From NCBI GenBank assembly GCA_025786725.1, contig JAHLTZ010000010.1:620001-684000 (forward strand): a stretch of DNA of 64,000 nucleotides. Direction: 5' to 3'. The DNA comes from Syncephalis fuscata (Eukaryota; Zoopagomycota; Zoopagomycetes; Zoopagales; Piptocephalidaceae). The notes under the pieces were generated by a model. The model saw nothing but the letters and a program-made list of their open reading frames with translations, made no database searches and was not told the origin of the DNA. The position numbers and the translations under genes are program-made. This document shows, piece after piece, positions 1 to 64,000 of the stretch (the stretch's first letter is position 1; every line of letters starts with the position of its first letter).

Positions 1-240
1 TACACACACACACACACATTTACACATTGGTTCATTATTATGTTACCAATCAATATTAAAGTTGAATCTAGATTGAATCGACTCGATTTGGTATGATCCA
101 CGCGTACTAAGAGATGGTCGTGTAATAAACGCTTTTTCCTTCTTTTGCAGTAGCAGCAGTAGTAATAGCAGCAGTAGTAATAGCAGCAGCAGTAGTAACC
201 ATCACTGTAAAAGGCCATACAATGCTTATAGTGATACACT

Positions 241-3200
241 ATGAATCCTGCCAATGAACCAAATCTAGTTGAGCCAACTTCACGGCTACTTGACCTTGAT
301 CCAATTGATGAGGTCGATTCGGAGGAATTGGTAAGTTAAAAGGACGACATAAACAAGAGAAAGCGAGAGAGAGACGAGACGAGACTGTCTGAGAACCTTT
401 TACTATGCGTATTCGTTAATATAATACTATACTAACTTGTTACTATTATTATAATATATGATATATGATATAGAAAATGGCGGCGGCTTTTGACGTTCTT
501 GCTACACAATTACAAGGAAAGCCAGAAGCTGAAGTGCAACATATGTTACATAAAGCGGTAAGTTGATTAATAATTCTATTCTATAGCAATAATAATAATA
601 TAATGTACTATCATATTATATCATATAATCTATTAAATGGCCATAATAGTCATCGGAAAGTTTAGAAAACCATGCTGAAATGGTGGGCGGTTTAATTTAT
701 GGCATGATTACAGATGGTAAAAATGCTGAACAGGTAATTAAATGAATACACTATTTAAGACATTTAATAACTATTGTATTTAGTGGTTACATTATATGAA
801 TTTTGTAGTGCGTGATGGTTATGCTCACGCGGTAGGTGTAATGCGTTATTTGGTAGGATTGGCCCGATTCAATCGTATTACTAATGACTGTCAACGACAA
901 GTAAGTGTCATTGTATTACTGGTAGGTTAAACTACTAATATAGAATTGATATATGATTATAGCTGTTATGGCTATTAAACCATATGGTTGAACTAAGTGT
1001 GCCCAGTATGGAAACAGTTCTTCTTGTATTGTTACGACAGTTACGCGGTAATTAACACATACTTTTATAATAACATTTATTCATTTAATCTAATACGTAT
1101 ATATTATATTTATTATAGGTGGCGATGTTACACCTCAGAATATTTGGCTTATTGGCAATACGCTTGAATTGTTGATGCGGCATCGTGATTGGCTATTTAC
1201 ACATCCACGTCTTGTATCCACATCACTTTATGTTTATCTACGATTGATGTTAGATCATGCAAAGTTTTCATCTATGCTTGAAAGAGAAGTGGCATTCTGT
1301 TCTTGTTTATTACGTGAGAAGGTAGGTGGATTATTATTGTTATAATTATTGTTAATAATATGGGTCTATGTATATGAATATCTATACAGTTTCTAGAATG
1401 TAGTGATATTGGTAGAGATCTCGTACGGGCTCTACAAGATGTGGCACGTATTCCAGAATTTGAACAAATATGGCGTGATTTATTAGTAGAACCACGTAAA
1501 TTAAGTCCTCATTGTAAAGGTAAGTATTAATACAATGATAGTATTAGTCGTTACTTATTTATATTAATAGGATTGACTGAATTATTACGTAAACCTACAC
1601 CGAGACATTATCTACAAAGCGATTGACACTTGAAATGGAACAACGTATTTTGTTTATTCTTGAACGTGTACGTGTTATTAATAGACAATATTTATATTAT
1701 ATTGACGTATTTTATATAGTTATCTTGGGAAAGACATCGTAGAAATTTATCTTGGTTTGTTGAGCGGTATTTAACATCACCCGAATCAGATGCTATTGTA
1801 TCGGATGTTATTCGATATATTATTGGTGTATATCATCCATCCAATGATGTATTGGCATCCAATATTGTACCACGTTATGTAGTTATTGGAGGTTTATTAC
1901 GTTATATTAAGGTAAGTAAATGAGTATATTAGATAACTATTTGTTAATAATATGTATAGTCTAATGTTACAGCGGCTATGGCAAAATTGGCTATATTTTA
2001 TGATTTCTTGTTCTATGAACCATCTACTGATAGATTATGAATATAGGTAAGTAGTTGATTGAATTATATATTATATTATATTATATTATATTATATTGTA
2101 TTGTATTGTATTGTATTGTATTTAATATCTCATATCAATTTATAATAGAACCGGCCATTCTATTAATGTATAAATCATTGGATAAATATGCACACATGAC
2201 AGGTACTTTAATCGAGTTCTTACTCTATTGTATCGATGAGTACTATCCACCTTTACAACAAGTAATTCGCAAGCATGTACATTCAGCTTTAAACGATATT
2301 CTACAAAAAAATGTTATTAAGTAAGTATTATTGAATACAAGGATTACATCTAACAATATAATGTATACGTATATATGTGTATATATATATGTATATTAGC
2401 TCTCTTGTACCTATTGTTGAATGTAGTGGTATTGATAGTCATGTTAGAGATTTGGCACGGACCACATTCCATACATTATTAGCAGCCAATCCACCTACCA
2501 ATTCAATGACCGGTGCAAATCAGCCTACACTTGATCTGTTTTCACAGCCTGTAGAAACATTTCCACAAGGATTGGCCGATGATGGAAGTGGAGAAATACT
2601 ATCTAGAGCAAGCACTATAGGTAAATAACTATATAACTATATAACTATATATTGATCATTGTAATTAGGTGTAGACGAACAGGATGAATCTATTACTGGA
2701 AAGACAGTGCATCCCAATGATATGGAAATATTGATGAGTGATGAAGGTGAAGTTAATGCAACATTATCAGGCGAAGAAGATGAAGGCGAAGAAGAAGATG
2801 AAGGAGGTGAAGCAATGATTGGAGATGAAGCAGAGAATGAATTGGGTAGATTTGATAATGAAGAAGCATTAATGGAAGATGAAGATGATGAAGAAGGTGC
2901 TATAGATGGTGAATCATTATGGCTATTAGGTGGCAGTGTTAGTGAATATCGATTAGCATACACCAATAGAGATACTCCTAAAGCATGTCAAGCATTAAAG
3001 GATATGTTAGTGGTATTTTCAAGTATGGTAAGTAAATATAACATAATATATAACATAATATATAACATATATGATATAGGCAGTACCAATGGATGAATTT
3101 ATTCCAGTTATTCGTCGATCAATTGTTAATATAGCTATGGAGACTTCAGATATTCCATACAGTTATTTAAGTGAAGTCTCTGAAACAGATATTGATATTG

Positions 3201-5335
3201 TGGAAACATTATTGAATTCATGTTGGGAGAATTATATGAACAATCAAGAAAAAGTGGCAAATGTATTACATCAATTATTACGTATTTCATCAGCATTAAG
3301 TGCCCGATGGTTATTATATTTAACAAAGTAAGATAATAGATTGTTTAGTTGTTTATGTTATTTATACTGTGATTAATAGACAGTATACAAGAAAAGAGAC
3401 TGTTGGTGATCATTTACAACATTTTAATCCATATTTAACAGCATTAAAGGCTATACAAATAACAGATATCAAGAATAGATTAGTAACAGATATTCAAGTA
3501 AGTATATACATATATATTAAATATTAACTAACTAACTAATTAATTAATTAACTAATTAACTAACAATTAATTAATCTAGTTAATACATGAAAAATATCCT
3601 GAAATATGCTTTAGTTGTTTATCTATGCTATTTCAATATCTACCTGATATGACTATGGGCAATGAACCATTAGTACATATACTTGTATCAGTTATTGAAC
3701 CAAACGATGTAAGTATTAAACATGTACACACACATATATATATATATGCTAATATTATGTAGTTATTTACAGTAACATGTAATCTTATTACTGGTCAATG
3801 GAGGTTATTTGGCAATGAATGTCAATCTGTATTATGTAAGTGTATTAAATACAAATGTTATTATTATATTAACATATTATTATTAGCGGAAATGTTACTT
3901 TCATGGGATACATTAGAACAAATGAACGCATGGCAATTATTACAAGCTGAATTGACACATTCATCGGAACAAGCGGATAGTTTAGTATTACATTTACTAC
4001 AAATTATTGATTCCAATGGTAATAGATTAATACTGTATATGAACAATGACTAATATTATATTAGTACAACAAGATGCTTTAGCGGGAGTGTTAGCTTTAT
4101 TACGAGGTTTACCGCCTACGTCAGAACTCGTTCAAGTTATTTTATCGACTATTCAATGGTCGAATACGGAAAAAGAACCTATAACTATAGCACAACAATT
4201 TGCACTCACTGCTTTTATACAGTGGCATGCTGTACGAGATGTAGAGTTAAAAGAATCATTGAAACAATGGCTTGATGATCAAGAGACTAAGAACAATGAC
4301 GAAACAAACCAGGATACTGAGATAAGATTAAACAGTATGATATGAACTTACTACATCTAATTATGCAATGGCGACAAATGAAGCCAGATACGATTGGTGA
4401 GTATTTAAATCTAATGAATATATTATACTATTATCTTTACATTATATCTATTTAATTAGATCAATGGTTAATTGGACAAGGACTAGTTAGATCAATTAGA
4501 CAATGGTTAAAGCGACTTGATATACTCGATCATTCATTGGCGCGTATAGCATGGAAGAATGGAGGTAAGTTATATTAAATATAACTATTGGTATATGTAT
4601 ATATATATATTAATGCAGTTACTAGTGCCTACAGCAAAGAAACAGGCTATATCAACTACTAATAATGGAGCATCCATTTTAGGCAATGGAAGTCGTCGTA
4701 GTTCTACCTCATCTGTACACAGTAAATCACGTTCTAAAAAGACCAATAATGATCTATTTGATGCGGAGGAAAGTAGTAATTCATCCGATGAAGATACTCA
4801 AGAAAATAAAGATAGTTCTGATGACATGGAAGAAGAAGAAGAAGAAGAAGAAGAAGAAATAGTAGAATCAGCAGAAGCACAGGCAACTAGAAAGAGAATG
4901 GTTGAATTAAGAAGTGAAAAGCTACGTCGATCAACTAGAACATCGATATCAAGTGGTGATAAGTCAAATACTAGTAAATTAACCGAAAAAAGTGCCAAGA
5001 ATGAAGAAGATGAAGATGAAGCCATGGATGAAGATGATACTACAGAAGATGAAGAGAATGAAGAGAATGAAGAAGATGAGAAAGAAGAAGGCGAGACAGA
5101 TGAAGAAGACGAGAGTACAGAAGACAATGAACAGGCAATAGATGAAGATGAAGATGAAGACGATGAACCAATTAGTGGTAAAAGTAATAGACGTCGTAGA
5201 ACACGTTCAATGGTCAGTTTATCGGATAAATCAACTAAGACAACGACAACGACACGTCAAAGTAAAGCAGAAACACAACGTAAAACTGGAAAGGGTCGTC
5301 CTAAGAAACGACGTATTTTAGAGGATAGCGATTAA
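241..5335 (+). CDS. INTS3: Integrator complex subunit 3 (INTS3)
   Basis: INTS3 is a helical-repeat subunit of the nuclear Integrator complex, which cleaves nascent RNAs and attenuates RNA polymerase II; it also forms the SOSS single-strand DNA-binding complex. The gene has many short introns. Recognisable blocks in order are TPQNIWLIGNTLELLMRHRDW (about 1130-1195), DVARIPEFEQIWRDLLVEP (about 1440), YLTSPESDAIVSDVIRYIIG then VYHPSNDVLASNIVPRYVV (about 1770-1890), and IEPAILLMYKSLDKY followed by DEYYPPLQQVIRKHVHSAL (about 2147-2290). An acidic linker and a charged Ser/Lys/Glu tail (4620-5335) end in KKRRILEDSD, as INTS3 tails do. Start ATG at 241 precedes MNPANEPNLVEPTSRLLDLD. Three places (about 1620, 2030, 4325) need one extra base in a short A-run to keep frame, probably assembly errors. 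Converges on UMP1 with 87 bp between stops. Confidence 0.88.
4823..4858 (+). repeat. GAA trinucleotide run encoding poly-Glu
   Basis: An almost pure GAA tract in the last exon of INTS3 encodes a run of glutamates within a long acidic, Ser-rich, probably disordered tail. A second Asp/Glu-rich stretch follows at about 5000-5170. Confidence 0.8.
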
Positions 5336-5422
5336 AGCATAATTGATATCATTCTTATATTGTAATACACTTCACTTTGTCGAGGAATAAACGTTTCTCT
5401 TTAATAATGGCTAGTTAGTTAG

Positions 5423-6086
5423 TTAAAGACCATAAGTACGGGCCATAACAATGGATGCATCCAACATATCTGTAGACATGGCTGGATCTATAAATAACCA
5501 ATGAATTAGCATTATTCTTATATATAGATTAGTAGTAGTATTTTTACATACCTGAAAAGATATCCTCTACATCAATAGTTTCATCTCTGCCTCGTAGAAT
5601 ATCCATACCAAGATTGGATGATGGCAATGTAGGATGGCGACGTGTCTAATATTAAATATTAAATATTAAATACTAATATGATATATATATATATTCTATT
5701 GTAGTATTACCGTAGAGACGATGGATTGTTCCATAAGTTGACGTACAGGTGCATGTACACCGAATATACGGCGTTGAAGTGTCATACGCGCATTCATTTG
5801 CGTTTCATCCCACTATAAGCATTTATGATAGTCAACATATGCACTATATGGATACTATTGGCCTACCTCTTTTAAACGATGCTCTAACGGATGAGCTACA
5901 CCGATAGATGTTGCTATGGAGGCTGGACCATAACGGAGTGTATCATGAACGCCTAGATCGTTACAGGTGGCCGCGGTAGAGATGACGCTAGGTGTACTCG
6001 CTGTACTAGGTACCAATCGTAGATCATCGGCCTATTTACATAATCAATATAAGCGTAAGAATAAATTCTATTCATCTACTTGCCAT
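5423..6086 (-). CDS. UMP1: Proteasome maturation factor UMP1 (POMP)
   Basis: UMP1 is the short-lived chaperone that sits inside half-proteasomes, helps beta-subunit assembly and is degraded when the 20S core matures. The spliced product reads MADDLRLVPSTAS, LGVHDTLRYGPASI, AHPLEHRLKEWDETQMNAR, RRIFGVHAPVRQLMEQSIV, SNLGMDILRGRDETIDVEDI, then MLDASIVMARTYGL. The HDTLRYG, HPLE and GRDETID motifs are the family hallmarks. Five exons; the first appears to be only the ATG (6084-6086), followed by a GC-AG intron (GCAAGT donor), which gives M-ADDLRLV. A GTATGT donor precedes the last exon. Convergent with INTS3. The start rests on the GC donor; otherwise the call is firm. Confidence 0.85.
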
Positions 6087-6827
6087 ACTGTAACAGTTGA
6101 ATAGTGAGTCAATGTATTCAAGGGATCAATAGACGAGTAATGTACTATTGGCAATTTAGATTTAAAGAATCAAGCTAGATAAAGATGAGATGTGTCAAGT
6201 TGTCGTCGTTGTTGTCTATTCTGTCATAATAGAAAGTAATTAGCGATGACGCAGTTTGGATCATTGGATCATTGATTTGGATCATTGGATCATGATTGGA
6301 TCATTGATTTGGATTAATTTGGATCCATTGATTTATCAATTGTTTATCGTTTATCAATGTCATTTTCATTGATGGTATCACACAACACGCCTTTACTTCA
6401 TTTCTCACACTGGCTTGTAGTTTATAGTTGGTATATATATATATATATCACAAGTAGTAGATGTCTATTAAATAGCAGTATTAACAGTAATAGCCTATTT
6501 TTAAGGGACTGTGACGCTTATAAGCGACCATTTAATTACTGCCTAACCCAGCAACCATACGATTCATTCAATTTATCAATAATAGTCTAATAATAATAAT
6601 AGTACTTATTGGTGATTGTCAATGATTTCAACATTACAACAATAACATTTCTTTGCACACTTGTCACCACCACTACACTTTGACCAACTATTTGACTGAT
6701 TATTGAGCTTATCGCCTCTTTTCTAAACTTTTCTCTTTTTCTACTGTTTAACAGCACTACTATTGTTACTATTCTTGCAATACTCTAGTAGACTATTGTT
6801 GTTGTTGTTGTTATAGGTCACTGCACC
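6087..6827. other. Intergenic region between divergent UMP1 and PfkB kinase
   Basis: AT-rich spacer between two divergently transcribed genes, so it should hold both promoters. It contains a short degenerate direct repeat built on GGATCATTG at about 6255-6335 and a TA run at 6432-6448. No convincing coding content; an open frame at 6357-6590 has neither homology nor codon bias. Confidence 0.5.
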
Positions 6828-8942
6828 ATGACCACTTCCGACAAAATGGACGCTTTTCAAGCTATGCCTAAAGAAGTACTTTGTATTGGTAACTAGCAAA
6901 TAAACACTTTATTTGTTGAGTAGCCAAGTTAACTAGCTATAATACTATCTTACTATAGGACTGAATCCGGCCTTTCAAACGACGCTGCATTTCGAGCATT
7001 TTAACAAAGGCGGCGTTAATCGGTCATTTAAAAAGACACATTCTATCGGTGGTAAAGGTAGGAGGAGGAGGAGGAGGCGGCTAAGATGCAATGATATGCG
7101 AGTCACCCAAACACTCGGTGTAGATATTAATCAAATAGTATATAGGTCAAAATTTCGCTATGGCCTGTGAACAATATGCCCAACATGAACGCGTTACTTT
7201 GTTACAGTTTGTAGGTGGAATGACCGGCAATTTTATTACACAAGTGCTGGACGAGAAGCACATTCATCAAATCAACGGTAAAATAAATCGAGTAGATTGG
7301 CACATGGCCTAGTAATAACATAGAGTAGTTACGACACGTAAAGCCACCCGGACCTGCACAACAGTACTCGATCAATCGGTGAACGATATGACCGAGTTGA
7401 TTGTAAGTGTTCTCAAGTGGAGATGATAGGCTAGAGGACTAATAAAGGGTTGGATTGGCATTACTAGGAGCCCACTGGCTTAATTTGCCGTACGGAGCGT
7501 GAGTCGTTGGAAAACTTGGCGGAGACGTTAATTGGTAATGGAAGGGACCATTTGCGAGCTATTGCCTTATGTGGTATGTTGTCATCGTCACTGTTGTAAA
7601 ATAAAGACATGTAGTAATTATAGTCATGGTACAGGCACTTATCCAACGGGTATTACGGGATCGACCTATGCCCGTATTGCTAAAGCCAAATCACCGCATA
7701 TGACATTGTTGCTTGATGCCTACAAGGATGTAGGATCGGTACTTGCTACAGGTCAGGTGGATATCTTTAAGATTAACAAAGAAGAATTGGCAGTGTTAGT
7801 ACAGGAGATTGACCGAGCAGAGGCCAAGACACATCCATCGTCGTTACGACCAGCTTCTTCGCTATCACTCTCGAGCAGTAATGGTGCACATCCACCAAAT
7901 TTTACTCCGTCTAAGCTTTCGTCGTTGGCTGCATCAGCGGCCAGTCCCACCTTAAGTGATCGGTAAGTTATTGATAGTCACAAATATTAACAAATCCACT
8001 TATAATCGATGGATGGTTAGATATTCGGACATGTCGACACCTGAATTGGCCAAAAAATTGCTACAAACCTATCAAATTGGTCTATTAGGTGTTACAAATG
8101 GACCGGATAGGTAATTGCGCTACTATGCGATGTCGTAGGCTGTATAATGGATTAATGCGTTGATTTTAGTGCTTATTTGTTCAAGTCGGCCGATCATTAT
8201 CACGTATTTGATTTACCATCCTTGTCTGAGGTAATGAAAAGTATGCGGGCCAATCATTGTCTATTGCCAGATTATAGCGATACAGCAAGTCTACCTAGTT
8301 CATTGCCATCACCGGTGGCTTTGGACGAGATGAATGAGGATATGTTACGGCTACGTCTATTTCCTTCTAGCCATTCAGGCCATACAAGTTATATAATGGG
8401 TGGCGGTGGCGTTGTTAGCAATAGCAGCAACCATTTAATGGTCTCTGCAAATGACCATAATAATGGCCATGGCGATACAAGTTCGGCAGCGACTTCATCC
8501 AGCTCATCAGTTACCGGTGGCAATAGTAGTTTTATTGATAATATGCAGAAGCTGTGCCATCGTAAAGAAGAAACTACAGAACTATTGCTGAATCCATTAG
8601 GTGCAGGTGATACGGCTAGCGCAGTATTTCTGATGGACTATATTGATACACGAGTAAGTAATACAGTATGTTATTAGTATTATAATATTAATAGCTTAAT
8701 AGGATCCGGTCGAGTCGTTTAAACGGGGAATTGCCGCAGCATCTGCCTCTTGTTTCGTGACTGAACAAACGGCCCATTTTGATGTTAGCATTATGGAGTG
8801 GATTAGCGATCGTATTCAGGTTCGGGAAGTAAAGATATCCTCTAGTAGTCAATTGAAACAAGCCAGTGACAAGGCAACAACGACTACAACAATACTGGAA
8901 ACCTCTACCATGGCCATGCCTGTACCTGTAGTGAAACCATAG
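6828..8942 (+). CDS. PfkB-family sugar kinase (1-phosphofructokinase/tagatose-6-P kinase-like)
   Basis: A cytosolic ribokinase-fold (PfkB) enzyme that should phosphorylate a sugar or sugar phosphate with ATP. Spliced exons begin MTTSDKMDAFQAMPKEV (ATG 6828) and give GLNPAFQTTLHFEHF, HSIGGKGQNFAMACEQYA, a glycine-rich sugar-binding segment of the FruK/LacC kind, then FVGGMTGNFI and the C-terminal signature NPLGAGDTASAVFLMDYID, whose GAGD carries the anion hole and catalytic Asp. A variable insertion rich in Ser/Asn/His lies at about 8340-8540. FKINKEELAVL matches the substrate-lid region of 1-phosphofructokinases. Seven or so introns, all GT-AG. The exact substrate cannot be read from sequence; bacterial-type FruK/LacC kinases are the nearest relatives I recognise. 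Confidence 0.75.
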
Positions 8943-9112
8943 TTGTTTTTCGTATTATTGTTGTCATATAATATTAATTGGTTAATAAACACGTGTGTGT
9001 TTGTGTGCACTAAGCACATTAGTACAAAATTAACTATTTTACAATCATATTTATTATGATTAAAAAAATTAGACATTATTGTTATTATTAGATATGGCCA
9101 CAAGTGTTGTGC

Positions 9113-9601
9113 TTATTTAGGGCACTCAACAGTGGTGGGCTTGGTGTTTGGCCTATAGGCCAAAGTCTGAGTCCACCATGGACCGTTGGCCGAATCGTTG
9201 CGAGCAAGACCAACATGAGTGTAGTTGCCGTTAAAGATATCCTTAGTACGTGAATCGGCTGACAATATCTTGGCATATGTATCTTCATCCTTGTAGCCAC
9301 GAGCAACTAGTTGGGCCCATGCCCACCACTTGTCCGTACCGGTGGCCTCCTTAATGCGATCAATCAAATCAGTTTCGTCATCAAATTGGTAGGCCAACTC
9401 TTGACGTTGAGCCTGAATGTCGTTATGGACTTGAGCCACACTGTCCAATCCCTTGAAGGTGGTGAGGTATGGCTTGCCATTTTGTTTGCGGTATTTGTTA
9501 ATAGCGCAGAGAAGCTTCTTCGTATCGTAAGCGGCCTCGGCGTTAGGCACGATGGCAGCAATGCTGGCCAAGAGAACAATAGAGATGGTTGCGAAGCGCA
9601 T
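9113..9601 (-). CDS. Secreted CAP-domain (SCP/PR-1-like) protein 1
   Basis: Intronless 162-residue protein. MRFATISIVLLASIAAIVPN followed by AEA is a clear signal peptide. The CAP domain follows: LLCAINKYRKQNGKPYL (helix 1), LDSVAQVHNDIQAQ (first His), and the C-terminal NYTHVGLARND with GPWWTQTLAY. The usual GAENIA segment is replaced by WWAWAQLVARG, so the conserved Glu of the CAP cavity seems to be missing. CAP proteins are extracellular and in fungi bind sterols or lipids or act at host interfaces. A TATAAAAG element lies on the minus strand at 9748-9755, about 150 bp upstream of the ATG. One of five CAP genes in the window. Confidence 0.88.
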   Translation of the reverse strand: MRFATISIVLLASIAAIVPNAEAAYDTKKLLCAINKYRKQNGKPYLTTFKGLDSVAQVHNDIQAQRQELAYQFDDETDLIDRIKEATGTDKWWAWAQLVARGYKDEDTYAKILSADSRTKDIFNGNYTHVGLARNDSANGPWWTQTLAYRPNTKPTTVECPK

Positions 9602-11555
9602 GTTGATAAAGTACGTTCAGAATAATGCAAGTAGAAATGCTAAGAAAGCGGCGTCGATCGGTGATCGGAAACAAATGTGTTGCTGTTGCTGTTGTTGTTG
9701 TTAGAAAACGGTAAGGAATACATGTAGAACTGACGAATAATGCGCATCTTTTATAGTTCGTCGACTCCATAGAAGTGTCTATTTGTGTGTGTGTGTGTGT
9801 ATTACTGGTCAACCGGTAGAGCCATGAATGATGTATTCCTGTGCATATGTGTCATCATCATCATCATTATCGCTAACATGTAAAACATGGGCCATGTACG
9901 ACATCCATAATGAATATTCGGCTTGAAGGAATTGCAATCAACGGAAAACGAGCCATAACTGTTGTACTGCATGATTTGAAGCCAGCCTTACTTTTCTTCT
10001 TCTTCTAGCATCCATGAATGAACATCAAAGGCATAGCATTCCGTCACACCCAATAAACGAGTCTTTCCAACGTCGCCCTTTTACATTGCCATGCTTTTTT
10101 CTTCCTTTACTAAGTCAAATGGTTATAATCTGCCATGCATTGCCATTGCACTAACCTGTTTATTGCCATTAACAACAACAACGGCATTGACTATGAATAG
10201 AATGGAATTTTACTTTGGCGGTTTATCCGTAAAACCTAATAAGAAATACTGTTGAATGAATTAAATCCATTAAGCTAAAGGCCATGCTTTCGTGTTTTCT
10301 CGTTTCACCTGTAAAATCCAACGGGTATATTTGTCACACGACGCACACAAAGCCATAAATTAATCCGCTGCCTATTCTTTCTACTGTTTCTGGCGAAAAA
10401 AAATGTGTTAAATAGTTGTACATACTAAGTTGAAAAGGAATAGAAAGGTCTGTGCCACAGAAACGAGTTTTCACCTATGTTATTGGTAGAGCTATTAGCT
10501 GTAGCATTATAGATTTACGCATTGATCAGTAGTAAAACTCACATTTTCATCATAAATGTCTATTTATAGTTTATGATAAAACATGCTTTATCAATAATTA
10601 TTGTTGAATCATCATTCAATATACTGATGGCGACAGAGACGTATCATAAATGCTTGTTTATTTATGTATTAAACGAAGCATAATTATAACTATAACAACT
10701 TGGTTAATATATCTAAATTGGAGTCTATATTTATTACTAAAAGGCTGAATAGCGGAATAGCAACAGTATATTCGGCACTGTTGTGTGTCATTCAAAAATC
10801 TTATTTAATCATTTAGTATGATTTGGTGATTAAATGATTAAATTCAACAACATTAGTTCTATTGAACACGTTGATGAGTGACATTAAAGTTTAAAATACC
10901 TAGCATTATAGATTTATTATCCAGTATGCATATATATATATCCAATAAACACATATCATTTCAACAATACTACATTATTGCTATTTACACCATCTTCATT
11001 TCTAACGTTTCCACTTTTGTATCGATATGCTTTGCTTCAGGTGATGGAAATCTATATAAAAAAGCTAAGGCCATAGAATTCGCAACCAAACAGCGCCGAT
11101 CAATCTAACATCTATTATTTATAAATAACTAGTTTAATATATTTTCCCATTAAATTTGCATATACTTATAGTATTAGTCCTATTAATGCATATAGTTAAT
11201 AAGCAGAACAATTTAAAATCCATAAACAATGAAGCCAGAGTTAAAAAACAGCAGTTATGAATGAGGCGTGGTCATTATATGATAAAACAATATTGAATAT
11301 AATAAGTATATAATAAGAAAAATATGAATAGTGGTTGAATTATAGCATATACAACTCAATGCGTGGAATGAGCAGAGCGTATTAAACATTGTAACAAATA
11401 AAAAGTGTTTATTATATTATAGAATGGTATAGATGGATAGAGGATATATGCGAACTGGATGATAAATCTATGACTATTTATTTGATTCGATATTAATCGA
11501 TACAGCTCCTCGAGCGTGAGTATTTGTCGTTTTGTTTCTTTCTCGCTTTCGCACA
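9602..11555. other. Intergenic region, no gene seen
   Basis: About 1.95 kb of AT-rich sequence between the divergent CAP 1 gene and dihydroorotase. It holds a GT/TG run at 9784-9800 and TCA repeats near 9853. Frames of up to 76 codons occur (for example 10878-11108) but show no homology, no splice logic and random composition. I see no RNA gene. Confidence 0.5.
9748..9755 (-). promoter_or_regulatory. TATA box of CAP gene 1
   Basis: TATAAAAG on the minus strand about 147 bp upstream of the CAP 1 ATG. Position and match are typical of a strongly expressed fungal secreted-protein promoter; no experimental support. Confidence 0.45.
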
Positions 11556-12888
11556 ATGTCGTCGAACGTAGCATTGACACTCCCATATGCAGCCGACTTT
11601 CACGTTCATCTGCGTCAAGGCGACATGATGCGTCTTGTTACGCCAATGCTACGTGAAGGCGGTGTTAACGTTGCGTATGTTATGGTACGAGTTGCTAGAT
11701 ATTATCAAATTAGCAAAGCAATTGAGGCTAATACGCGCATATATATATATATTAGCCAAATCTTGTGCCGCCCATCACGAATACCGAGCAGGCGATAAAA
11801 TACAAAGCAGAATTAGAAGCGATTGAGCCATGTGTTACTTATCTTATGACGCTATATCTTTCGCCGGAACTTACACCCGAGGAGATTCGCAAGGCAGCCG
11901 CAGCTGGTATTGTTGGCAAGTAACAAACATAATATTAGTAGCATTGCTGCGGAATTAGCATACTAACTGACAGTATATAGGCGTTAAATCGTATCCTCGA
12001 GGCGTGACAACCAACAGTGACGCGGGTATTGAGAGCTACGAAACTTACTACCCGGTCTTTGAGGCAATGGAAGAGTGTAATATGGTACTTAATCTACATG
12101 GTGAAGTTCCAAGCGATGCAGATAAAGCAAGTACTATAAAAGTATGTTATTGCTATTATTCAATACTAACAACAGTACTATTTAGGGCATTTGCGTTCTT
12201 AATGCAGAGGAGAAGTTCCTGCCATGGCTTCGCATTCTACACGAGCGTTTTCCGCGTCTTCGTATCGTGTTGGAGCATGCTACGACACAGGCAGCTGTTG
12301 ATATGGTAAGTTGGCCTGCTTTTACGTATATATTTTTAACATAATGTCCCACACTCACTTAGGTAAAATCTCTCGGTGATACCGTTGGCTGCACCATTAC
12401 TGCTCATCATTTGGCGCTTATTGTTGATGACTGGGCTGGCAAAAACCATCGCTTTTGTAAACCAGTTGCTAAATATCCACATGATCGAGCTGCACTTCGC
12501 CAAGTGGTCGCTGAAGGTAGGTGGACTGTTTAGAATAGCCCATGCTTACTTTGTTGTAGGACATCCTCGTTTCTTCCTTGGATCTGACTCGGCTCCTCAT
12601 TCGCGCGAAACAAAGGAATGCGCCCATGCCTGTGCAGGCGTATTTACATCCTCGGCACTAGTTCCGTATGTCGCTTCGGTATTTGAGGAGATTGGTGCGT
12701 TGGATAAGCTAAAGGGATTTGTTTGCGATTTTGGTCGTCAGTTCTATCGTATTCCACAGCCACAGTCCGACGAGACTATTCAGCTGGTGAAGACTGATGC
12801 GTGTGTATCCGATATTTACACGGCTGGTTCACTAGCTGTTGTGCCATTCCGTGCGGGTGAAGCTATTGGTTGGAAGATACAATCTTGA
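11556..12888 (+). CDS. URA4: Dihydroorotase, PyrC/URA4 type
   Basis: Catalyses reversible cyclisation of carbamoyl-aspartate to dihydroorotate, the third step of pyrimidine synthesis, in the cytosol. The first exon has ADFHVHLRQGDMMRLVTPML with the HxH zinc ligands. After an intron the frame resumes as PNLVPPITNTEQAIKYKAEL. VKSYPRGVTTNSDAGI carries the lysine expected to be carboxylated; NLHGE and EHATT supply metal-binding histidines; GSDSAPH holds the catalytic Asp. The C-terminal exon (12560-12888) continues through FEEIGALDKLKGFVCDFG to WKIQS and a stop. Overall length near 350 residues fits monofunctional class II enzymes, not the CAD fusion. Five introns, all GT-AG. MSH4 follows on the same strand only 46 bp from the stop. 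Confidence 0.9.
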
Positions 12889-12934
12889 TTGCGGCACATT
12901 TGAATAAATTGTTTTTTCATGCTTTATTGATACG

Positions 12935-15900
12935 ATGAATGCACATTGTCATATTATTGGAAGTGGCCGTGTTGTTGCAGCATTGGCTGTCAGTCCTCGC
13001 CAGTGCATTGAAGTAGGAATATGTGCTATCGATATGCAGGCCATGGAGTGTATGCTAGTACAAGTAGGCTATTTTAGAATACATAGCCATGACACCAATC
13101 CATGTAATAAATACTATGCTAGTTTGCCGATCGAGTTGGCTATCCAAAGACGCTATATCGTCTCAACATCTACCGCCCAGAAAAGGTTGGTTTGCTTAAA
13201 TAAAGAACAAGCAGTCCAATACTATTATTTATACATGCCTATTGCTATTTATTAGTTAATACTATCGACAGTTGGAACACAATCCAATGGTGTCCAAGTG
13301 GAAGAGCAGATTAGACGCTGCTTGCCAGAATTGGGACTACATACAGTATCGGCTAGCCTATTTGATTCTGTGGGTGGAAAGCAGTATATTCGCAATATGG
13401 CATCGCAGTCGACGAGAAAGCATTGATAACAGATTTGTTTACAAAGTAACCATATTAAGCAATGCATTGTAAATAATATTAATAACTGTGCTTTAGAGAT
13501 GTTGCATTGGCAGCAGTAAGCGGGTTATTCAGGCAAGTACAAGTAATGGATAATCGTCAACTTACAGTATACAATAGATATATGGAAAATGATACTGAGT
13601 GGACACTGCCATCTAACGGCATAAACTTTCAGTATCATGGATTTGAAGGTATTAAGTATTAGTGCAGATTATAAATTACAATAATTCGTATTTATTAGAT
13701 ATTATGATGATTGGTAAGCTAAACAGTAAAAGCTTCTAAACTTATTTTTTGTAGATTTTGTGACTAGTCAATCCTTAGAGATTGTACGTAGCTTAAATAA
13801 AAATCATGCAAAATCAACATTGTTTGGTAATTACTATTATTATTTAATAACTATTTGTTACTTATCCTTGATAGACTCCATCAACTGCACCGTTACTTTG
13901 AGTGGTAGTAAGTTGCAGATAAAATGATAGAGCAGCAATTAAACACCATTAACTTTATTTGGACTGCTAGGTCAGTTATTAAAATCGACACTATTACAGC
14001 CGTTGACTGGTAAGTGCTATTTAAATACTATATTTTAGATATGAAAGCAATGTAGATATTACAGCTATCGAATCTCGTCTGGATGCGGTGGAAGGTAGTG
14101 TTTAGATATGAATATTATATACACAATTAACATAATGCTATTCTAGAATTAATTAGCAACTCAGTAGGTGTTGTGCTACCCAACTGACAAGCTATATACT
14201 AATCAAATCTATAGAGCAATATTATGCCAATTCAAAATGGTAACTATTCAATTATGGCTACAGATTTATGCTTAAATACAACAGCATTGAGTAGAACTAA
14301 ATTGCTAGGACCCGTTATACAAAAGGTGATTATTGCATATAAATTTAATAGTTTCTAAAACTCTTTTATGCAGCTGGTATCGGTGGCTCTTGGCCATAAA
14401 ACTACATTGAGTCATTTACTTGTCGTATATCAGCTTGGTATAGCAACACAGAATATTTACCGTTTGACAGAAATATACAAATCAAGCTGCTTAAAGATAT
14501 TCATAAAGTAATAATAAAAACATTTATAAGCAAATGTTATGCTAACAACAACAGACTTTTATGCAGCGACATCTTCAAGTATTTTCCAAAAAAATTGAAA
14601 ACATATTTGAACCTGACTATCTACAAGAGAAGCTAAATATAGCGCCAAAGAATAAAGCGCTTTATAGCTTTGCCATTCAAGTAGGTTAACCTTGCTTTAC
14701 AGCATTGGCTTACACAATATAGTCTACCAAGGATACTCAGCTTGAAATAGGTAACACAATTAACCAATGAATGATAAATACTACGATAACACATAAATAA
14801 TAGCTTATAAAATGTACACTGAAACTGTTAACGACTTTCAGCTATTGATTGAGCACTACAACAGTAAGTTGCATGTTATTAAGCAGCTTGTAAAAATAAT
14901 TTGCATAGGTAAATATAACATTGATTTAAGCCTGGTACTTAACAAGAATGATTGTTTTGACGTTGTGTCCGAATTACCGTGCGAAAACAACGATGAACTT
15001 ATTCCAATCGGCAAACATGGAAAAAACACATTCTACTACGCTTCATTATTGATTGTAGGTATTTATGTTAATTTTAGAATAACTATAGTTGATAGCAATT
15101 AATAGAATAGATTAAATGTAAGAATTGGACATATTGTCAGTGAGATTCACACTGTTTCCCACCGGTAGGCTATTGCATTTTAGTTGCTAGACTTAAATAA
15201 CGCTATAGAATATAGAATACTGCACCCAGTTGTTGTATATATTCGCTCCAAGACATATAGAATGTATTCATTAATGCAAACAATTGCTCTATTGGATGTA
15301 CTTTTATGCTTTGCCCAAAATGCAACTGGAAGTCAACAAGGTAAGAAATAAATAGATTGACTACAGCCACAATTCATTAATATCTCAATAACAGTTCGTC
15401 CATTATTTGCTAAAAGTTTAGTGTTGAAACAACACGGCCATGCAATCCGTTGTAATAAAAGCAAATCAGTCGTTTATATAGTAAAAAACGATGTATTTAT
15501 GGATCAAGAGACTAACTTTCAACTAATTACTGGGCAAGTAAAGTAATATTTAGATTAAGTCATCTTTTAATCTATTAAATAGGCCAAATATGAGTGGTAA
15601 ATCAACTTATATGAAGCAAGTGGCCATTGCCGTTATTATGGCTCAAACAGGACTTTGTAGGTTATTTTATTATAAAACAAGTAATTGAACAGTGCTATTA
15701 ACACCAAACGGTTATATTACGTTTCGGCCGAATATGCGGCTATTCAATGCTGCCATCGGTTATTTTTTAGAAATTATTTAAATTGTCATTTCCCTGGCAC
15801 ATCAGCATTTGTACAGCAATTACAAGAAATGAAGTTTCTACTGCATTGTTTAGATGGACATTCATTGATTCTATTAGATGAAATGGAAAGAAGTAAGTTA

Positions 15901-16669
15901 TTATATAAATATACATCACTATATTCATCAGTTGGGCAGACACGACGTTTGTTGAAGCTGTTAGTATAGCAGCAGCCTTTTGCAAAGAAATTGTTAAACA
16001 TAATGTAATTGTTTATTTTTATGTATTTGCTATTTCTAATGACTACAAATTAGACATTTGTAATGCTGGCCACACATGCCGCAGAATTAATAGAATGTTG
16101 CCACTATTTAGATCTGCATCCAGTACATCTTTCGATGAAGGCAACTAGCTTTACAGTTATTAGATTTATGATAGACTAAATGGTAATAATGCTAATAGGT
16201 AGTGCAACATACTGATGATCACCAGATAAAATACTTTTACAGTATTACAACAGACCATGACAATGCATTTAATTCAAACTATGGTAATTTACTGTTATTT
16301 ACTTGGTATCATTTACTTATTATTATTATAAGGCTTAATTACTGCACAACATGCTTATCTTCCTCAAACATTAATGAAAATGGCACATCAATTTGCACAA
16401 CAGGTCAGTCATTTTGCTTAATTTCATAAATACTAAATCGATTTACTTGTTAATAAATCTGTTATTAGTTGAAACAACCAATAAATCCCTTGCAAGAACC
16501 TAAACAGTCTACTGGCACTCTATCTACTATATTGCCGGATCTACTTCAATTAGCACGCGAGAACGCTTCTTCTCCAAATAATCATGAACAAGAAACAGCA
16601 CTACGAAAGCAATTAAAGGTGCTTCAATTGCGTTTTATAAATTCAATCTCCAATGAATCGATTGACTAG
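12935..16669 (+). CDS. MSH4: MutS homologue, meiotic MSH4-like
   Basis: MSH4 pairs with MSH5 as a sliding clamp that stabilises meiotic crossover intermediates. The gene is split into many short exons, some only about 31-40 nt. Recognisable pieces: [20 protein letters not shown] with [20 protein letters not shown] (connector/lever start), [15 protein letters not shown], the Walker A exon pair [21 protein letters not shown] (about 15530-15660), [30 protein letters not shown], Walker [10 protein letters not shown] and the switch [16 protein letters not shown]. No N-terminal mismatch-recognition domain is evident, as expected for MSH4/5. The intron splitting Walker A appears to use a GC donor (GCAAGT, about 15536). 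The N-terminal frame (12935-13500) is less certain. MSH5 is the alternative; the lever sequence favours MSH4. Confidence 0.75.
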
Positions 16670-16843
16670 AATGGCAATAACGTGTAACCATTGAAATAAT
16701 AAACAATTAAGCTTTTTATTCTCTATTTCAGTCATTTCTCTACTTGTTTAATCGTTTTGCATTCTAAATAGTTATATTACGTTGATAGTCAACGATCGTC
16801 GAATACAACTACATCAATCTGATTGCTAACGAACGATTGAATA

Positions 16844-19429
16844 ATGCCGACTGATTTTAAAAAACTGTTTATATTTCTATTTCTTCTCCGGCTACTGCTG
16901 GCTCTCGCTCCGGGTTACGTACATCCCGACGAATTCTTTCAGTCGCCTGAAATCAGTGCCGGCAATGTATTGAACGTGCGTAACTGGATACCTTGGGAGT
17001 ATGACGAGGCATATCCTTGCCGATCCATCGTATTTCCGTAAGTACTGCCTATGTTTATATCTATTATGAATAGCTTATATATAAATATACATATTCATCA
17101 CGAATAGTATGCTGACTACCGGTCTGCCTTTCTTATGGCTCCGTTCACTACAATGGATAGCCGATACAAGCGGCTTCAATGGTTTGTAGTATTTGCTAGT
17201 TAAATAGACGCGCTTTACTTATATTCTATTCTATCTATTATTCTATATGATTGCTACAACAGTCAATTTTATGACTCCATTAATAGTATTTTCTACAACG
17301 CGATTGGCCTTTTTCATTTACTCATTTCTTATAGGTAAATAGCTTTATTTGTGACCATTTGTTACTGATACTTTATAGATTTGTGTATCTATAAGATTTG
17401 TCGTTTAAATGCTCAGGATCCCTGGCGACCGATGTTGGTAGCCGCATCGTCCTATGTTCTACTCGTCTATCATACACGCTCCTTTTCCAATACAATTGAA
17501 TCCATTTTATTGGGATTTGTTCTATGGTCATTTTTCGACCTAGTCCTACGTGGACTTGGTAAACGAACATTACATGCAGTGAGTCGACATATGTAAACAA
17601 TACCATTTAGTATAACTATACTAACACATTGACTATTAACCATTAGCACCTTTCCCGCCGTATATTACTACTTGGCGCTCTTATGGTTGTGGGACTATTT
17701 GCCCGTATTACTATGGCATTTTTCTGCATTCCTGTAGTATTGGCCTTTTGTTATGTTATCGATCAACGATCTGGACTACGTACCATTGGCAGTTGGTAAG
17801 TCATATGTTATACGATACTCTACTACCTCTATTCATCAGCGTATACTAGGTCATGGCGTTGTCAAAATGTTCTATATCAAGCCATACCTGCTGTTGTTGG
17901 TGCACTATTAGCTGGCACTGTATGCATTCTTATTGATTCTATTTATTTCCGCAGCTTTATTATTCTAATGAATGGAAATGCACTAACCTGGTCAGATATT
18001 TCACAATTATTACAAGATCCACGTTTAATTTCATTATCGCAATTCTCATTTACGGTAACCTATAGAATACGTGTCAAATAACGAATAGTTTGGTAATTGG
18101 CATTAATAGGGATCACTCGTAGTAACACCGTGGAATAATGCTCGTTACAATATGAAAACAGAAAATTTGAATCAACATGGCTTACATCCTCATTATTTGC
18201 ATCTATTGGTGAATATGCCAATGCTTTATGGTCCTTTGGTCTGGATGGCCTACAAACGAATAATACAAAAGATAATGAAACGTCAGTTATCAAGTCGATT
18301 ATATTTCCGTTCAGGTATGAAAGAATAGTCAATTAGAGCATAGATTACTAACACCAATACTATATCTATAATAGTTACAGGCTATGTGGCCATTCTAGGT
18401 GTACTGGCGCTCTCTATTGTACCACACCAAGAAGCCCGTTTTCTACTACCAGTTATTATCCCATTGATAATATCGTTGAGTCAACATTTTATTAATCGAT
18501 CTCGATCATTCTGGGTAATTATTAAACTATCATAAACATGAATATCATTTACTTACTAATGAATATTATTGTAGACAATATGGATCATATTCAATACAGT
18601 AGGGGCTATTCTATTTGGTGGATTGCATCAAGCAGGAATTATACCAGCCATACATAAAATATATACCAATAGTTTAGCAAATCAATGTGAATCACTACCA
18701 TTATCAACCTCAGAATATCCATTAATGTATTGTCAACATTCAAATAATGCAACAAAAACAATAGCAAAAACAGGTAAGTAAAGTATTGATAGCCATATAA
18801 AGTAATAACATCAATCGATAGCTATACACGCTAAACGAACTAAAGTAATATTCTACAAAACTTATATGCCACCAGAGCATTTATTTTTACAATCTAATCA
18901 ACTAAACACTATTCGTACGTATATACATATACATACACATATACATATTATTAATATTAATATTATAACCAATTTAATACTAATGTAATACATAGATGAT
19001 TCTACTATACAATTGATGGATTTAGGTGGTGGTTCTATAGATACATTACTATCTCAACTAGGCTCTCACCATCATTTACCAGTAATTACACCTACTATGG
19101 TATCAATTTCCAATGAACCGATCAGTTCTTATCCCGCCATTTATACATTTAATCCAACGCATGGCCACTATGAACGGTAACTATTTGGTTTATTTATTTA
19201 TTTATGTATTATATACTTATTAATTATACGCTATTCTAGTACTTTGGTAGTTATGCCTAGCTATATTCATCTCCCTCCACCGTCAACTACAACACAATTC
19301 AAGCTAATCCACATCTCTACAGTATTCCCTCATCTAAGTCTAGACCATATAGATATCTGGATGGAGGAACCAAATCGATTCATTGATGGACTAACCCTAT
19401 CCATTTATCAACTGTCACAACTCCGATAA
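16844..19429 (+). CDS. SMP3: GPI mannosyltransferase 4 (SMP3/PIG-Z)
   Basis: An ER multi-pass GT22 glycosyltransferase that adds the fourth, side-branch mannose to GPI precursors from dolichol-phosphate-mannose, essential in yeast. [20 protein letters not shown] starts with a membrane helix, followed by the lumenal [13 protein letters not shown] with the catalytic HPDE and by [18 protein letters not shown]. Several hydrophobic helices follow ([33 protein letters not shown]). Family motifs [13 protein letters not shown] and [17 protein letters not shown] are intact. The C-terminal lumenal part (18990-19429) ends at IYQLSQLR. Roughly ten exons with canonical introns. The next gene converges with 94 bp between stops. 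Confidence 0.9.
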
Positions 19430-19523
19430 AAGTAGTTCAATTCTATCGACCTTTAACACCGTCCATTATATGATTTATCGTAAAATTACCATTAATTAAC
19501 ATCAATATTAGTACTATTAAAGT

Positions 19524-20576
19524 TTAGTTTACCAATTGCATAAATTCCCCGTTATTAAAAGCACACTTTAGTTGTTGTACCAATAATTGATCATTTAATA
19601 GAAAGGGATCAATACCATTTAATGAATCTATTAATAAATGAGTATCTGTTTGCGTACCCTGATCTCTAGTAAGTGGCACTGATGCTATAGACTGCGTTAA
19701 TGTGGTTGGTGTACAAAGCAAAGAAGGTAAATGATAGTTCAATCCACGATGTGTATCCGTTTGTGATTGACTCCAACTAGATTGACTATCAGATGGTGTT
19801 ACTACTCTTGTACGGGCAGTTATTTGTTTATGTGGGTTATTAATACTAGAAGTGAGTTGATTCAATTTAAATTGAGATTTTGATAGAGTTCTATACGATT
19901 GTATCCAGTCAAAACATTGTCGACAAGTGTCGGTGTCATAAAAGTGAAGATAGACACGCGTATCTTGTTGTGATTCCTAATAATAATATATAGATAGATA
20001 GATACACATAAATATAATATAAATATATATTAATCGTTAATTGAATAAAAGTTCATACCTTGTCATTTAATACTAGTTGTTGTCGTATAATTAACTGTTC
20101 ATTATCTCGTTTAATCTGTAATTGGTGCTCGTGTATATGACTGGCCAATAAAGATACCGTCCACTAGAGAATAGAATAGTAAACATAGATCGAAATACTT
20201 GTATGGTACTTGGTCCACTTACTACAACGTTTCTATTGCCACTTCTACTATACTCTTGTTCATCCATAGGTGCAGTATATACTTGTAGTTTGCGCTGTAT
20301 ATCACTCGTCATAACATGAATGCCTATGGATATGGGATGGCAATCTATTTGCAAACTAGATATAGACGACGGTAGCTGTAATAATATTGACGGTTTCCAA
20401 GTTAACTTGGCAATAGGCCAGCCTTTACATGCTGTCTTATATCTTGCTTCTTCTTCTCCTTCTTCTTCCTGTTGGTGGTGCTGGTGCTGTCCTTTCTGCT
20501 CTTGTTCTTCCATACGAGCATATACCCAGTTATTGCGACTTGTATTATGCAGTGGCATAGATATAAGAGGTGACAT
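19524..20576 (-). CDS. Probable REC114-like meiotic protein
   Basis: Three exons. The N-terminal exon (down to about 20238) has NNWVYARMEEQEQ, a Glu-rich insert, GWPIAKLTWKPSILLQL and then ends GNRNVV at a GTAAGTG donor. The middle exon reads WTVSLLASHIHEHQLQIKRD; the last has RVYLHFYDTDTCRQCFDWIQ, a Ser/Thr/Gln-rich linker and a C-terminal helix, QLLVQQLKCAFNNGEFMQLV. The order (short Trp/Tyr-Arg start, PH-like beta domain, Cys-containing helix, linker, C-terminal helix) resembles REC114, which supports SPO11-driven double-strand breaks. Similarity is weak and from memory of the family only; an unknown PH-fold protein is equally possible. Divergent with RABL6, with 122 bp between starts. Proximity to MSH4 is only suggestive. 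Confidence 0.4.
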
Positions 20577-20698
20577 TGAAATTGATAGGAATATAATTCA
20601 CACTCACCATTCTCTACACTTTTTAGTAACTACAACATTCTTCACACCTTTTATTAACTATAACACTCTCTACACGTTCATTGACCACTATTAACAAG

Positions 20699-23201
20699 AT
20701 GGTATTTACTAGGACAATTAGTTACTAATCTACAAGTGACTAACTCTTGTTATAGGGGAATGAACAAACCAAAGCTGAATTCGTTACTACTAAACCTCAA
20801 ACTACCAATGGATTAGATATAAGAAGTAGTGGAGGTGGAGGATTACCGTCGTCACCTACACCGCCTACAACGCAGCGTACTTTTAATAATAACAACAACA
20901 ACAACAATAGTAACAGTAATAGTAACAGTAATAGTAACAGCAATAGTAACAACAATAGCAATACAAGTCGGTTTAAACCAATGCTAGTTGATGTTAGTCG
21001 AGGTATTCACTGTAACTGTAAGTAGTCTTTTTACTATTCATATAATTAGTATCAATAATACTAATATCAATGACGGTCGTCATAGTAAAAATCGTTATAC
21101 GTGGTGCTCAAAAGACAGGCAAATCCACACTATGTAAATAGCCATATAATATATATAGTACTATATAATTAACCAATTATTCTAGTTCATAGAGTACAAG
21201 GACTGCCATTTAGTGATCAGTACACACCTACACCACAAATACAAGTTGAGAATATCCAATGGAACTATAATGGTAGGCATGGCGTCTATATTAATATTAA
21301 TAAACTCATTTGTGTAATAGATCACCAGTCAAATGTTATTAAAGTCGAGTTCTGGGATGTAGTAGATCATGGCATTGTTACAGGTAATCTATTATATAGA
21401 TCAATCTATCAATATCAATATTAATAGCAATATTATAGAGGAAATCCATCAAGATAATGATCCCCACCGTAACATGATGTCATCATTATTATTAGATGCC
21501 GAGACAGTTGATGTGTATCGAGGGGCAAATGCGGTTGTATTAATGTATGATGTCACTCGAGAAGAGACACTGGATTACGTAAAACAACATTTACCAAATA
21601 TACCACACGGTATTCCTATTCTTATACTAGTACGTATAGTGTATAATATACATATACATATAGACTAATCGTTATTTATATAGGCCAATTTCTGTGATAA
21701 AACGTAATTATTAATAACCAGTTATTGTATATATATATATAGTATCTAATGAATATAATAGAGAGGACAGAATAATAGAGAGAGATCATGTTATGGAATG
21801 GCTATCTGATTTTGAAGAAGAGAAATCACCTGCCTCTGATTTCGTATTTGAATTTATTCGATATACAGAAGCCAGTCTAAAGAACGGACAAGGTCTTGAT
21901 TATTTACATCGATTCTTAGGTGTACCATTTCTAGCCTCACAGGTAAATAGAAATAGTATTATAGATTCAACAGACTAAATAGTAGTTACAACTAGGTGGA
22001 TACACTAAGACGACAACTAACGACACGGGCTGAGGAACTTGGTCAATTATTAGCCTCATTGGATGCTTCTAAAGTAACTCGTGGTAATTAATACTTTATA
22101 TCTATAGTACACTATTTAATACTAACATTATTTTATTTAGAACATAAGTCGATAGATTCAAATAATAATGATAATAAACAAGATAAACATAAAGATAGTA
22201 ATCCATTAACCCTTGAAAATGGATGGGATGATACAACAACAACAACACAAATGAAATCACCTATTACATTTAATTCAGGCACATCACTGGCCAATTATCC
22301 ATCAAATGGACATGCTAATCATATGACAGAACAAGAATTGGCCCATAGAAAGAAACGACGACAGAGACAAGGTGCTATGCTTAAACATCTATCACACGCT
22401 AAATGGGATGATGACGATGAAGAAGATGAGGATGAGGATGAGGAAGAGGATGTATATGATAACCGTCATGGTCATAGTTATTTAGAGAAAAGTTATAGTG
22501 GCAAATTATCCATTTCTCCTTTAACTTCTACTTCTACTACTTCTACTTCTACTACAACTAAACAAACAAGTCATCATCATGTACAACAATCATGGATATC
22601 GCCTAATCATACCAGTAATACTATTATAGGTGCTATGCATCATAGCAATAGATATTATAATGATGATGATGAAGATTATGGAGGCAATGCTTATCCTAAT
22701 CCATTAGTAGCTGCTGATGAAGATATTGATGAAGATGAAGAGAGAGAACGAGATATTAGACAGGATCACTATACTAATACACAGTATTTATTAACAGCAT
22801 CCAATATTACTGAATCGATATCAAATACCATAGAGAATGAAGTGGCAACAGTACATTTATCACAGAGTGAATATCAATCATCATCTCTATTTATATTAAA
22901 TAAAGAAGAGGAGGAAGAGGAAGAGGAAGAGGAAGAAAAGGATGATAACCGTAACAACGAAATCGATTATAAAATACAGGAAAACGAAAACCACTCGATG
23001 TATTTTAATATAGGATCACCATTAGAAAGTGATATAGATTATGGGATGAGTGAACATACAACAATAACTACACAAGAATATCGAGATACAACATCACATA
23101 GTACTAATCATTTATCATTTTCAACTGATTATACACCGTCACCTGCTCTATCTGATACATTTGAAGATAATAGTAATCCATGGGCTAGTCATGATGTATA
23201 A
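20699..23201 (+). CDS. RABL6: RABL6-like GTPase
   Basis: RABL6 (Parf) is an atypical small GTPase with a long disordered tail; its metazoan role is in nucleocytoplasmic growth control. Exon 1 appears to be only ATG (20699-20701), then GNEQTKAEFVTTKPQ and an Asn/Ser-rich stretch. The G domain shows KIVIRGAQKTGKSTL (P-loop), HRVQGLPFSDQYTPTPQIQV, VEFWDVVDHG (switch II without DxxG), GANAVVLMYDVTREETLDYV, and FIRYTEASLKNGQGLDYLHR with FLGVPFLA. This matches the RABL6 pattern of I-RG-TGKS, P-QEIQV, WDVVD and KN-GL-YLH. The C-terminal half (22140-23201) is acidic, Asn/Ser/Thr-rich and likely disordered. About nine introns. Confidence 0.85.
20888..20965 (+). repeat. Asn/Ser trinucleotide repeat
   Basis: AAC/AAT and AGT codons alternate to give an Asn run followed by Ser-Asn dipeptides in the RABL6 N-terminal extension. 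Such slippage-prone low-complexity insertions recur in this genome. Confidence 0.7.
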
Positions 23202-23304
23202 TAATAATATTAATAATAGACTGTTTATTCCTATGTTAATAATAATGGTGCATTGTCGTGTTACTGATGATGGTAGTGGTAAAGTAATAGAGTAATAATG
23301 ATGA

Positions 23305-24344
23305 TTATATCGGTAATAGACTTGATACACTACGACTCATAGTGCGTGTACCATAAACAAGTGTGGTTCGACCACCTGGTAAATAAGAGACTGTATACCT
23401 AATAAGATGGATAGTAGATGTTATTAATATGCCAATTAATAGGATGAGTTGTCTATTTACCATATAAGAGCAACAATTTGAATAATGGCTCCTATTAATG
23501 TTAACAAATAGCTCTTTAACTAAACAGAATACAGTACATTACTACTAGTATTAATATTATTAATTGATATGATGACTTACACCTAGTGCAAAGTATAGTG
23601 TAAGCACCATGGATGTAATGTAGGTTATGGTAAAGGGTAAGCGGTCACGCGATATCAGATGCATTAAATGAGCGTGAGGTCCTTTGAATAAAGCAAAGCT
23701 GTTATAATATAGCGTAAATATTAAGAGTGATCTAATTATAGTTAATGTTATATATTACCTAGCCATAACAAATAAACTGCCAAAAGTAAATGAGACGGCA
23801 AATTTACGAGGAACTACTAATAGCCATGGCAGTGTAAAGAATGCCTAGTAATATGGAAATATGGTAAGATAATAGTTATTAATAAATCTTGGCATTGATA
23901 TACTTGCCACAATAAAGAAGACACATCCAGTGACGAGACATACAGCAAATCCTATCATACGCTATATATTGATATATTAGTAGTAGTAGTAGTAGTAGTA
24001 GTGGTAGTAGTAGATTCATTGGTTAACTACACTATTGAACTTACCTGATAATAGGATAGACCATACCATGATTCTTGTTCTTGTGATTCGCCAAGTGGAG
24101 TAAATCCTTGTAAACGGTTTGAAAATGATGACCAGCCTGTACTTGCTGTCGAGGAGATACGGCCAAAGATGCTAGGACCACTACTGCCAATACCGCCGCT
24201 AGTGGCAAAGGGAGAAGCCGTGGTGGGTCCACCAAAGCCAGCACTGTTATTATTATTATTATTTCTAGTAGAGCTGCCATAGCCGAATGCCCGTAAGCGA
24301 TCAGCCATACTAGACGTTGAATTGGGTGCCGAAGCAGAAGCCAT
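23305..24344 (-). CDS. SFT2: SFT2-like vesicle transport protein
   Basis: A four-helix Golgi membrane protein that acts in endosome-to-Golgi vesicle fusion. The first exon (24027-24344) is a Ser/Gly/Asn-rich cytosolic tail ending QEQESWYGLSYYQ. Following exons give RMIGFAVCLVTGCVFFIVA, PRKFAVSFTFGSLFVMA, ALFKGPHAHLMHLISRDRLP and TYITSMVLTLYFALG, then YTVSYLPGGRTTLVYG. Motifs F-VCL-G, PRKFA--FT-GSL, GP--HL-HL and the final SY-PGG are characteristic of SFT2D proteins. A GTA/TAG trinucleotide run lies in the first intron (23981-24012). The gene converges with RABL6, with 103 bp between stops. Confidence 0.87.
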
Positions 24345-24691
24345 TATAAAGCGTGGTAGAAACTAAACAGTAGTAGTAGTAGTAGTTATGAAGAAAGAGA
24401 ACTGAGCAAGTGAGCGAATGAGTGCGTCAGTGATGGCAATCACCTGTTGTCAACGATAATATGGCCACGTCTATCATTTTTTGTTATGTTAGTAAATTCA
24501 ATACAATTGTAGTAATTAATAAAATAAAATATTTATATTAATCAATTAATTCTTTAATTAATAATTAATTAATATTGTTATAGCAATATAAGCACTATTT
24601 ATTGCTCATTTCAATGACAAATCCATACAAACAAAACGATAGAGGCGGCCACTTAACCAGCCAGCCAGCCAGCCATATTACAATTATTGCA
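24345..24691. other. Intergenic spacer
   Basis: Upstream of SFT2 and downstream of the START gene. It contains a TAG trinucleotide run near 24370, TTAAT-rich sequence at 24530-24580 and a CCAG repeat near 24660. No gene seen. Confidence 0.5.
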
Positions 24692-25515
24692 CTAAAGGGT
24701 GAATCCTTTGGCGAAGGACTCGTCGAGAACACGTGTCAATTCTGGTACACCATCGAGAATGTTGCCTTCGTACTCGCCCGCACCGTAGTTCTCGCATGCT
24801 TTAGCAAAACGCTTAATCCACGAGGGCACACCTTTGGACAGAACCCAGTCAAATAGTGTTGTAGGCAATGTACCACGAGGATCCTCCTCATAATAGACGT
24901 AGACGGTGGTTGAAAAGGGACTCGCTGGTGATGCTTGTAATACCACCGTTTGACGACATTTCTTTACACGAATACAGTTTGATTGCTCTGGTTCAGCCGC
25001 GGTCTCGTCCGACTTTGTCAAAATAATCCAAGTGGTCTCTCGATCAACATCCTTTACGAGCAATAAAACAGATACACTATTAATATACATCTATTTATTT
25101 CAAATCTATTAATAGATCAGTTACCATTATTCGACTTTCTCTTAATAAATAATAGTCGCGATTTTGAATTGGCCTAGTCAGTTATGGCTAGCATTAATGA
25201 TATGCATGATGCTGCACTATTGCCACTTACCAGCGATGTTCCTGCAGCCAGTAAATGTTGTGGGGGGCCTTATGTTGCGGCTTTGCATCTGTGTTCTCAT
25301 TGTCTGACAACGCTTCCTTTTCAGCCTACCTACAATGCGTAACGCTTCTGGCTTGTAGTTGTCCCACCGCCGACTAAAATCGAAAAGAGAGACAGAAAAC
25401 GAAAGCGTTGCATTGTATCAATAATGACGACAATAGCAATGCAAAGTGCAATGGTAGTAAACAATAATGCAATCAATCGATGTAAAGTAATAATTGTTAG
25501 CGAATTATTGGACAT
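24692..25515 (-). CDS. START-domain lipid transfer protein
   Basis: A StAR-related (PCTP-type) lipid-transfer domain, probably cytosolic. Exons give RRWDNYKPEALRIV (25331-25373), HNIYWLQEHR joined to WPIQNRDYYLLRESRIM (25125-25173), then DVDRETTWIILTKSDET, SNCIRVKKCRQTVVLQA, VYVYYEEDPRGTLPTTLFDW and LSKGVPSWIKRFAKACENY (24692-25051). R-WD, W-NRDY, the VY-DP-G core and the C-terminal helix VP-----A are START hallmarks. RIV and AEKEAL are out of frame by one base near 25328, probably a missing base. The first exon may start at 25515 (MSNNSLTIITLHRLIAL), spliced from a weak GTTTAC donor; that part is uncertain. Confidence 0.7.
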
Positions 25516-26380
25516 ACAATAAAACTAGACGTGTTATAGTCGTACAGACTGATTAACCATAACACCGAAACTACACGCCTATTTCTCTATTGTCCAACGC
25601 CAGTGCCTCAACAACAACAACAACACGTACCGATAGTCCAAGTCGACAAAAACATCATGACAAGTGTCGGGTTTTACATCGACGAGTTCGCCGCGGGCCA
25701 TGTATTCATAGCTATTGTTATTGGATACGCGTCGAAATAGTTGGATGTCGCCTGTCTTGCCAAGCGGCTCCCACCATCAGCTGTTGCTTGCTCCAATGGT
25801 TGTTGGAATTCGGCACTGCCGTATCAAAATCCGTGCTAGTAAAAGTCATTGCTACAAAAATAGGTTCGAAAAAGAAAAGGCTAGAACAACAGAAAAGAAA
25901 GAACGCTATCGTGAAGTAGACGGAATGTGTGTTACCGTGTTACTTGCTGTAATTAGAATCTGTTCTTTGCGACTGTTTTTCATCCCCCACTGTTTAATCA
26001 TTGGATAATAAAAATAGATACCAACAGATGATAACCAATGAAACATGTAGCTGGCGGTTTTTCTAATGAGATTATGGCCTTTGGACTTGCTAACTAGTGC
26101 CAGTTGCAGCAATGTTGAACACAGTAAAGCGTTTATCGCATCTATTTGCATCTACCATTCTAGTTATACGGTGCTAGTGCTGTAGGTACAAATCGAATAT
26201 AAAAGCAACCGATCTATCCACCATAATTTACTTGTTTCCTCACCACATTGCATCCACTGTTTTTTAGCAAGCAAACATCCAGCATCCAAGCATCAAGCAT
26301 TTATTTGTAGCTTTCATACTTTACTTTGCATCTCAAGAACATTAGCACCAGTTATCAGCACTAGCATCATCAAGAACAAA
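25516..26380. other. Intergenic region with an unresolved open frame
   Basis: Spacer between the divergent START gene and CAP 2. On the plus strand, overlapping frames at 25590-25920 carry a CAA run and Lys-rich ends but no ATG-led gene I can recognise; one frame gives GFYIDEFAAGHVFIAIVIGY with a hydrophobic helix. It could be a small membrane protein broken by indels. A TATAAAA-like motif lies near 26199, upstream of CAP 2. Confidence 0.35.
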
Positions 26381-26823
26381 ATGCGTTTCACTCTTTCCAC
26401 CGCTACCGTCCTGGCCACTGTCGCCACCATCATGGCCATGACCACATCTACCGATGCTTACTACACCAACGATATGAAAGATAGCTATAACAAGTCCGAT
26501 ATTCATATAGGCTATCGCCCCTTAATGTGGACTATGGACTCAACAATTTGGCCCAAGCTCACAACAACTTGCAAATGAATAGCAGACAACCAATAGGCAA
26601 TCTACTCAATAACGGCCAGGGTCTTAGCAATCTTAGATACTATTCTGGTGGCAATTGGAATAGTTATGCTATGTCAGTGGGCCAGGGCTACAGAGATATG
26701 GCTGCATTCCTTAATGCTGTACAGGGTCAAATCGCATTCAGGGGCGACTACAATTACGTTGGTATCGCCAAGGACGATGGCAACAATGGTCCATACTACA
26801 CCATTGTTGTAGGTAGAAAATAA
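26381..26823 (+). CDS. Secreted CAP-domain protein 2 (divergent, one frame break)
   Basis: MRFTLSTATVLATVATIMAM plus TTSTDA is a signal peptide. The frame then breaks at about 26520: before it the protein reads NKSDIHIGYRPL, after it VDYGLNNLAQAHNNLQMN. One additional base in the CCCCTTAA stretch restores continuity, so a missing base is likely. The CAP features that remain are LAQAHNNLQ (His), a Gly/Ser region with YSGGNWNSYAMSVGQGY where GAEN normally sits, and DYNYVGIAKDDGNNGPYYT at the C-terminus. It most resembles CAP 1 and is one of the most divergent of the five. Intronless. Confidence 0.75.
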
Positions 26824-27099
26824 GCATCTAATGCTGCCTGAAACCAGTAGTAACTGAACAAATGCCACTAAGTTTGATTGATTTTAAATAAACATTGCTT
26901 GTTTAAACATGACATTGACAACGTAATAGTGTAATGAATTGTAATACTATTATGTTTTCATAATAGTTGCTATAATTATATAAAACATTCAAGTGAAATG
27001 GCACAAACAGATTCGCATTTATTATGACTATAATAGAATACTATCAATTTAGAATGGCTATGGAGATTTGTTAGCGATAACTAATGTATCTTACGCTTC

Positions 27100-28155
27100 T
27101 TATTCGGCCTTTGTTACACGCCTATGTACAAATTCTGGTGTGGCAGCAATTTTTGATGCACCATCCAAACAAGGTGCTTGCGTGTAGGCAATGCTATAAC
27201 TTTAATTTTTGTACCTGGCAGAGAAAGTGTATTTATATCAGCTGTAAGTCGTTCAGCAAGCCCTGGAAATATAGTACTGCCACCAGCTAAAACGATATTT
27301 TCAAACAACACTGGTCTGTGTTTGACATCACCGTATATAATGCTATGAAACACCATTGTAGCAATGGACCCACCATTTCCATTGATCTTATCCATATAAA
27401 ATAGGCTTTCAGGTGCCTTAAGTCTCTCCTTACCAAGAACGACCGACATACCATCAGGCAATGTATAATTCATTGGCGGATCGTGATTGTTGTCGTGATT
27501 AAATGTAGGCCAATTTTACAGTAGTTTTCCTTAGCAATTCGGAAAGCTTCTACTGTGGGCCATGAAGGAGACCATATGTTAAGCAGATTGGCTAGATAAT
27601 TGTTATTCTAAAGCCGGCGCCCGGCGAAAGAGCAGTTCTGTCTAATATGGGATTGCCATCGATAATTGGAACAGCAATTGTAAGCTGGTGACCACTGTCC
27701 AGTACCAAGCCAGATCTACGGTCAGCACCATACAAAGCAGCCACTGAAGAATTGACGACGTAGGCTGACTGGACTTTGAACTCTGTAAGCATGACGTTGA
27801 TTATTTTTTGACGTTCTGCAGCTCTCGGCGTTTGAATATATTCCGGGCCTTGAGTAATAATTACTGAATATTCGGCTGGATTAACACCAAGCTTTGCAGA
27901 TGTGTACCTCCAAAGCTCGGTCATGTAGAACCATGATTCGATACTAGAGTAGTTCATAGGCCTATAAAGCTTAAACTGACCCGACCTGGCAATAGCATCA
28001 TCGCCAAAGAAATATGGAGGCTCTGTTGATCCTACTGGCTGTGGCGCGTTATGGCTCCAATAGGACGGAACTATAACTCTCGGTGTGGAATCACTGGCAA
28101 ATCCTGCCTTAATGTAGCCGGATCCGTTGTCGATCACAATAGTTCTTGCGGACAT
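27100..28155 (-). CDS. Divergent actin/actin-related protein with frame breaks
   Basis: An intronless actin-fold gene. The 5' part reads ARTIVIDNGSGYIKAGFASD (phosphate-binding loop 1), ITQGPEYIQTPRAAERQKI, ALYGADRRSGLVLDSGHQLT (phosphate loop 2) and further on NYTLPDGMSVVLGKERLKAP and NIVLAGGSTIFPGLAERL (adenosine motif). Breaks of one base occur at about 27600, 27510 and 27165; after the last the frame resumes as GASKIAATPEFVHRRVTKAE and stops at 27100. Loop 1, loop 2 and the adenosine motif are intact, but the rest is too divergent for conventional actin, so it is an orphan ARP. Three breaks may be assembly indels, as in neighbouring genes, or a decaying retro-copy (it lacks introns). Confidence 0.7.
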
Positions 28156-30184
28156 ATTGGCTTGTTAGTTTCTTGCGCTGGTAGTTGAGTATTCAAAAGT
28201 TGAAAGTAGCGTTGGATGTTGGATACTGGGCAAATAAGCTGCACATTCGATCAGTTTAAATACCCAATGGTGATGTATATAATAAATAGCTGTTTCTATA
28301 GTAAACATCACTATCTAATTAAAAAATATATATTGCAAATAGTACCATATAATTAATGGATATAGATAGAGATAATGACATCTACACTCTATTGGATAGC
28401 TGATCACAATGGTGGTACAGAACGTTGCATTTAAATATGGCCAATTTTTATTGTCAAATAATTAGTAATGTACGCATAACTTGGTTTTCAACAAAATCAT
28501 GTGCCATATTCGGTAAATTGGATTGATGTTATTTAATTGAACAGAATCAATAACCTGCTGTGCACGGCTACTCCAAAGGCTATATGGCCTGTTTAAAAAC
28601 ATTAAGACGTTTCCATGCATAATCATGCCATTGAATTGCCTTGATCTGATTATTTACATCCAATGGATTGCATGGATAAATTAATTATAGAACTATTGGT
28701 TCTGATCAACTATTGGCCATTGTATCGGTAATACTTTGTATGTTTGCCGAGAATAGTGCATATTACTATAGAGTGGCTATAAATTAATAACACTACTACA
28801 TTTATATACGCCGTTATTCTATTTAAAGGATTACAATAAATCATTAACATGTTTGTTTTGCCGTTTACTTCAATTAAATTCAAGCAAGACAAAGCTTTGA
28901 AAACCGAATAGTAATTCTACTATAGAATAAATGATATCGTATACTATAACATAAACTTTTAGATAGCGCACTTATCATTTAATTACTAATTAGATACAAA
29001 TTTATTGTAGTAATTGAGCAAAATGATGATGGGTAGCAACGAGTAGTTTTACGATGCAATTTGGTCAAAATTGGTATACTATAGAATCGTTTTATAAGTA
29101 ATACCAATCTTTAGGATATTAATAATATTAATGACAATAAATAGCTAATAGAAATGCAATATAGCTATCCGGAAATTAGATGTTCTATCCACATATTTAT
29201 ACAAGTAATTTAACTACTTAATTAGTTATTCTACTAAAAAAACATAAACTTTAAACCATTTATCATTATAACGGCAAATACTTGTTTTAAGCCTCAATAT
29301 TGGCATTACTAACCAAATTATATATCCAATTAACTGTAAATATAAAACACTATAGATACATATATAAATAATTTAAATTACGTAGTAAGGAGTAGTTTCT
29401 AAACAACTAAAGTATACTTGAACAGATAATGGGGCAAATATACAAAAGTATGGATGTAAATTAGTTATCTTGGGCCATTGTATTTTGATTTCCCCATTTT
29501 TTATTCACTCATTTTACTTTGGGAATTCAAATGTGGGAGTCAAAGTAAAATAGCTCTTTAGTCTGAGATGGTCTGCCATTCCCAGCTTAGACCAACACAA
29601 TCACCGCCGAGAATGTGGTTTAATTCTTTCTGAATGATATATATTTTTAATGTAAGTTTTATTTAAATGTTTAAAATAGCAGCTACTGATACAATTTTTC
29701 TGTTACATCTAATTCTATTCTATGGAAATGATAATGGACAATAATATTATGTTAATATTTATTATAAATGATCATTTAAACACATCAATTAATCGAGTCA
29801 TTACAATTGATTTTGTAAAATAATTTATTGCGCTGAATGGGGGAAATCAAAATGATGCATATGGTTCTTTTCTAAGACATGCAATTCCGGTCACGCGGTC
29901 ACATTAAGCAATTTTTATTGGAATAGAGAAACGCAGTCCAGATTTCTTCATTGCTCATCTTTTCTTTCTTTACTACTATTACCATCACTACCCCATTACA
30001 ATAACAATAACAACACTCATCGTCATTCTCATCTCTTTCGTGTCTATTTTTCAACTCATTTATTCAATAAGTTTAGTGTTATCTACGTTCGGTTAGCAGT
30101 TGCACGATAACCAAGAAACAGAAATAAACCAACAAAAAGCGGTTTTCTACAAATAGTTCATTTAATCTTTATACAATAGCCATC
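28156..30184. other. Intergenic region with inverted repeats
   Basis: About 2 kb, strongly AT-rich, without a convincing gene. A 14-bp perfect inverted repeat (ATTTTGATTTCCCC at 29482-29495, its complement at 29840-29853) bounds about 370 bp. A smaller hairpin has 11-bp arms ATTTTACTTTG at 29511-29521 and its complement at 29541-29551. Confidence 0.5.
29482..29853. repeat. Possible MITE-like element with 14-bp terminal inverted repeats
   Basis: Two perfect 14-bp inverted arms bracket 344 bp of non-coding AT-rich DNA. Size and structure suit a miniature inverted-repeat element, but no clear target-site duplication is visible and only one copy is present here, so it remains tentative. Confidence 0.25.
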
Positions 30185-30547
30185 ATGGATTACGGTTACG
30201 ATTCCGACGAGTATGTTCTGGTGTCCGCCTCACGGCCCGTCGTATCCGCGCCGCCTTCTTCTTCTTCTTCTGTATCCTCCAAGGACAGTAGAGTTATAAG
30301 TACGGCAATTATTACTACTGCAACCATGGAAAGCGATACCGAGTCGGCCTCACCAAAATTAGCGGTGCGACGATCCAGCCTAGAAGCAATGGCCGCTCTA
30401 GTTCCAGCTCATGCGCAAAATGGCGAGCCATTAGCAGCCGTGTTCTATCGTGTGGCTCTTGCTACCGCGCTGTTGGCCATGTTTCTAACCAGACTATTAA
30501 GCGGTTTTGGTGGTTCATTTACCAACTATGCACAAGCGCGTAACTAA
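30185..30547 (+). CDS. Small protein with C-terminal membrane helix, unknown function
   Basis: A 120-residue intronless frame starting MDYGYDSDEYVLVSASRPVV. The N-terminal two thirds are acidic and Ser/Pro/Ala-rich. Near the C-terminus AVFYRVALATALLAMFLTRL is a hydrophobic helix, followed by a short GFGGSFTNYAQARN tail. This is the layout of a tail-anchored or outer-mitochondrial membrane protein. GC content and third-position use match the coding genes nearby, and a CAC/ATC-rich leader precedes it. I do not recognise the family. Confidence 0.55.
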   Translation: MDYGYDSDEYVLVSASRPVVSAPPSSSSSVSSKDSRVISTAIITTATMESDTESASPKLAVRRSSLEAMAALVPAHAQNGEPLAAVFYRVALATALLAMFLTRLLSGFGGSFTNYAQARN

Positions 30548-30845
30548 AAACAATTGATTGCATTCGTTCCATCCTATTTTTCCCACCCATTAGTTGGCTT
30601 GCTCCTTTTTTTCTCCTCGTTCAAATCAAGCCTCCTTTTGCTTGAACCATATTATTTTGCGGCACAGCATATTGCATTACATGTTGCAACGAGTTATTCA
30701 GTCATATCTTATATACGTGTATTTCTGTTGTTTTCTCAAATATCATTTATTTGTACGTACACTGCAAATGAAATATTCCATAAGACTACGTGTGTTTATG
30801 TGTGTGTATATATATATGTATACTATTTAATGTTGCATCAATAAT

Positions 30846-32139
30846 CTACGCTGAATTGCTTGGCATATGCTCCTTAATCTCTGCATTGCGAAACCATTCC
30901 TTATTGTCAATATACTGCTCCTGCATTCGTTCGACAATATCCTGGCCATGATCTGCTCGTGCGGCAACCTCGAAAATTGACTCGTTGGCCAACTCCAATC
31001 CACCAAATACGTAGCCGTTTGCCTTGTCCACTGCCTGGACCACGTTGGCAACTGCCATCTTGTCCTATGATGACATTCCACGTGAGCCATGGCACCTCAC
31101 CGATCAACCTGGTCAGCTGAACCTACCTCAATATATAATGGATGGAAGGATACAAGGCCAAAATCCTCTATTAATTCACATAGTGCTGCATTCAGCTTTT
31201 GATATTTGGATGTCAATGGCGATTCATCGAGTTGCTGTAGCAAGTAGCTTAAATCCATTACTTGCGTATAAAACTCAAGATTAAAATCTATAATGCCATG
31301 TAGTATATAGAATAATATTAAACATATATATAAATAATTCAATTTACAGCGTGTGTCATACCTAATTTTCCATAACTAGGGATCAAATCAATCTTGGATA
31401 GCACATTAATATGCGGCAGTTCAAGCATTAACATAGTTTTAAGCGATACCATCAATGCTGCAATATATTTGGATGGATCAGTACAATAGTGAGCATCAAC
31501 AAGATGAACTGCTGCTAGCTAAATATAGTATATACATACAAAATTACAATTAATTAATTAAAATAATATATTGTGTGCTTACACGATAATTACGCTTCTG
31601 TAGACGATCAACAAGTGTTCTAACTGTATCATCGTGTGTATATAACTCGACTTGACCAGGAAAATCAAAGATACAATAGCGATCTGCTTTTGTTGTGTTA
31701 TTTTGTCATTTTCAGCTATATATTGCTACTAACCACCTAGAGCATCTAGTTTGTCGACCAACCAGTCAAAATTGGTCATAAGATACTTCATACAATACAT
31801 CATGGCGCCGTTAGGCCCCAGTTTAAGCGATTTCATAACATCGTCTATAGTAATTAATTCTGAAATGTCTAACGAACATTCATATGGCAGATTCTCATTG
31901 GCCGGATCCAAGTTGATTACCGCCACTTCTCTATTGTCATAAGGTTTGGTTGGTTATAGCAGTGTACGTAATAGCAATATTAGTAAAACTTACCGTTTAA
32001 TACCTGTAAGAAATTGTTGCATACCATGACAGTAGGTTGTTTTACCCGCTCCAGGTGGTCCAATGACTATCTAATGAATTGATTAGAATAGGAATAGCAA
32101 GTAGTCGGGTAAACGGCGTCGTACTTGACCAAAAGGCAT
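30846..32139 (-). CDS. GPN2: GPN-loop GTPase 2 (GPN2)
   Basis: GPN2 acts with GPN1/GPN3 in cytoplasmic assembly and nuclear import of RNA polymerases. The first exon is MPFGQ, spliced to [20 protein letters not shown] (Walker A). Later exons: [20 protein letters not shown], the GPN loop in [34 protein letters not shown] (Walker B/switch), [39 protein letters not shown] (base-binding NxxSKxD), [14 protein letters not shown] and [17 protein letters not shown]. The DAHYCTDP and LPHIN-LSK-DL strings distinguish GPN2. Stop at 30846, start at 32139. Divergent with PAM16, 194 bp apart. Confidence 0.92.
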
Positions 32140-32333
32140 ATTCTCTACTGTGCGATGACGTACAATTATAGCGCGGTCAAGTAAAAGAATTAGGCTGTGT
32201 GTAGATTGAGAGGCACTTTTTTTGGTATTACTGTGAACACAAAACTATTCTTTTTTCTTTGATTTGTTTGTTGCCCTTTTAATCTTACTTGTCCTTGACG
32301 GATCGACACGTTTGATTATTCTGGTCATTGATT

Positions 32334-32853
32334 ATGGTAAGCGCGTCGACTGTTGAATTGCTTATTGCGATTGTTACTGATCTAGCGGTTATGATAGTCT
32401 GCTCGTGTCCTCGTAGACGTGCTGGTGACTGGCACACGGATCGTTGGTCGTGCTTTTGTTGCGGCGTATAAGCAGGCAGCGGCCAACGCAGCCGCAAGAA
32501 AGTCTGGTGGTCCGGGACATGGCAATAGTGCCGATGTTCTTACGCGAAAGACAGGTATAACACTCGATGAGGCAAATCAAATTTTGAACGTACAAAACAA
32601 CACGGAAATGGCCGAAATAGTCAAGGTAAGTGGAGTGTAGTAGCTAGTGTTGGATGGGAAAGCTGATGGGATGATGATGTAGAAATACGACCATTTATTC
32701 AAAATGAACGATCCAAAGACGGGCAGTTCGCTCTATTTACAGTCAAAAGTAGCGCGCGCTAAGGAGCGAATAGACTTGGAGCGTGCAATGCATGCTGCAA
32801 AGGCAGAAGGTGCCGAAGGAGTAAAAGAAAATAGCGCTTCCAAACCGCAGTGA
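32334..32853 (+). CDS. PAM16: Mitochondrial import motor subunit PAM16 (TIM16)
   Basis: PAM16 is the J-like inhibitory partner of PAM18 in the presequence translocase motor of the inner membrane. The main exon reads [20 protein letters not shown], then [25 protein letters not shown] and TEMAEIVK. The second exon continues [19 protein letters not shown] and [25 protein letters not shown] (here [11 protein letters not shown]) and the J-like helix KY-HLF--NDP without HPD identify the family. The most economical start is an ATG-only exon at 32334-32336 followed by an intron (GTAAGC to GATAG), giving [13 protein letters not shown]. Confidence 0.88.
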
Positions 32854-33393
32854 GATGTTTGCATATACATTCTAATGTAGAAGTGATGAATTAAAATAAT
32901 ATTCAATAGTTAAATGTTACATTTATTGCATCAGCAGTATTATTTTAATATTAGAAACTAAATTTATTTATGTGGATTGACAACGACAATTTAATGAAAC
33001 CAACCGTTTTTATTTAATACAACTGAATCTACTGCTATTTCTACATGTGCAGTATGCATCAAATATAAATGCGTATATAGTTACTTATATTTAACAAAGC
33101 GTTAGTCGTCGTAACTAGTAGTATTCTAGTGTTGTTTCGTCAAACATTATTACAGTACATTTAGTTGTTTGTTAATAAGTTTACTTTGTTAATGTTTTCT
33201 AGACATAGATGTGAATTAAACCTAACAACAGGAATAATGGCTTAATCAAATATAATTAAAATAAACCGTGTGTTTATTACTAATAGTCCGCATAGCTAAA
33301 TAAGTACAGCTAAATGCAAGCTTGTTTATAATAGACAACATGATAAAAGCTGAATAAACCGGTGTATTGGCTGAGACTTGATATGTGCGTGGA
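32854..33393. other. Spacer downstream of the microexon gene
   Basis: AT-rich convergent intergenic region between PAM16 and the minus-strand microexon gene. Several AATAAA/TTTATT motifs could serve polyadenylation of either gene. No coding signal. The unit repeat of the microexon array does not extend into it. Confidence 0.5.
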
Positions 33394-35258
33394 CTAGACG
33401 ACAGTTGTCAAAAGGTCTTGATTTTTGTCGGATGTATACCTAAAATATATAGGATTGATAGTCCAGTTATACTATCAATGTCAATGCCTTGGTGTCAATT
33501 AGTTTTTTCTTGTGAATGTATACAGTACATGTCATATAATTAGCTTATAAAGTGGTAATATGCAATGCTACCTACTTGCTGTTAACATAAGTTAGATACA
33601 TGGTGCATTATGTATATTTAGTGCATAGATAATTAGTATACAATGTTACATACTTCCTATTGGTAAAAGTTATTAAACAAAAAGCATGGAACATGTTTTA
33701 GAACATAAATAGTTATTATACAATGCCACTTACTTGCTGTTAACATAAGTTGTAAAACATGCGCAATGTATGGCATATAGTTAATGAATAGTTGATTAGT
33801 ATACAATGTCACCCACTTTCTATTAACATAAGTTATTAAACACACAGTGCATGATATATGTTTAGTGCATAGCTGATTGGTATAAAGTGCCACTTACAAC
33901 CTATTAACAAAAATTATCAAATAAAAAACATACATTTTTTAGAACATAAATAATTGCTGTAAAATGCCACTTACCAACTATCAATACAAATTATAAAATA
34001 CACACAACGCATAGTATATAGTTAATGCATAGTTGATTAGTATAAAATGTCACTTACTAGCTATTAAATTATAAACACAAAATATACGGGGCATGTTTAG
34101 TGTATGACTAGTTGACGTTTAATGCTAATTACCAGTTGGTAACGGGATCTGTTAACCACACAGTGTATGGTATATGTTTAGTGTATAGCTGGTTGATATA
34201 CAATACCACTTACCACCTATTAGCAAAGTTATTAAACACACAATGCATAAAGCATGTTTAGTGTATAACTGGTTACCATGTAGTGCCACTTACGAACTAT
34301 TGACACGGGTCAGTAAATAAATATGCACGACATATTTTAGTATATGATTGCTTGACAAATATGCCACTTACGCTCTATTAACATATATTATTAGACATAC
34401 AGAGAATGTCATATGTTTAGTACGTGATTGGTCAATACAAAAGTCGCTTACTATCTATTGGTACAGTTATTGAATAAGCAGTGCATAAAGTACTTTAAAT
34501 CCATAGTTAACTAGTATAAAATTTTACTTACTAACTATTAATGCATGTTATTAAGCACACACAGTGTATGGTATATGTTTAGCGTATAGCTGATTGGTAT
34601 ACAGTACCACTTACTATCTATTAATACAAGATATTAAATTAATAGTGCATGGAACAATTAGTACATAGTTGTTTAGTATACAAAGCCACTTACTATCTGG
34701 CAAAACAAATTATTAAACACGCAGTGTATGCTGTATGTTTAGTATGTAAATGGTTGGTATAAAATACCACTTACTTTCTATCAATACAATGTTAAACAGA
34801 TAATACACAATATATGTTTAATGCATAGTTAGTCAATATAAATTTCACCTACGAACTATAAAATATAGCATTAAGCAAGCAGTGCATGACGTATAATTAG
34901 TGCATAATTCAATGCTATAAAATGCCACTTACGTTCTATTGGCACAAGATATTAAATAAATAGTGAATAAAATATGTTTAGTGCACAGTTGATAAATATG
35001 CTATACCACTTACGTTCTATCAGTACAAATCATTAAACATACAACAAATGACATATATTTAGTCCATGATTGCTTAATATACAATAGCACTTACGGACTA
35101 TTAACACAAAATGTTAAACAGGCAGCGAGTAAAATGTGCTTAGCATATATTTGCTTAATGAATAATGACACTTACATTCTATTAGTATAATTCATTACAT
35201 ATACAGCGAATAAAACATATTTAGCGTATAAATGATTAATGTACAATCCAACTTACCT
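33394..35258 (-). other. Microexon block 4: exons 67-89 and 3' end
   Basis: 35257 AG (2 nt; probably AGG with a lost base); 35176 AAT; 35095 TCC; 35014 AAC; 34933 AAC; 34853 TTC; 34775 AAA; 34694 ATA; 34615 ATA; 34532 TTA; 34452 ATA; 34372 AGC; 34294 TTC; 34214 GTG; about 34132 a 16-nt exon; 34058 CTA; 33975 TTG; 33898 GTT; 33817 AAA; 33734 CAA; 33654 GAA; 33576 CAA; terminal exon from 33439 (or 33472). With exon 67 as AGG the reading is KEFQQLQNNINKLR. With the 16-nt exon it continues DPVTNCYWLNKN and, from 33439, KYTSDKNQDLLTTVV, stop at 33394-33396. If the 16-nt exon is skipped or 3 nt, phase 1 hits TAA across the 33898/33817 junction. Confidence 0.65.
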
Positions 35259-38200
35259 CTATTAACACAGATGATTAAAACACAGCGCATGGAATGGTTA
35301 GTACATAGCCGATTAGTATGTAATGTCACTTACTTCCTATTAACATAGATCATTGAGTATACAGTACATGGTATATGTTTAACGCGTGTTTGATTAATAT
35401 GCAATATCACTTACCATCTATTAGTTTAGATGATTAAACACGGTATGCGGTATATGTTTAGATCATAACTGGTTGATATAAATATTACTTACCTTCTATT
35501 AATACACATTATTAAACACAAGAAACGCATAATATATTTTAGCGCATAAATAATTACTATACAAGGCCACTTACGTTCTATTAACATAAATTGGCAGATA
35601 TAAAGTGCATATGTTTAATGCATATCCGATTAGTATAATGTCACTTACGATCTATCAATAGGAGTTATTAAATATACAATAAATTAGATATATTTAGTGT
35701 ATAGCTAATTGGTATACTATGTCACTTACGAACTATTATCACAAATTATAGCACACAATGCACATGATATATGTTTAGCATATGGTCAAATAATATACAA
35801 TACTACTTACGTTCTATTAATACAAATTATCAAACACACAAGGTGTACAATATATGTTTAGTGCGTAACTGGCTGATATACAATGTTACTTACGTCCTAT
35901 TAATACAAGTTATTAAATGCATGGTACATGAAATACATTTGATGTATATCAACCAGATATACAATACAACTTACCATCTATTGGCGCATGTTATTAGATA
36001 CACAGTATATATTATATATTTAGCGCGTATTTAATTGTTATACAATGTCACTCACATTCTATTACCGCAAAATAGTAAGCAAATGAAGTATAGCATGTGT
36101 TTAGTGCATGATTACTCAATAAATATGACACTTACGCTCTATTAACGTAAATCGTTAGGTATACGGAAAATAGCATATGCTTTAGTGTATAAATACTTAA
36201 TATACAATTTCACTTACTAACTATTGACGCATTATTAAGCACAAATGCATAGTATATGTTTAGTATATAGCTGGTTGATATACAATACTACTTACTATCT
36301 ATTAGTTTAGGTAATTAAATACAGTGCGTGGTACATGTTTAGAGCACAGCTGCCTAATATATAATGCTACTTACACTCTATTAATAAAGGTTAGTAAACA
36401 TATGATGTTCATTGTATATTTAGTGTATAATTGGTTGATATAAAATGCTACTTACCATCTATCAATACAATTTATTAAACACACAGTGCATGGCATAGTG
36501 TTAGTGAATAGTTGTTTGGTATAAAATGGCACTTACTAACTACCAAGTTATTAAATACAATACATTATATATGTTTAGTGCATAGTTGATTGATATTCAA
36601 TCTTACTTACGGACTACCAACAAAAATGATTACAGATGCAGTTTGTAGTAACATTTAGTACATAGTTGTCTGATATGCAATGCTACTTACATTCTATTAA
36701 CGTAAATTATTGGACATACAACAGATGACATATATTTAGTATATAACTGACTAATATGCAATAATACTTACTATCTATTAGCACATGTTATTAAACATAC
36801 AGTGCATGGCATATGTTTAGTATATAGTTGCTTGATATGAAATATTACTTACTAACTATTAATACAAGCCATTAAACACAAAATGTATGATACATGTTTA
36901 GAGCATAGCTGGTTGATATATGATGCTACTTACGCTCTATTAACACAGGTTAATAAACATATAGTATATGAAATATGCTTAATGTATAGTTGATTAATAT
37001 ATAATGCTACTTACTAACTATTAATAAGTTATTAAGTACACGGTGCATGATATATTGTTAGTTAATAACTAATTGATATTCAATCTTGCTTACCAACTAT
37101 TAACGAAACAGCATTAAACACACAGTGCATGGCATATTGTTAATAAATAGCTGCTTGATATAAAATGGCACTTACGAACTATTTACACAAGTTATTAAGC
37201 ACGCAATGCATGGTGTGCGTTTAGTGCATGGTTGCTTAATAAGTATATCACTTACGCTCTATTAACATACATTATTAAACATACAAAAAAACAACATATA
37301 TTTAGTATATAGATAATTTATATACAATAACACTTACCATCTATTGACGCGTTATTAACCACACAGTGTATGGTATATGTTTAGTGTATAGCTGGTTGAT
37401 ATACAATACCACTTACCATCTATTAGCGAAGTTATTAAATACACAATGCATAAAGCATGTTTAGTGTATAACTGGTTACCATGTAGTGCCACTTACGAAC
37501 TATTGACACGGGTCAGTAAATAAATGATGCACGACATATTTTAGTATATGATTGCTTGACAAATATGCCACTTACGCTCTAGTAACATATATTATTAGAC
37601 ATACAAGAATGTCATATGTTTAGTACGTGATTGGTCAATACAAAAGTCACTTACTATCTATTGGTACAGTTATTGAATAAGCAGTGCATAAAGTACTTTA
37701 AATCCATAGTTGACTAGTATAAAATTTTACTTACCAGCTATTAAAACATGTTATTAGACATAAAGTGTGTGGTACATAATTAGTAAATATTTAATTGATA
37801 TATAATACCACCTACCCTCTATTAAATTACATAATTAAACACAGTACGTGGTATAGGTTTAGAGCACAGCTGACCGATATAAAATGTTACTTACGATCTA
37901 TTAGCATAGGTTTTTAAGCGCATAGTGTATGGTATATGTTTAATGTGTAGCTGGCTGATATGCAATACAACTCACCATCTATTAACACAATCATTAAACA
38001 AACAGCACATGAAATATCATCAATAAATGGTTAATTGATATAAAATGACACTTACAAACTATTTACACAAGTTATTAAGCAAAAAATGTACGGCGTGTGT
38101 TTAGTGCGCGATTTCTTAATAAATATAACGCTTACGCTCTATTATTGTAGGCCGTTAGACATACAGAGAACGTTATATGCTTAGTACATGATTGATTAAT

Positions 38201-40649
38201 ATGCAATAACACTTACTTTCTATTAACATGAGTATTAAATGCACAGTGCACGGTATATGTTTAGTTTATAGTTGATTGCTATACAATGTCACTTACGGAC
38301 TATTAATACAAATATTAAATTAATAGTGCATGAAATAATTAGTACATAGCTGGTTAGTATACAAAGCCACTTACTATCTATTAACACGAATTATTAAGCA
38401 CAAAATACACAACATATATTTAATGCATATTTGATTGATACATCATAACACTTACCCTCTGTCAGCATAAATATTAAACAAATAACAAATTGCATATAAT
38501 TAATACGTAGCCGGTTAATGTACAATGTTGCTTACCAGCTGTCAGCACAGATTATTATATGCATAATGTATAGTATATGTTTAAAGCATAGCCAGCTGAT
38601 ATTAATTCCACTTACAACCTATTAATGTAAATTGTCGGACGTAAAGTGTATATTATATGTTTAATGTATATCTAATTAATATATAATATTACTTACAAGC
38701 TATTAACACAAATCATTAAACGCAAAACAAGATATGTGTGTTTAGTGCATGGCTATTTGGCATACGATGCCACTTACAAGCTATTAATAGAAATAATTAG
38801 ACACATAGTGAATATCATATGTTTAGTAAATAGTTGGCAAATATACAATGTTACTTACGTCCTATTAATGCAGATTGTTAAGTAGATAGTATATAAAATG
38901 TGTTTAGCGTATATCGGGTTCATATGTAATTTCACTTACGGACTATTAAAACAAAAAAGGCATTAAACAGCGCATAATATATGTTTAAAGTATGCTTGGC
39001 TAATATAAAACGTAACTTACAGCCTATTAAAACGCATCATTAGCCGCGCGATGTGGCATGTCTTTAGTGTATAGCTGATTATTATAAAGTGCCACTTACT
39101 ATCTATTAATACAAGGTTTAAGACACAACAAATGAACATGTTTAATACATAGTCAATTGATATACAATATCACGTACCAACTATTATTACAAATTAGAAA
39201 CACACAGAACATGGTATATGCTTAGTACATAGTTGATTAACATGCAATGACACTTACTTTCTATTAATGCATGTCATTAAACACACAAAGTACACGATAT
39301 ATGTTTAGCGTATAGCTGGTTGATGTACAATATCACTTGCCCTCTATTGGCGCATGTTATTAGATACGCAGCGCATGGTACATAATTAGCGTATGGCCGA
39401 TTGCTATAAAATTCTACTTACGTTCTATTAGCACAGATTATTACGAACAATGCATGGCATATATTTAGATTATAGCTGATTAATATATAATGTCTCTTAC
39501 GAACTATTAATAAATTATTAGACACATAATACATGACACGTGTTTAGAATGTAGTTGTTTGATATAAAATGCCACTTACGTTCTATCAGCGCAGATTGTT
39601 AAACATACAACAAATAAAATATTTCTAGTGGCCAAATGGTCCATATACAATATTACTTACGAGCTATCAATACAAATTATTAAAAACACAATACATGACA
39701 TGGTTAGTACACAGTCGATTGATATGTAATGTCACTTACTAGCTATTAACAGAAATAATTAAACACATGGCACATGGCATGTTTTAGTGCATAGTTAATT
39801 AATATGTAGTTGCACATACCAACTATTGGTAAATTAGTGGACACATAGTATATATTATATGTTTAGAGAGTATTTGACTGCTATACAATGCCACTCACAG
39901 CCTATTAACGCAAATTATTCAATGCCCAATTTATAGTATATGTTAACACACAGTTTCTTAATATATAATCCAACTTACTCTCTATTAACACAAGGTATTA
40001 GACACATGATACATGGCATATTTTTAGCTTATAATTGATTAGTATACAATACCACTTACGGACTATTAGCACAAGATATTAGGCGAACAGTAAATAAAAT
40101 ACGTTTAATGCACAGTCGATTAATATGCCATCCAACTTACGCTCTATTAACACAAGTTATTAAACACATAGTGTGTGGCATATGTTTAGCGTATAACTAA
40201 ATGATATAAAATGCCACTTACTCTCTATTGGCACATGATATTAAATAGTGAATAAAATACGTTTAGTGCACAGTTGGCCAATATACGATCCAACTTACGC
40301 TCTATTAATGTAGATTTAGTATATTAGTATTTTTAATATTCAATTTTTCATCTTATGTCAAATTTACCTTGCTCTGGAGTTCCTAATTTAATTCAATTAA
40401 CAAAAATATTTATCGTTTTTATTATGTGCATGGAAAGGTACAGTAAGTGCTAGAACGATGATTCTTAAACATAACTTACCGACTGGTATCATCATTAATT
40501 ATTCATAATATTAGTAAGTACACTAATCTAAATATTTATTATAATTGCAACATACCACGGCGGACTAGAGCTGGCATAGCATCAACCATGGCCACATTGG
40601 CTACAAAAGCCACAACGAGGGTACAGGCGACAGCAATAGAAAGCTTCAT
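33394..40649 (-). CDS. Single-codon microexon gene: secreted coiled-coil-like protein
   Basis: Exon 1 (40556-40649) encodes MKLSIAVACTLVVAFVANVA then MVDAMPALVRR, a signal peptide, and ends in phase 1 at a GTATGT donor. Exon 2 is TCG, exon 3 is 15 nt (40368-40382). From 40301 down to 33576 come exons of exactly 3 nt every 74-83 bp. Each is flanked by an acceptor ending AG (usually TTAATAG) and a donor GTAAGT or variant (GTGAGT, GTATGT, GTAGGT, one GCAAGT). I count 84 three-nt exons, one 2-nt unit (35257-35258) and one 16-nt exon (about 34132-34147). All introns are phase 1, so each triplet supplies codon positions 2-3 and position 1 of the next codon. The joined reading has no stop and gives an amphipathic Gln/Lys/Leu protein of about 140 residues. 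Terminal exon ends TAG at 33394 on the favoured model; the C-terminal frame is uncertain. Function unknown. Confidence 0.82.
34152..34540 (-). repeat. Recent segmental duplicate inside the array (copy A)
   Basis: About 380 bp matching copy B at 37355-37743 with roughly nine differences, far more similar than neighbouring units. It spans exons 76-80 (TTA, ATA, AGC, TTC, GTG), decoding to INKLR, against ADKLH in copy B. Confidence 0.85.
35334..37017 (-). other. Microexon block 3: exons 45-66
   Basis: 37015 TTA; 36934 AGC; 36853 TTA; 36772 ATA; 36691 AAT; 36611 TCC; 36537 TTA; 36456 ATG; 36375 AGT; 36296 ATA; 36218 TTA; 36136 AGC; 36056 AAT; 35975 ATG; 35894 GAC; 35811 AAC; 35730 TTC; 35649 ATC; 35575 AAC; 35493 AAG; 35415 ATG; 35334 GAA. 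Phase-1 reading: VKLNKFLNEYI (45-55), KQYGQLHQQDG (56-66). Phase 0 would instead give a hydrophobic, low-complexity string (LSLINSLMSILS), unlike a soluble secreted protein, which supports phase 1. Donors are GTAAGT apart from GTGAGT at exon 57. Confidence 0.8.
37094..38861 (-). other. Microexon block 2: exons 22-44
   Basis: 38859 GAC; 38778 CTT; 38697 CTT; 38616 GTT; 38536 CTG; 38456 AGG; 38375 ATA; 38297 TCC; 38217 AAA; 38136 AGC; 38056 TTT; 37976 ATG; 37894 ATC; 37816 AGG; 37735 CTG; 37655 ATA; 37576 AGC; 37497 TTC; 37417 ATG; 37338 ATG; 37256 AGC; 37176 TTC; 37094 TTG. Phase-1 reading: RPSCSEDIQK (exons 22-31), LYDQADKLHDELL (32-44). The AGC-TTY-ATG exon trio, decoding to Lys-Leu plus an aromatic or His, recurs seven exons apart (31-33 and 38-40), which is a heptad of a coiled coil written in exons. 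A lone Cys sits at the turn-like RPSCSED. Confidence 0.8.
37355..37743 (-). repeat. Recent segmental duplicate inside the array (copy B)
   Basis: Partner of 34152-34540, forty units away. It spans exons 36-40 (CTG, ATA, AGC, TTC, ATG). The first bases of the adjacent exon (ATG at 37338, AT of the 16-nt exon in copy A) also agree and would both encode Asp. Confidence 0.85.
38940..40649 (-). other. Microexon block 1: exons 1-21
   Basis: Lowest coordinate and sense triplet of each exon after exon 1 (40556-40649): 40480 TCG; 40368 a 15-nt exon (GAACTCCAGAGCAAG); 40299 AGC; 40222 AGA; 40141 AGC; 40060 TCC; 39979 AGA; 39899 GCT; 39820 TTG; 39740 CTA; 39661 CTC; 39580 AAC; 39501 TTC; 39422 AAC; 39341 AGG (followed by a GC donor); 39258 AAA; 39178 TTG; 39100 ATA; 39021 GCT; 38940 TCC. 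With the G left over from exon 1, exons 2-3 give VGTPEQ, exons 4-13 give EQKLQSFATQ, and exons 14-21 give LQQEIDSF. The spacing change from 77-81 bp to longer introns at exons 2-4 marks the array edge. Confidence 0.8.
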
Positions 40650-41828
40650 GTTGATATTGACTTGTTGAAACAAACGAGTAGAGCAAACAATAAGGCTTGG
40701 TTAGTATAAAGTGGATAGTAGTGAGTACTTGGTAGCGAGTGTAGTGATGATGATATTGCAAGTTATTCGCGTGTATTGAGTGAGCTATTTAAACGTACGG
40801 TTTTGCTGAAATACCAATATCGCAACATGTATGTGATGGTCTAGACCATATGTAACCTGTATTTTATGATCTAGACTATATGTACCATGTCTGCTATGGC
40901 CTGTCCATATGCACCATGCTTGCTATGGTTCAGAACATATGTGTCATGGCTGCTATAATCTAGGCCGTCTGTAGCACGTCTGTTACGGTCTGGCCATAAT
41001 TTATGGGCTATGCAAAAGGCAAGGCTCGCCTATTGCATGTACAAGGTCACCATGTAAACTTAATGACTTTAGAAATGAACCTTTGTTGTTGTAACAAGCA
41101 AAGTGGTAGCAACTTTTTTGTTAAGATAAACCAAATGTTAGAAGAACAACAATATTAGTCACACCACCTTCATTGCACTTATATAAAGAATAGTGGTATG
41201 TAACTGACGATCCCTGAACTATTTTTTAATATAAAAATTACACATTTAACATTGTTAGCATAATATATTTACTAACTGATATCACCACAATAAAATGGTC
41301 AACAATACACAAATATAATAAAAGTTTATTTATTTTATTCACTGTATTGTGTTTACAGTTGTTACAGACTTTCATATACCAATTTTTATTCCTGTGTTAC
41401 ACGGCTTGTCTATGAAACGCAAATTAAATGTATTGGTTCATGGAAACAGTAACAATGCATAATTAGGCCTTGATGTCGCTTTCATTCATAAACTCAATCC
41501 TCAATATTTGCATTTATTTCAAACTGCGCTAAAGACCTATGCAAAAAGCAACATCAATGCATTAAACTCGTATTTATTTATAGATATCTACTGTTATGCA
41601 TAGACTAGTTGCATTTTTAAATTATGAAAATATACAGACTAGTATACAAGTTTATTTAGTCTGGCAATAAAGCAAATGTCTTATTTAATATCCATTTTAA
41701 AATAAAGAATTTCATTTAACATGATATTTAATATCAGTTAATTACTATGCCAGTATATATCATTACAATATAACGTAATGAGATTATTGAAAAATAAATC
41801 TATTTATTTTATGAACAACTAAATGATA
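40650..41828. other. Upstream region of the microexon gene
   Basis: Contains the microexon-gene promoter (TATA-like TTTAAATA on the minus strand at about 40796-40803), a 30-bp tandem repeat at 40838-40995, and otherwise AT-rich sequence up to the stop of CAP 3. No gene seen. Confidence 0.5.
40838..40995. repeat. 30-bp tandem repeat, about five degenerate copies
   Basis: Units start near GGTCTAGACCATATGTA and continue with CCATGTCTGCTAT; five copies of 29-30 bp plus a partial sixth, diverged. It lies about 190-350 bp upstream of the microexon-gene ATG and could be an array of regulator sites, though a neutral minisatellite is as likely. Confidence 0.65.
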
Positions 41829-42763
41829 TTAGTCATATTGCATTTCAGTGCGGCCAGACCTGCCACCATTTTTGTTGCTATTGCCATTCATTCTTGTTTG
41901 GCCCTGTTGTCTGCCGTTGCTGCGACCGCCGCCTCTCTGACGACCACCGTTGTCACCGCTGGATGAATCGCCATTTGATTGGCTATCATCATCATAGCCA
42001 CCGCCACTATCGCTACTGCCACGAGAGCCACGACCCATAGTGTTTCCAGATTTGCCGGTTGATTTTCTTCTACCATTATATTTGCCACCAGTACCAGTTG
42101 ATTGTTCTGAACCACCTCCCGAGGACATTTCGCCGCTACCTGAGCCACCATCTTCATTGCCATTATATTTATTGCCTCGCTTGCCAGCGCCACCTTTTCT
42201 ACCGGAACCTCTTTCATTGGATGTGTGGGTATCTTCACCTGAAGAGCCATCATACGAGGTATCATCGCCTGAAGAGCCGCTGTAAGAGCCACCTGAACAA
42301 TTTGGCGTAGAGCCACCCTTAAGTCCTTTGCCAAAGTTCTGAGTCCAATAGGGAGAATTGCCAGCTGTGACCATGGCAGCACCAAAATGCGTATAATCGC
42401 CCATAAGATTCTTGTAATGGCCTGGCGATTTAAGCCAACTAGTCATAACAGCTTCTTCGGAGCGCTGGCCCATGGCAATGTTTTCGGCTGACCCGCTTAC
42501 TCGCTCGCCGTAACAGGCAGATCGAATACGAGATCCCATTTCCGGCTCTCCCGAAAGACTATGCGACATTTGGCGACGCCGGGCCATCTCCTGGCTATGT
42601 CCTTCGGAGGATTTGACTAGACATGGCGATAGTGCTAATGGCTTTCGTCCATTCTTAGCACGTGCTGATTAACCAAACACAGCATTTTGTTAATGTCCAT
42701 CGCTGCTTTAACGTCAGCAACAAGAATAGCGACAGCTAAAGCGCCAATAATAAAAGCCTTCAT
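41829..42763 (-). CDS. Secreted CAP-domain protein 3 with Ser/Gly-rich tail
   Basis: MKAFIIGALAVAILVADVKA is a signal peptide (ATG at 42763). MDINKMLCLVNQH is followed by a one-base break at about 42661, after which RAKNGRKPLALSPCLVKSSE continues; an extra C restores the classical LVNQHRAKNGRKPL. The CAP core is complete: GHSQEMA, GSAENIAMGQRSEEAVMTSW, LKSPGHYKNLMGDYTHFGAA and SPYWTQNFGKG, with the cavity His and Glu residues present. A long tail (about 42290-41829) is Ser/Gly/Asn/Arg-rich and probably disordered or wall-associated. It lies head-to-tail behind the microexon gene promoter and shares its orientation. Confidence 0.85.
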
Positions 42764-43876
42764 GACTAGTAATTTTTAAATCGTGCAAATTTTAGATGTC
42801 CAGCACTGGTATTGAAAACAATGTTAAAATAAAATAGTATTTGAATCGTTCCGAACGCCCGCGTAAAAGGTTTGATGTTAACCAGTAGGTGTAGATACTG
42901 TTTGGGCAAAATGGCTAAGACTTGTGGAGCTTTTATTTGTGTTTTAATTGGGTGTACAGCTATTGTTTCAAGGTACAGCAGATGATTAGTAAAAACGTGA
43001 AAACATTCAACTGTCTTTTGATGTCGTGTTCAAGTGTTGGCGTTGACGTTTTAGAGTATTGGCAGATGTGTAATACAGTTTCATTCTAAGTGACTGGCTT
43101 TTTTATTTGAAGGAGTATTCTACGCGCAGTTTTTGAGTGCTAATTTATGCGGGAACCCGCTTATACAGGTTGGTACTCGAGCCGGTCAAATGACGCTGTA
43201 ATCAGTGCCATGCCTCACCTATACCAACTGCGTGTTAAGTTGATGACATTAGTCAACCTTTTTGCGAAGACATTTTACTGAAAAATAGGCTTGCATTGCT
43301 CAAGGCTGGCAGATATCAAGTAGCTGATACTCAGTAAAATATGTTTCAGGAGTGCCTTGTATAGTGATGACACGTTGACCTGTCAGTGTGATACTTTAAT
43401 TCAATAGAAATACAAATCAAAATACAATTGTAAATTTATTATAGTTATTTTACTGAATAACGATTAATTCTCAAATTACTTGAACTAGTTATTACCAATT
43501 AGACTAATTGTGCATTTTAATGTGGACAATTAAAAAAGTTTAATAGTAATAATGTTTTCAAAAGCGTAAACAGATGATCAATCTACCCCGCATTACCTGA
43601 ATATTTTCAAGGTCAAAAAATATCAAATTGGCTGTAATTATTTTGAAACGTAATCCGGATTGTTAGATAAAATAGCACGGGTGCTTTGGCTGTTTTTTAA
43701 ACGTGTTCACTTTATTACAATGTGCGAGGATGTATAAATGCGATTTACACTGGCTTGATTATCGTGATGGTATTAACGTATGACACAAAGTTTGTCCCTA
43801 ATTATAAACAAAGCAAACTATACACTCTTGTTTATGTGCGGAATTATGATTAGATACCATGGTATGTATATGATCA
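42764..43876. other. Intergenic region
   Basis: About 1.1 kb between CAP 3 start and the F-box gene 3' end, both minus strand. AT-rich; no open frame, repeat or RNA gene that I can support. Confidence 0.5.
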
Positions 43877-45420
43877 TTATTCCGATATTAGAGGTAGTGG
43901 TGCCGAGTACCCGACAGATGGAAGTGTATAATCAAGCATTTCCACGGTTGATTCAAAGTTTTTACATATCCAGAGAAAAGTGGGTGCCGCATTAAAATAC
44001 ACGGCTGCAACGTCTTTAATTGCATCGGGTGTTTTTATCAATTTACCAGTGCAAATATCAACAAGTGTTCTACCGTCCAAGTGCCGATCATAATACCAGC
44101 AACTACCAAGAATGGGTCGAATGTCCTCGACTCCTGATGGATAGCGAACACTTTGTATTGTTTCGCCCGTCAGCAAGTCTAGTATGTCGCAATGAGATGT
44201 ATAGCTAATAATGGCTGATTGGCATGTGAGCCGAAACGCCGCACGTGCTCTTATAAAATACATTGCCTTTTGTTTTTGCGGTGTTTGTGTCGAATGAATT
44301 AGTATCATAGGTGTAATACCAAAGACTTCTTTACAATGGTACTGTGCATAGCCAGGACCAAGTTGGCCTGCCCAGTTGACTTCTACGTCAGTAATTGTTT
44401 TGAAACTACTATTATGCACAATTGCACGACTATTCATTCCAGATACCGTGTACTGAAGAAGGGCCCATCGAAACTTTTGGCCTATTCTATGCCGGCCTCG
44501 TGTATACACCGTAGCGCTGTTATCGTCTGCCGTCTCGATAAAGACGGGAGTAGGCCCGCCATGTTTTAATTCAATCTGCCGTGCTGTTTCCATATTACCT
44601 AGAACATAGCGTGTTTTCTTGCCATTTGGTTCTGCAAATAATATCCATCGTCCATGTGTGGATAGTACAGATGGCGTATTTATTGCTTGTTTGGTATAAA
44701 GAATGGCCCAGTTATTGTTTAGATAGGTTGGCTTCGCTACTATGGCTCCGGCAACACATATGATCGTGTAATGTCCCGTGTCCAAAACAGTATCAGTTTC
44801 TTTTGCTGAAAAGACTGATTCTGGAAATGCATTTTTACTAATAAAAGAATTTGCCAATGGAATAATACTGCCATCAAGTATGGTCTTTCCCTCGGCTGTT
44901 TCGTGTGGACGAATAAAAGCAAATCCAACTGATGACAGTTCCTCGCCAGATACTTGACGAAAAACGCCAGACGCACTTAGCTCTTTGTGCCGCCCAAGTC
45001 CATTGCACATAGTACGCGGCAAAGTATAATGCTTTGTTTCAAAATGTCCATTACGGAAGTTTGATTCGACTTCCATACGGCGTTCATATGCTATTCGCCA
45101 GCACAAGCCGTAGAAAGCTTCTCGAACTCCGTGACGATTCCTCGCTACGTCGACCGTCGACCGATTAGGACGGCCATGTTTTTCCATACAATGTTGCGAA
45201 GCCAAAAAAGAAAACTGTGCTCATTATCTACGTATAACCAATGGAATCGTCGTTCATAGCGCATGCGCCAGTACACGTCCGATCTTTGAAGTGCCAATCT
45301 TGTACTATGGCTGGTGCATTCAAGTTCTAGTAAACCTTTTTGTCCCAAACATTCAATGATGTAATCTTCATCTGACAATGGTAAAATAGCCAGAGTAGTT
45401 TCAATAGACGTATATACCAT
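43877..45420 (-). CDS. F-box protein with long C-terminal domain, one frame break
   Basis: The N-terminus (45145-45420) reads TTLAILPLSDEDYIIECLGQ, LLELECTSHSTRLALQRSD and VYWRMRYERRFHWLY, a good F-box (L-P, I-ECLG, C---R-----D--W---Y-RR). The downstream frame (442 codons, 45205-43877) is open but shifted by one base; the two overlap at 45145-45205, and a single indel near 45160 would join them, giving about 510 residues. The C-terminal part has repeating beta-like segments (YTIICVAGAIV, RWILFAEPNGKKTRYVLGN, TCQSAIISYTSHCDILDLL) that may form a propeller-like substrate-binding domain. F-box proteins recruit substrates to SCF ubiquitin ligases. No introns seen. Confidence 0.65.
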
Positions 45421-46305
45421 ATTAACAAAAATTAGTAATAGTAATAGCTTGTGTAATCAGACAAAAACGATAAAAAACTGCTGTACAATGTTTAAGTCAG
45501 TTGAAACAAGGTCAGTCACATTGAATAATTCAACGAATCACGCTCAAACACGCAAATTGTGTATATGCTAATTGCCATAAATAGTAATTTATTAATTATG
45601 ACTGATGATAATACTAATCAAATTCATTGACGTTATTAATAACGTCAGTGCTACTTTCGCCTTGTATATACGTCCCATACAATATACTGTGATTACCCCG
45701 CTTGTTGGTCAAATAGTTTCCTATTTCGTGCAAGTTTCATTGCGTTTGCCAGTAGTGTTACAAGTCAGTTCGCAGTCATTGTATTTCGCGTACCATCTTA
45801 AGCTTGAGCAAAACTAGTTTAATATGGTTTTTATCAACTTGTTCGAAGCTATAGCACTCTTATCTGCGACAATTCATCGATCAGAGTGCTCTACTATTAA
45901 ATATAATTTTTAATTATTTTTAATTGGTTGTTTTTATTGCGTGTAGCATTTAGAACATTTTAGATTAATTTTGATTTAAATTAATATGTTATATTAAACA
46001 GTATTGTAGCAATATTTATTAGCAGTGCATTACAAGCCATTGATCATTCTAATTATCAGTATTAAATTCCAATTAAACTTGAAACGTCAGAAACAAATAA
46101 ATTACAAAAAAACATGTTAGGATACCAGCATTTTGTAACCACGAGCTGTCTAAACGGGCTTCTTTGTTGTACAGTCTTTCGGTTCATGAAATCTAATATA
46201 AAATAAGCTACATGTACGTGCTTGTTTTTATTATTCACGCAACTAAAACACCATCTGCCGGCTCATTGCCTATTTCTTGCTAGCCACGCTACTAATTAAC
46301 GAATT
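45421..46305. other. Divergent promoter region, F-box gene and CAP 4
   Basis: AT-rich spacer holding promoters of two divergent genes. A TATAAAATA element at about 46197-46205, just over 100 bp before the CAP 4 start, is a plausible TATA box. The frame at 45605-45817 shows no coding character. Confidence 0.5.
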
Positions 46306-46785
46306 ATGAAATTTCCTGCCATTCTTGCCATCTCATCGTTGCTGCTGGCCATCAACATTGAGCAAACTCATGCTGCCATCGATCTTAATAAGCTTGTCTG
46401 CCTAGTCAATCAATTCCGAGCGAAAAATAACATGCCTGCGCTTTCCATGGACGATAGCCTAAATCGTGCCGCGCAAAAACACAGCGATTTACAAGCTAAA
46501 AGCAACAAGATGGAGCATCGCCTTCCCGGAGAAGGTGGCCTACTTGAACGATTCCGTCAACAAGGCGGTAGCTGGTCGTCTGGTGCCGAAAACATTGCTT
46601 TTGGTTATCAAACCGAAGACGCAGTTATGAATGGTTGGATCAAATCGCCTGGACATCGAGCCAATCTACTCGGTAGACATACACACATCGGCCATGGCAT
46701 GACGACGGGCAATAAAAACACCAAATACTGGACCCAAGACTTTGCCACGGATACCCGTCGTAAACCAAATCCCCCCAAATGCTAA
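46306..46785 (+). CDS. Secreted CAP-domain protein 4 (canonical)
   Basis: A 159-residue intronless protein and the most canonical CAP member here. MKFPAILAISSLLLAINIEQ plus THA is the signal peptide. LVCLVNQFRAKNNMPALSMD, LNRAAQKHSDLQAKSNKMEH, SWSSGAENIAFGYQTEDAVM, NGWIKSPGHRANLLGRHTHI and KYWTQDFATD carry the complete set of CAP motifs, with the His/Glu/His cavity residues. A short basic tail (RRKPNPPKC) ends the protein. The full motif set suggests a functional lipid/sterol-binding fold; target and role are unknown. Confidence 0.93.
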   Translation: MKFPAILAISSLLLAINIEQTHAAIDLNKLVCLVNQFRAKNNMPALSMDDSLNRAAQKHSDLQAKSNKMEHRLPGEGGLLERFRQQGGSWSSGAENIAFGYQTEDAVMNGWIKSPGHRANLLGRHTHIGHGMTTGNKNTKYWTQDFATDTRRKPNPPKC

Positions 46786-46918
46786 GCCGTATTAATGATT
46801 ACTTCGGTCATACATTATTCTAATAACTATTCAATTACAATGCTACACTTTATTTAGCCTTCTAGTGCTTATTAAACAATAAAGCGTTCATCATCCATAT
46901 CTTTATTTTCATAATTCA

Positions 46919-48054
46919 TTAGACAATTGTTTCCAATTCTCGTGCATAGCGCAAGATCTGGTCGACCATGTCTTCTGTGGGTACAGCCTCCGCAGCATTG
47001 TCTGTGGTAGCAAATTCAATTCGCTGCTCAGATGGATTGACCTTCCAGTTTCTCTAATCAATATTTAAACAAAGTTATAGTGCACATTAGTAATGTTGCA
47101 AATATACATAGCAGTATTAAAATAACATATTATTCTTACCTCGGTGGCAAATGTCGCCAAATCTGGCAGACTTTTAATCGATAGTAGCTGTGCCGCGTCA
47201 TTCATTGACAGACTGTTGTATGCTTTTTCCAAACCAGAAGCAATCTCATCGCTATACTAAATATTAATTAATCAGCCAGTTATCATTAATAAGCAACTGA
47301 CCGAATAGTATTTTCTAGAATCTCCATAAAATAAACATATTCTGGTGCTGGTGCATCTGTACGTAAGGCAAGTACACGATTATAACTGCCCTCCATTAGA
47401 TTCTGTTCCAAAGCAACTGGGTGGCGAATAAAAGTATTATCGCGCATAGCTTGTGGATCAATAGTTTCTAGCATCAAATGAAACTCATCAATTCGTTGTT
47501 GTGACAAAAGACAAAGTAGATTCAAGCCAATTAATGGATATTTGTTGTTAGATTCTGGTAACTGCTTTCTATAAAGTGTAATTATTATTATCTAAATATA
47601 TAAAACATACATAATTTGCCACTTACTCAAATCTGTGTAATAAACCTTAAGTTGCGCAAAATAGCGTTCAAATGAAGGAATATCACGAGCACGAATGCTC
47701 CATTGCGCTCCAATTTCCAATACCTCACCTAAACCGACAGGAATAATGATTAATACTATTAATAAAAGCACAGAATCATCTAGATTGGCTGTAACTTACG
47801 CGCTAATGTAAGATCCTCTACATTGGTCTGGCCGTTATCAGGTACCAGCAGAGACATTTCTGCCAAAGCAATCTATTTTACCAGTATTATTAGTAACAAA
47901 TGGCGCTAATTTATTAAAACTCCAACCAATCTCTTTCCGCTACCTTAAGCTGTGTAAGAAGCGACTGACATTTCTTTAGATCGCAACTTGACGAGCCAAG
48001 TTCAGCCTTTAACTGATCCAGTTGCTCAATAACCTTTGAATGCTGAGCTGTCAT
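46919..48054 (-). CDS. RPN12: 26S proteasome regulatory subunit RPN12
   Basis: RPN12 (PSMD8) is a PCI-domain lid subunit of the 19S particle whose incorporation triggers lid-base joining. Start [20 protein letters not shown] (ATG 48054). Later exons give [89 protein letters not shown] and the C-terminal [13 protein letters not shown]. The HPV-LEQ-LMEGSYN string and the Y-R-LE-IV ending are diagnostic. About six introns. Divergent with IWR1, 253 bp between starts. Confidence 0.92.
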
Positions 48055-48307
48055 GGCTGTTTGTAATAATAGTAGGAATAACAGGAAAATAGAACGATGA
48101 TGATAACGATGACACTGATAGCGATGAAGAGACACGAGTATTGATGGATGATGCCAATAACTATAATAACAATGACACCTATGCAAATGACGCATCCATC
48201 CTTACATCACGTGATATAATTAGCAATAGGTTGTCACACACACACACATATTCAAAATTAAATTGTAATATTTCTCTTTCTAGTACGTGTGCGCGACACT
48301 GTCCATC

Positions 48308-49844
48308 ATGTCGTCGTCTTCTTCTTCTACACCTCGAGTGACAATCCTTCGTATTAAAAGGAAAAGAAATGAAGATCCGGTAGATGCATTGTGTACAGTA
48401 TATTACATTGTTTATTTCAACTGCTAATATACACGAATCTTTGGTTGCAGACGTAAATACGCAGAATAATGACCACGGCAAAAAACGACTTGTTGATAAA
48501 GGGCGTAAGTAGTGCTGTCATATAAAGAAGCAAAGCAGACACATTGTATTCAGTTGAGTAATGTGTGTGTACATTCAGTGACCAGCCCAAGGATGTTTCG
48601 GCTGGCTAAAAGTGTGCCAGTACCAGAAGAGGCACAAGTAAAACGAGTGACAGTAAGTGACGATATGTGTAGTTTAGTGTAGTGTAGTGATTAATATAAA
48701 TGATTAATTAATGTTAATAGAGAGAGATTACATCACAATTATTAAGTGAGCATTTACGACAAAAACAGTTAAAGCAACAACAAGAGCGTAATATGCCACC
48801 CGTTGTGGCATGTGTATCAACACCACCTATAAAACAACCATCTCCTAGCAAAATTAAGGTACTAAATGACTCGGCAGAGGAATTAAGAATGGATGGTGGA
48901 TTGGTACGTATGCTGTATGGCATATCAGCAATAGATGCTTAATGCTAATGGTCTATTTGTGTATAGCAGCAGCCGCGATTCAAGGTTATGCCTAAAAACA
49001 TTGCTCGTACAATTTCAAGTAGTCTTCCAGGTAGCCGTGAAGGATCACCAGGATTTCAATTGTATGATGCTATACGAGAACAAGCAGATGCAAATGCCAC
49101 GTAAGCTATATCTACATGTAAGAGCCGCGTCTTATTATAATCTAGACCACCTGGCCCACCACAAGAGCCAGAATCTGTTCGACGTGAACAGTTACGACGT
49201 GCATTAGTGTCGACAGAAGAAGAGGTTCCTGATGAAATGAATAACTTTATTTCTTTATTACGTGACCATCTTACAAGTAGGTTTATTCGAATAGAATGGC
49301 ATTGGTTACGAGTGTGGACATCAATGTTAATGAATACGCATAGTTAGCGATACATCTACGACTGAAGAAAACGAATTTGTCTACGACTTTTACTATGATG
49401 ATGCGCAACCTATTCAACGTGTACCAACACATACCGCCACACTGTAAGTAATGTGTTTGTAAGTAAGTATACGTCAATGATCTAACTGCGGTGTGTTGTA
49501 TAATCAATCTATGTAGTATTTGGCTAGATGATGTTGATAAAGAGGCATTTGGAGAAAATGGCTTTGATTCGGATAATCTGGGTGATTCATCGGAAAGTGA
49601 CGATTCTAATGGTAAATAGCTTTTAATCATCACTACGCAGTCTATTTGACTCTAACACAACTCTATGATCTAATGTAGCGGAAGACTATTATGCCAATGA
49701 CTATCCAGATGAGGATGAAGGTGAAAGTGATTACATAAATGAGTCTGGTAATTAGAGAACGAGTTAAAGTAATCATAAAATAACTATTGAATAATAGATG
49801 GAGCAGATGACAGTGATGATTACAACGAAGATGGTTATTATTAA
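48308..49844 (+). CDS. IWR1: RNA polymerase II nuclear import factor IWR1 (SLC7A6OS)
   Basis: IWR1 binds assembled RNA polymerase II in the cytoplasm and carries it into the nucleus with importin alpha. MSSSSSSTPRVTILRIKRKR followed by NEDPVDAL is the conserved N-terminal motif with the basic import signal. Then come RMFRLAKSVPVPEEAQVKRV, coiled Gln-rich sequence, ENEFVYDFYYDD, IWLDDVDKEAFGENGFDSDN and an acidic end AEDYYANDYPDEDEG. The YDFYY-D and acidic DY-N-YPDED patch are the IWR1 signature. About eight introns, some exons below 100 nt. Together with GPN2 in this window, two factors of the same polymerase-import pathway are present, though not adjacent. Confidence 0.9.
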
Positions 49845-49897
49845 GTAAAAGATTATAGCTTATATTTGCAAATAGTGTGTTTTGTAAATATGTAGTT

Positions 49898-52118
49898 TTA
49901 GTCTTTGGCCACCTTGGTAATACGCCATGCAACTGGCGGAATAGCTAATAAAAACACAAATAGTAAATAGGCATACATACATCCATACATATACATATAT
50001 ATTAGTGTCATTTATCATAATTTATTGTTAAAATCGATAATCTATCAAACTTACCTTCAATGCGACGAGTAGTGCGTCGAATGTAGAATACGAAGATTGC
50101 AATGGATAGAAATAGTGAAATGGCAGACACTGTATAGAAACCATCCTGGTATATTTCGCAATGACCTTTTAAATCTCTGCATTCATGCTTTGCTGCCTCA
50201 CTTGTGCACTGGAAAGCTATTACAAATAGCGTTAATTAAATAATAAATATTTCATATAAATTACTTGCTATTGAATGGCTGATCCGGTATATGACAACGA
50301 GCATCGGTGAACCAGTCGACAGCTTCTAATACGAAATACCGAGGCCAGGTGCCACCCAAATTGCTAAGTGTATTCAAGAGCTAATTATAACGATGAAACA
50401 GTTAAAACATGATTATTATAATTCACCGCTTACTTACGGTCATATAGGTGCCGCCCACAGATGGATCAGCAATACTATTCATGAAAACACCCATGCCTAC
50501 AAATTGCACCGTGCTAAAGAAAGTATTGAATTAGCATAAAGTTTGTAGCATCGTATAAAATACTGCAACTTACTTGGCCAATGAAGACCAAAGAATCACA
50601 ACGGTAATGATGGCCAAGTAGCCAGGTGTTACACCACCGGTAGGCATATAATGCACTAGCAATACCCAAATGACAATTGTGATAGCTCGACCAACATATG
50701 CATTTAGCCACTGTAATATGAGTGATTAGTAGAGCATATAATTGCTATATAAATATATTACCGGTAGTAATGGTCGATTACCACGACTCCAACGAGCTAC
50801 AAATCAAACAATTAATAACTACATTGGTTATGATTGCATATTAAACACTGCTTACCCGCCAAATAACCAAATAGAATTTGGCTAGGGAAATCCCAGAGTA
50901 CCGTCAGGGCTAAATCCTCTCGTTTTAATCCTTTTTCTAGTAATTTCAAACTGCCAACTGCATCCGATACTACAAATCCCATTTTGGCAATTAAAAGTAA
51001 AGCAATGTACTGGCCCATTTCTATTGATACACATATACGAGTTAATATTAAAAGATAAGTGGCGAACAAACTTACGTGGTAGCTTGCATATACGCCATAG
51101 TACTTGATACGACTCGACAATGTTCATTTTTTCAGATTCATCCATGGGTGCCTATCCATAATAGACTGAATATGGATGTGTAGTCTATTTATGCTATTAT
51201 CTTACCTCGTGCTTGAAAAAGAGCAACCACGTAGTGACAAGGAAGTAGACGGCGGCCCAGAAATGTAAGTAGTTGGTTAGTGTAAGAATGCCGACTTCGC
51301 TAGAACACTGCGGAAGTATGAGTTGCTAGTAAAGAAATAAACATTAATTGCGCGTCAGTTATCAGTTAATTAAATTATAATGATTGTTTACCAGAATTCC
51401 GGTGAGCTAAAGGCTAAAAACACTGTAAATGAAAGAAAATGCCCAGTGTTGAGTCCAATTGTTTGAGCAGTAGAGGCATATGATAGGTGTTCTTCAGGCA
51501 GTAGTGTTAGTGCCCATCCATCCACGGCAATATCTTGTGTAGCACTCAGTATAGTTGTAAACAGCAATATCAACGTAAGTGTATAGGTGCAGTCCCAGCC
51601 ATCACCCTGTGTATCTGTAAGCCACTGTAGATAATTGACAGTAAATAAACTTACAGTGGTCACCATATACTTTTCGATATTACTACCGAGCCAAAGGAAT
51701 ACTACGCCCAGAATCAACTGGATAGGAATAATCCATGTTTTACGCCGTCCAATCTGTGGAACGAATATTGCGTCGACGATAGGCGACCAGAAGAGTTTGA
51801 GACTATATGGATAAGTGGCTAGTGAAAGAACGGCCAGCTGCGAGTAGGACATATAGTCCTTCATAAGAAAAGGAATAGAACCAAATACTAATCCATTGGG
51901 GACACCCTGTAATAAATCTTTACAATAGCAGTATTAGCACGTTTACAAGCCACTGTACAGTTTGCTATACTTACAGAGCACTACTAATAGCACAATATTC
52001 TTTATAAATATAGTAGTAGTAGTAGTAACGAAACGTTAGTTTGACGGATACAATACACATTACTATACAACGTGGACGGTTGCTGTTATGTACGTACTAA
52101 TTGATGCTTCAGCTCCAT
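49898..52118 (-). CDS. SLC33A1: Acetyl-CoA transporter SLC33A1 family (AT-1)
   Basis: An ER multi-pass transporter that brings acetyl-CoA into the lumen for acetylation of proteins and glycans. Exon 1 is probably MELKHQL (52118), then IVLLVVLYLLQGVPNGLVFG, KDYMSYSQLAVLSLATYPYS, LKLFWSPIVDAIFVPQIGRR, QDIAVDGWALTLLPEEHLSY and ASTAQTIGLNTGHFLSF (TM helices 1-6), with further helices through LGGTWPRYFVLEAVDWF and CQSREVKGQ-like lumenal Cys regions, ending AIPPVAWRITKVAKD. QG-P-G---GS-P, KLFWSP-VD and QDIAVDGWAL-LL are family motifs. About nine introns. Convergent with IWR1, 53 bp between stops. Confidence 0.87.
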
Positions 52119-52614
52119 TTTAACAATCTAAACGGTTTCTGTAAAAGAAACTTGAATTACGCCTGTTTGCCGATGAATAGACTATACTGATGGTCGTAGA
52201 AGAGCAAAAAGCGAATATTTATGAAGCGGCAAATACTCCTACGGTGCTTAAAACTGATTTAACACGGACCAATCAGCATTGGATACGATGAACGCGTGGT
52301 AAATTGATGGCGACAGATGAAACGTCATATAACAATGACCATTAATGTACGCTAGACATTGGATGCTATTTGAATAAACAATGCGGTTGTTAATAAACGT
52401 TATTGTATACCTTGTTATAGTAAGTAGTAGTATTTGCTGCAGATGTAATAAATTCGGTATCAATTTATTTAATAATAAATAGTTTGGTATACATAGCGTT
52501 TATTATAAACAATGGAAATACAGTCATATTTAAATAATATCAACTATTAATAACACATTTAGCAATTAACTAATTAGTAACGTTTACAGTAACAATTTCT
52601 GCTACTTGAAGCAT
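52119..52614. other. Intergenic spacer
   Basis: AT-rich, between the SLC33A1 start and the 3' end of membrane protein A. No gene supported. Confidence 0.5.
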
Positions 52615-53548
52615 CTAATGAGTTTTGGGTTGATTTTCAGAGCCGGTACTTTCCCGCATATTTCGGCAATGATGTACCGGTATTGTATTGGTAACTATCC
52701 TAATAGAATTGCTTATTATTATGCGTATAATATACTTATTAGTACTTACCAATTTATAATAAAAAACTCTCGACATTTACTTCTTCTGAATGAATTACTG
52801 CTATGCTACTGCATCCAATATTGCATAACGCAGTCAAGCACATTGTTTGTATACCTTCTCGTGTCCATCGTTTCCACGCATCAGATCCAAAAATACGATA
52901 TTGCTTTCGAGCAACATAACAAAGTATTGTAGAAAACAATAAATTAGCAGCTACATTCGAACCAACCCCCATGTATATAAAAAACTTGGGGTAATGCATG
53001 ATACAACCAAGTTTAGCTTCTAGAGTGAAAAAGCAATAGTATGGTACAAAAAAGCCCATAGTAATTGTGGTATCATAAGCATAACACGCAGTGCATCACC
53101 CATTTCTGTTTGTAAAATACCAGATAAGTCTTTCGAAGCAGTATAAGATTGTTGCAAAGTGCGATACTGACATGCTAAATGCTACGAACTACAACATACT
53201 TCGGCAGGTTAAAAGTGGCTTAGATGCATCGTCATAAACAGTATACTAAGCGTAAAGCTTAGAAAAGAAGAGATAAAGCAGCGCCATGAAAACAGTCTCC
53301 GTGATTTATAATCATTTGAGTGGATATAATAAGGTTGTGTGTAAAGATATAAATATAAACATTGAGAATATAAGCTGTACATGACTGCTGAACGTTCAAA
53401 AATAAAGTTTGTTTAAACTTCCAATTGCTTCCATGTAAAAATTCGATATTTGTATTTCACCGCATGGATGCAAAGGAATGCCAAAAAACGTCGTAGTATT
53501 CTTTTTCCATCCTGTATCTGCTGGGTTATTATAGTCAATAATTGCCAT
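52615..53548 (-). CDS. Seven-helix-like membrane protein A, unknown family
   Basis: Paralogue of the gene at 60370. It starts MAIIDYNNPADTGWKK, then FFGIPLHPCGEIQISNFY. Hydrophobic segments follow, including VMLMIPQLLWAFLYHTIAFS and VAANLLFSTILCYVARKQY, then FGSDAWKRWTREGIQTMCLT and ALCNIGCSSIAVIHS. After an intron the C-terminus is IVTNTIPVHHCRNMRESTGS and a Ser/Asn-rich end. The layout (short polar N-terminus, about seven helices, amphipathic loop, HHC-basic tail) recalls a GPCR-like receptor, but I do not recognise the family. Several one-base frame breaks occur (for example near 52762 and about 53050-53400); parts of the middle cannot be read confidently. Confidence 0.5.
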
Positions 53549-54675
53549 TAGGAAACAGACTAATACATAAAAGCAAATAAAATATTATTTGCATAGCTTA
53601 CGGTATTGAGTAAAGAATGGGCAATAATCAATTAAGAACAAAATAGTGGGTAATCATGATATTTTTGTTTAAAGCCATCGACAAGAGCAATTTGTCTAGT
53701 TAAAATCTGCTTATGATTGTCCAGGCCTTCATTGCAAGACTCGATAACAACTATCTGGGGGGCAGCCTTTCATAAATATTTTTAGCTTAGGATTTGGGTA
53801 TATTTATTACAACCGGTTTAAACACCAATCGCCTTTAAGCCTTCCTTGCATACTGCATTCATATAGATTGAACACAATTCATATACACAAGTAGTGACTG
53901 TATGGAATTATATATATCAATCAAGATACTGAAATATTAAACTCAAAACTATATATTCACATTAGTCAAATTTCTATTATTGATGATCGGTGATATTGCC
54001 TTTGTAAGTGTCTTATTTAATTTATTTTACCATGGATAATATACTGTGGTTTTAAATGAACAGATAATGAAACGATGCTTAAATTACATATTATCAGCAT
54101 TAAAATATAAAATATTGGCTTTAGTTGTAATATCTTTGCTGCTCTTGAGCATGCTTACACCGAAATGAATAAAAGCGCCAAGCAAATTAGTACAATGCTA
54201 TAGCAATTCAATTCATTGTTTTAAAGTTTTAACGACATTGGACGAGCCACAAGCAATGTTTTTATTTGTATTTGACCATGGAATCTGCAGTTCCATGCAC
54301 TGATTTGATGTACATTCCCCAGAAAGTATACGATTTGCCACATTTAATTTAGCTTGACTCTTGGTATGTGAAATAGCAATGGCACTATTCAATTGGAACT
54401 TTGCTACATAATAATGCGCCTATTCGACTTTTCTCTACTCACATAGCAACTTTATTTATCTATTAATCAATTTAAAGCTAAATGGTGTTGTTATGGTGTA
54501 CATTGTTATGGCTATTTTAAATAAATACCCGATTGACTAAACAAACAAACAATTTACTATTTTCTTGTAATATATTAACTTTATTGAGTGTAAATGACAT
54601 ACATTTGACTAGTCTTGTTAAAACAATTGGTTTTTATTAACTAAAATATATTAATATGAATTTATACTACTTGTA
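53549..54675. other. Intergenic region
   Basis: About 1.1 kb, AT-rich, between the start of membrane protein A and the stop of TFB1. No open frame with coding character, repeats or RNA gene found by eye. Confidence 0.5.
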
Positions 54676-56980
54676 TTATGCCAAGCTACTAGTTTGGGCC
54701 AATTTCATATTTAATGTTTCGCGTGCTTTGGTTATAGAAGCAAGCAAGGGATCTAGAAGCTACAGCCAAGTTTTGGTTAACTGACACTATAGGTTTGCAC
54801 GTAACCTTACCTGCTCAATGGCCTGCGTATCGCCGGTTGGTGTTTCCATTTTAGCCAGTGCTGTACGAGCACGCTCCTCTACAGTTGCCAGCGAGCTAAC
54901 AAGTCGCTCACACTTGCTACGTTTCTGGGGTGACGATGACGGAATAGAGGCCCAAAAGTGTCGTAGCAATTCAATGCCAGTACGCTGACAGCTTTTGAGT
55001 TCCTCCAAGTGCTGACTGGAAATGCGGTCGACTATACAACGAATAGCTTAATATATAGAATTATGATCAAATCAATAGCTCGTACCATGGTCGCGTGTTC
55101 GTTGATTTTCCTGTCGTCGCTGTAGAATTGCATCGTTTAATTCGTTAAACACACTTTTGGCATCCTCAGAATTCAGCATAGCCTAAGAATAATTAATGAA
55201 TACTTAATATAGCCATCATCACAACGTACCTCTTGCAATGAAAGCTTTTCTTGGCAAAACGCTTTAAAAAACAACTTTACATCTTCCTATCATGGTATTT
55301 ATTAATAAATCATCACCAGATTCATTCTATAGCCTACTGGTGTAGCCGCTGTCTTAGCCTGGTTACCATTAACCGCTGACATTTGACTTTTAAGATATCT
55401 ATCCTGATCTTGAATCTCTAGCTTTAGCCTTGGTGCCGCTTCAAGTGGATTTAGATCGGATATTGTGATGCTTTCTGCCAAATTAGAATCCTATCGACAA
55501 AGTGTTAAAGCCGCTGCATATCATTCAACCTTTTTTTTACTTACTTCAGGTATATGCTTGCCCTTGTTACTAAACAATCGTATCGTCAGTTGATAGTCGC
55601 TGCTATTGCACTCATGATACTCACCATAATGTTTTTACAATCTGCTCCGAGTGATGATTAAATCGTTTGATTAACGAACGAGCTGATTCTACTCGCCCAG
55701 GTACCATTGGCCAATCAGGTCGACGATCCACCTAAGCGTATATTATTAGCTTTAACTTAAACTACACATCTGTGGCAGCTTACCATATGACCATCCCCCT
55801 CAGTGGCAGCAAGATCCAGTAAAATAGGCAATTCATCGATTTTACGTCGTTTACTTTGATCAACCGCTAATATTATTTCATTAGTAGCATAATAAACTAT
55901 ACAAAAATAAAGTACCTGTTTCATCCTGTTCTAAACATTTATCAAAGATATCGTCATTTTCAGTCACTGTATTGGCAACAGCACGATTGCGATGAAAGAA
56001 CCGTGATTTAAAGTAGCGTTTCCAAAAGATTGCTTCTGACAGCTTTAATAACACCAGGTTATTAAATGCAGTACATTTTTATATCAGATTACCTTGTCTG
56101 GTACATTTCATCGTATGCCCGTTTCACTATCAACTCGGCTGTTTTAGTACTGGATACAGTTAGAAAAGTTCAACCTATCTACCTGAAGGGTGCTGAAAGA
56201 ATATGGCATGAATGATTTGCGGCGTTAATGTAAATTTTACATCACGGCCTTCTTCAGTAACTGGTCGTAAATCTAGCCAAGCTGATGCGTTGCCTTTTTG
56301 CTGGTTGACACGCGTCCGTTGATTGTCGACCAAATGCTACTCAATCCATAATAAATTACTGTTTGTCTGCATACTAGCTTTGGCTCTTACTTTCTTATTG
56401 GCCCAAAATTCCTCTTCTGTAATATGGCCAGCAATGACCAATTCGCGATGAACTTTCTGCAATTCAATGTCGTGTTTTAATAGCTCTACCCGAAGTCGAA
56501 TTGCTTCCGGTAGGCGGTTTCCTGAAGGACGAGCGGGCTGAGTATTACCGCCTGTACCGCTGCTAGCACTTCGCTTGTTACTACCAACATTGTCAGTACT
56601 CGGTGCTCCTTGCAAATCGGCTAGTTTAAGCCGAATTGCTTCTTTGAATTCCTCGCGCTTAGCCACTGCCTCTCCTCCCGGAAAGATGAAAGAATGATTC
56701 TCTTCCGTAGCGCCATCCGTGGCAGCCTTAAGTGTAATTCGTAGTGCAATATTCTTTGCCGTGGCTGGATTCACCAGTTGAGCTATTGTTCATGATCAAT
56801 AAAGGCTGCTTTAGCTGATGACGTAGTTACCTTTAATAGAAGCAAAAGGGATTGATATTTTTATGGAATTGGCATTCTGTACCGCCCAAGCAAGGCGTTG
56901 GTCTGTTATATAAAGAGTTCCTGGTGTTTAGCGTAAAGAGTGCTAGCGGAAAGCCTGGGGCTTTCGTTTTGTTGCCACAT
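54676..56980 (-). CDS. TFB1: TFIIH subunit TFB1 (p62/GTF2H1)
   Basis: TFB1 is the core TFIIH subunit whose N-terminal PH domain contacts acidic activators and XPC/TFIIE. The start is MWQQNESPRLSASTLYAK (ATG 56980); one extra A at about 56929 is needed to reach TPGTLYITDQRLAWAVQNAN, the PH start. Then SIKISIPFASIKAQLVNPAT, ALRITLKAATDGATEENHSF and EFKEAIRLKLADLQ. Middle exons contain the BSD-like region (LIVKRAYDEM, FWKRYFKSRFFHRN as reverse-strand fragments 55980-56120). The C-terminus reads LKSCQRTGIELLRHFWASIP, VSSLATVEERARTALAKME and a final helix ending KLAQTSSLA. The HKSCQRTG-like ELL--FW string is diagnostic. About ten introns. Confidence 0.85.
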
Positions 56981-58867
56981 GCCGAATAAAATGTAAAGCA
57001 AAGCTGGAAAGCTAAGAAATAAACATTTATATTTATATTTTTGAAAAAAAGGTCCTACAGCTGTGTCATGTTTGTAAATCACTATAACTTTTTATCACTA
57101 ATAAAGATGTAATTATAAATTAATCATATATTATATTTGCACATATAATTCATAATGTCGATAAAAAACCAGATGTATAGTTATGTAATTTTTGCTAAGC
57201 AGCCTAAATAGAAGAAAGAGTAATAGAGGTGGCTTAGTCAAATGTTAATTACTTGAATTAATAAAGATTATTAATTTAATAGCTTAACAACTCTTATTAA
57301 CATAAATAGCCTTATTCAGTAATTTACACAGAAGTAGCAACTGTATAAATTTGAAACTAAGTTGAAAGTAACTGGAAGTAAAAAAAAGATGTTTATTTAA
57401 TGTTTGGCTAGCAGTATTAAGTATTTATAATACTGCGGCGATTAAATGGCGAGTAAATGCAATGGACCCTGATGGAAAAATTTAATTAGAGTACCACAAA
57501 GCTTAAACTGAACTTTGCTAAATCATGTAATTTAGGCAATAATAACAATGTAAAATGCTATAATCTTAAATAAATAGTCAAAAAATGCACGAATCTTGGT
57601 GATAAAAAATGGTATATAGCAATTTAGAACTGATATAACAGTGTATTTATAAAGTCATATTACTATATTATCATTAATAAATGTATAATTATTCTATCAA
57701 AATAATAAAGAATAACAAAATTTAATGAATTCAAATATTAAAACAACCATTCATGTAATTGCTACATATCTTTAACGCCATTTTATGGCCCTCCTTTTGA
57801 GTTTTTCCATTATAAACCATAACTTTTATGGGCTAGCTTATGACGACATCCAAATGAGCGCATTAGAGGTTTAATAAAGACAACTTTTAACAAGCCTGTG
57901 TAGTTACAAAATATTATACCTAACAATACTTGTCACAGTTCACCACATATTGCTATGCTAGTTCGGCTTTTGTTTCATAGCTACAAGTGTAGACAAGGAG
58001 CAAATGTATCATGTATTCAATGATGCTGGTATACACTTTATTGATATTAATTCAAGTATACTTTACCAGCCTGAATTCACTCAGTCATATCAACAAAGCA
58101 GCGCAAATACATCCACTGTGTCAAATACAATGGCAATGATTTGCTAAACTGGTTTGGCCCATGACGTTTCTATATTTACAATTCCGTTGTATTGGAAACA
58201 CTAAGCAGCACGTGCCTAAATTTAAAAGCACATTCTAGGTAGATATTGAAAAGTTACATAAACAATAGTACACGATGATCTTTGTTCGCTCGCCCACAAG
58301 TCTCAAATAAGCAGGTGCCGTTCTTTGTACAATGGACCCGCTATTTATTTACCACCAGGGCGTTGTAGTCAGAATTTTAAGACAATCAACAACTTGCGAC
58401 GCATGTTTAGAGTTTACCAATAGAATTACTAAATTCTGGTTCGCATATTGCTTTGCGGAGAAGCTCCGACCATAATTCCTGTGCACAACGCCCAAATCAA
58501 ATGATCTTTACATTCATGGCTTTTATCGACACAGTCAAGCCATGTAACAATGTTAGCTTTGCGTAAACCATTCATGTGCTTGCTCACTATCAGCATGCGA
58601 TTGCAGGTATTTTTAATTTTATATAAAGCAGCAGACAACTTTGTTGTAATTTCAAGACATCATCCCATCAACACGCTGCTCAGCTTACCTAAAATTTTCA
58701 CTGCTACTACCACTTGTCTCAGCTAGACTGACAAGTTTTATTTTTCTCCCACTTAGCAATACTACCTGCGCGCAGTATCAAAGCACTACCGTTGACCGGA
58801 AGTCTACTACAACGCACTTTTTGATACCTCGCTTATAAACGAATCAATTGCTTTTATTTATATTGCT
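56981..58867. other. Intergenic region with a possible gene fragment
   Basis: About 1.9 kb. On the minus strand at 58429-58638 an open frame gives ALYKIKNTCNRMLIVSKHMN and WLDCVDKSHECKDHLIWALC, Cys-rich but without start or recognisable family; it may be an exon of an unseen gene or chance. A TTATAAAC element near 58833 is a plausible TATA box for CAP 5. Confidence 0.35.
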
Positions 58868-59526
58868 ATGAATTTCTCTATTGTTTCAGCACTCTGTCTT
58901 ATTGCAGTTGCCGCTGCTAGTGTAAACGCAAATGCTACTCCGCCCAACAACAGCTATGGATCTCGTCCTGCCAGTACTGCTAATCAAGCTCTCAATCGAG
59001 TCCACGTTCAAACTCCCAATCGAGCTCCTACTCAAGCCCCCAAGCCAGCCACCAAACCGATTGTTGCACCTGTACCAAGCCAAAACAGCGGCAGTATAGA
59101 CCCAATAGACTTGGAAATGATTTGCAGAGTAAATATTTTGCGCGCTAGAGTGGGCAAGAAGCCACTCAGCATAGCTCGCGATTTGGTCGATGCTCCCTAA
59201 AGCACAGCATAATTCAAGCCCAAGCTCGCCGCATTGCCCATGACGGCCTCAGTGATGGATCGTATATGAACCGTCTCGTTGGTTACAAAACCCGATGGAA
59301 TCCACCTGCAGAGAATGTCGCATCTCACAATGAAAGCGTCGAAAGAACCTACAACCAATGGTTTAGATCATCCGGCCATTATAATAACATGATTGGCGAT
59401 TACACACACACTGGCTGTGCTAGAGCCAAAGGCTCTGACGGTGTCTATTATTGGACTCAGTTGCTTTCCAACACACCATCGGCTCCAATTGTATATCCAG
59501 ATTGCTCCGGATTTTCTGGACTTTAA
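58868..59526 (+). CDS. Secreted CAP-domain protein 5 with Pro-rich linker, one frame break
   Basis: MNFSIVSALCLIAVAAASVN plus ANA is the signal peptide. A linker rich in Pro, Ala, Thr and Gln (about residues 25-75) precedes the CAP domain: LEMICRVNILRARVGKKPLS. The frame breaks at 59199 (DAP, then a stop); one extra C restores LKHSIIQAQARRIAHDGLSD. The remainder is canonical: WNPPAENVASHNESVERTYN, WFRSSGHYNNMIGDYTHTGC and VYYWTQLLSN, ending CSGFSGL. AEN and both SGH/THTG motifs are present. The Pro-rich spacer suggests cell-wall spanning or mucin-like presentation. Confidence 0.85.
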
Positions 59527-60369
59527 GGCAGTGTTTTTTTGTACTATTGCCTTAAATAAACGACATTAGTTTTCTTGCTAACTGTATGAACTACAAATTC
59601 TTGTTTATAAAATATTATCAAGTTTTATTTAGCTATTTTTATTTAACGAATAACTAAAGGAGGCAGCATTGCAATAATGTAATCCACTTATAAAGGCCAT
59701 AAAATATGGTCAAAGTACCTTATTCTACATTAATCTGCATTGAATTGAATATCTGACAACGACTATATCGCAGCGCAACACTGAGTAATTAGCCTAGTTT
59801 TGTAGTTATAGCTATTTGGACTTTACCACCGTTAACTCGGCCAACTCTTTATTTATTTTTACCATAAAATACATAAACATTAATTTATTGTAAATTTATT
59901 TTAGATTCGATGATTTAATTAATAGATTATTTATTATATTCAGCTATTATCTTTTTTGTTTAATTGCACATGATTATTAGTAAGTACGCTTAATAATGTT
60001 TTTCTAGATTTATATGCTTCAATTCGTTTATATTACGTTTATTTCTCCTGTTTGCGCCTTGATTTCAAAATGATTAAGCTCCGTAGTGTTACACTGCATT
60101 TGCGATAACAATAATTTAACTGATAACGTAAATATAGGCGACTGTAAATTTACACAGAAAAGCAACCGACTTGGGATTGATCAACTTGATCAGACTATGC
60201 TAACAGGAGTGTGGAACCTACTCGTAACAGCGGACACAACACCAATCCATTAGCTGTTCCTGTACCTTGTACTTTTAAAAGATTGTATTATTTTATTTAT
60301 AATAAACTGCTACATTTTTAGTAAAAAGGTTACATTTTACAGCAATTAACGTTTTTTTACACTAGTACA
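59527..60369. other. Intergenic region
   Basis: About 840 bp of AT-rich sequence between CAP 5 and membrane protein B; AATAAA near 59555 may polyadenylate CAP 5. Nothing else supported. Confidence 0.5.
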
Positions 60370-61352
60370 ATGCCATCCATCGATTGTACTAATCCAGAAA
60401 ACACAGAATGGATTTATTATGTGCGCGACTATGGGGTATTCCACTTCACCCGCATGGCAAAACAAACATTTATGATGTTTATATAAAAGAAACGGTATTA
60501 GGAAATTTCCATAAAATGCAAAATTAATTACAAAGCAATTTGTTTTAACGACATTTTCTGCCCTAGCTATGCAACTATTCGTTTACAGCTCAATAATAGC
60601 ATCCAGAATACTTTTAGAGCGACCACGCGTCCTTGCATTTTGGTGCAATTTAATATCATCGCTCGTTAGCTTTATAATCTTTATTGTATCTATAATAATG
60701 CGGCTGGGATGCTTAATTACTTGTCGAGACATATGATGGTCCTTCAGCGTTGTCAACACCATAGTTAGCGCTTCTAATACTTTAATACTGGTCCAGAAAG
60801 TTTATGCTGCGCTTAATAGACAAAAATGGGTGCTTTACATTAGTATACCGCAAGGATCCTCGCTAGGATTTATTGTTTTAGTTATGTGTTATTGTTTTTT
60901 CACGCTATACGCAAAAAATGACTGTCTTTTCCACTATCTCAGCTTTTTGCCTTGGTGCTGGTTGGTTCGGTTATGCCACTTAATACGTTTTTCTCGGCAG
61001 TTTTTTGTAGAATTGCTTTAAAAAATATAAGAAATTTAGATCGGAGGCTTGGAAGCGATTGGCACGCGATGGCATTCAAACCATGTGCTTGGCCGCATTA
61101 TGCAGTATCGTTTGTTGTAGTTTTATAGCATTTCAGGTAGGAGGCTCGAATGCCAATTTATTTTATCCTATAGAGAGGTAAGTAGCAATAGATTAGCACT
61201 TATCATCAGGCTAATATACTTTTAGCATGGTTGTTGCAACCATACTAGTGCATCACTGTAAAGCCATGCGCAAAACTGAAAAAACCTCCAACCGTTTCAA
61301 TCTTTATCGTCCAATTGGCTTGAAGCGAACTCCTGTTATAAAACACACATAG
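60370..61352 (+). CDS. Seven-helix-like membrane protein B, paralogue of A
   Basis: It starts MPSIDCTNPENTEW, then shifts frame to LWGIPLHPHGKTNIYDVYIK, parallel to IDYNNPADTGW and FFGIPLHPCG in protein A. Hydrophobic helices include ALAMQLFVYSSIIASRILLE, AFWCNLISSLVSFIIFIVSI, SVVNTIVSASNTLILVQKVY and PQGSSLGFIVLVMCYCFF. Then come SEAWKRLARDGIQTMCLAAL and CSIVCCSFIAFQVGG. A GTAAGT intron (about 61180-61225) leads to SMVVATILVHHCKAMRKTEK and a stop. Up to four one-base breaks interrupt it. Shared order with A shows a real family of seven-helix-like receptors or transporters; identity unknown. Both copies could be intact genes seen through sequencing indels, or pseudogenes. Confidence 0.55.
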
Positions 61353-61512
61353 CGCTACACGAATAACTATAACTACAACACTGAATTCCTATTCAGTAAT
61401 AATAAAGAGAAATAGCACTGCAAATGTTTCAAATTCATTATTTAATATTACGCTATTAGTTGTCAATGGCTTATAGCAATAAAAAGCTTTATATTTATTG
61501 AATATCAAAAGG

Positions 61513-64000
61513 TTATGCGCTATCTCGCACCAGTTTAAGAACAAAGGTGGAGTCGTTGATCTACAATTATCATTAGCACCATTATTATTATTATTATTTA
61601 TTAGTAATCTTTTACTAACCTCTTGATCCTCCTCGGCGATCAATTCGGTCGCAGGTACATCTTGGGCACACTCGGTCATTGGTAATAGAGAACGTTTTAG
61701 CGTTTTTACAATCAGCTCCATCTTATTGGAGAATACTTGGGACAATTGACTTTGTTCATCCTTAATCAAGTGATAATAAGTGTGTACTTTGTCAGTTGGT
61801 TGCAAGCCCGACTAATTTAGTTGGTGCATATCAAACGATTAGTACTAAATAGCCATTTACAACACTTATATTTACTTTTTTGCGCAAACGTTGAACTCGA
61901 TTGATAACTTCACGTGCTAATCCTTCTTGCAGCAATTCGGCGTCCACCAATGTGTCCAATAGAATGAGTACATCCTTGTCGGTATTCGTTTCAAATCGGT
62001 TGTCGTCCGATTCAAAGAAACGTACCACTTGAATATCGCCTTCCACCAATTGAATGCCATCAACTAGCAACTCGTGCGTAGTGAGAATTGCTTAACTTGA
62101 TCGGATGGCAAGCTAGGCAATGCATTCTTTACTTTCATGAGGTCCTTTTTGAGCTTTTGACCCAGCACTTTGTAGTCTGCTTGGGCACGATATTTAATAC
62201 CATATTTTGCTTCATCGTCGGTGATGGTCAGTGTGCGCACATTCAATTCCTATGTATTTATTTAGCTATTTGCCTATTATAAATGACTATTACATACCTC
62301 AAGAATGTATGATTCCAACGAGCGAATGTCTTGATGGTATTCAGCATCCATATGGATCACAATCAATTCGCGCAATGGTGTCTATTTTGTTCAATCAATT
62401 ATTAATATTGATGAGCTGTTATACTTTGTAATTAATCAGTTTTCTTACCTTTAAACTAATGTTACGCTTTTCGCGAATAACACGGCCCAATTCAATGACT
62501 GTTTGCATACGTGCCACCTGGCGTTCAATGACCTTATCAAAATATTCGGCACGTGCCTCTGGGAAAGGCAAAAAGTGCACACTGCGTACATCTTCCTCTT
62601 TGCCACTGGCTGGAATAAAGTCCTTTAACTTCTGGTACATATGCTCGGCAAGGAATGGTGTAAATGGCGACATTAGCTTGACTAGCGTGAATAGAATTTC
62701 AAACAGCGTATTCATGGCTGTTACACCATCTTCAACGCCTTGTTCTCCCTTAAGGCGTTTACGATTGAATCGAATATACCAATTGGTCAATGATTCAATC
62801 AACTTGAGCAATTCCGGTGTCACTGTGTACAAACGATAAGCGGCCATTTCCTGGCGTACAAAAGTTATTAAACTTTGGCAAGAGGCCAAAATCCAACGAT
62901 CCATTACATTGTCCGATCTTGGCTTTTCTGGATTGTATTTGAATTGCACATTATGCTCTTGTTCAAGCCATTGAACCTGGTTAAGGAAGAAACGGAATGA
63001 ATTGTACCATGGTAGCAATACGCGAGAAATAACATCCTTGACGCCATCTTCACGGAAACGCAATGGTTCAGCACGTACAACCGGTGAATTGATCAAATAG
63101 AGACGAAGGGCGTCCGCACCATACTTGTCGATAATCAACTGGGGATCCGGGAAGTTGCGAAGACTTTTACTCATCTTCTTGCCATCACTGGCCAGCACTA
63201 AGCCGTTAACAATGACGTTTTGGAAGGGCGATTTATCAAACAGATGTGTTGATAGTACAAGCAACGTGTAGAACCAGCCTCTTGTCTGGTCTAAACCTTC
63301 AGCAATAAAGTTGGCAGGAAATGTCTGTTCAAATAGCTCCTTGTTTTCGAATGGATAATGCTTCTGGGCGTATGGCATGCTTCCACTCTCAAACCAACAG
63401 TCAAATACTTCGTCAATACGACGCAATTTGCCTTGACCCGTCTTTGATGGAATGGTGACATGGTCAATCTTGTGGCGATGAATATCGGTAAATGGACCTT
63501 CGCCAGACAATTCCTCAAGTTCTTTAATAGAACCAACACAAACAATTTCTTTAAAGTCTTCGCTCACCCATAGCGGAATAGGTGTACCCCAGAATCGACT
63601 ACGCGATACGTTCCAGTCGCGCGCATTTGCTAGCCAGTTAGCAAATCGTTTCTCTTGTACAAACTCTGGTACCCAGCGTGATTCGGCATTGCATTTCAGC
63701 AATTTGTCGGCAATAGTGCTAACGCGAATAAACCAGGATGGCACTGTACGATAAATAAGTGGTGTATTAGAACGCCAGCAGAAAGGATAGCTGTGAACGA
63801 TTTGAGACTGGCGGACCAAACGTCCTTCAGCCTTTAGTCGCTTTTGAATAAGCTTGTCGGCATCCTAAAAGTCACTTATTGTCACAAAAAAGCTTCATGG
63901 TATATATTAATACCTTACCTTTACATAAACGCCAATATAGTCGGTAACAGGTTCGATAAAGCGGCCTGACTCGTCAATTGGACAAGGAATGTGACCATCG
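61513..64000 (-). CDS. ILS1: Cytosolic isoleucyl-tRNA synthetase, 3' part
   Basis: A class I aminoacyl-tRNA synthetase that charges tRNA-Ile. Its 5' end lies beyond the window. From the edge inwards: FIEPVTDYIGVYVK, WFIRVSTIADKLLKCNAESR, ANARDWNVSRSRFWGTPIPL, RIDEVFDCWFESGSMPYAQK and AEGLDQTRGWFYTLLVLSTH. The KMSKS signature sits in VLASDGKKMSKSLRNFPDP. The anticodon-binding helical domain follows (SLTNWYIRFNRKRLKGEQGV; MSPFTPFLAEHMYQ). C-terminal exons read SLESYILEELNVRTLTITDD, LLQEGLAREVINRVQRLRKK and INDSTFVLKLVRDSA, stop at 61513. One missing A near 62096 separates QVK from AILTTHELLVDG. The order matches eukaryotic cytosolic enzymes rather than mitochondrial ones. Confidence 0.93.

Follow-up and report, generated by a model that had tools for sequence, protein, structure and literature searches.

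The triplet arrays of Syncephalis fuscata, a fungus with mycoparasitic relatives, constitute a genome-wide gene family and not a single gene. From their sequence we consider it very probable that they are real protein-coding genes for a family of secreted peptides, in which the introns are spliced out and the intervening triplets joined in phase 1 (each codon in this phase consists of the final base of one exon and the initial two bases of the next). The splice-like signals, the phase and coding content of the triplets, the genome-wide family, the insertion and deletion of whole units and an intronless counterpart are demonstrated computationally, and the array introns are presumably removed by splicing.

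The window gene (the window being the whole 64,000-nucleotide stretch analysed) is described in Table 1. Viterbi parsing that began at the exon-1 donor and permitted exon lengths of 1–60 recovered 87 introns; of the 86 internal exons between them, 84 are exactly 3 nt long. It should be noted that the parse depends in part on the expected signature because its intron-side weight matrices were trained on 449 units chosen by a YAG-NNN-GT rule. Units are spaced 74–83 bp apart in 82 of 85 steps, and among the introns 80/87 end in TAG and 69/87 start with GTAAGT, with TTAATAG the most frequent acceptor (41/87). The window contains AATAGNNNGTAAG 58 times, always inside the array, against an expectation of 0.20, and TRF reports the array as an 81-bp period with 81.5 copies and a 63% match. 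These counts bear out a preliminary description of this DNA, which had proposed about 84 single-triplet exons on the minus strand at 74–83 bp intervals, with acceptors mostly TTAATAG and donors mostly GTAAGT. It had also described exon 1 as a signal peptide ending in phase 1, and we find the same phase at its end and a translation (MKLSIAVACTLVVAFVANVAMVDAMPALVRR) that reads as a signal peptide followed by a dibasic RR.

The further claim that each unit holds exactly three bases is right for 84 of the 86 internal exons and wrong for two, which measure 2 nt and 16 nt. Two-nucleotide units are present also in the parses of loci L029 and L035, while the 16-nt exon (34148-34133) is called because its unit lacks the TAG and the nearest upstream AG is used instead; skipping this unit would preserve phase 1. 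A degenerate exon of 15 nt (40382-40368), or one of 6 nt with the same end (40368), could lie concealed in the long second intron; both were found by eye and both are frame-neutral. When the 3-nt exons alone are joined in phase 1, 80 open codons precede a TAA at 33898|33819, so that the claim of no stop over more than 80 junctions is about right, except that this stop is completed by the AAA exon, the fourth-last triplet of the array. The last parsed intron (33575-33472) is an uncertain call, and by eye there is no YAG acceptor where paralogs carry one, which leaves the start of the terminal exon uncertain.

Table 1. Features of the window gene, with positions numbered along the window.
Feature	Position	Strand	Remarks
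Exon 1, coding part	40556..40649	-	Final base is the first of the following codon (phase 1); donor GTATGT
Triplet array	33576..40482	-	84 three-nucleotide exons; median intron length 77 nt, usually GTAAGT...TAG
Second intron	40302..40479	-	178 nt, about twice the usual length
Within-array duplication, copy 1	37355..37756	-	About 5 units; 403 aligned columns, 97% identical to copy 2
Two-nucleotide unit	35257..35258	-	65th internal exon; inclusion would shift the frame
Within-array duplication, copy 2	34152..34553	-	About 5 units
Acceptor-less unit	34133..34148	-	TAG lost; 16 nt from the nearest upstream AG
Predicted stop TAA	33818..33898	-	Across exons GTT (33900-33898) and AAA (33819-33817), 3-nt exons only joined
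3' end	33394..33508	-	Resembles that of family members (AAGGCATTGACATTGATAG ... AGGTATACATCCG), by eye

Across the genome the acceptor-NNN-donor signature has 2,716 matches compared with 5 for a reversed control, and the exon-1 peptide, a putative signal peptide, is common to at least 150 scored genomic places, including the window gene. In the other arrays 3-nt internal exons predominate and some of 6 nt occur; L012 and L018 are short arrays, of 8 and 13 units respectively. The automatic parse of L025, L039, L040 and L046 chose off-size exons and reached early stops, and the strict-unit chains of the same four loci have no early stops. Five family peptides gave no Pfam match above the cut-off; the peptides may act at the interface between fungus and host. 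Two annotated S. fuscata proteins, P0206 and P0208, start with exon 1 of the array loci L044 and L033, respectively, and their models diverge from the array-encoded sequence after this exon (both by eye). A survey that drew on culture tests and public transcriptomes lists S. fuscata among virus hosts (PMC7482067), and a transcriptome of the species may exist.

The array introns have the GT...AG ends of spliceosomal introns. In a set of 759 introns of 50–95 nt from linked units (longer ones fall outside this count) the length is 77.4 ± 3.7 nt, with 736 ending in TAG and 23 in CAG, and 643 starting with GTAAGT and 12 with GCAAGT. YTRAY is found in 738/759, although this motif is common by chance in AT-rich sequence, and the A of CTAAH lies most often 44 nt from the 3' end. 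An ordinary IleRS gene in the window has two introns which by eye are similar in size and ends to those of the array. Short, regular, removable pieces are also a feature of the elimination of IESs from ciliate DNA and of ribosome hopping, and the 77-nt pieces might be removed by such a route without the spliceosome; we found no specific support for this, and the intron ends, the YTRAY motif (chance-prone as it is) and the two IleRS introns make it extremely improbable.

Units from different loci are alike. Of the cross-locus pairs passing a shared-word filter, 23,786/31,764 are 75–85% identical, and an unfiltered comparison gave mean values of 0.67–0.70 with gaps counted (L027, whose decode fuses two neighbouring arrays, was scored as one locus). 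This likeness between introns, the tandem 81-bp period and the two off-size units of the window gene would all suit a satellite without coding function, or a set of dead genes, that carries splice-like motifs, but such an interpretation is already contradicted by the conservation of the splice sites, by stop avoidance that is seen in phase 1 and not in frame b2b3|b1, and by the L021 counterpart without introns, and we give it practically no credence. Splice-site hexamers differ at 1/492 positions between L028 and L039 compared with 55/2,533 for the introns, and between L023 and L040 the changes number 13/315 versus 159/1,767 on the L023 side and 0/228 versus 60/1,234 on the L040 side. The triplets of L028 and L039 differ at 3/126 positions, as often as the introns. 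In more distant pairs 38–64% of triplet sites differ versus 11–26% of intron sites, with the correspondence of units insecure; for this reason, and because the closest pair has no excess, we make no claim of diversifying selection.

Stops are strongly avoided where successive triplets meet in phase 1. Among 614 triplets from 23 loci, 3 stops were observed when 31.3 ± 4.2 were expected from 5,000 within-chain triplet shuffles, the minimum of which was 18, and in eight loci fetched later there were none (9.1 ± 2.2 expected), giving 3 versus 37.2 ± 4.4 for the combined 29 loci and 735 triplets. Each of the three stops comes near the end of its array, one being completed in the final unit, one in the second-last and one in the fourth-last. 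Frame b2b3|b1 has no such avoidance (74 stops versus 71.0 expected). No whole triplet of the loci tested is a stop codon either, where 9.3 would be expected under column permutation, and this probably reflects the splice signals that such triplets would create. C-x3-C spacings occur 25 times in the phase-1 peptides of 26 chains compared with 2.6 expected, a count reached in 0/3,000 shuffles. This test omits nine loci (L008, the window gene, L011, L012, L018, L019, L020, L034 and L036), which inflates the cysteine counts and leaves the comparison fair, as the shuffles were made from the same 26 chains. Near copies were handled as follows: L008 (of L015) was left out of the stop, terminal-exon, cysteine, intron-likeness and intron-statistics sets, L042 (which has the same triplets as L041) out of the intron-likeness, intron-statistics and 29-locus sets, and L039 (of L028) out of the 29-locus total; the L021 chain used in the stop and cysteine tests includes one spurious unit. 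Base composition by position did not separate the phases (-5.99 for phase 1 versus -5.92 for phase 0, favouring phase 0), and neither did codon usage (-6.03 versus -6.09).

The terminal exon is set in the same frame, with a phase-1 stop within 0–7 codons in 19/19 arrays scored and a median of 32 (phase 0) and 22 codons to a stop in the other two phases (of 24 arrays, the window gene, L011, L035, L033 and L008 were left out). We note that skipping of the whole array would give the same result in this test. Indeed, the array might usually be skipped, whole or in large portions, with exon 1 spliced straight to the terminal exon or to few triplets, and the triplets would then be a store of codons used rarely or in alternative products: any number of skipped units keeps phase 1 and the same stop, off-size units would be harmless if skipped, and P0206 and P0208 combine exon 1 of array loci with sequence other than the array-encoded part (by eye). 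However, the stop avoidance and cysteine spacing reside in the order of the triplets, and differences are synonymous only over CTYSECMEKCKTYC, a stretch that L021 spreads over some 15 consecutive units and that an intronless gene encodes contiguously, so that we regard predominant skipping as very unlikely.

The most telling support for the phase-1 coding reading is this intronless paralog, which lies at C79:327964 and encodes contiguously much of the peptide that L021 encodes codon by codon in 49 triplets. It was the sole match in a search with the decoded L021 peptide (E 2.6e-8), and the comparison scores 133 in phase 1, where two nulls of 5,000 each reached maxima of 67 and 61, and 12 and 13 in the other phases. 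CTYSECMEKCKTYC is identical in the two products and is encoded with four differences, all of them synonymous. Over the two best-conserved stretches (23 codons) there are 8 synonymous differences and 1 nonsynonymous, distributed 2, 1 and 7 over the three codon positions, and beyond these stretches an indel and several residue changes separate the products. Of 19 decoded peptides, 1 had a contiguous counterpart with E below 0.01 in a search of limited sensitivity. Junction-stop avoidance, the terminal-exon frame, cysteine spacing and this paralog together support the earlier proposal that the triplets are coding and read in phase 1. Phase 0, in which each triplet would be a whole codon, was rejected on the distance to a stop in the terminal exon (median 32 codons) and on the paralog score (12 versus 133). 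A 3' UTR intron considered for the array genes was likewise discarded, as the intronless paralog carries a similar stretch.

The 5' flank of C79:327964 is 78–80% identical to those of L021, L016 and L022 over about 190–200 bp, and because it is shared with array genes the paralog is not a simple retrocopy that landed elsewhere. We infer that recombination with cDNA of spliced transcripts gave rise to the intronless paralogs. The opposite history, with intronless genes ancestral and introns inserted once per codon, could draw on the shared flank and on the absence of an array directly behind exon 1 in 7/20 of the first loci (L014, one of these, keeps the donor), but it would require introns to have been inserted dozens of times, always at one and the same position of successive codons, and unit duplication, which is seen directly, cannot alone recreate a pre-existing peptide codon by codon; we consider it improbable. 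Arrays change length mostly by whole units, as internal gaps of more than 40 bp in three close pairs measure 79, 82, 79 and 397 bp, near whole units, plus one of 43. Gaps of 321 and 94 bp between L023 and L040 were rejected because they were tied to a cut end and were absent once more of the locus was aligned.

Under the preferred reading, exon 1 would provide a conserved putative signal peptide with a dibasic site at its end, and nearly all the rest of the coding sequence would lie in tandem units of about 80 bp, each an intron (~77 nt) plus usually one 3-nt exon. Splicing would take out each intron and join the triplets in phase 1, most likely by intron definition and stepwise from exon 1, and each join would bring in a new donor, 3 nt downstream of the exon as it grows, producing a ratchet that advances one codon per step. 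As each unit is a whole number of codons, its gain, loss or skipping would be frame-neutral and the peptide could therefore lengthen, shorten and diversify codon by codon by recombination among look-alike introns. We lean slightly towards regarding this as a new gene architecture, a protein-encoding intron satellite along which the spliceosome ratchets codon-wise, with unit changes acting as codon indels and a built-in generator of peptide diversity. Its tandem units would grow and shrink by recombination as satellite DNA does, and diversity could arise in evolution and, by alternative splicing, inside one fungus.

The arrays would push the known limit of how finely a gene can be divided and still be read. 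If they are spliced as their sequence indicates, as many as about 87 splice events would all have to be correct to yield one mRNA with some 80 codons, and with 3-nt exons too small for exon definition the family would be a natural system in which to study intron definition and the order and fidelity of splicing, and would show a route by which protein length changes in clean single-codon steps. Standard gene models would miss such peptides, P0206 and P0208 being examples (by eye).

No gene of this kind was found in the literature searched, in keeping with the earlier statement that no gene made almost wholly of one-codon exons is known. The closest parallels are partial. Schistosoma MEGs are described as encoding secreted proteins in genes largely made up of tiny exons, mostly multiples of three (3–81 bp or, elsewhere in the same paper, 6–81 bp and mostly 15), and introns that range from 100 bp to nearly 5,000 bp (PMC10526429). 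The window gene is similar in that most of its coding sequence is in short exons, but in S. fuscata the introns are ~77 nt, alike and tandem and nearly all internal exons are 3 nt, and the likeness, here in a fungus, is one of gene architecture. The bicycle genes of aphids, organisms unrelated to S. fuscata, form a large, fast-evolving family of putative secreted effectors whose many small internal exons are of nearly one phase (PMC9168663), and in these respects resemble the arrays; the exons are described there as unusually small and not as single codons, and the introns are not called a tandem repeat. In Drosophila recursive splicing, as described, acceptor and donor directly abut within long introns and a cryptic exon lies downstream (PMC8605326), and the arrays likewise have adjoining acceptors and donors at which a splice step would recreate a donor at the join, with steps that may be sequential. 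Unlike the 0-nt exons of such ratchet points, 3 coding nucleotides separate AG and GT in 84/86 internal exons, dozens in a row. Exons of 1 nt in Arabidopsis APC11 (PMC4674806) and 3 bp in Drosophila hth (PMC7392893) indicate that 1–3 nt exons can be spliced, but these are reported as one per gene and not as an array. Introner-like elements in fungi provide many look-alike introns (PMC4457414) and introns can be gained through tandem duplication (PMC4974935), which the many look-alike array introns recall, whereas those of S. fuscata, known from the loci of this family, are neighbours within a single coding region, one codon apart. The functional microexon of Trichoderma virens Xlr2, also from a fungus, is described as a lone exon that acts as a switch in a transcription factor, unlike the arrays (PMC11121469).

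The preliminary description had the window gene built from about 84 single-triplet exons behind a signal-peptide exon, and this was borne out by a splice-site parse in which exons of 1–60 nt were allowed. The parse returned 87 introns, and of its 86 internal exons 84 are exactly 3 nt long, with a spacing of 74–83 bp in 82 of 85 steps (a unit being an intron and usually one 3-nt exon, the splice matrices were trained on 449 units selected by a YAG-NNN-GT rule). The signature AATAGNNNGTAAG, which is independent of any parse, has 58 occurrences in the window where shuffles predict 0.20. Two units of the gene are off-size, and its second intron is of double length and may conceal a frame-neutral small exon. 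Units of 2 nt were seen in three loci, the window gene and the fetched family loci L029 and L035 (GG and GC); when L029 was decoded skipping its 2-nt unit, its C-terminus came out like the one in L030 (RINNP), a hint that 2-nt units may be skipped.

Features of the window and of stretched introns in fetched family loci (L handles; positions local to each locus)
Feature	Location	Strand	Basis
Exon 1, reads as signal peptide	40649-40556	minus	
Off-size unit, 2 nt	35258-35257	minus	parse
Unit without acceptor	34148-34133	minus	parse
CAP-domain (PF00188) ORF	9113-9601	minus	
CAP-domain (PF00188) ORF	41829-42587	minus	
CAP-domain (PF00188) ORF	46306-46785	plus	
Stretched array intron	L015:945-1436	gene orientation	
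Stretched array introns	L017:369-1258, 1752-2251	gene orientation	
Stretched array intron	L025:1972-2466	gene orientation	
Stretched array introns	L033:375-1275, 1695-2144	gene orientation	

The triplets had also been claimed to code in phase 1, where a codon is made of the last base of one triplet exon and the first two of the next, and here too the claim stood. Joined across the introns of 39 linked chains in 23 loci, 614 triplets contained 3 stops in phase 1, the frame set by exon 1, against 31.3 ± 4.2 when units were shuffled within each chain (minimum 18 in 5,000 shuffles), and the frame b2b3|b1 of the same set showed no avoidance, with 62 stops against 59.7 expected. Eight later-fetched loci had no phase 1 stops against 9.1 ± 2.2 expected, and 29 pooled loci (735 triplets) had 3 against 37.2 ± 4.4 (minimum 23 in 3,000 shuffles); the three are completed in the last unit of L019, the second-last of L031 and the fourth-last of the window gene. 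The terminal exon provides an in-frame phase 1 stop within 0–7 codons (median 1) in all 19 scored arrays, against medians of 32 and 22 codons in the other phases, a result equally expected if the whole array were skipped (for L027, the scored array was a neighbouring one). The decoded peptides of 26 chains, a set from which loci with few or no cysteines had been removed beforehand, contain 79 cysteines against 40.7 in shuffles and 25 C-x3-C spacings against 2.6 (neither reached in 3,000 shuffles), plus 7 C-x2-C spacings against 2.9 (equalled or passed in 68 of 3,000), counts which are not independent because the paralogs are related. Whole TAA, TAG or TGA triplets are absent from the array loci fetched, though phase 1 would allow them, reflecting avoidance of extra splice signals or some other cause.

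A query made by joining nine decoded peptides had a single genomic match, C79:327964 (E 0.0019), where an intronless member of the family lies, and the decoded peptide of the 49-triplet paralog L021 alone matched this member at E 2.6e-8 with no further match. Their alignment score of 133 compares with maxima of 67 in 5,000 residue shuffles and 61 in 5,000 triplet-order shuffles, and the L021 triplets read in other phases scored 12 and 13. The two best-conserved stretches (23 codons) hold 8 synonymous differences and 1 nonsynonymous (2, 1 and 7 by codon position), and in CTYSECMEKCKTYC all four differences are at the third codon position, which corresponds to the central base of a triplet exon; several residue differences and one indel lie between and before these stretches. 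The mostly synonymous differences indicate that selection has read these L021 triplets as phase 1 codons. Among 19 decoded peptides searched against the genome, a counterpart at E <0.01 was found for one, the sensitivity of this search being limited. Compared with 14 decoded cysteine-type peptides, p was ≤0.01 for five with the intronless L026, for two with P0201, an annotated protein with a contiguous genomic coding sequence, and for none with the annotated P0211 (all uncorrected), and by these comparisons a scaffold is common to some intronless members and decoded array peptides.

Judged from sequence, the original observation holds, as does its interpretation in substance, and the finding is broader than first claimed. 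In the 28.95-Mb Syncephalis fuscata assembly (299 contigs; order Zoopagales), in which the window occupies C2:620001-684000, the exon 1 peptide had at least 150 scored matching places from 311 candidates, and some of the contigs concerned may be allelic. There were 2,716 genome-wide matches to TAATAGNNNGTAAGT against 5 for the reversed control, and 88 to the terminal-acceptor motif against 4 for its own control (≤2 mismatches). Among the 20 loci fetched first, in order of rank, 13 have an array directly behind exon 1, 16 further loci being selected for a short open frame or as close paralogs, and strict chains in the fetched loci comprise 6 to 84 units in all. Since the strict signature recovered 510 of 836 units in 32 array-bearing loci, extrapolation would put the genome-wide total near 4,400 units. 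Like copies occur on different contigs, with the same peptide at C57:350597 and C35:21319 and the same triplets at C157:304977 and C168:183756, and may represent allelic contigs or recent duplicates.

Close paralogs differ by internal gaps >40 bp of 79 bp (L028/L039), 82, 79 and 43 bp (L023/L040) and 397 bp (L012/L018); all but the 43-bp gap are near whole multiples of the unit length. Within the window array about five units are duplicated (37756-37355 and 34553-34152, the copies 97% identical), and in L030 ACC and CAA units alternate, reading NPNP in phase 1, with some introns mutually 100% identical. Differences between L028 and L039 affect 1 of 492 splice hexamer sites against 55 of 2,533 intron sites; for L040/L023 the figures are 0/228 against 60/1,234 when labelled from L040 and 13/315 against 159/1,767 when labelled from L023. 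Some array introns are enlarged to ~450–900 bp by related inserts of two kinds, which are ~80–94% alike in long between-locus matches and are possibly mobile elements lodged within the arrays.

Array introns measure 77.4 ± 3.7 nt (759 introns of 50–95 nt between linked units) and have near-uniform ends, GTAAGT and TAG; the ordinary IleRS gene has two introns of like size by eye. With only 3 nt from an acceptor to the next donor, flanking introns could hardly be engaged together, and removal is probably stepwise, one intron after another. We favour a 5' to 3' order, in which each join would remake a normal long upstream exon with a donor 3 nt beyond the join. Published work describes ratchet points which regenerate donors (PMC8605326), many small exons in secreted families, namely the MEGs of schistosomes (PMC10526429) and the bicycle genes of aphids (PMC9168663), and exons of 1 nt (PMC4674806) and 3 nt (PMC7392893) which, unlike those described here, occur singly. 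In the literature covered, which included few subscription papers or bioRxiv preprints, no report of a gene made of one-codon exons was found, and the available parts of the literature naming S. fuscata with 'genome' yielded nothing on such genes.

The exon 1 peptide terminates in a dibasic RR, which we take to be a Kex2-like site, and the mature peptide may therefore be the array-encoded sequence alone. Syncephalis species are parasites of other fungi, and from this lifestyle we would guess that the family peptides act in host contact. Two of the three CAP-domain ORFs in the window adjoin the array gene and one of the three has a Gly/Ser-rich tail; one CAP-family protein of the window has an S. 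plumigaleata match at 54%.
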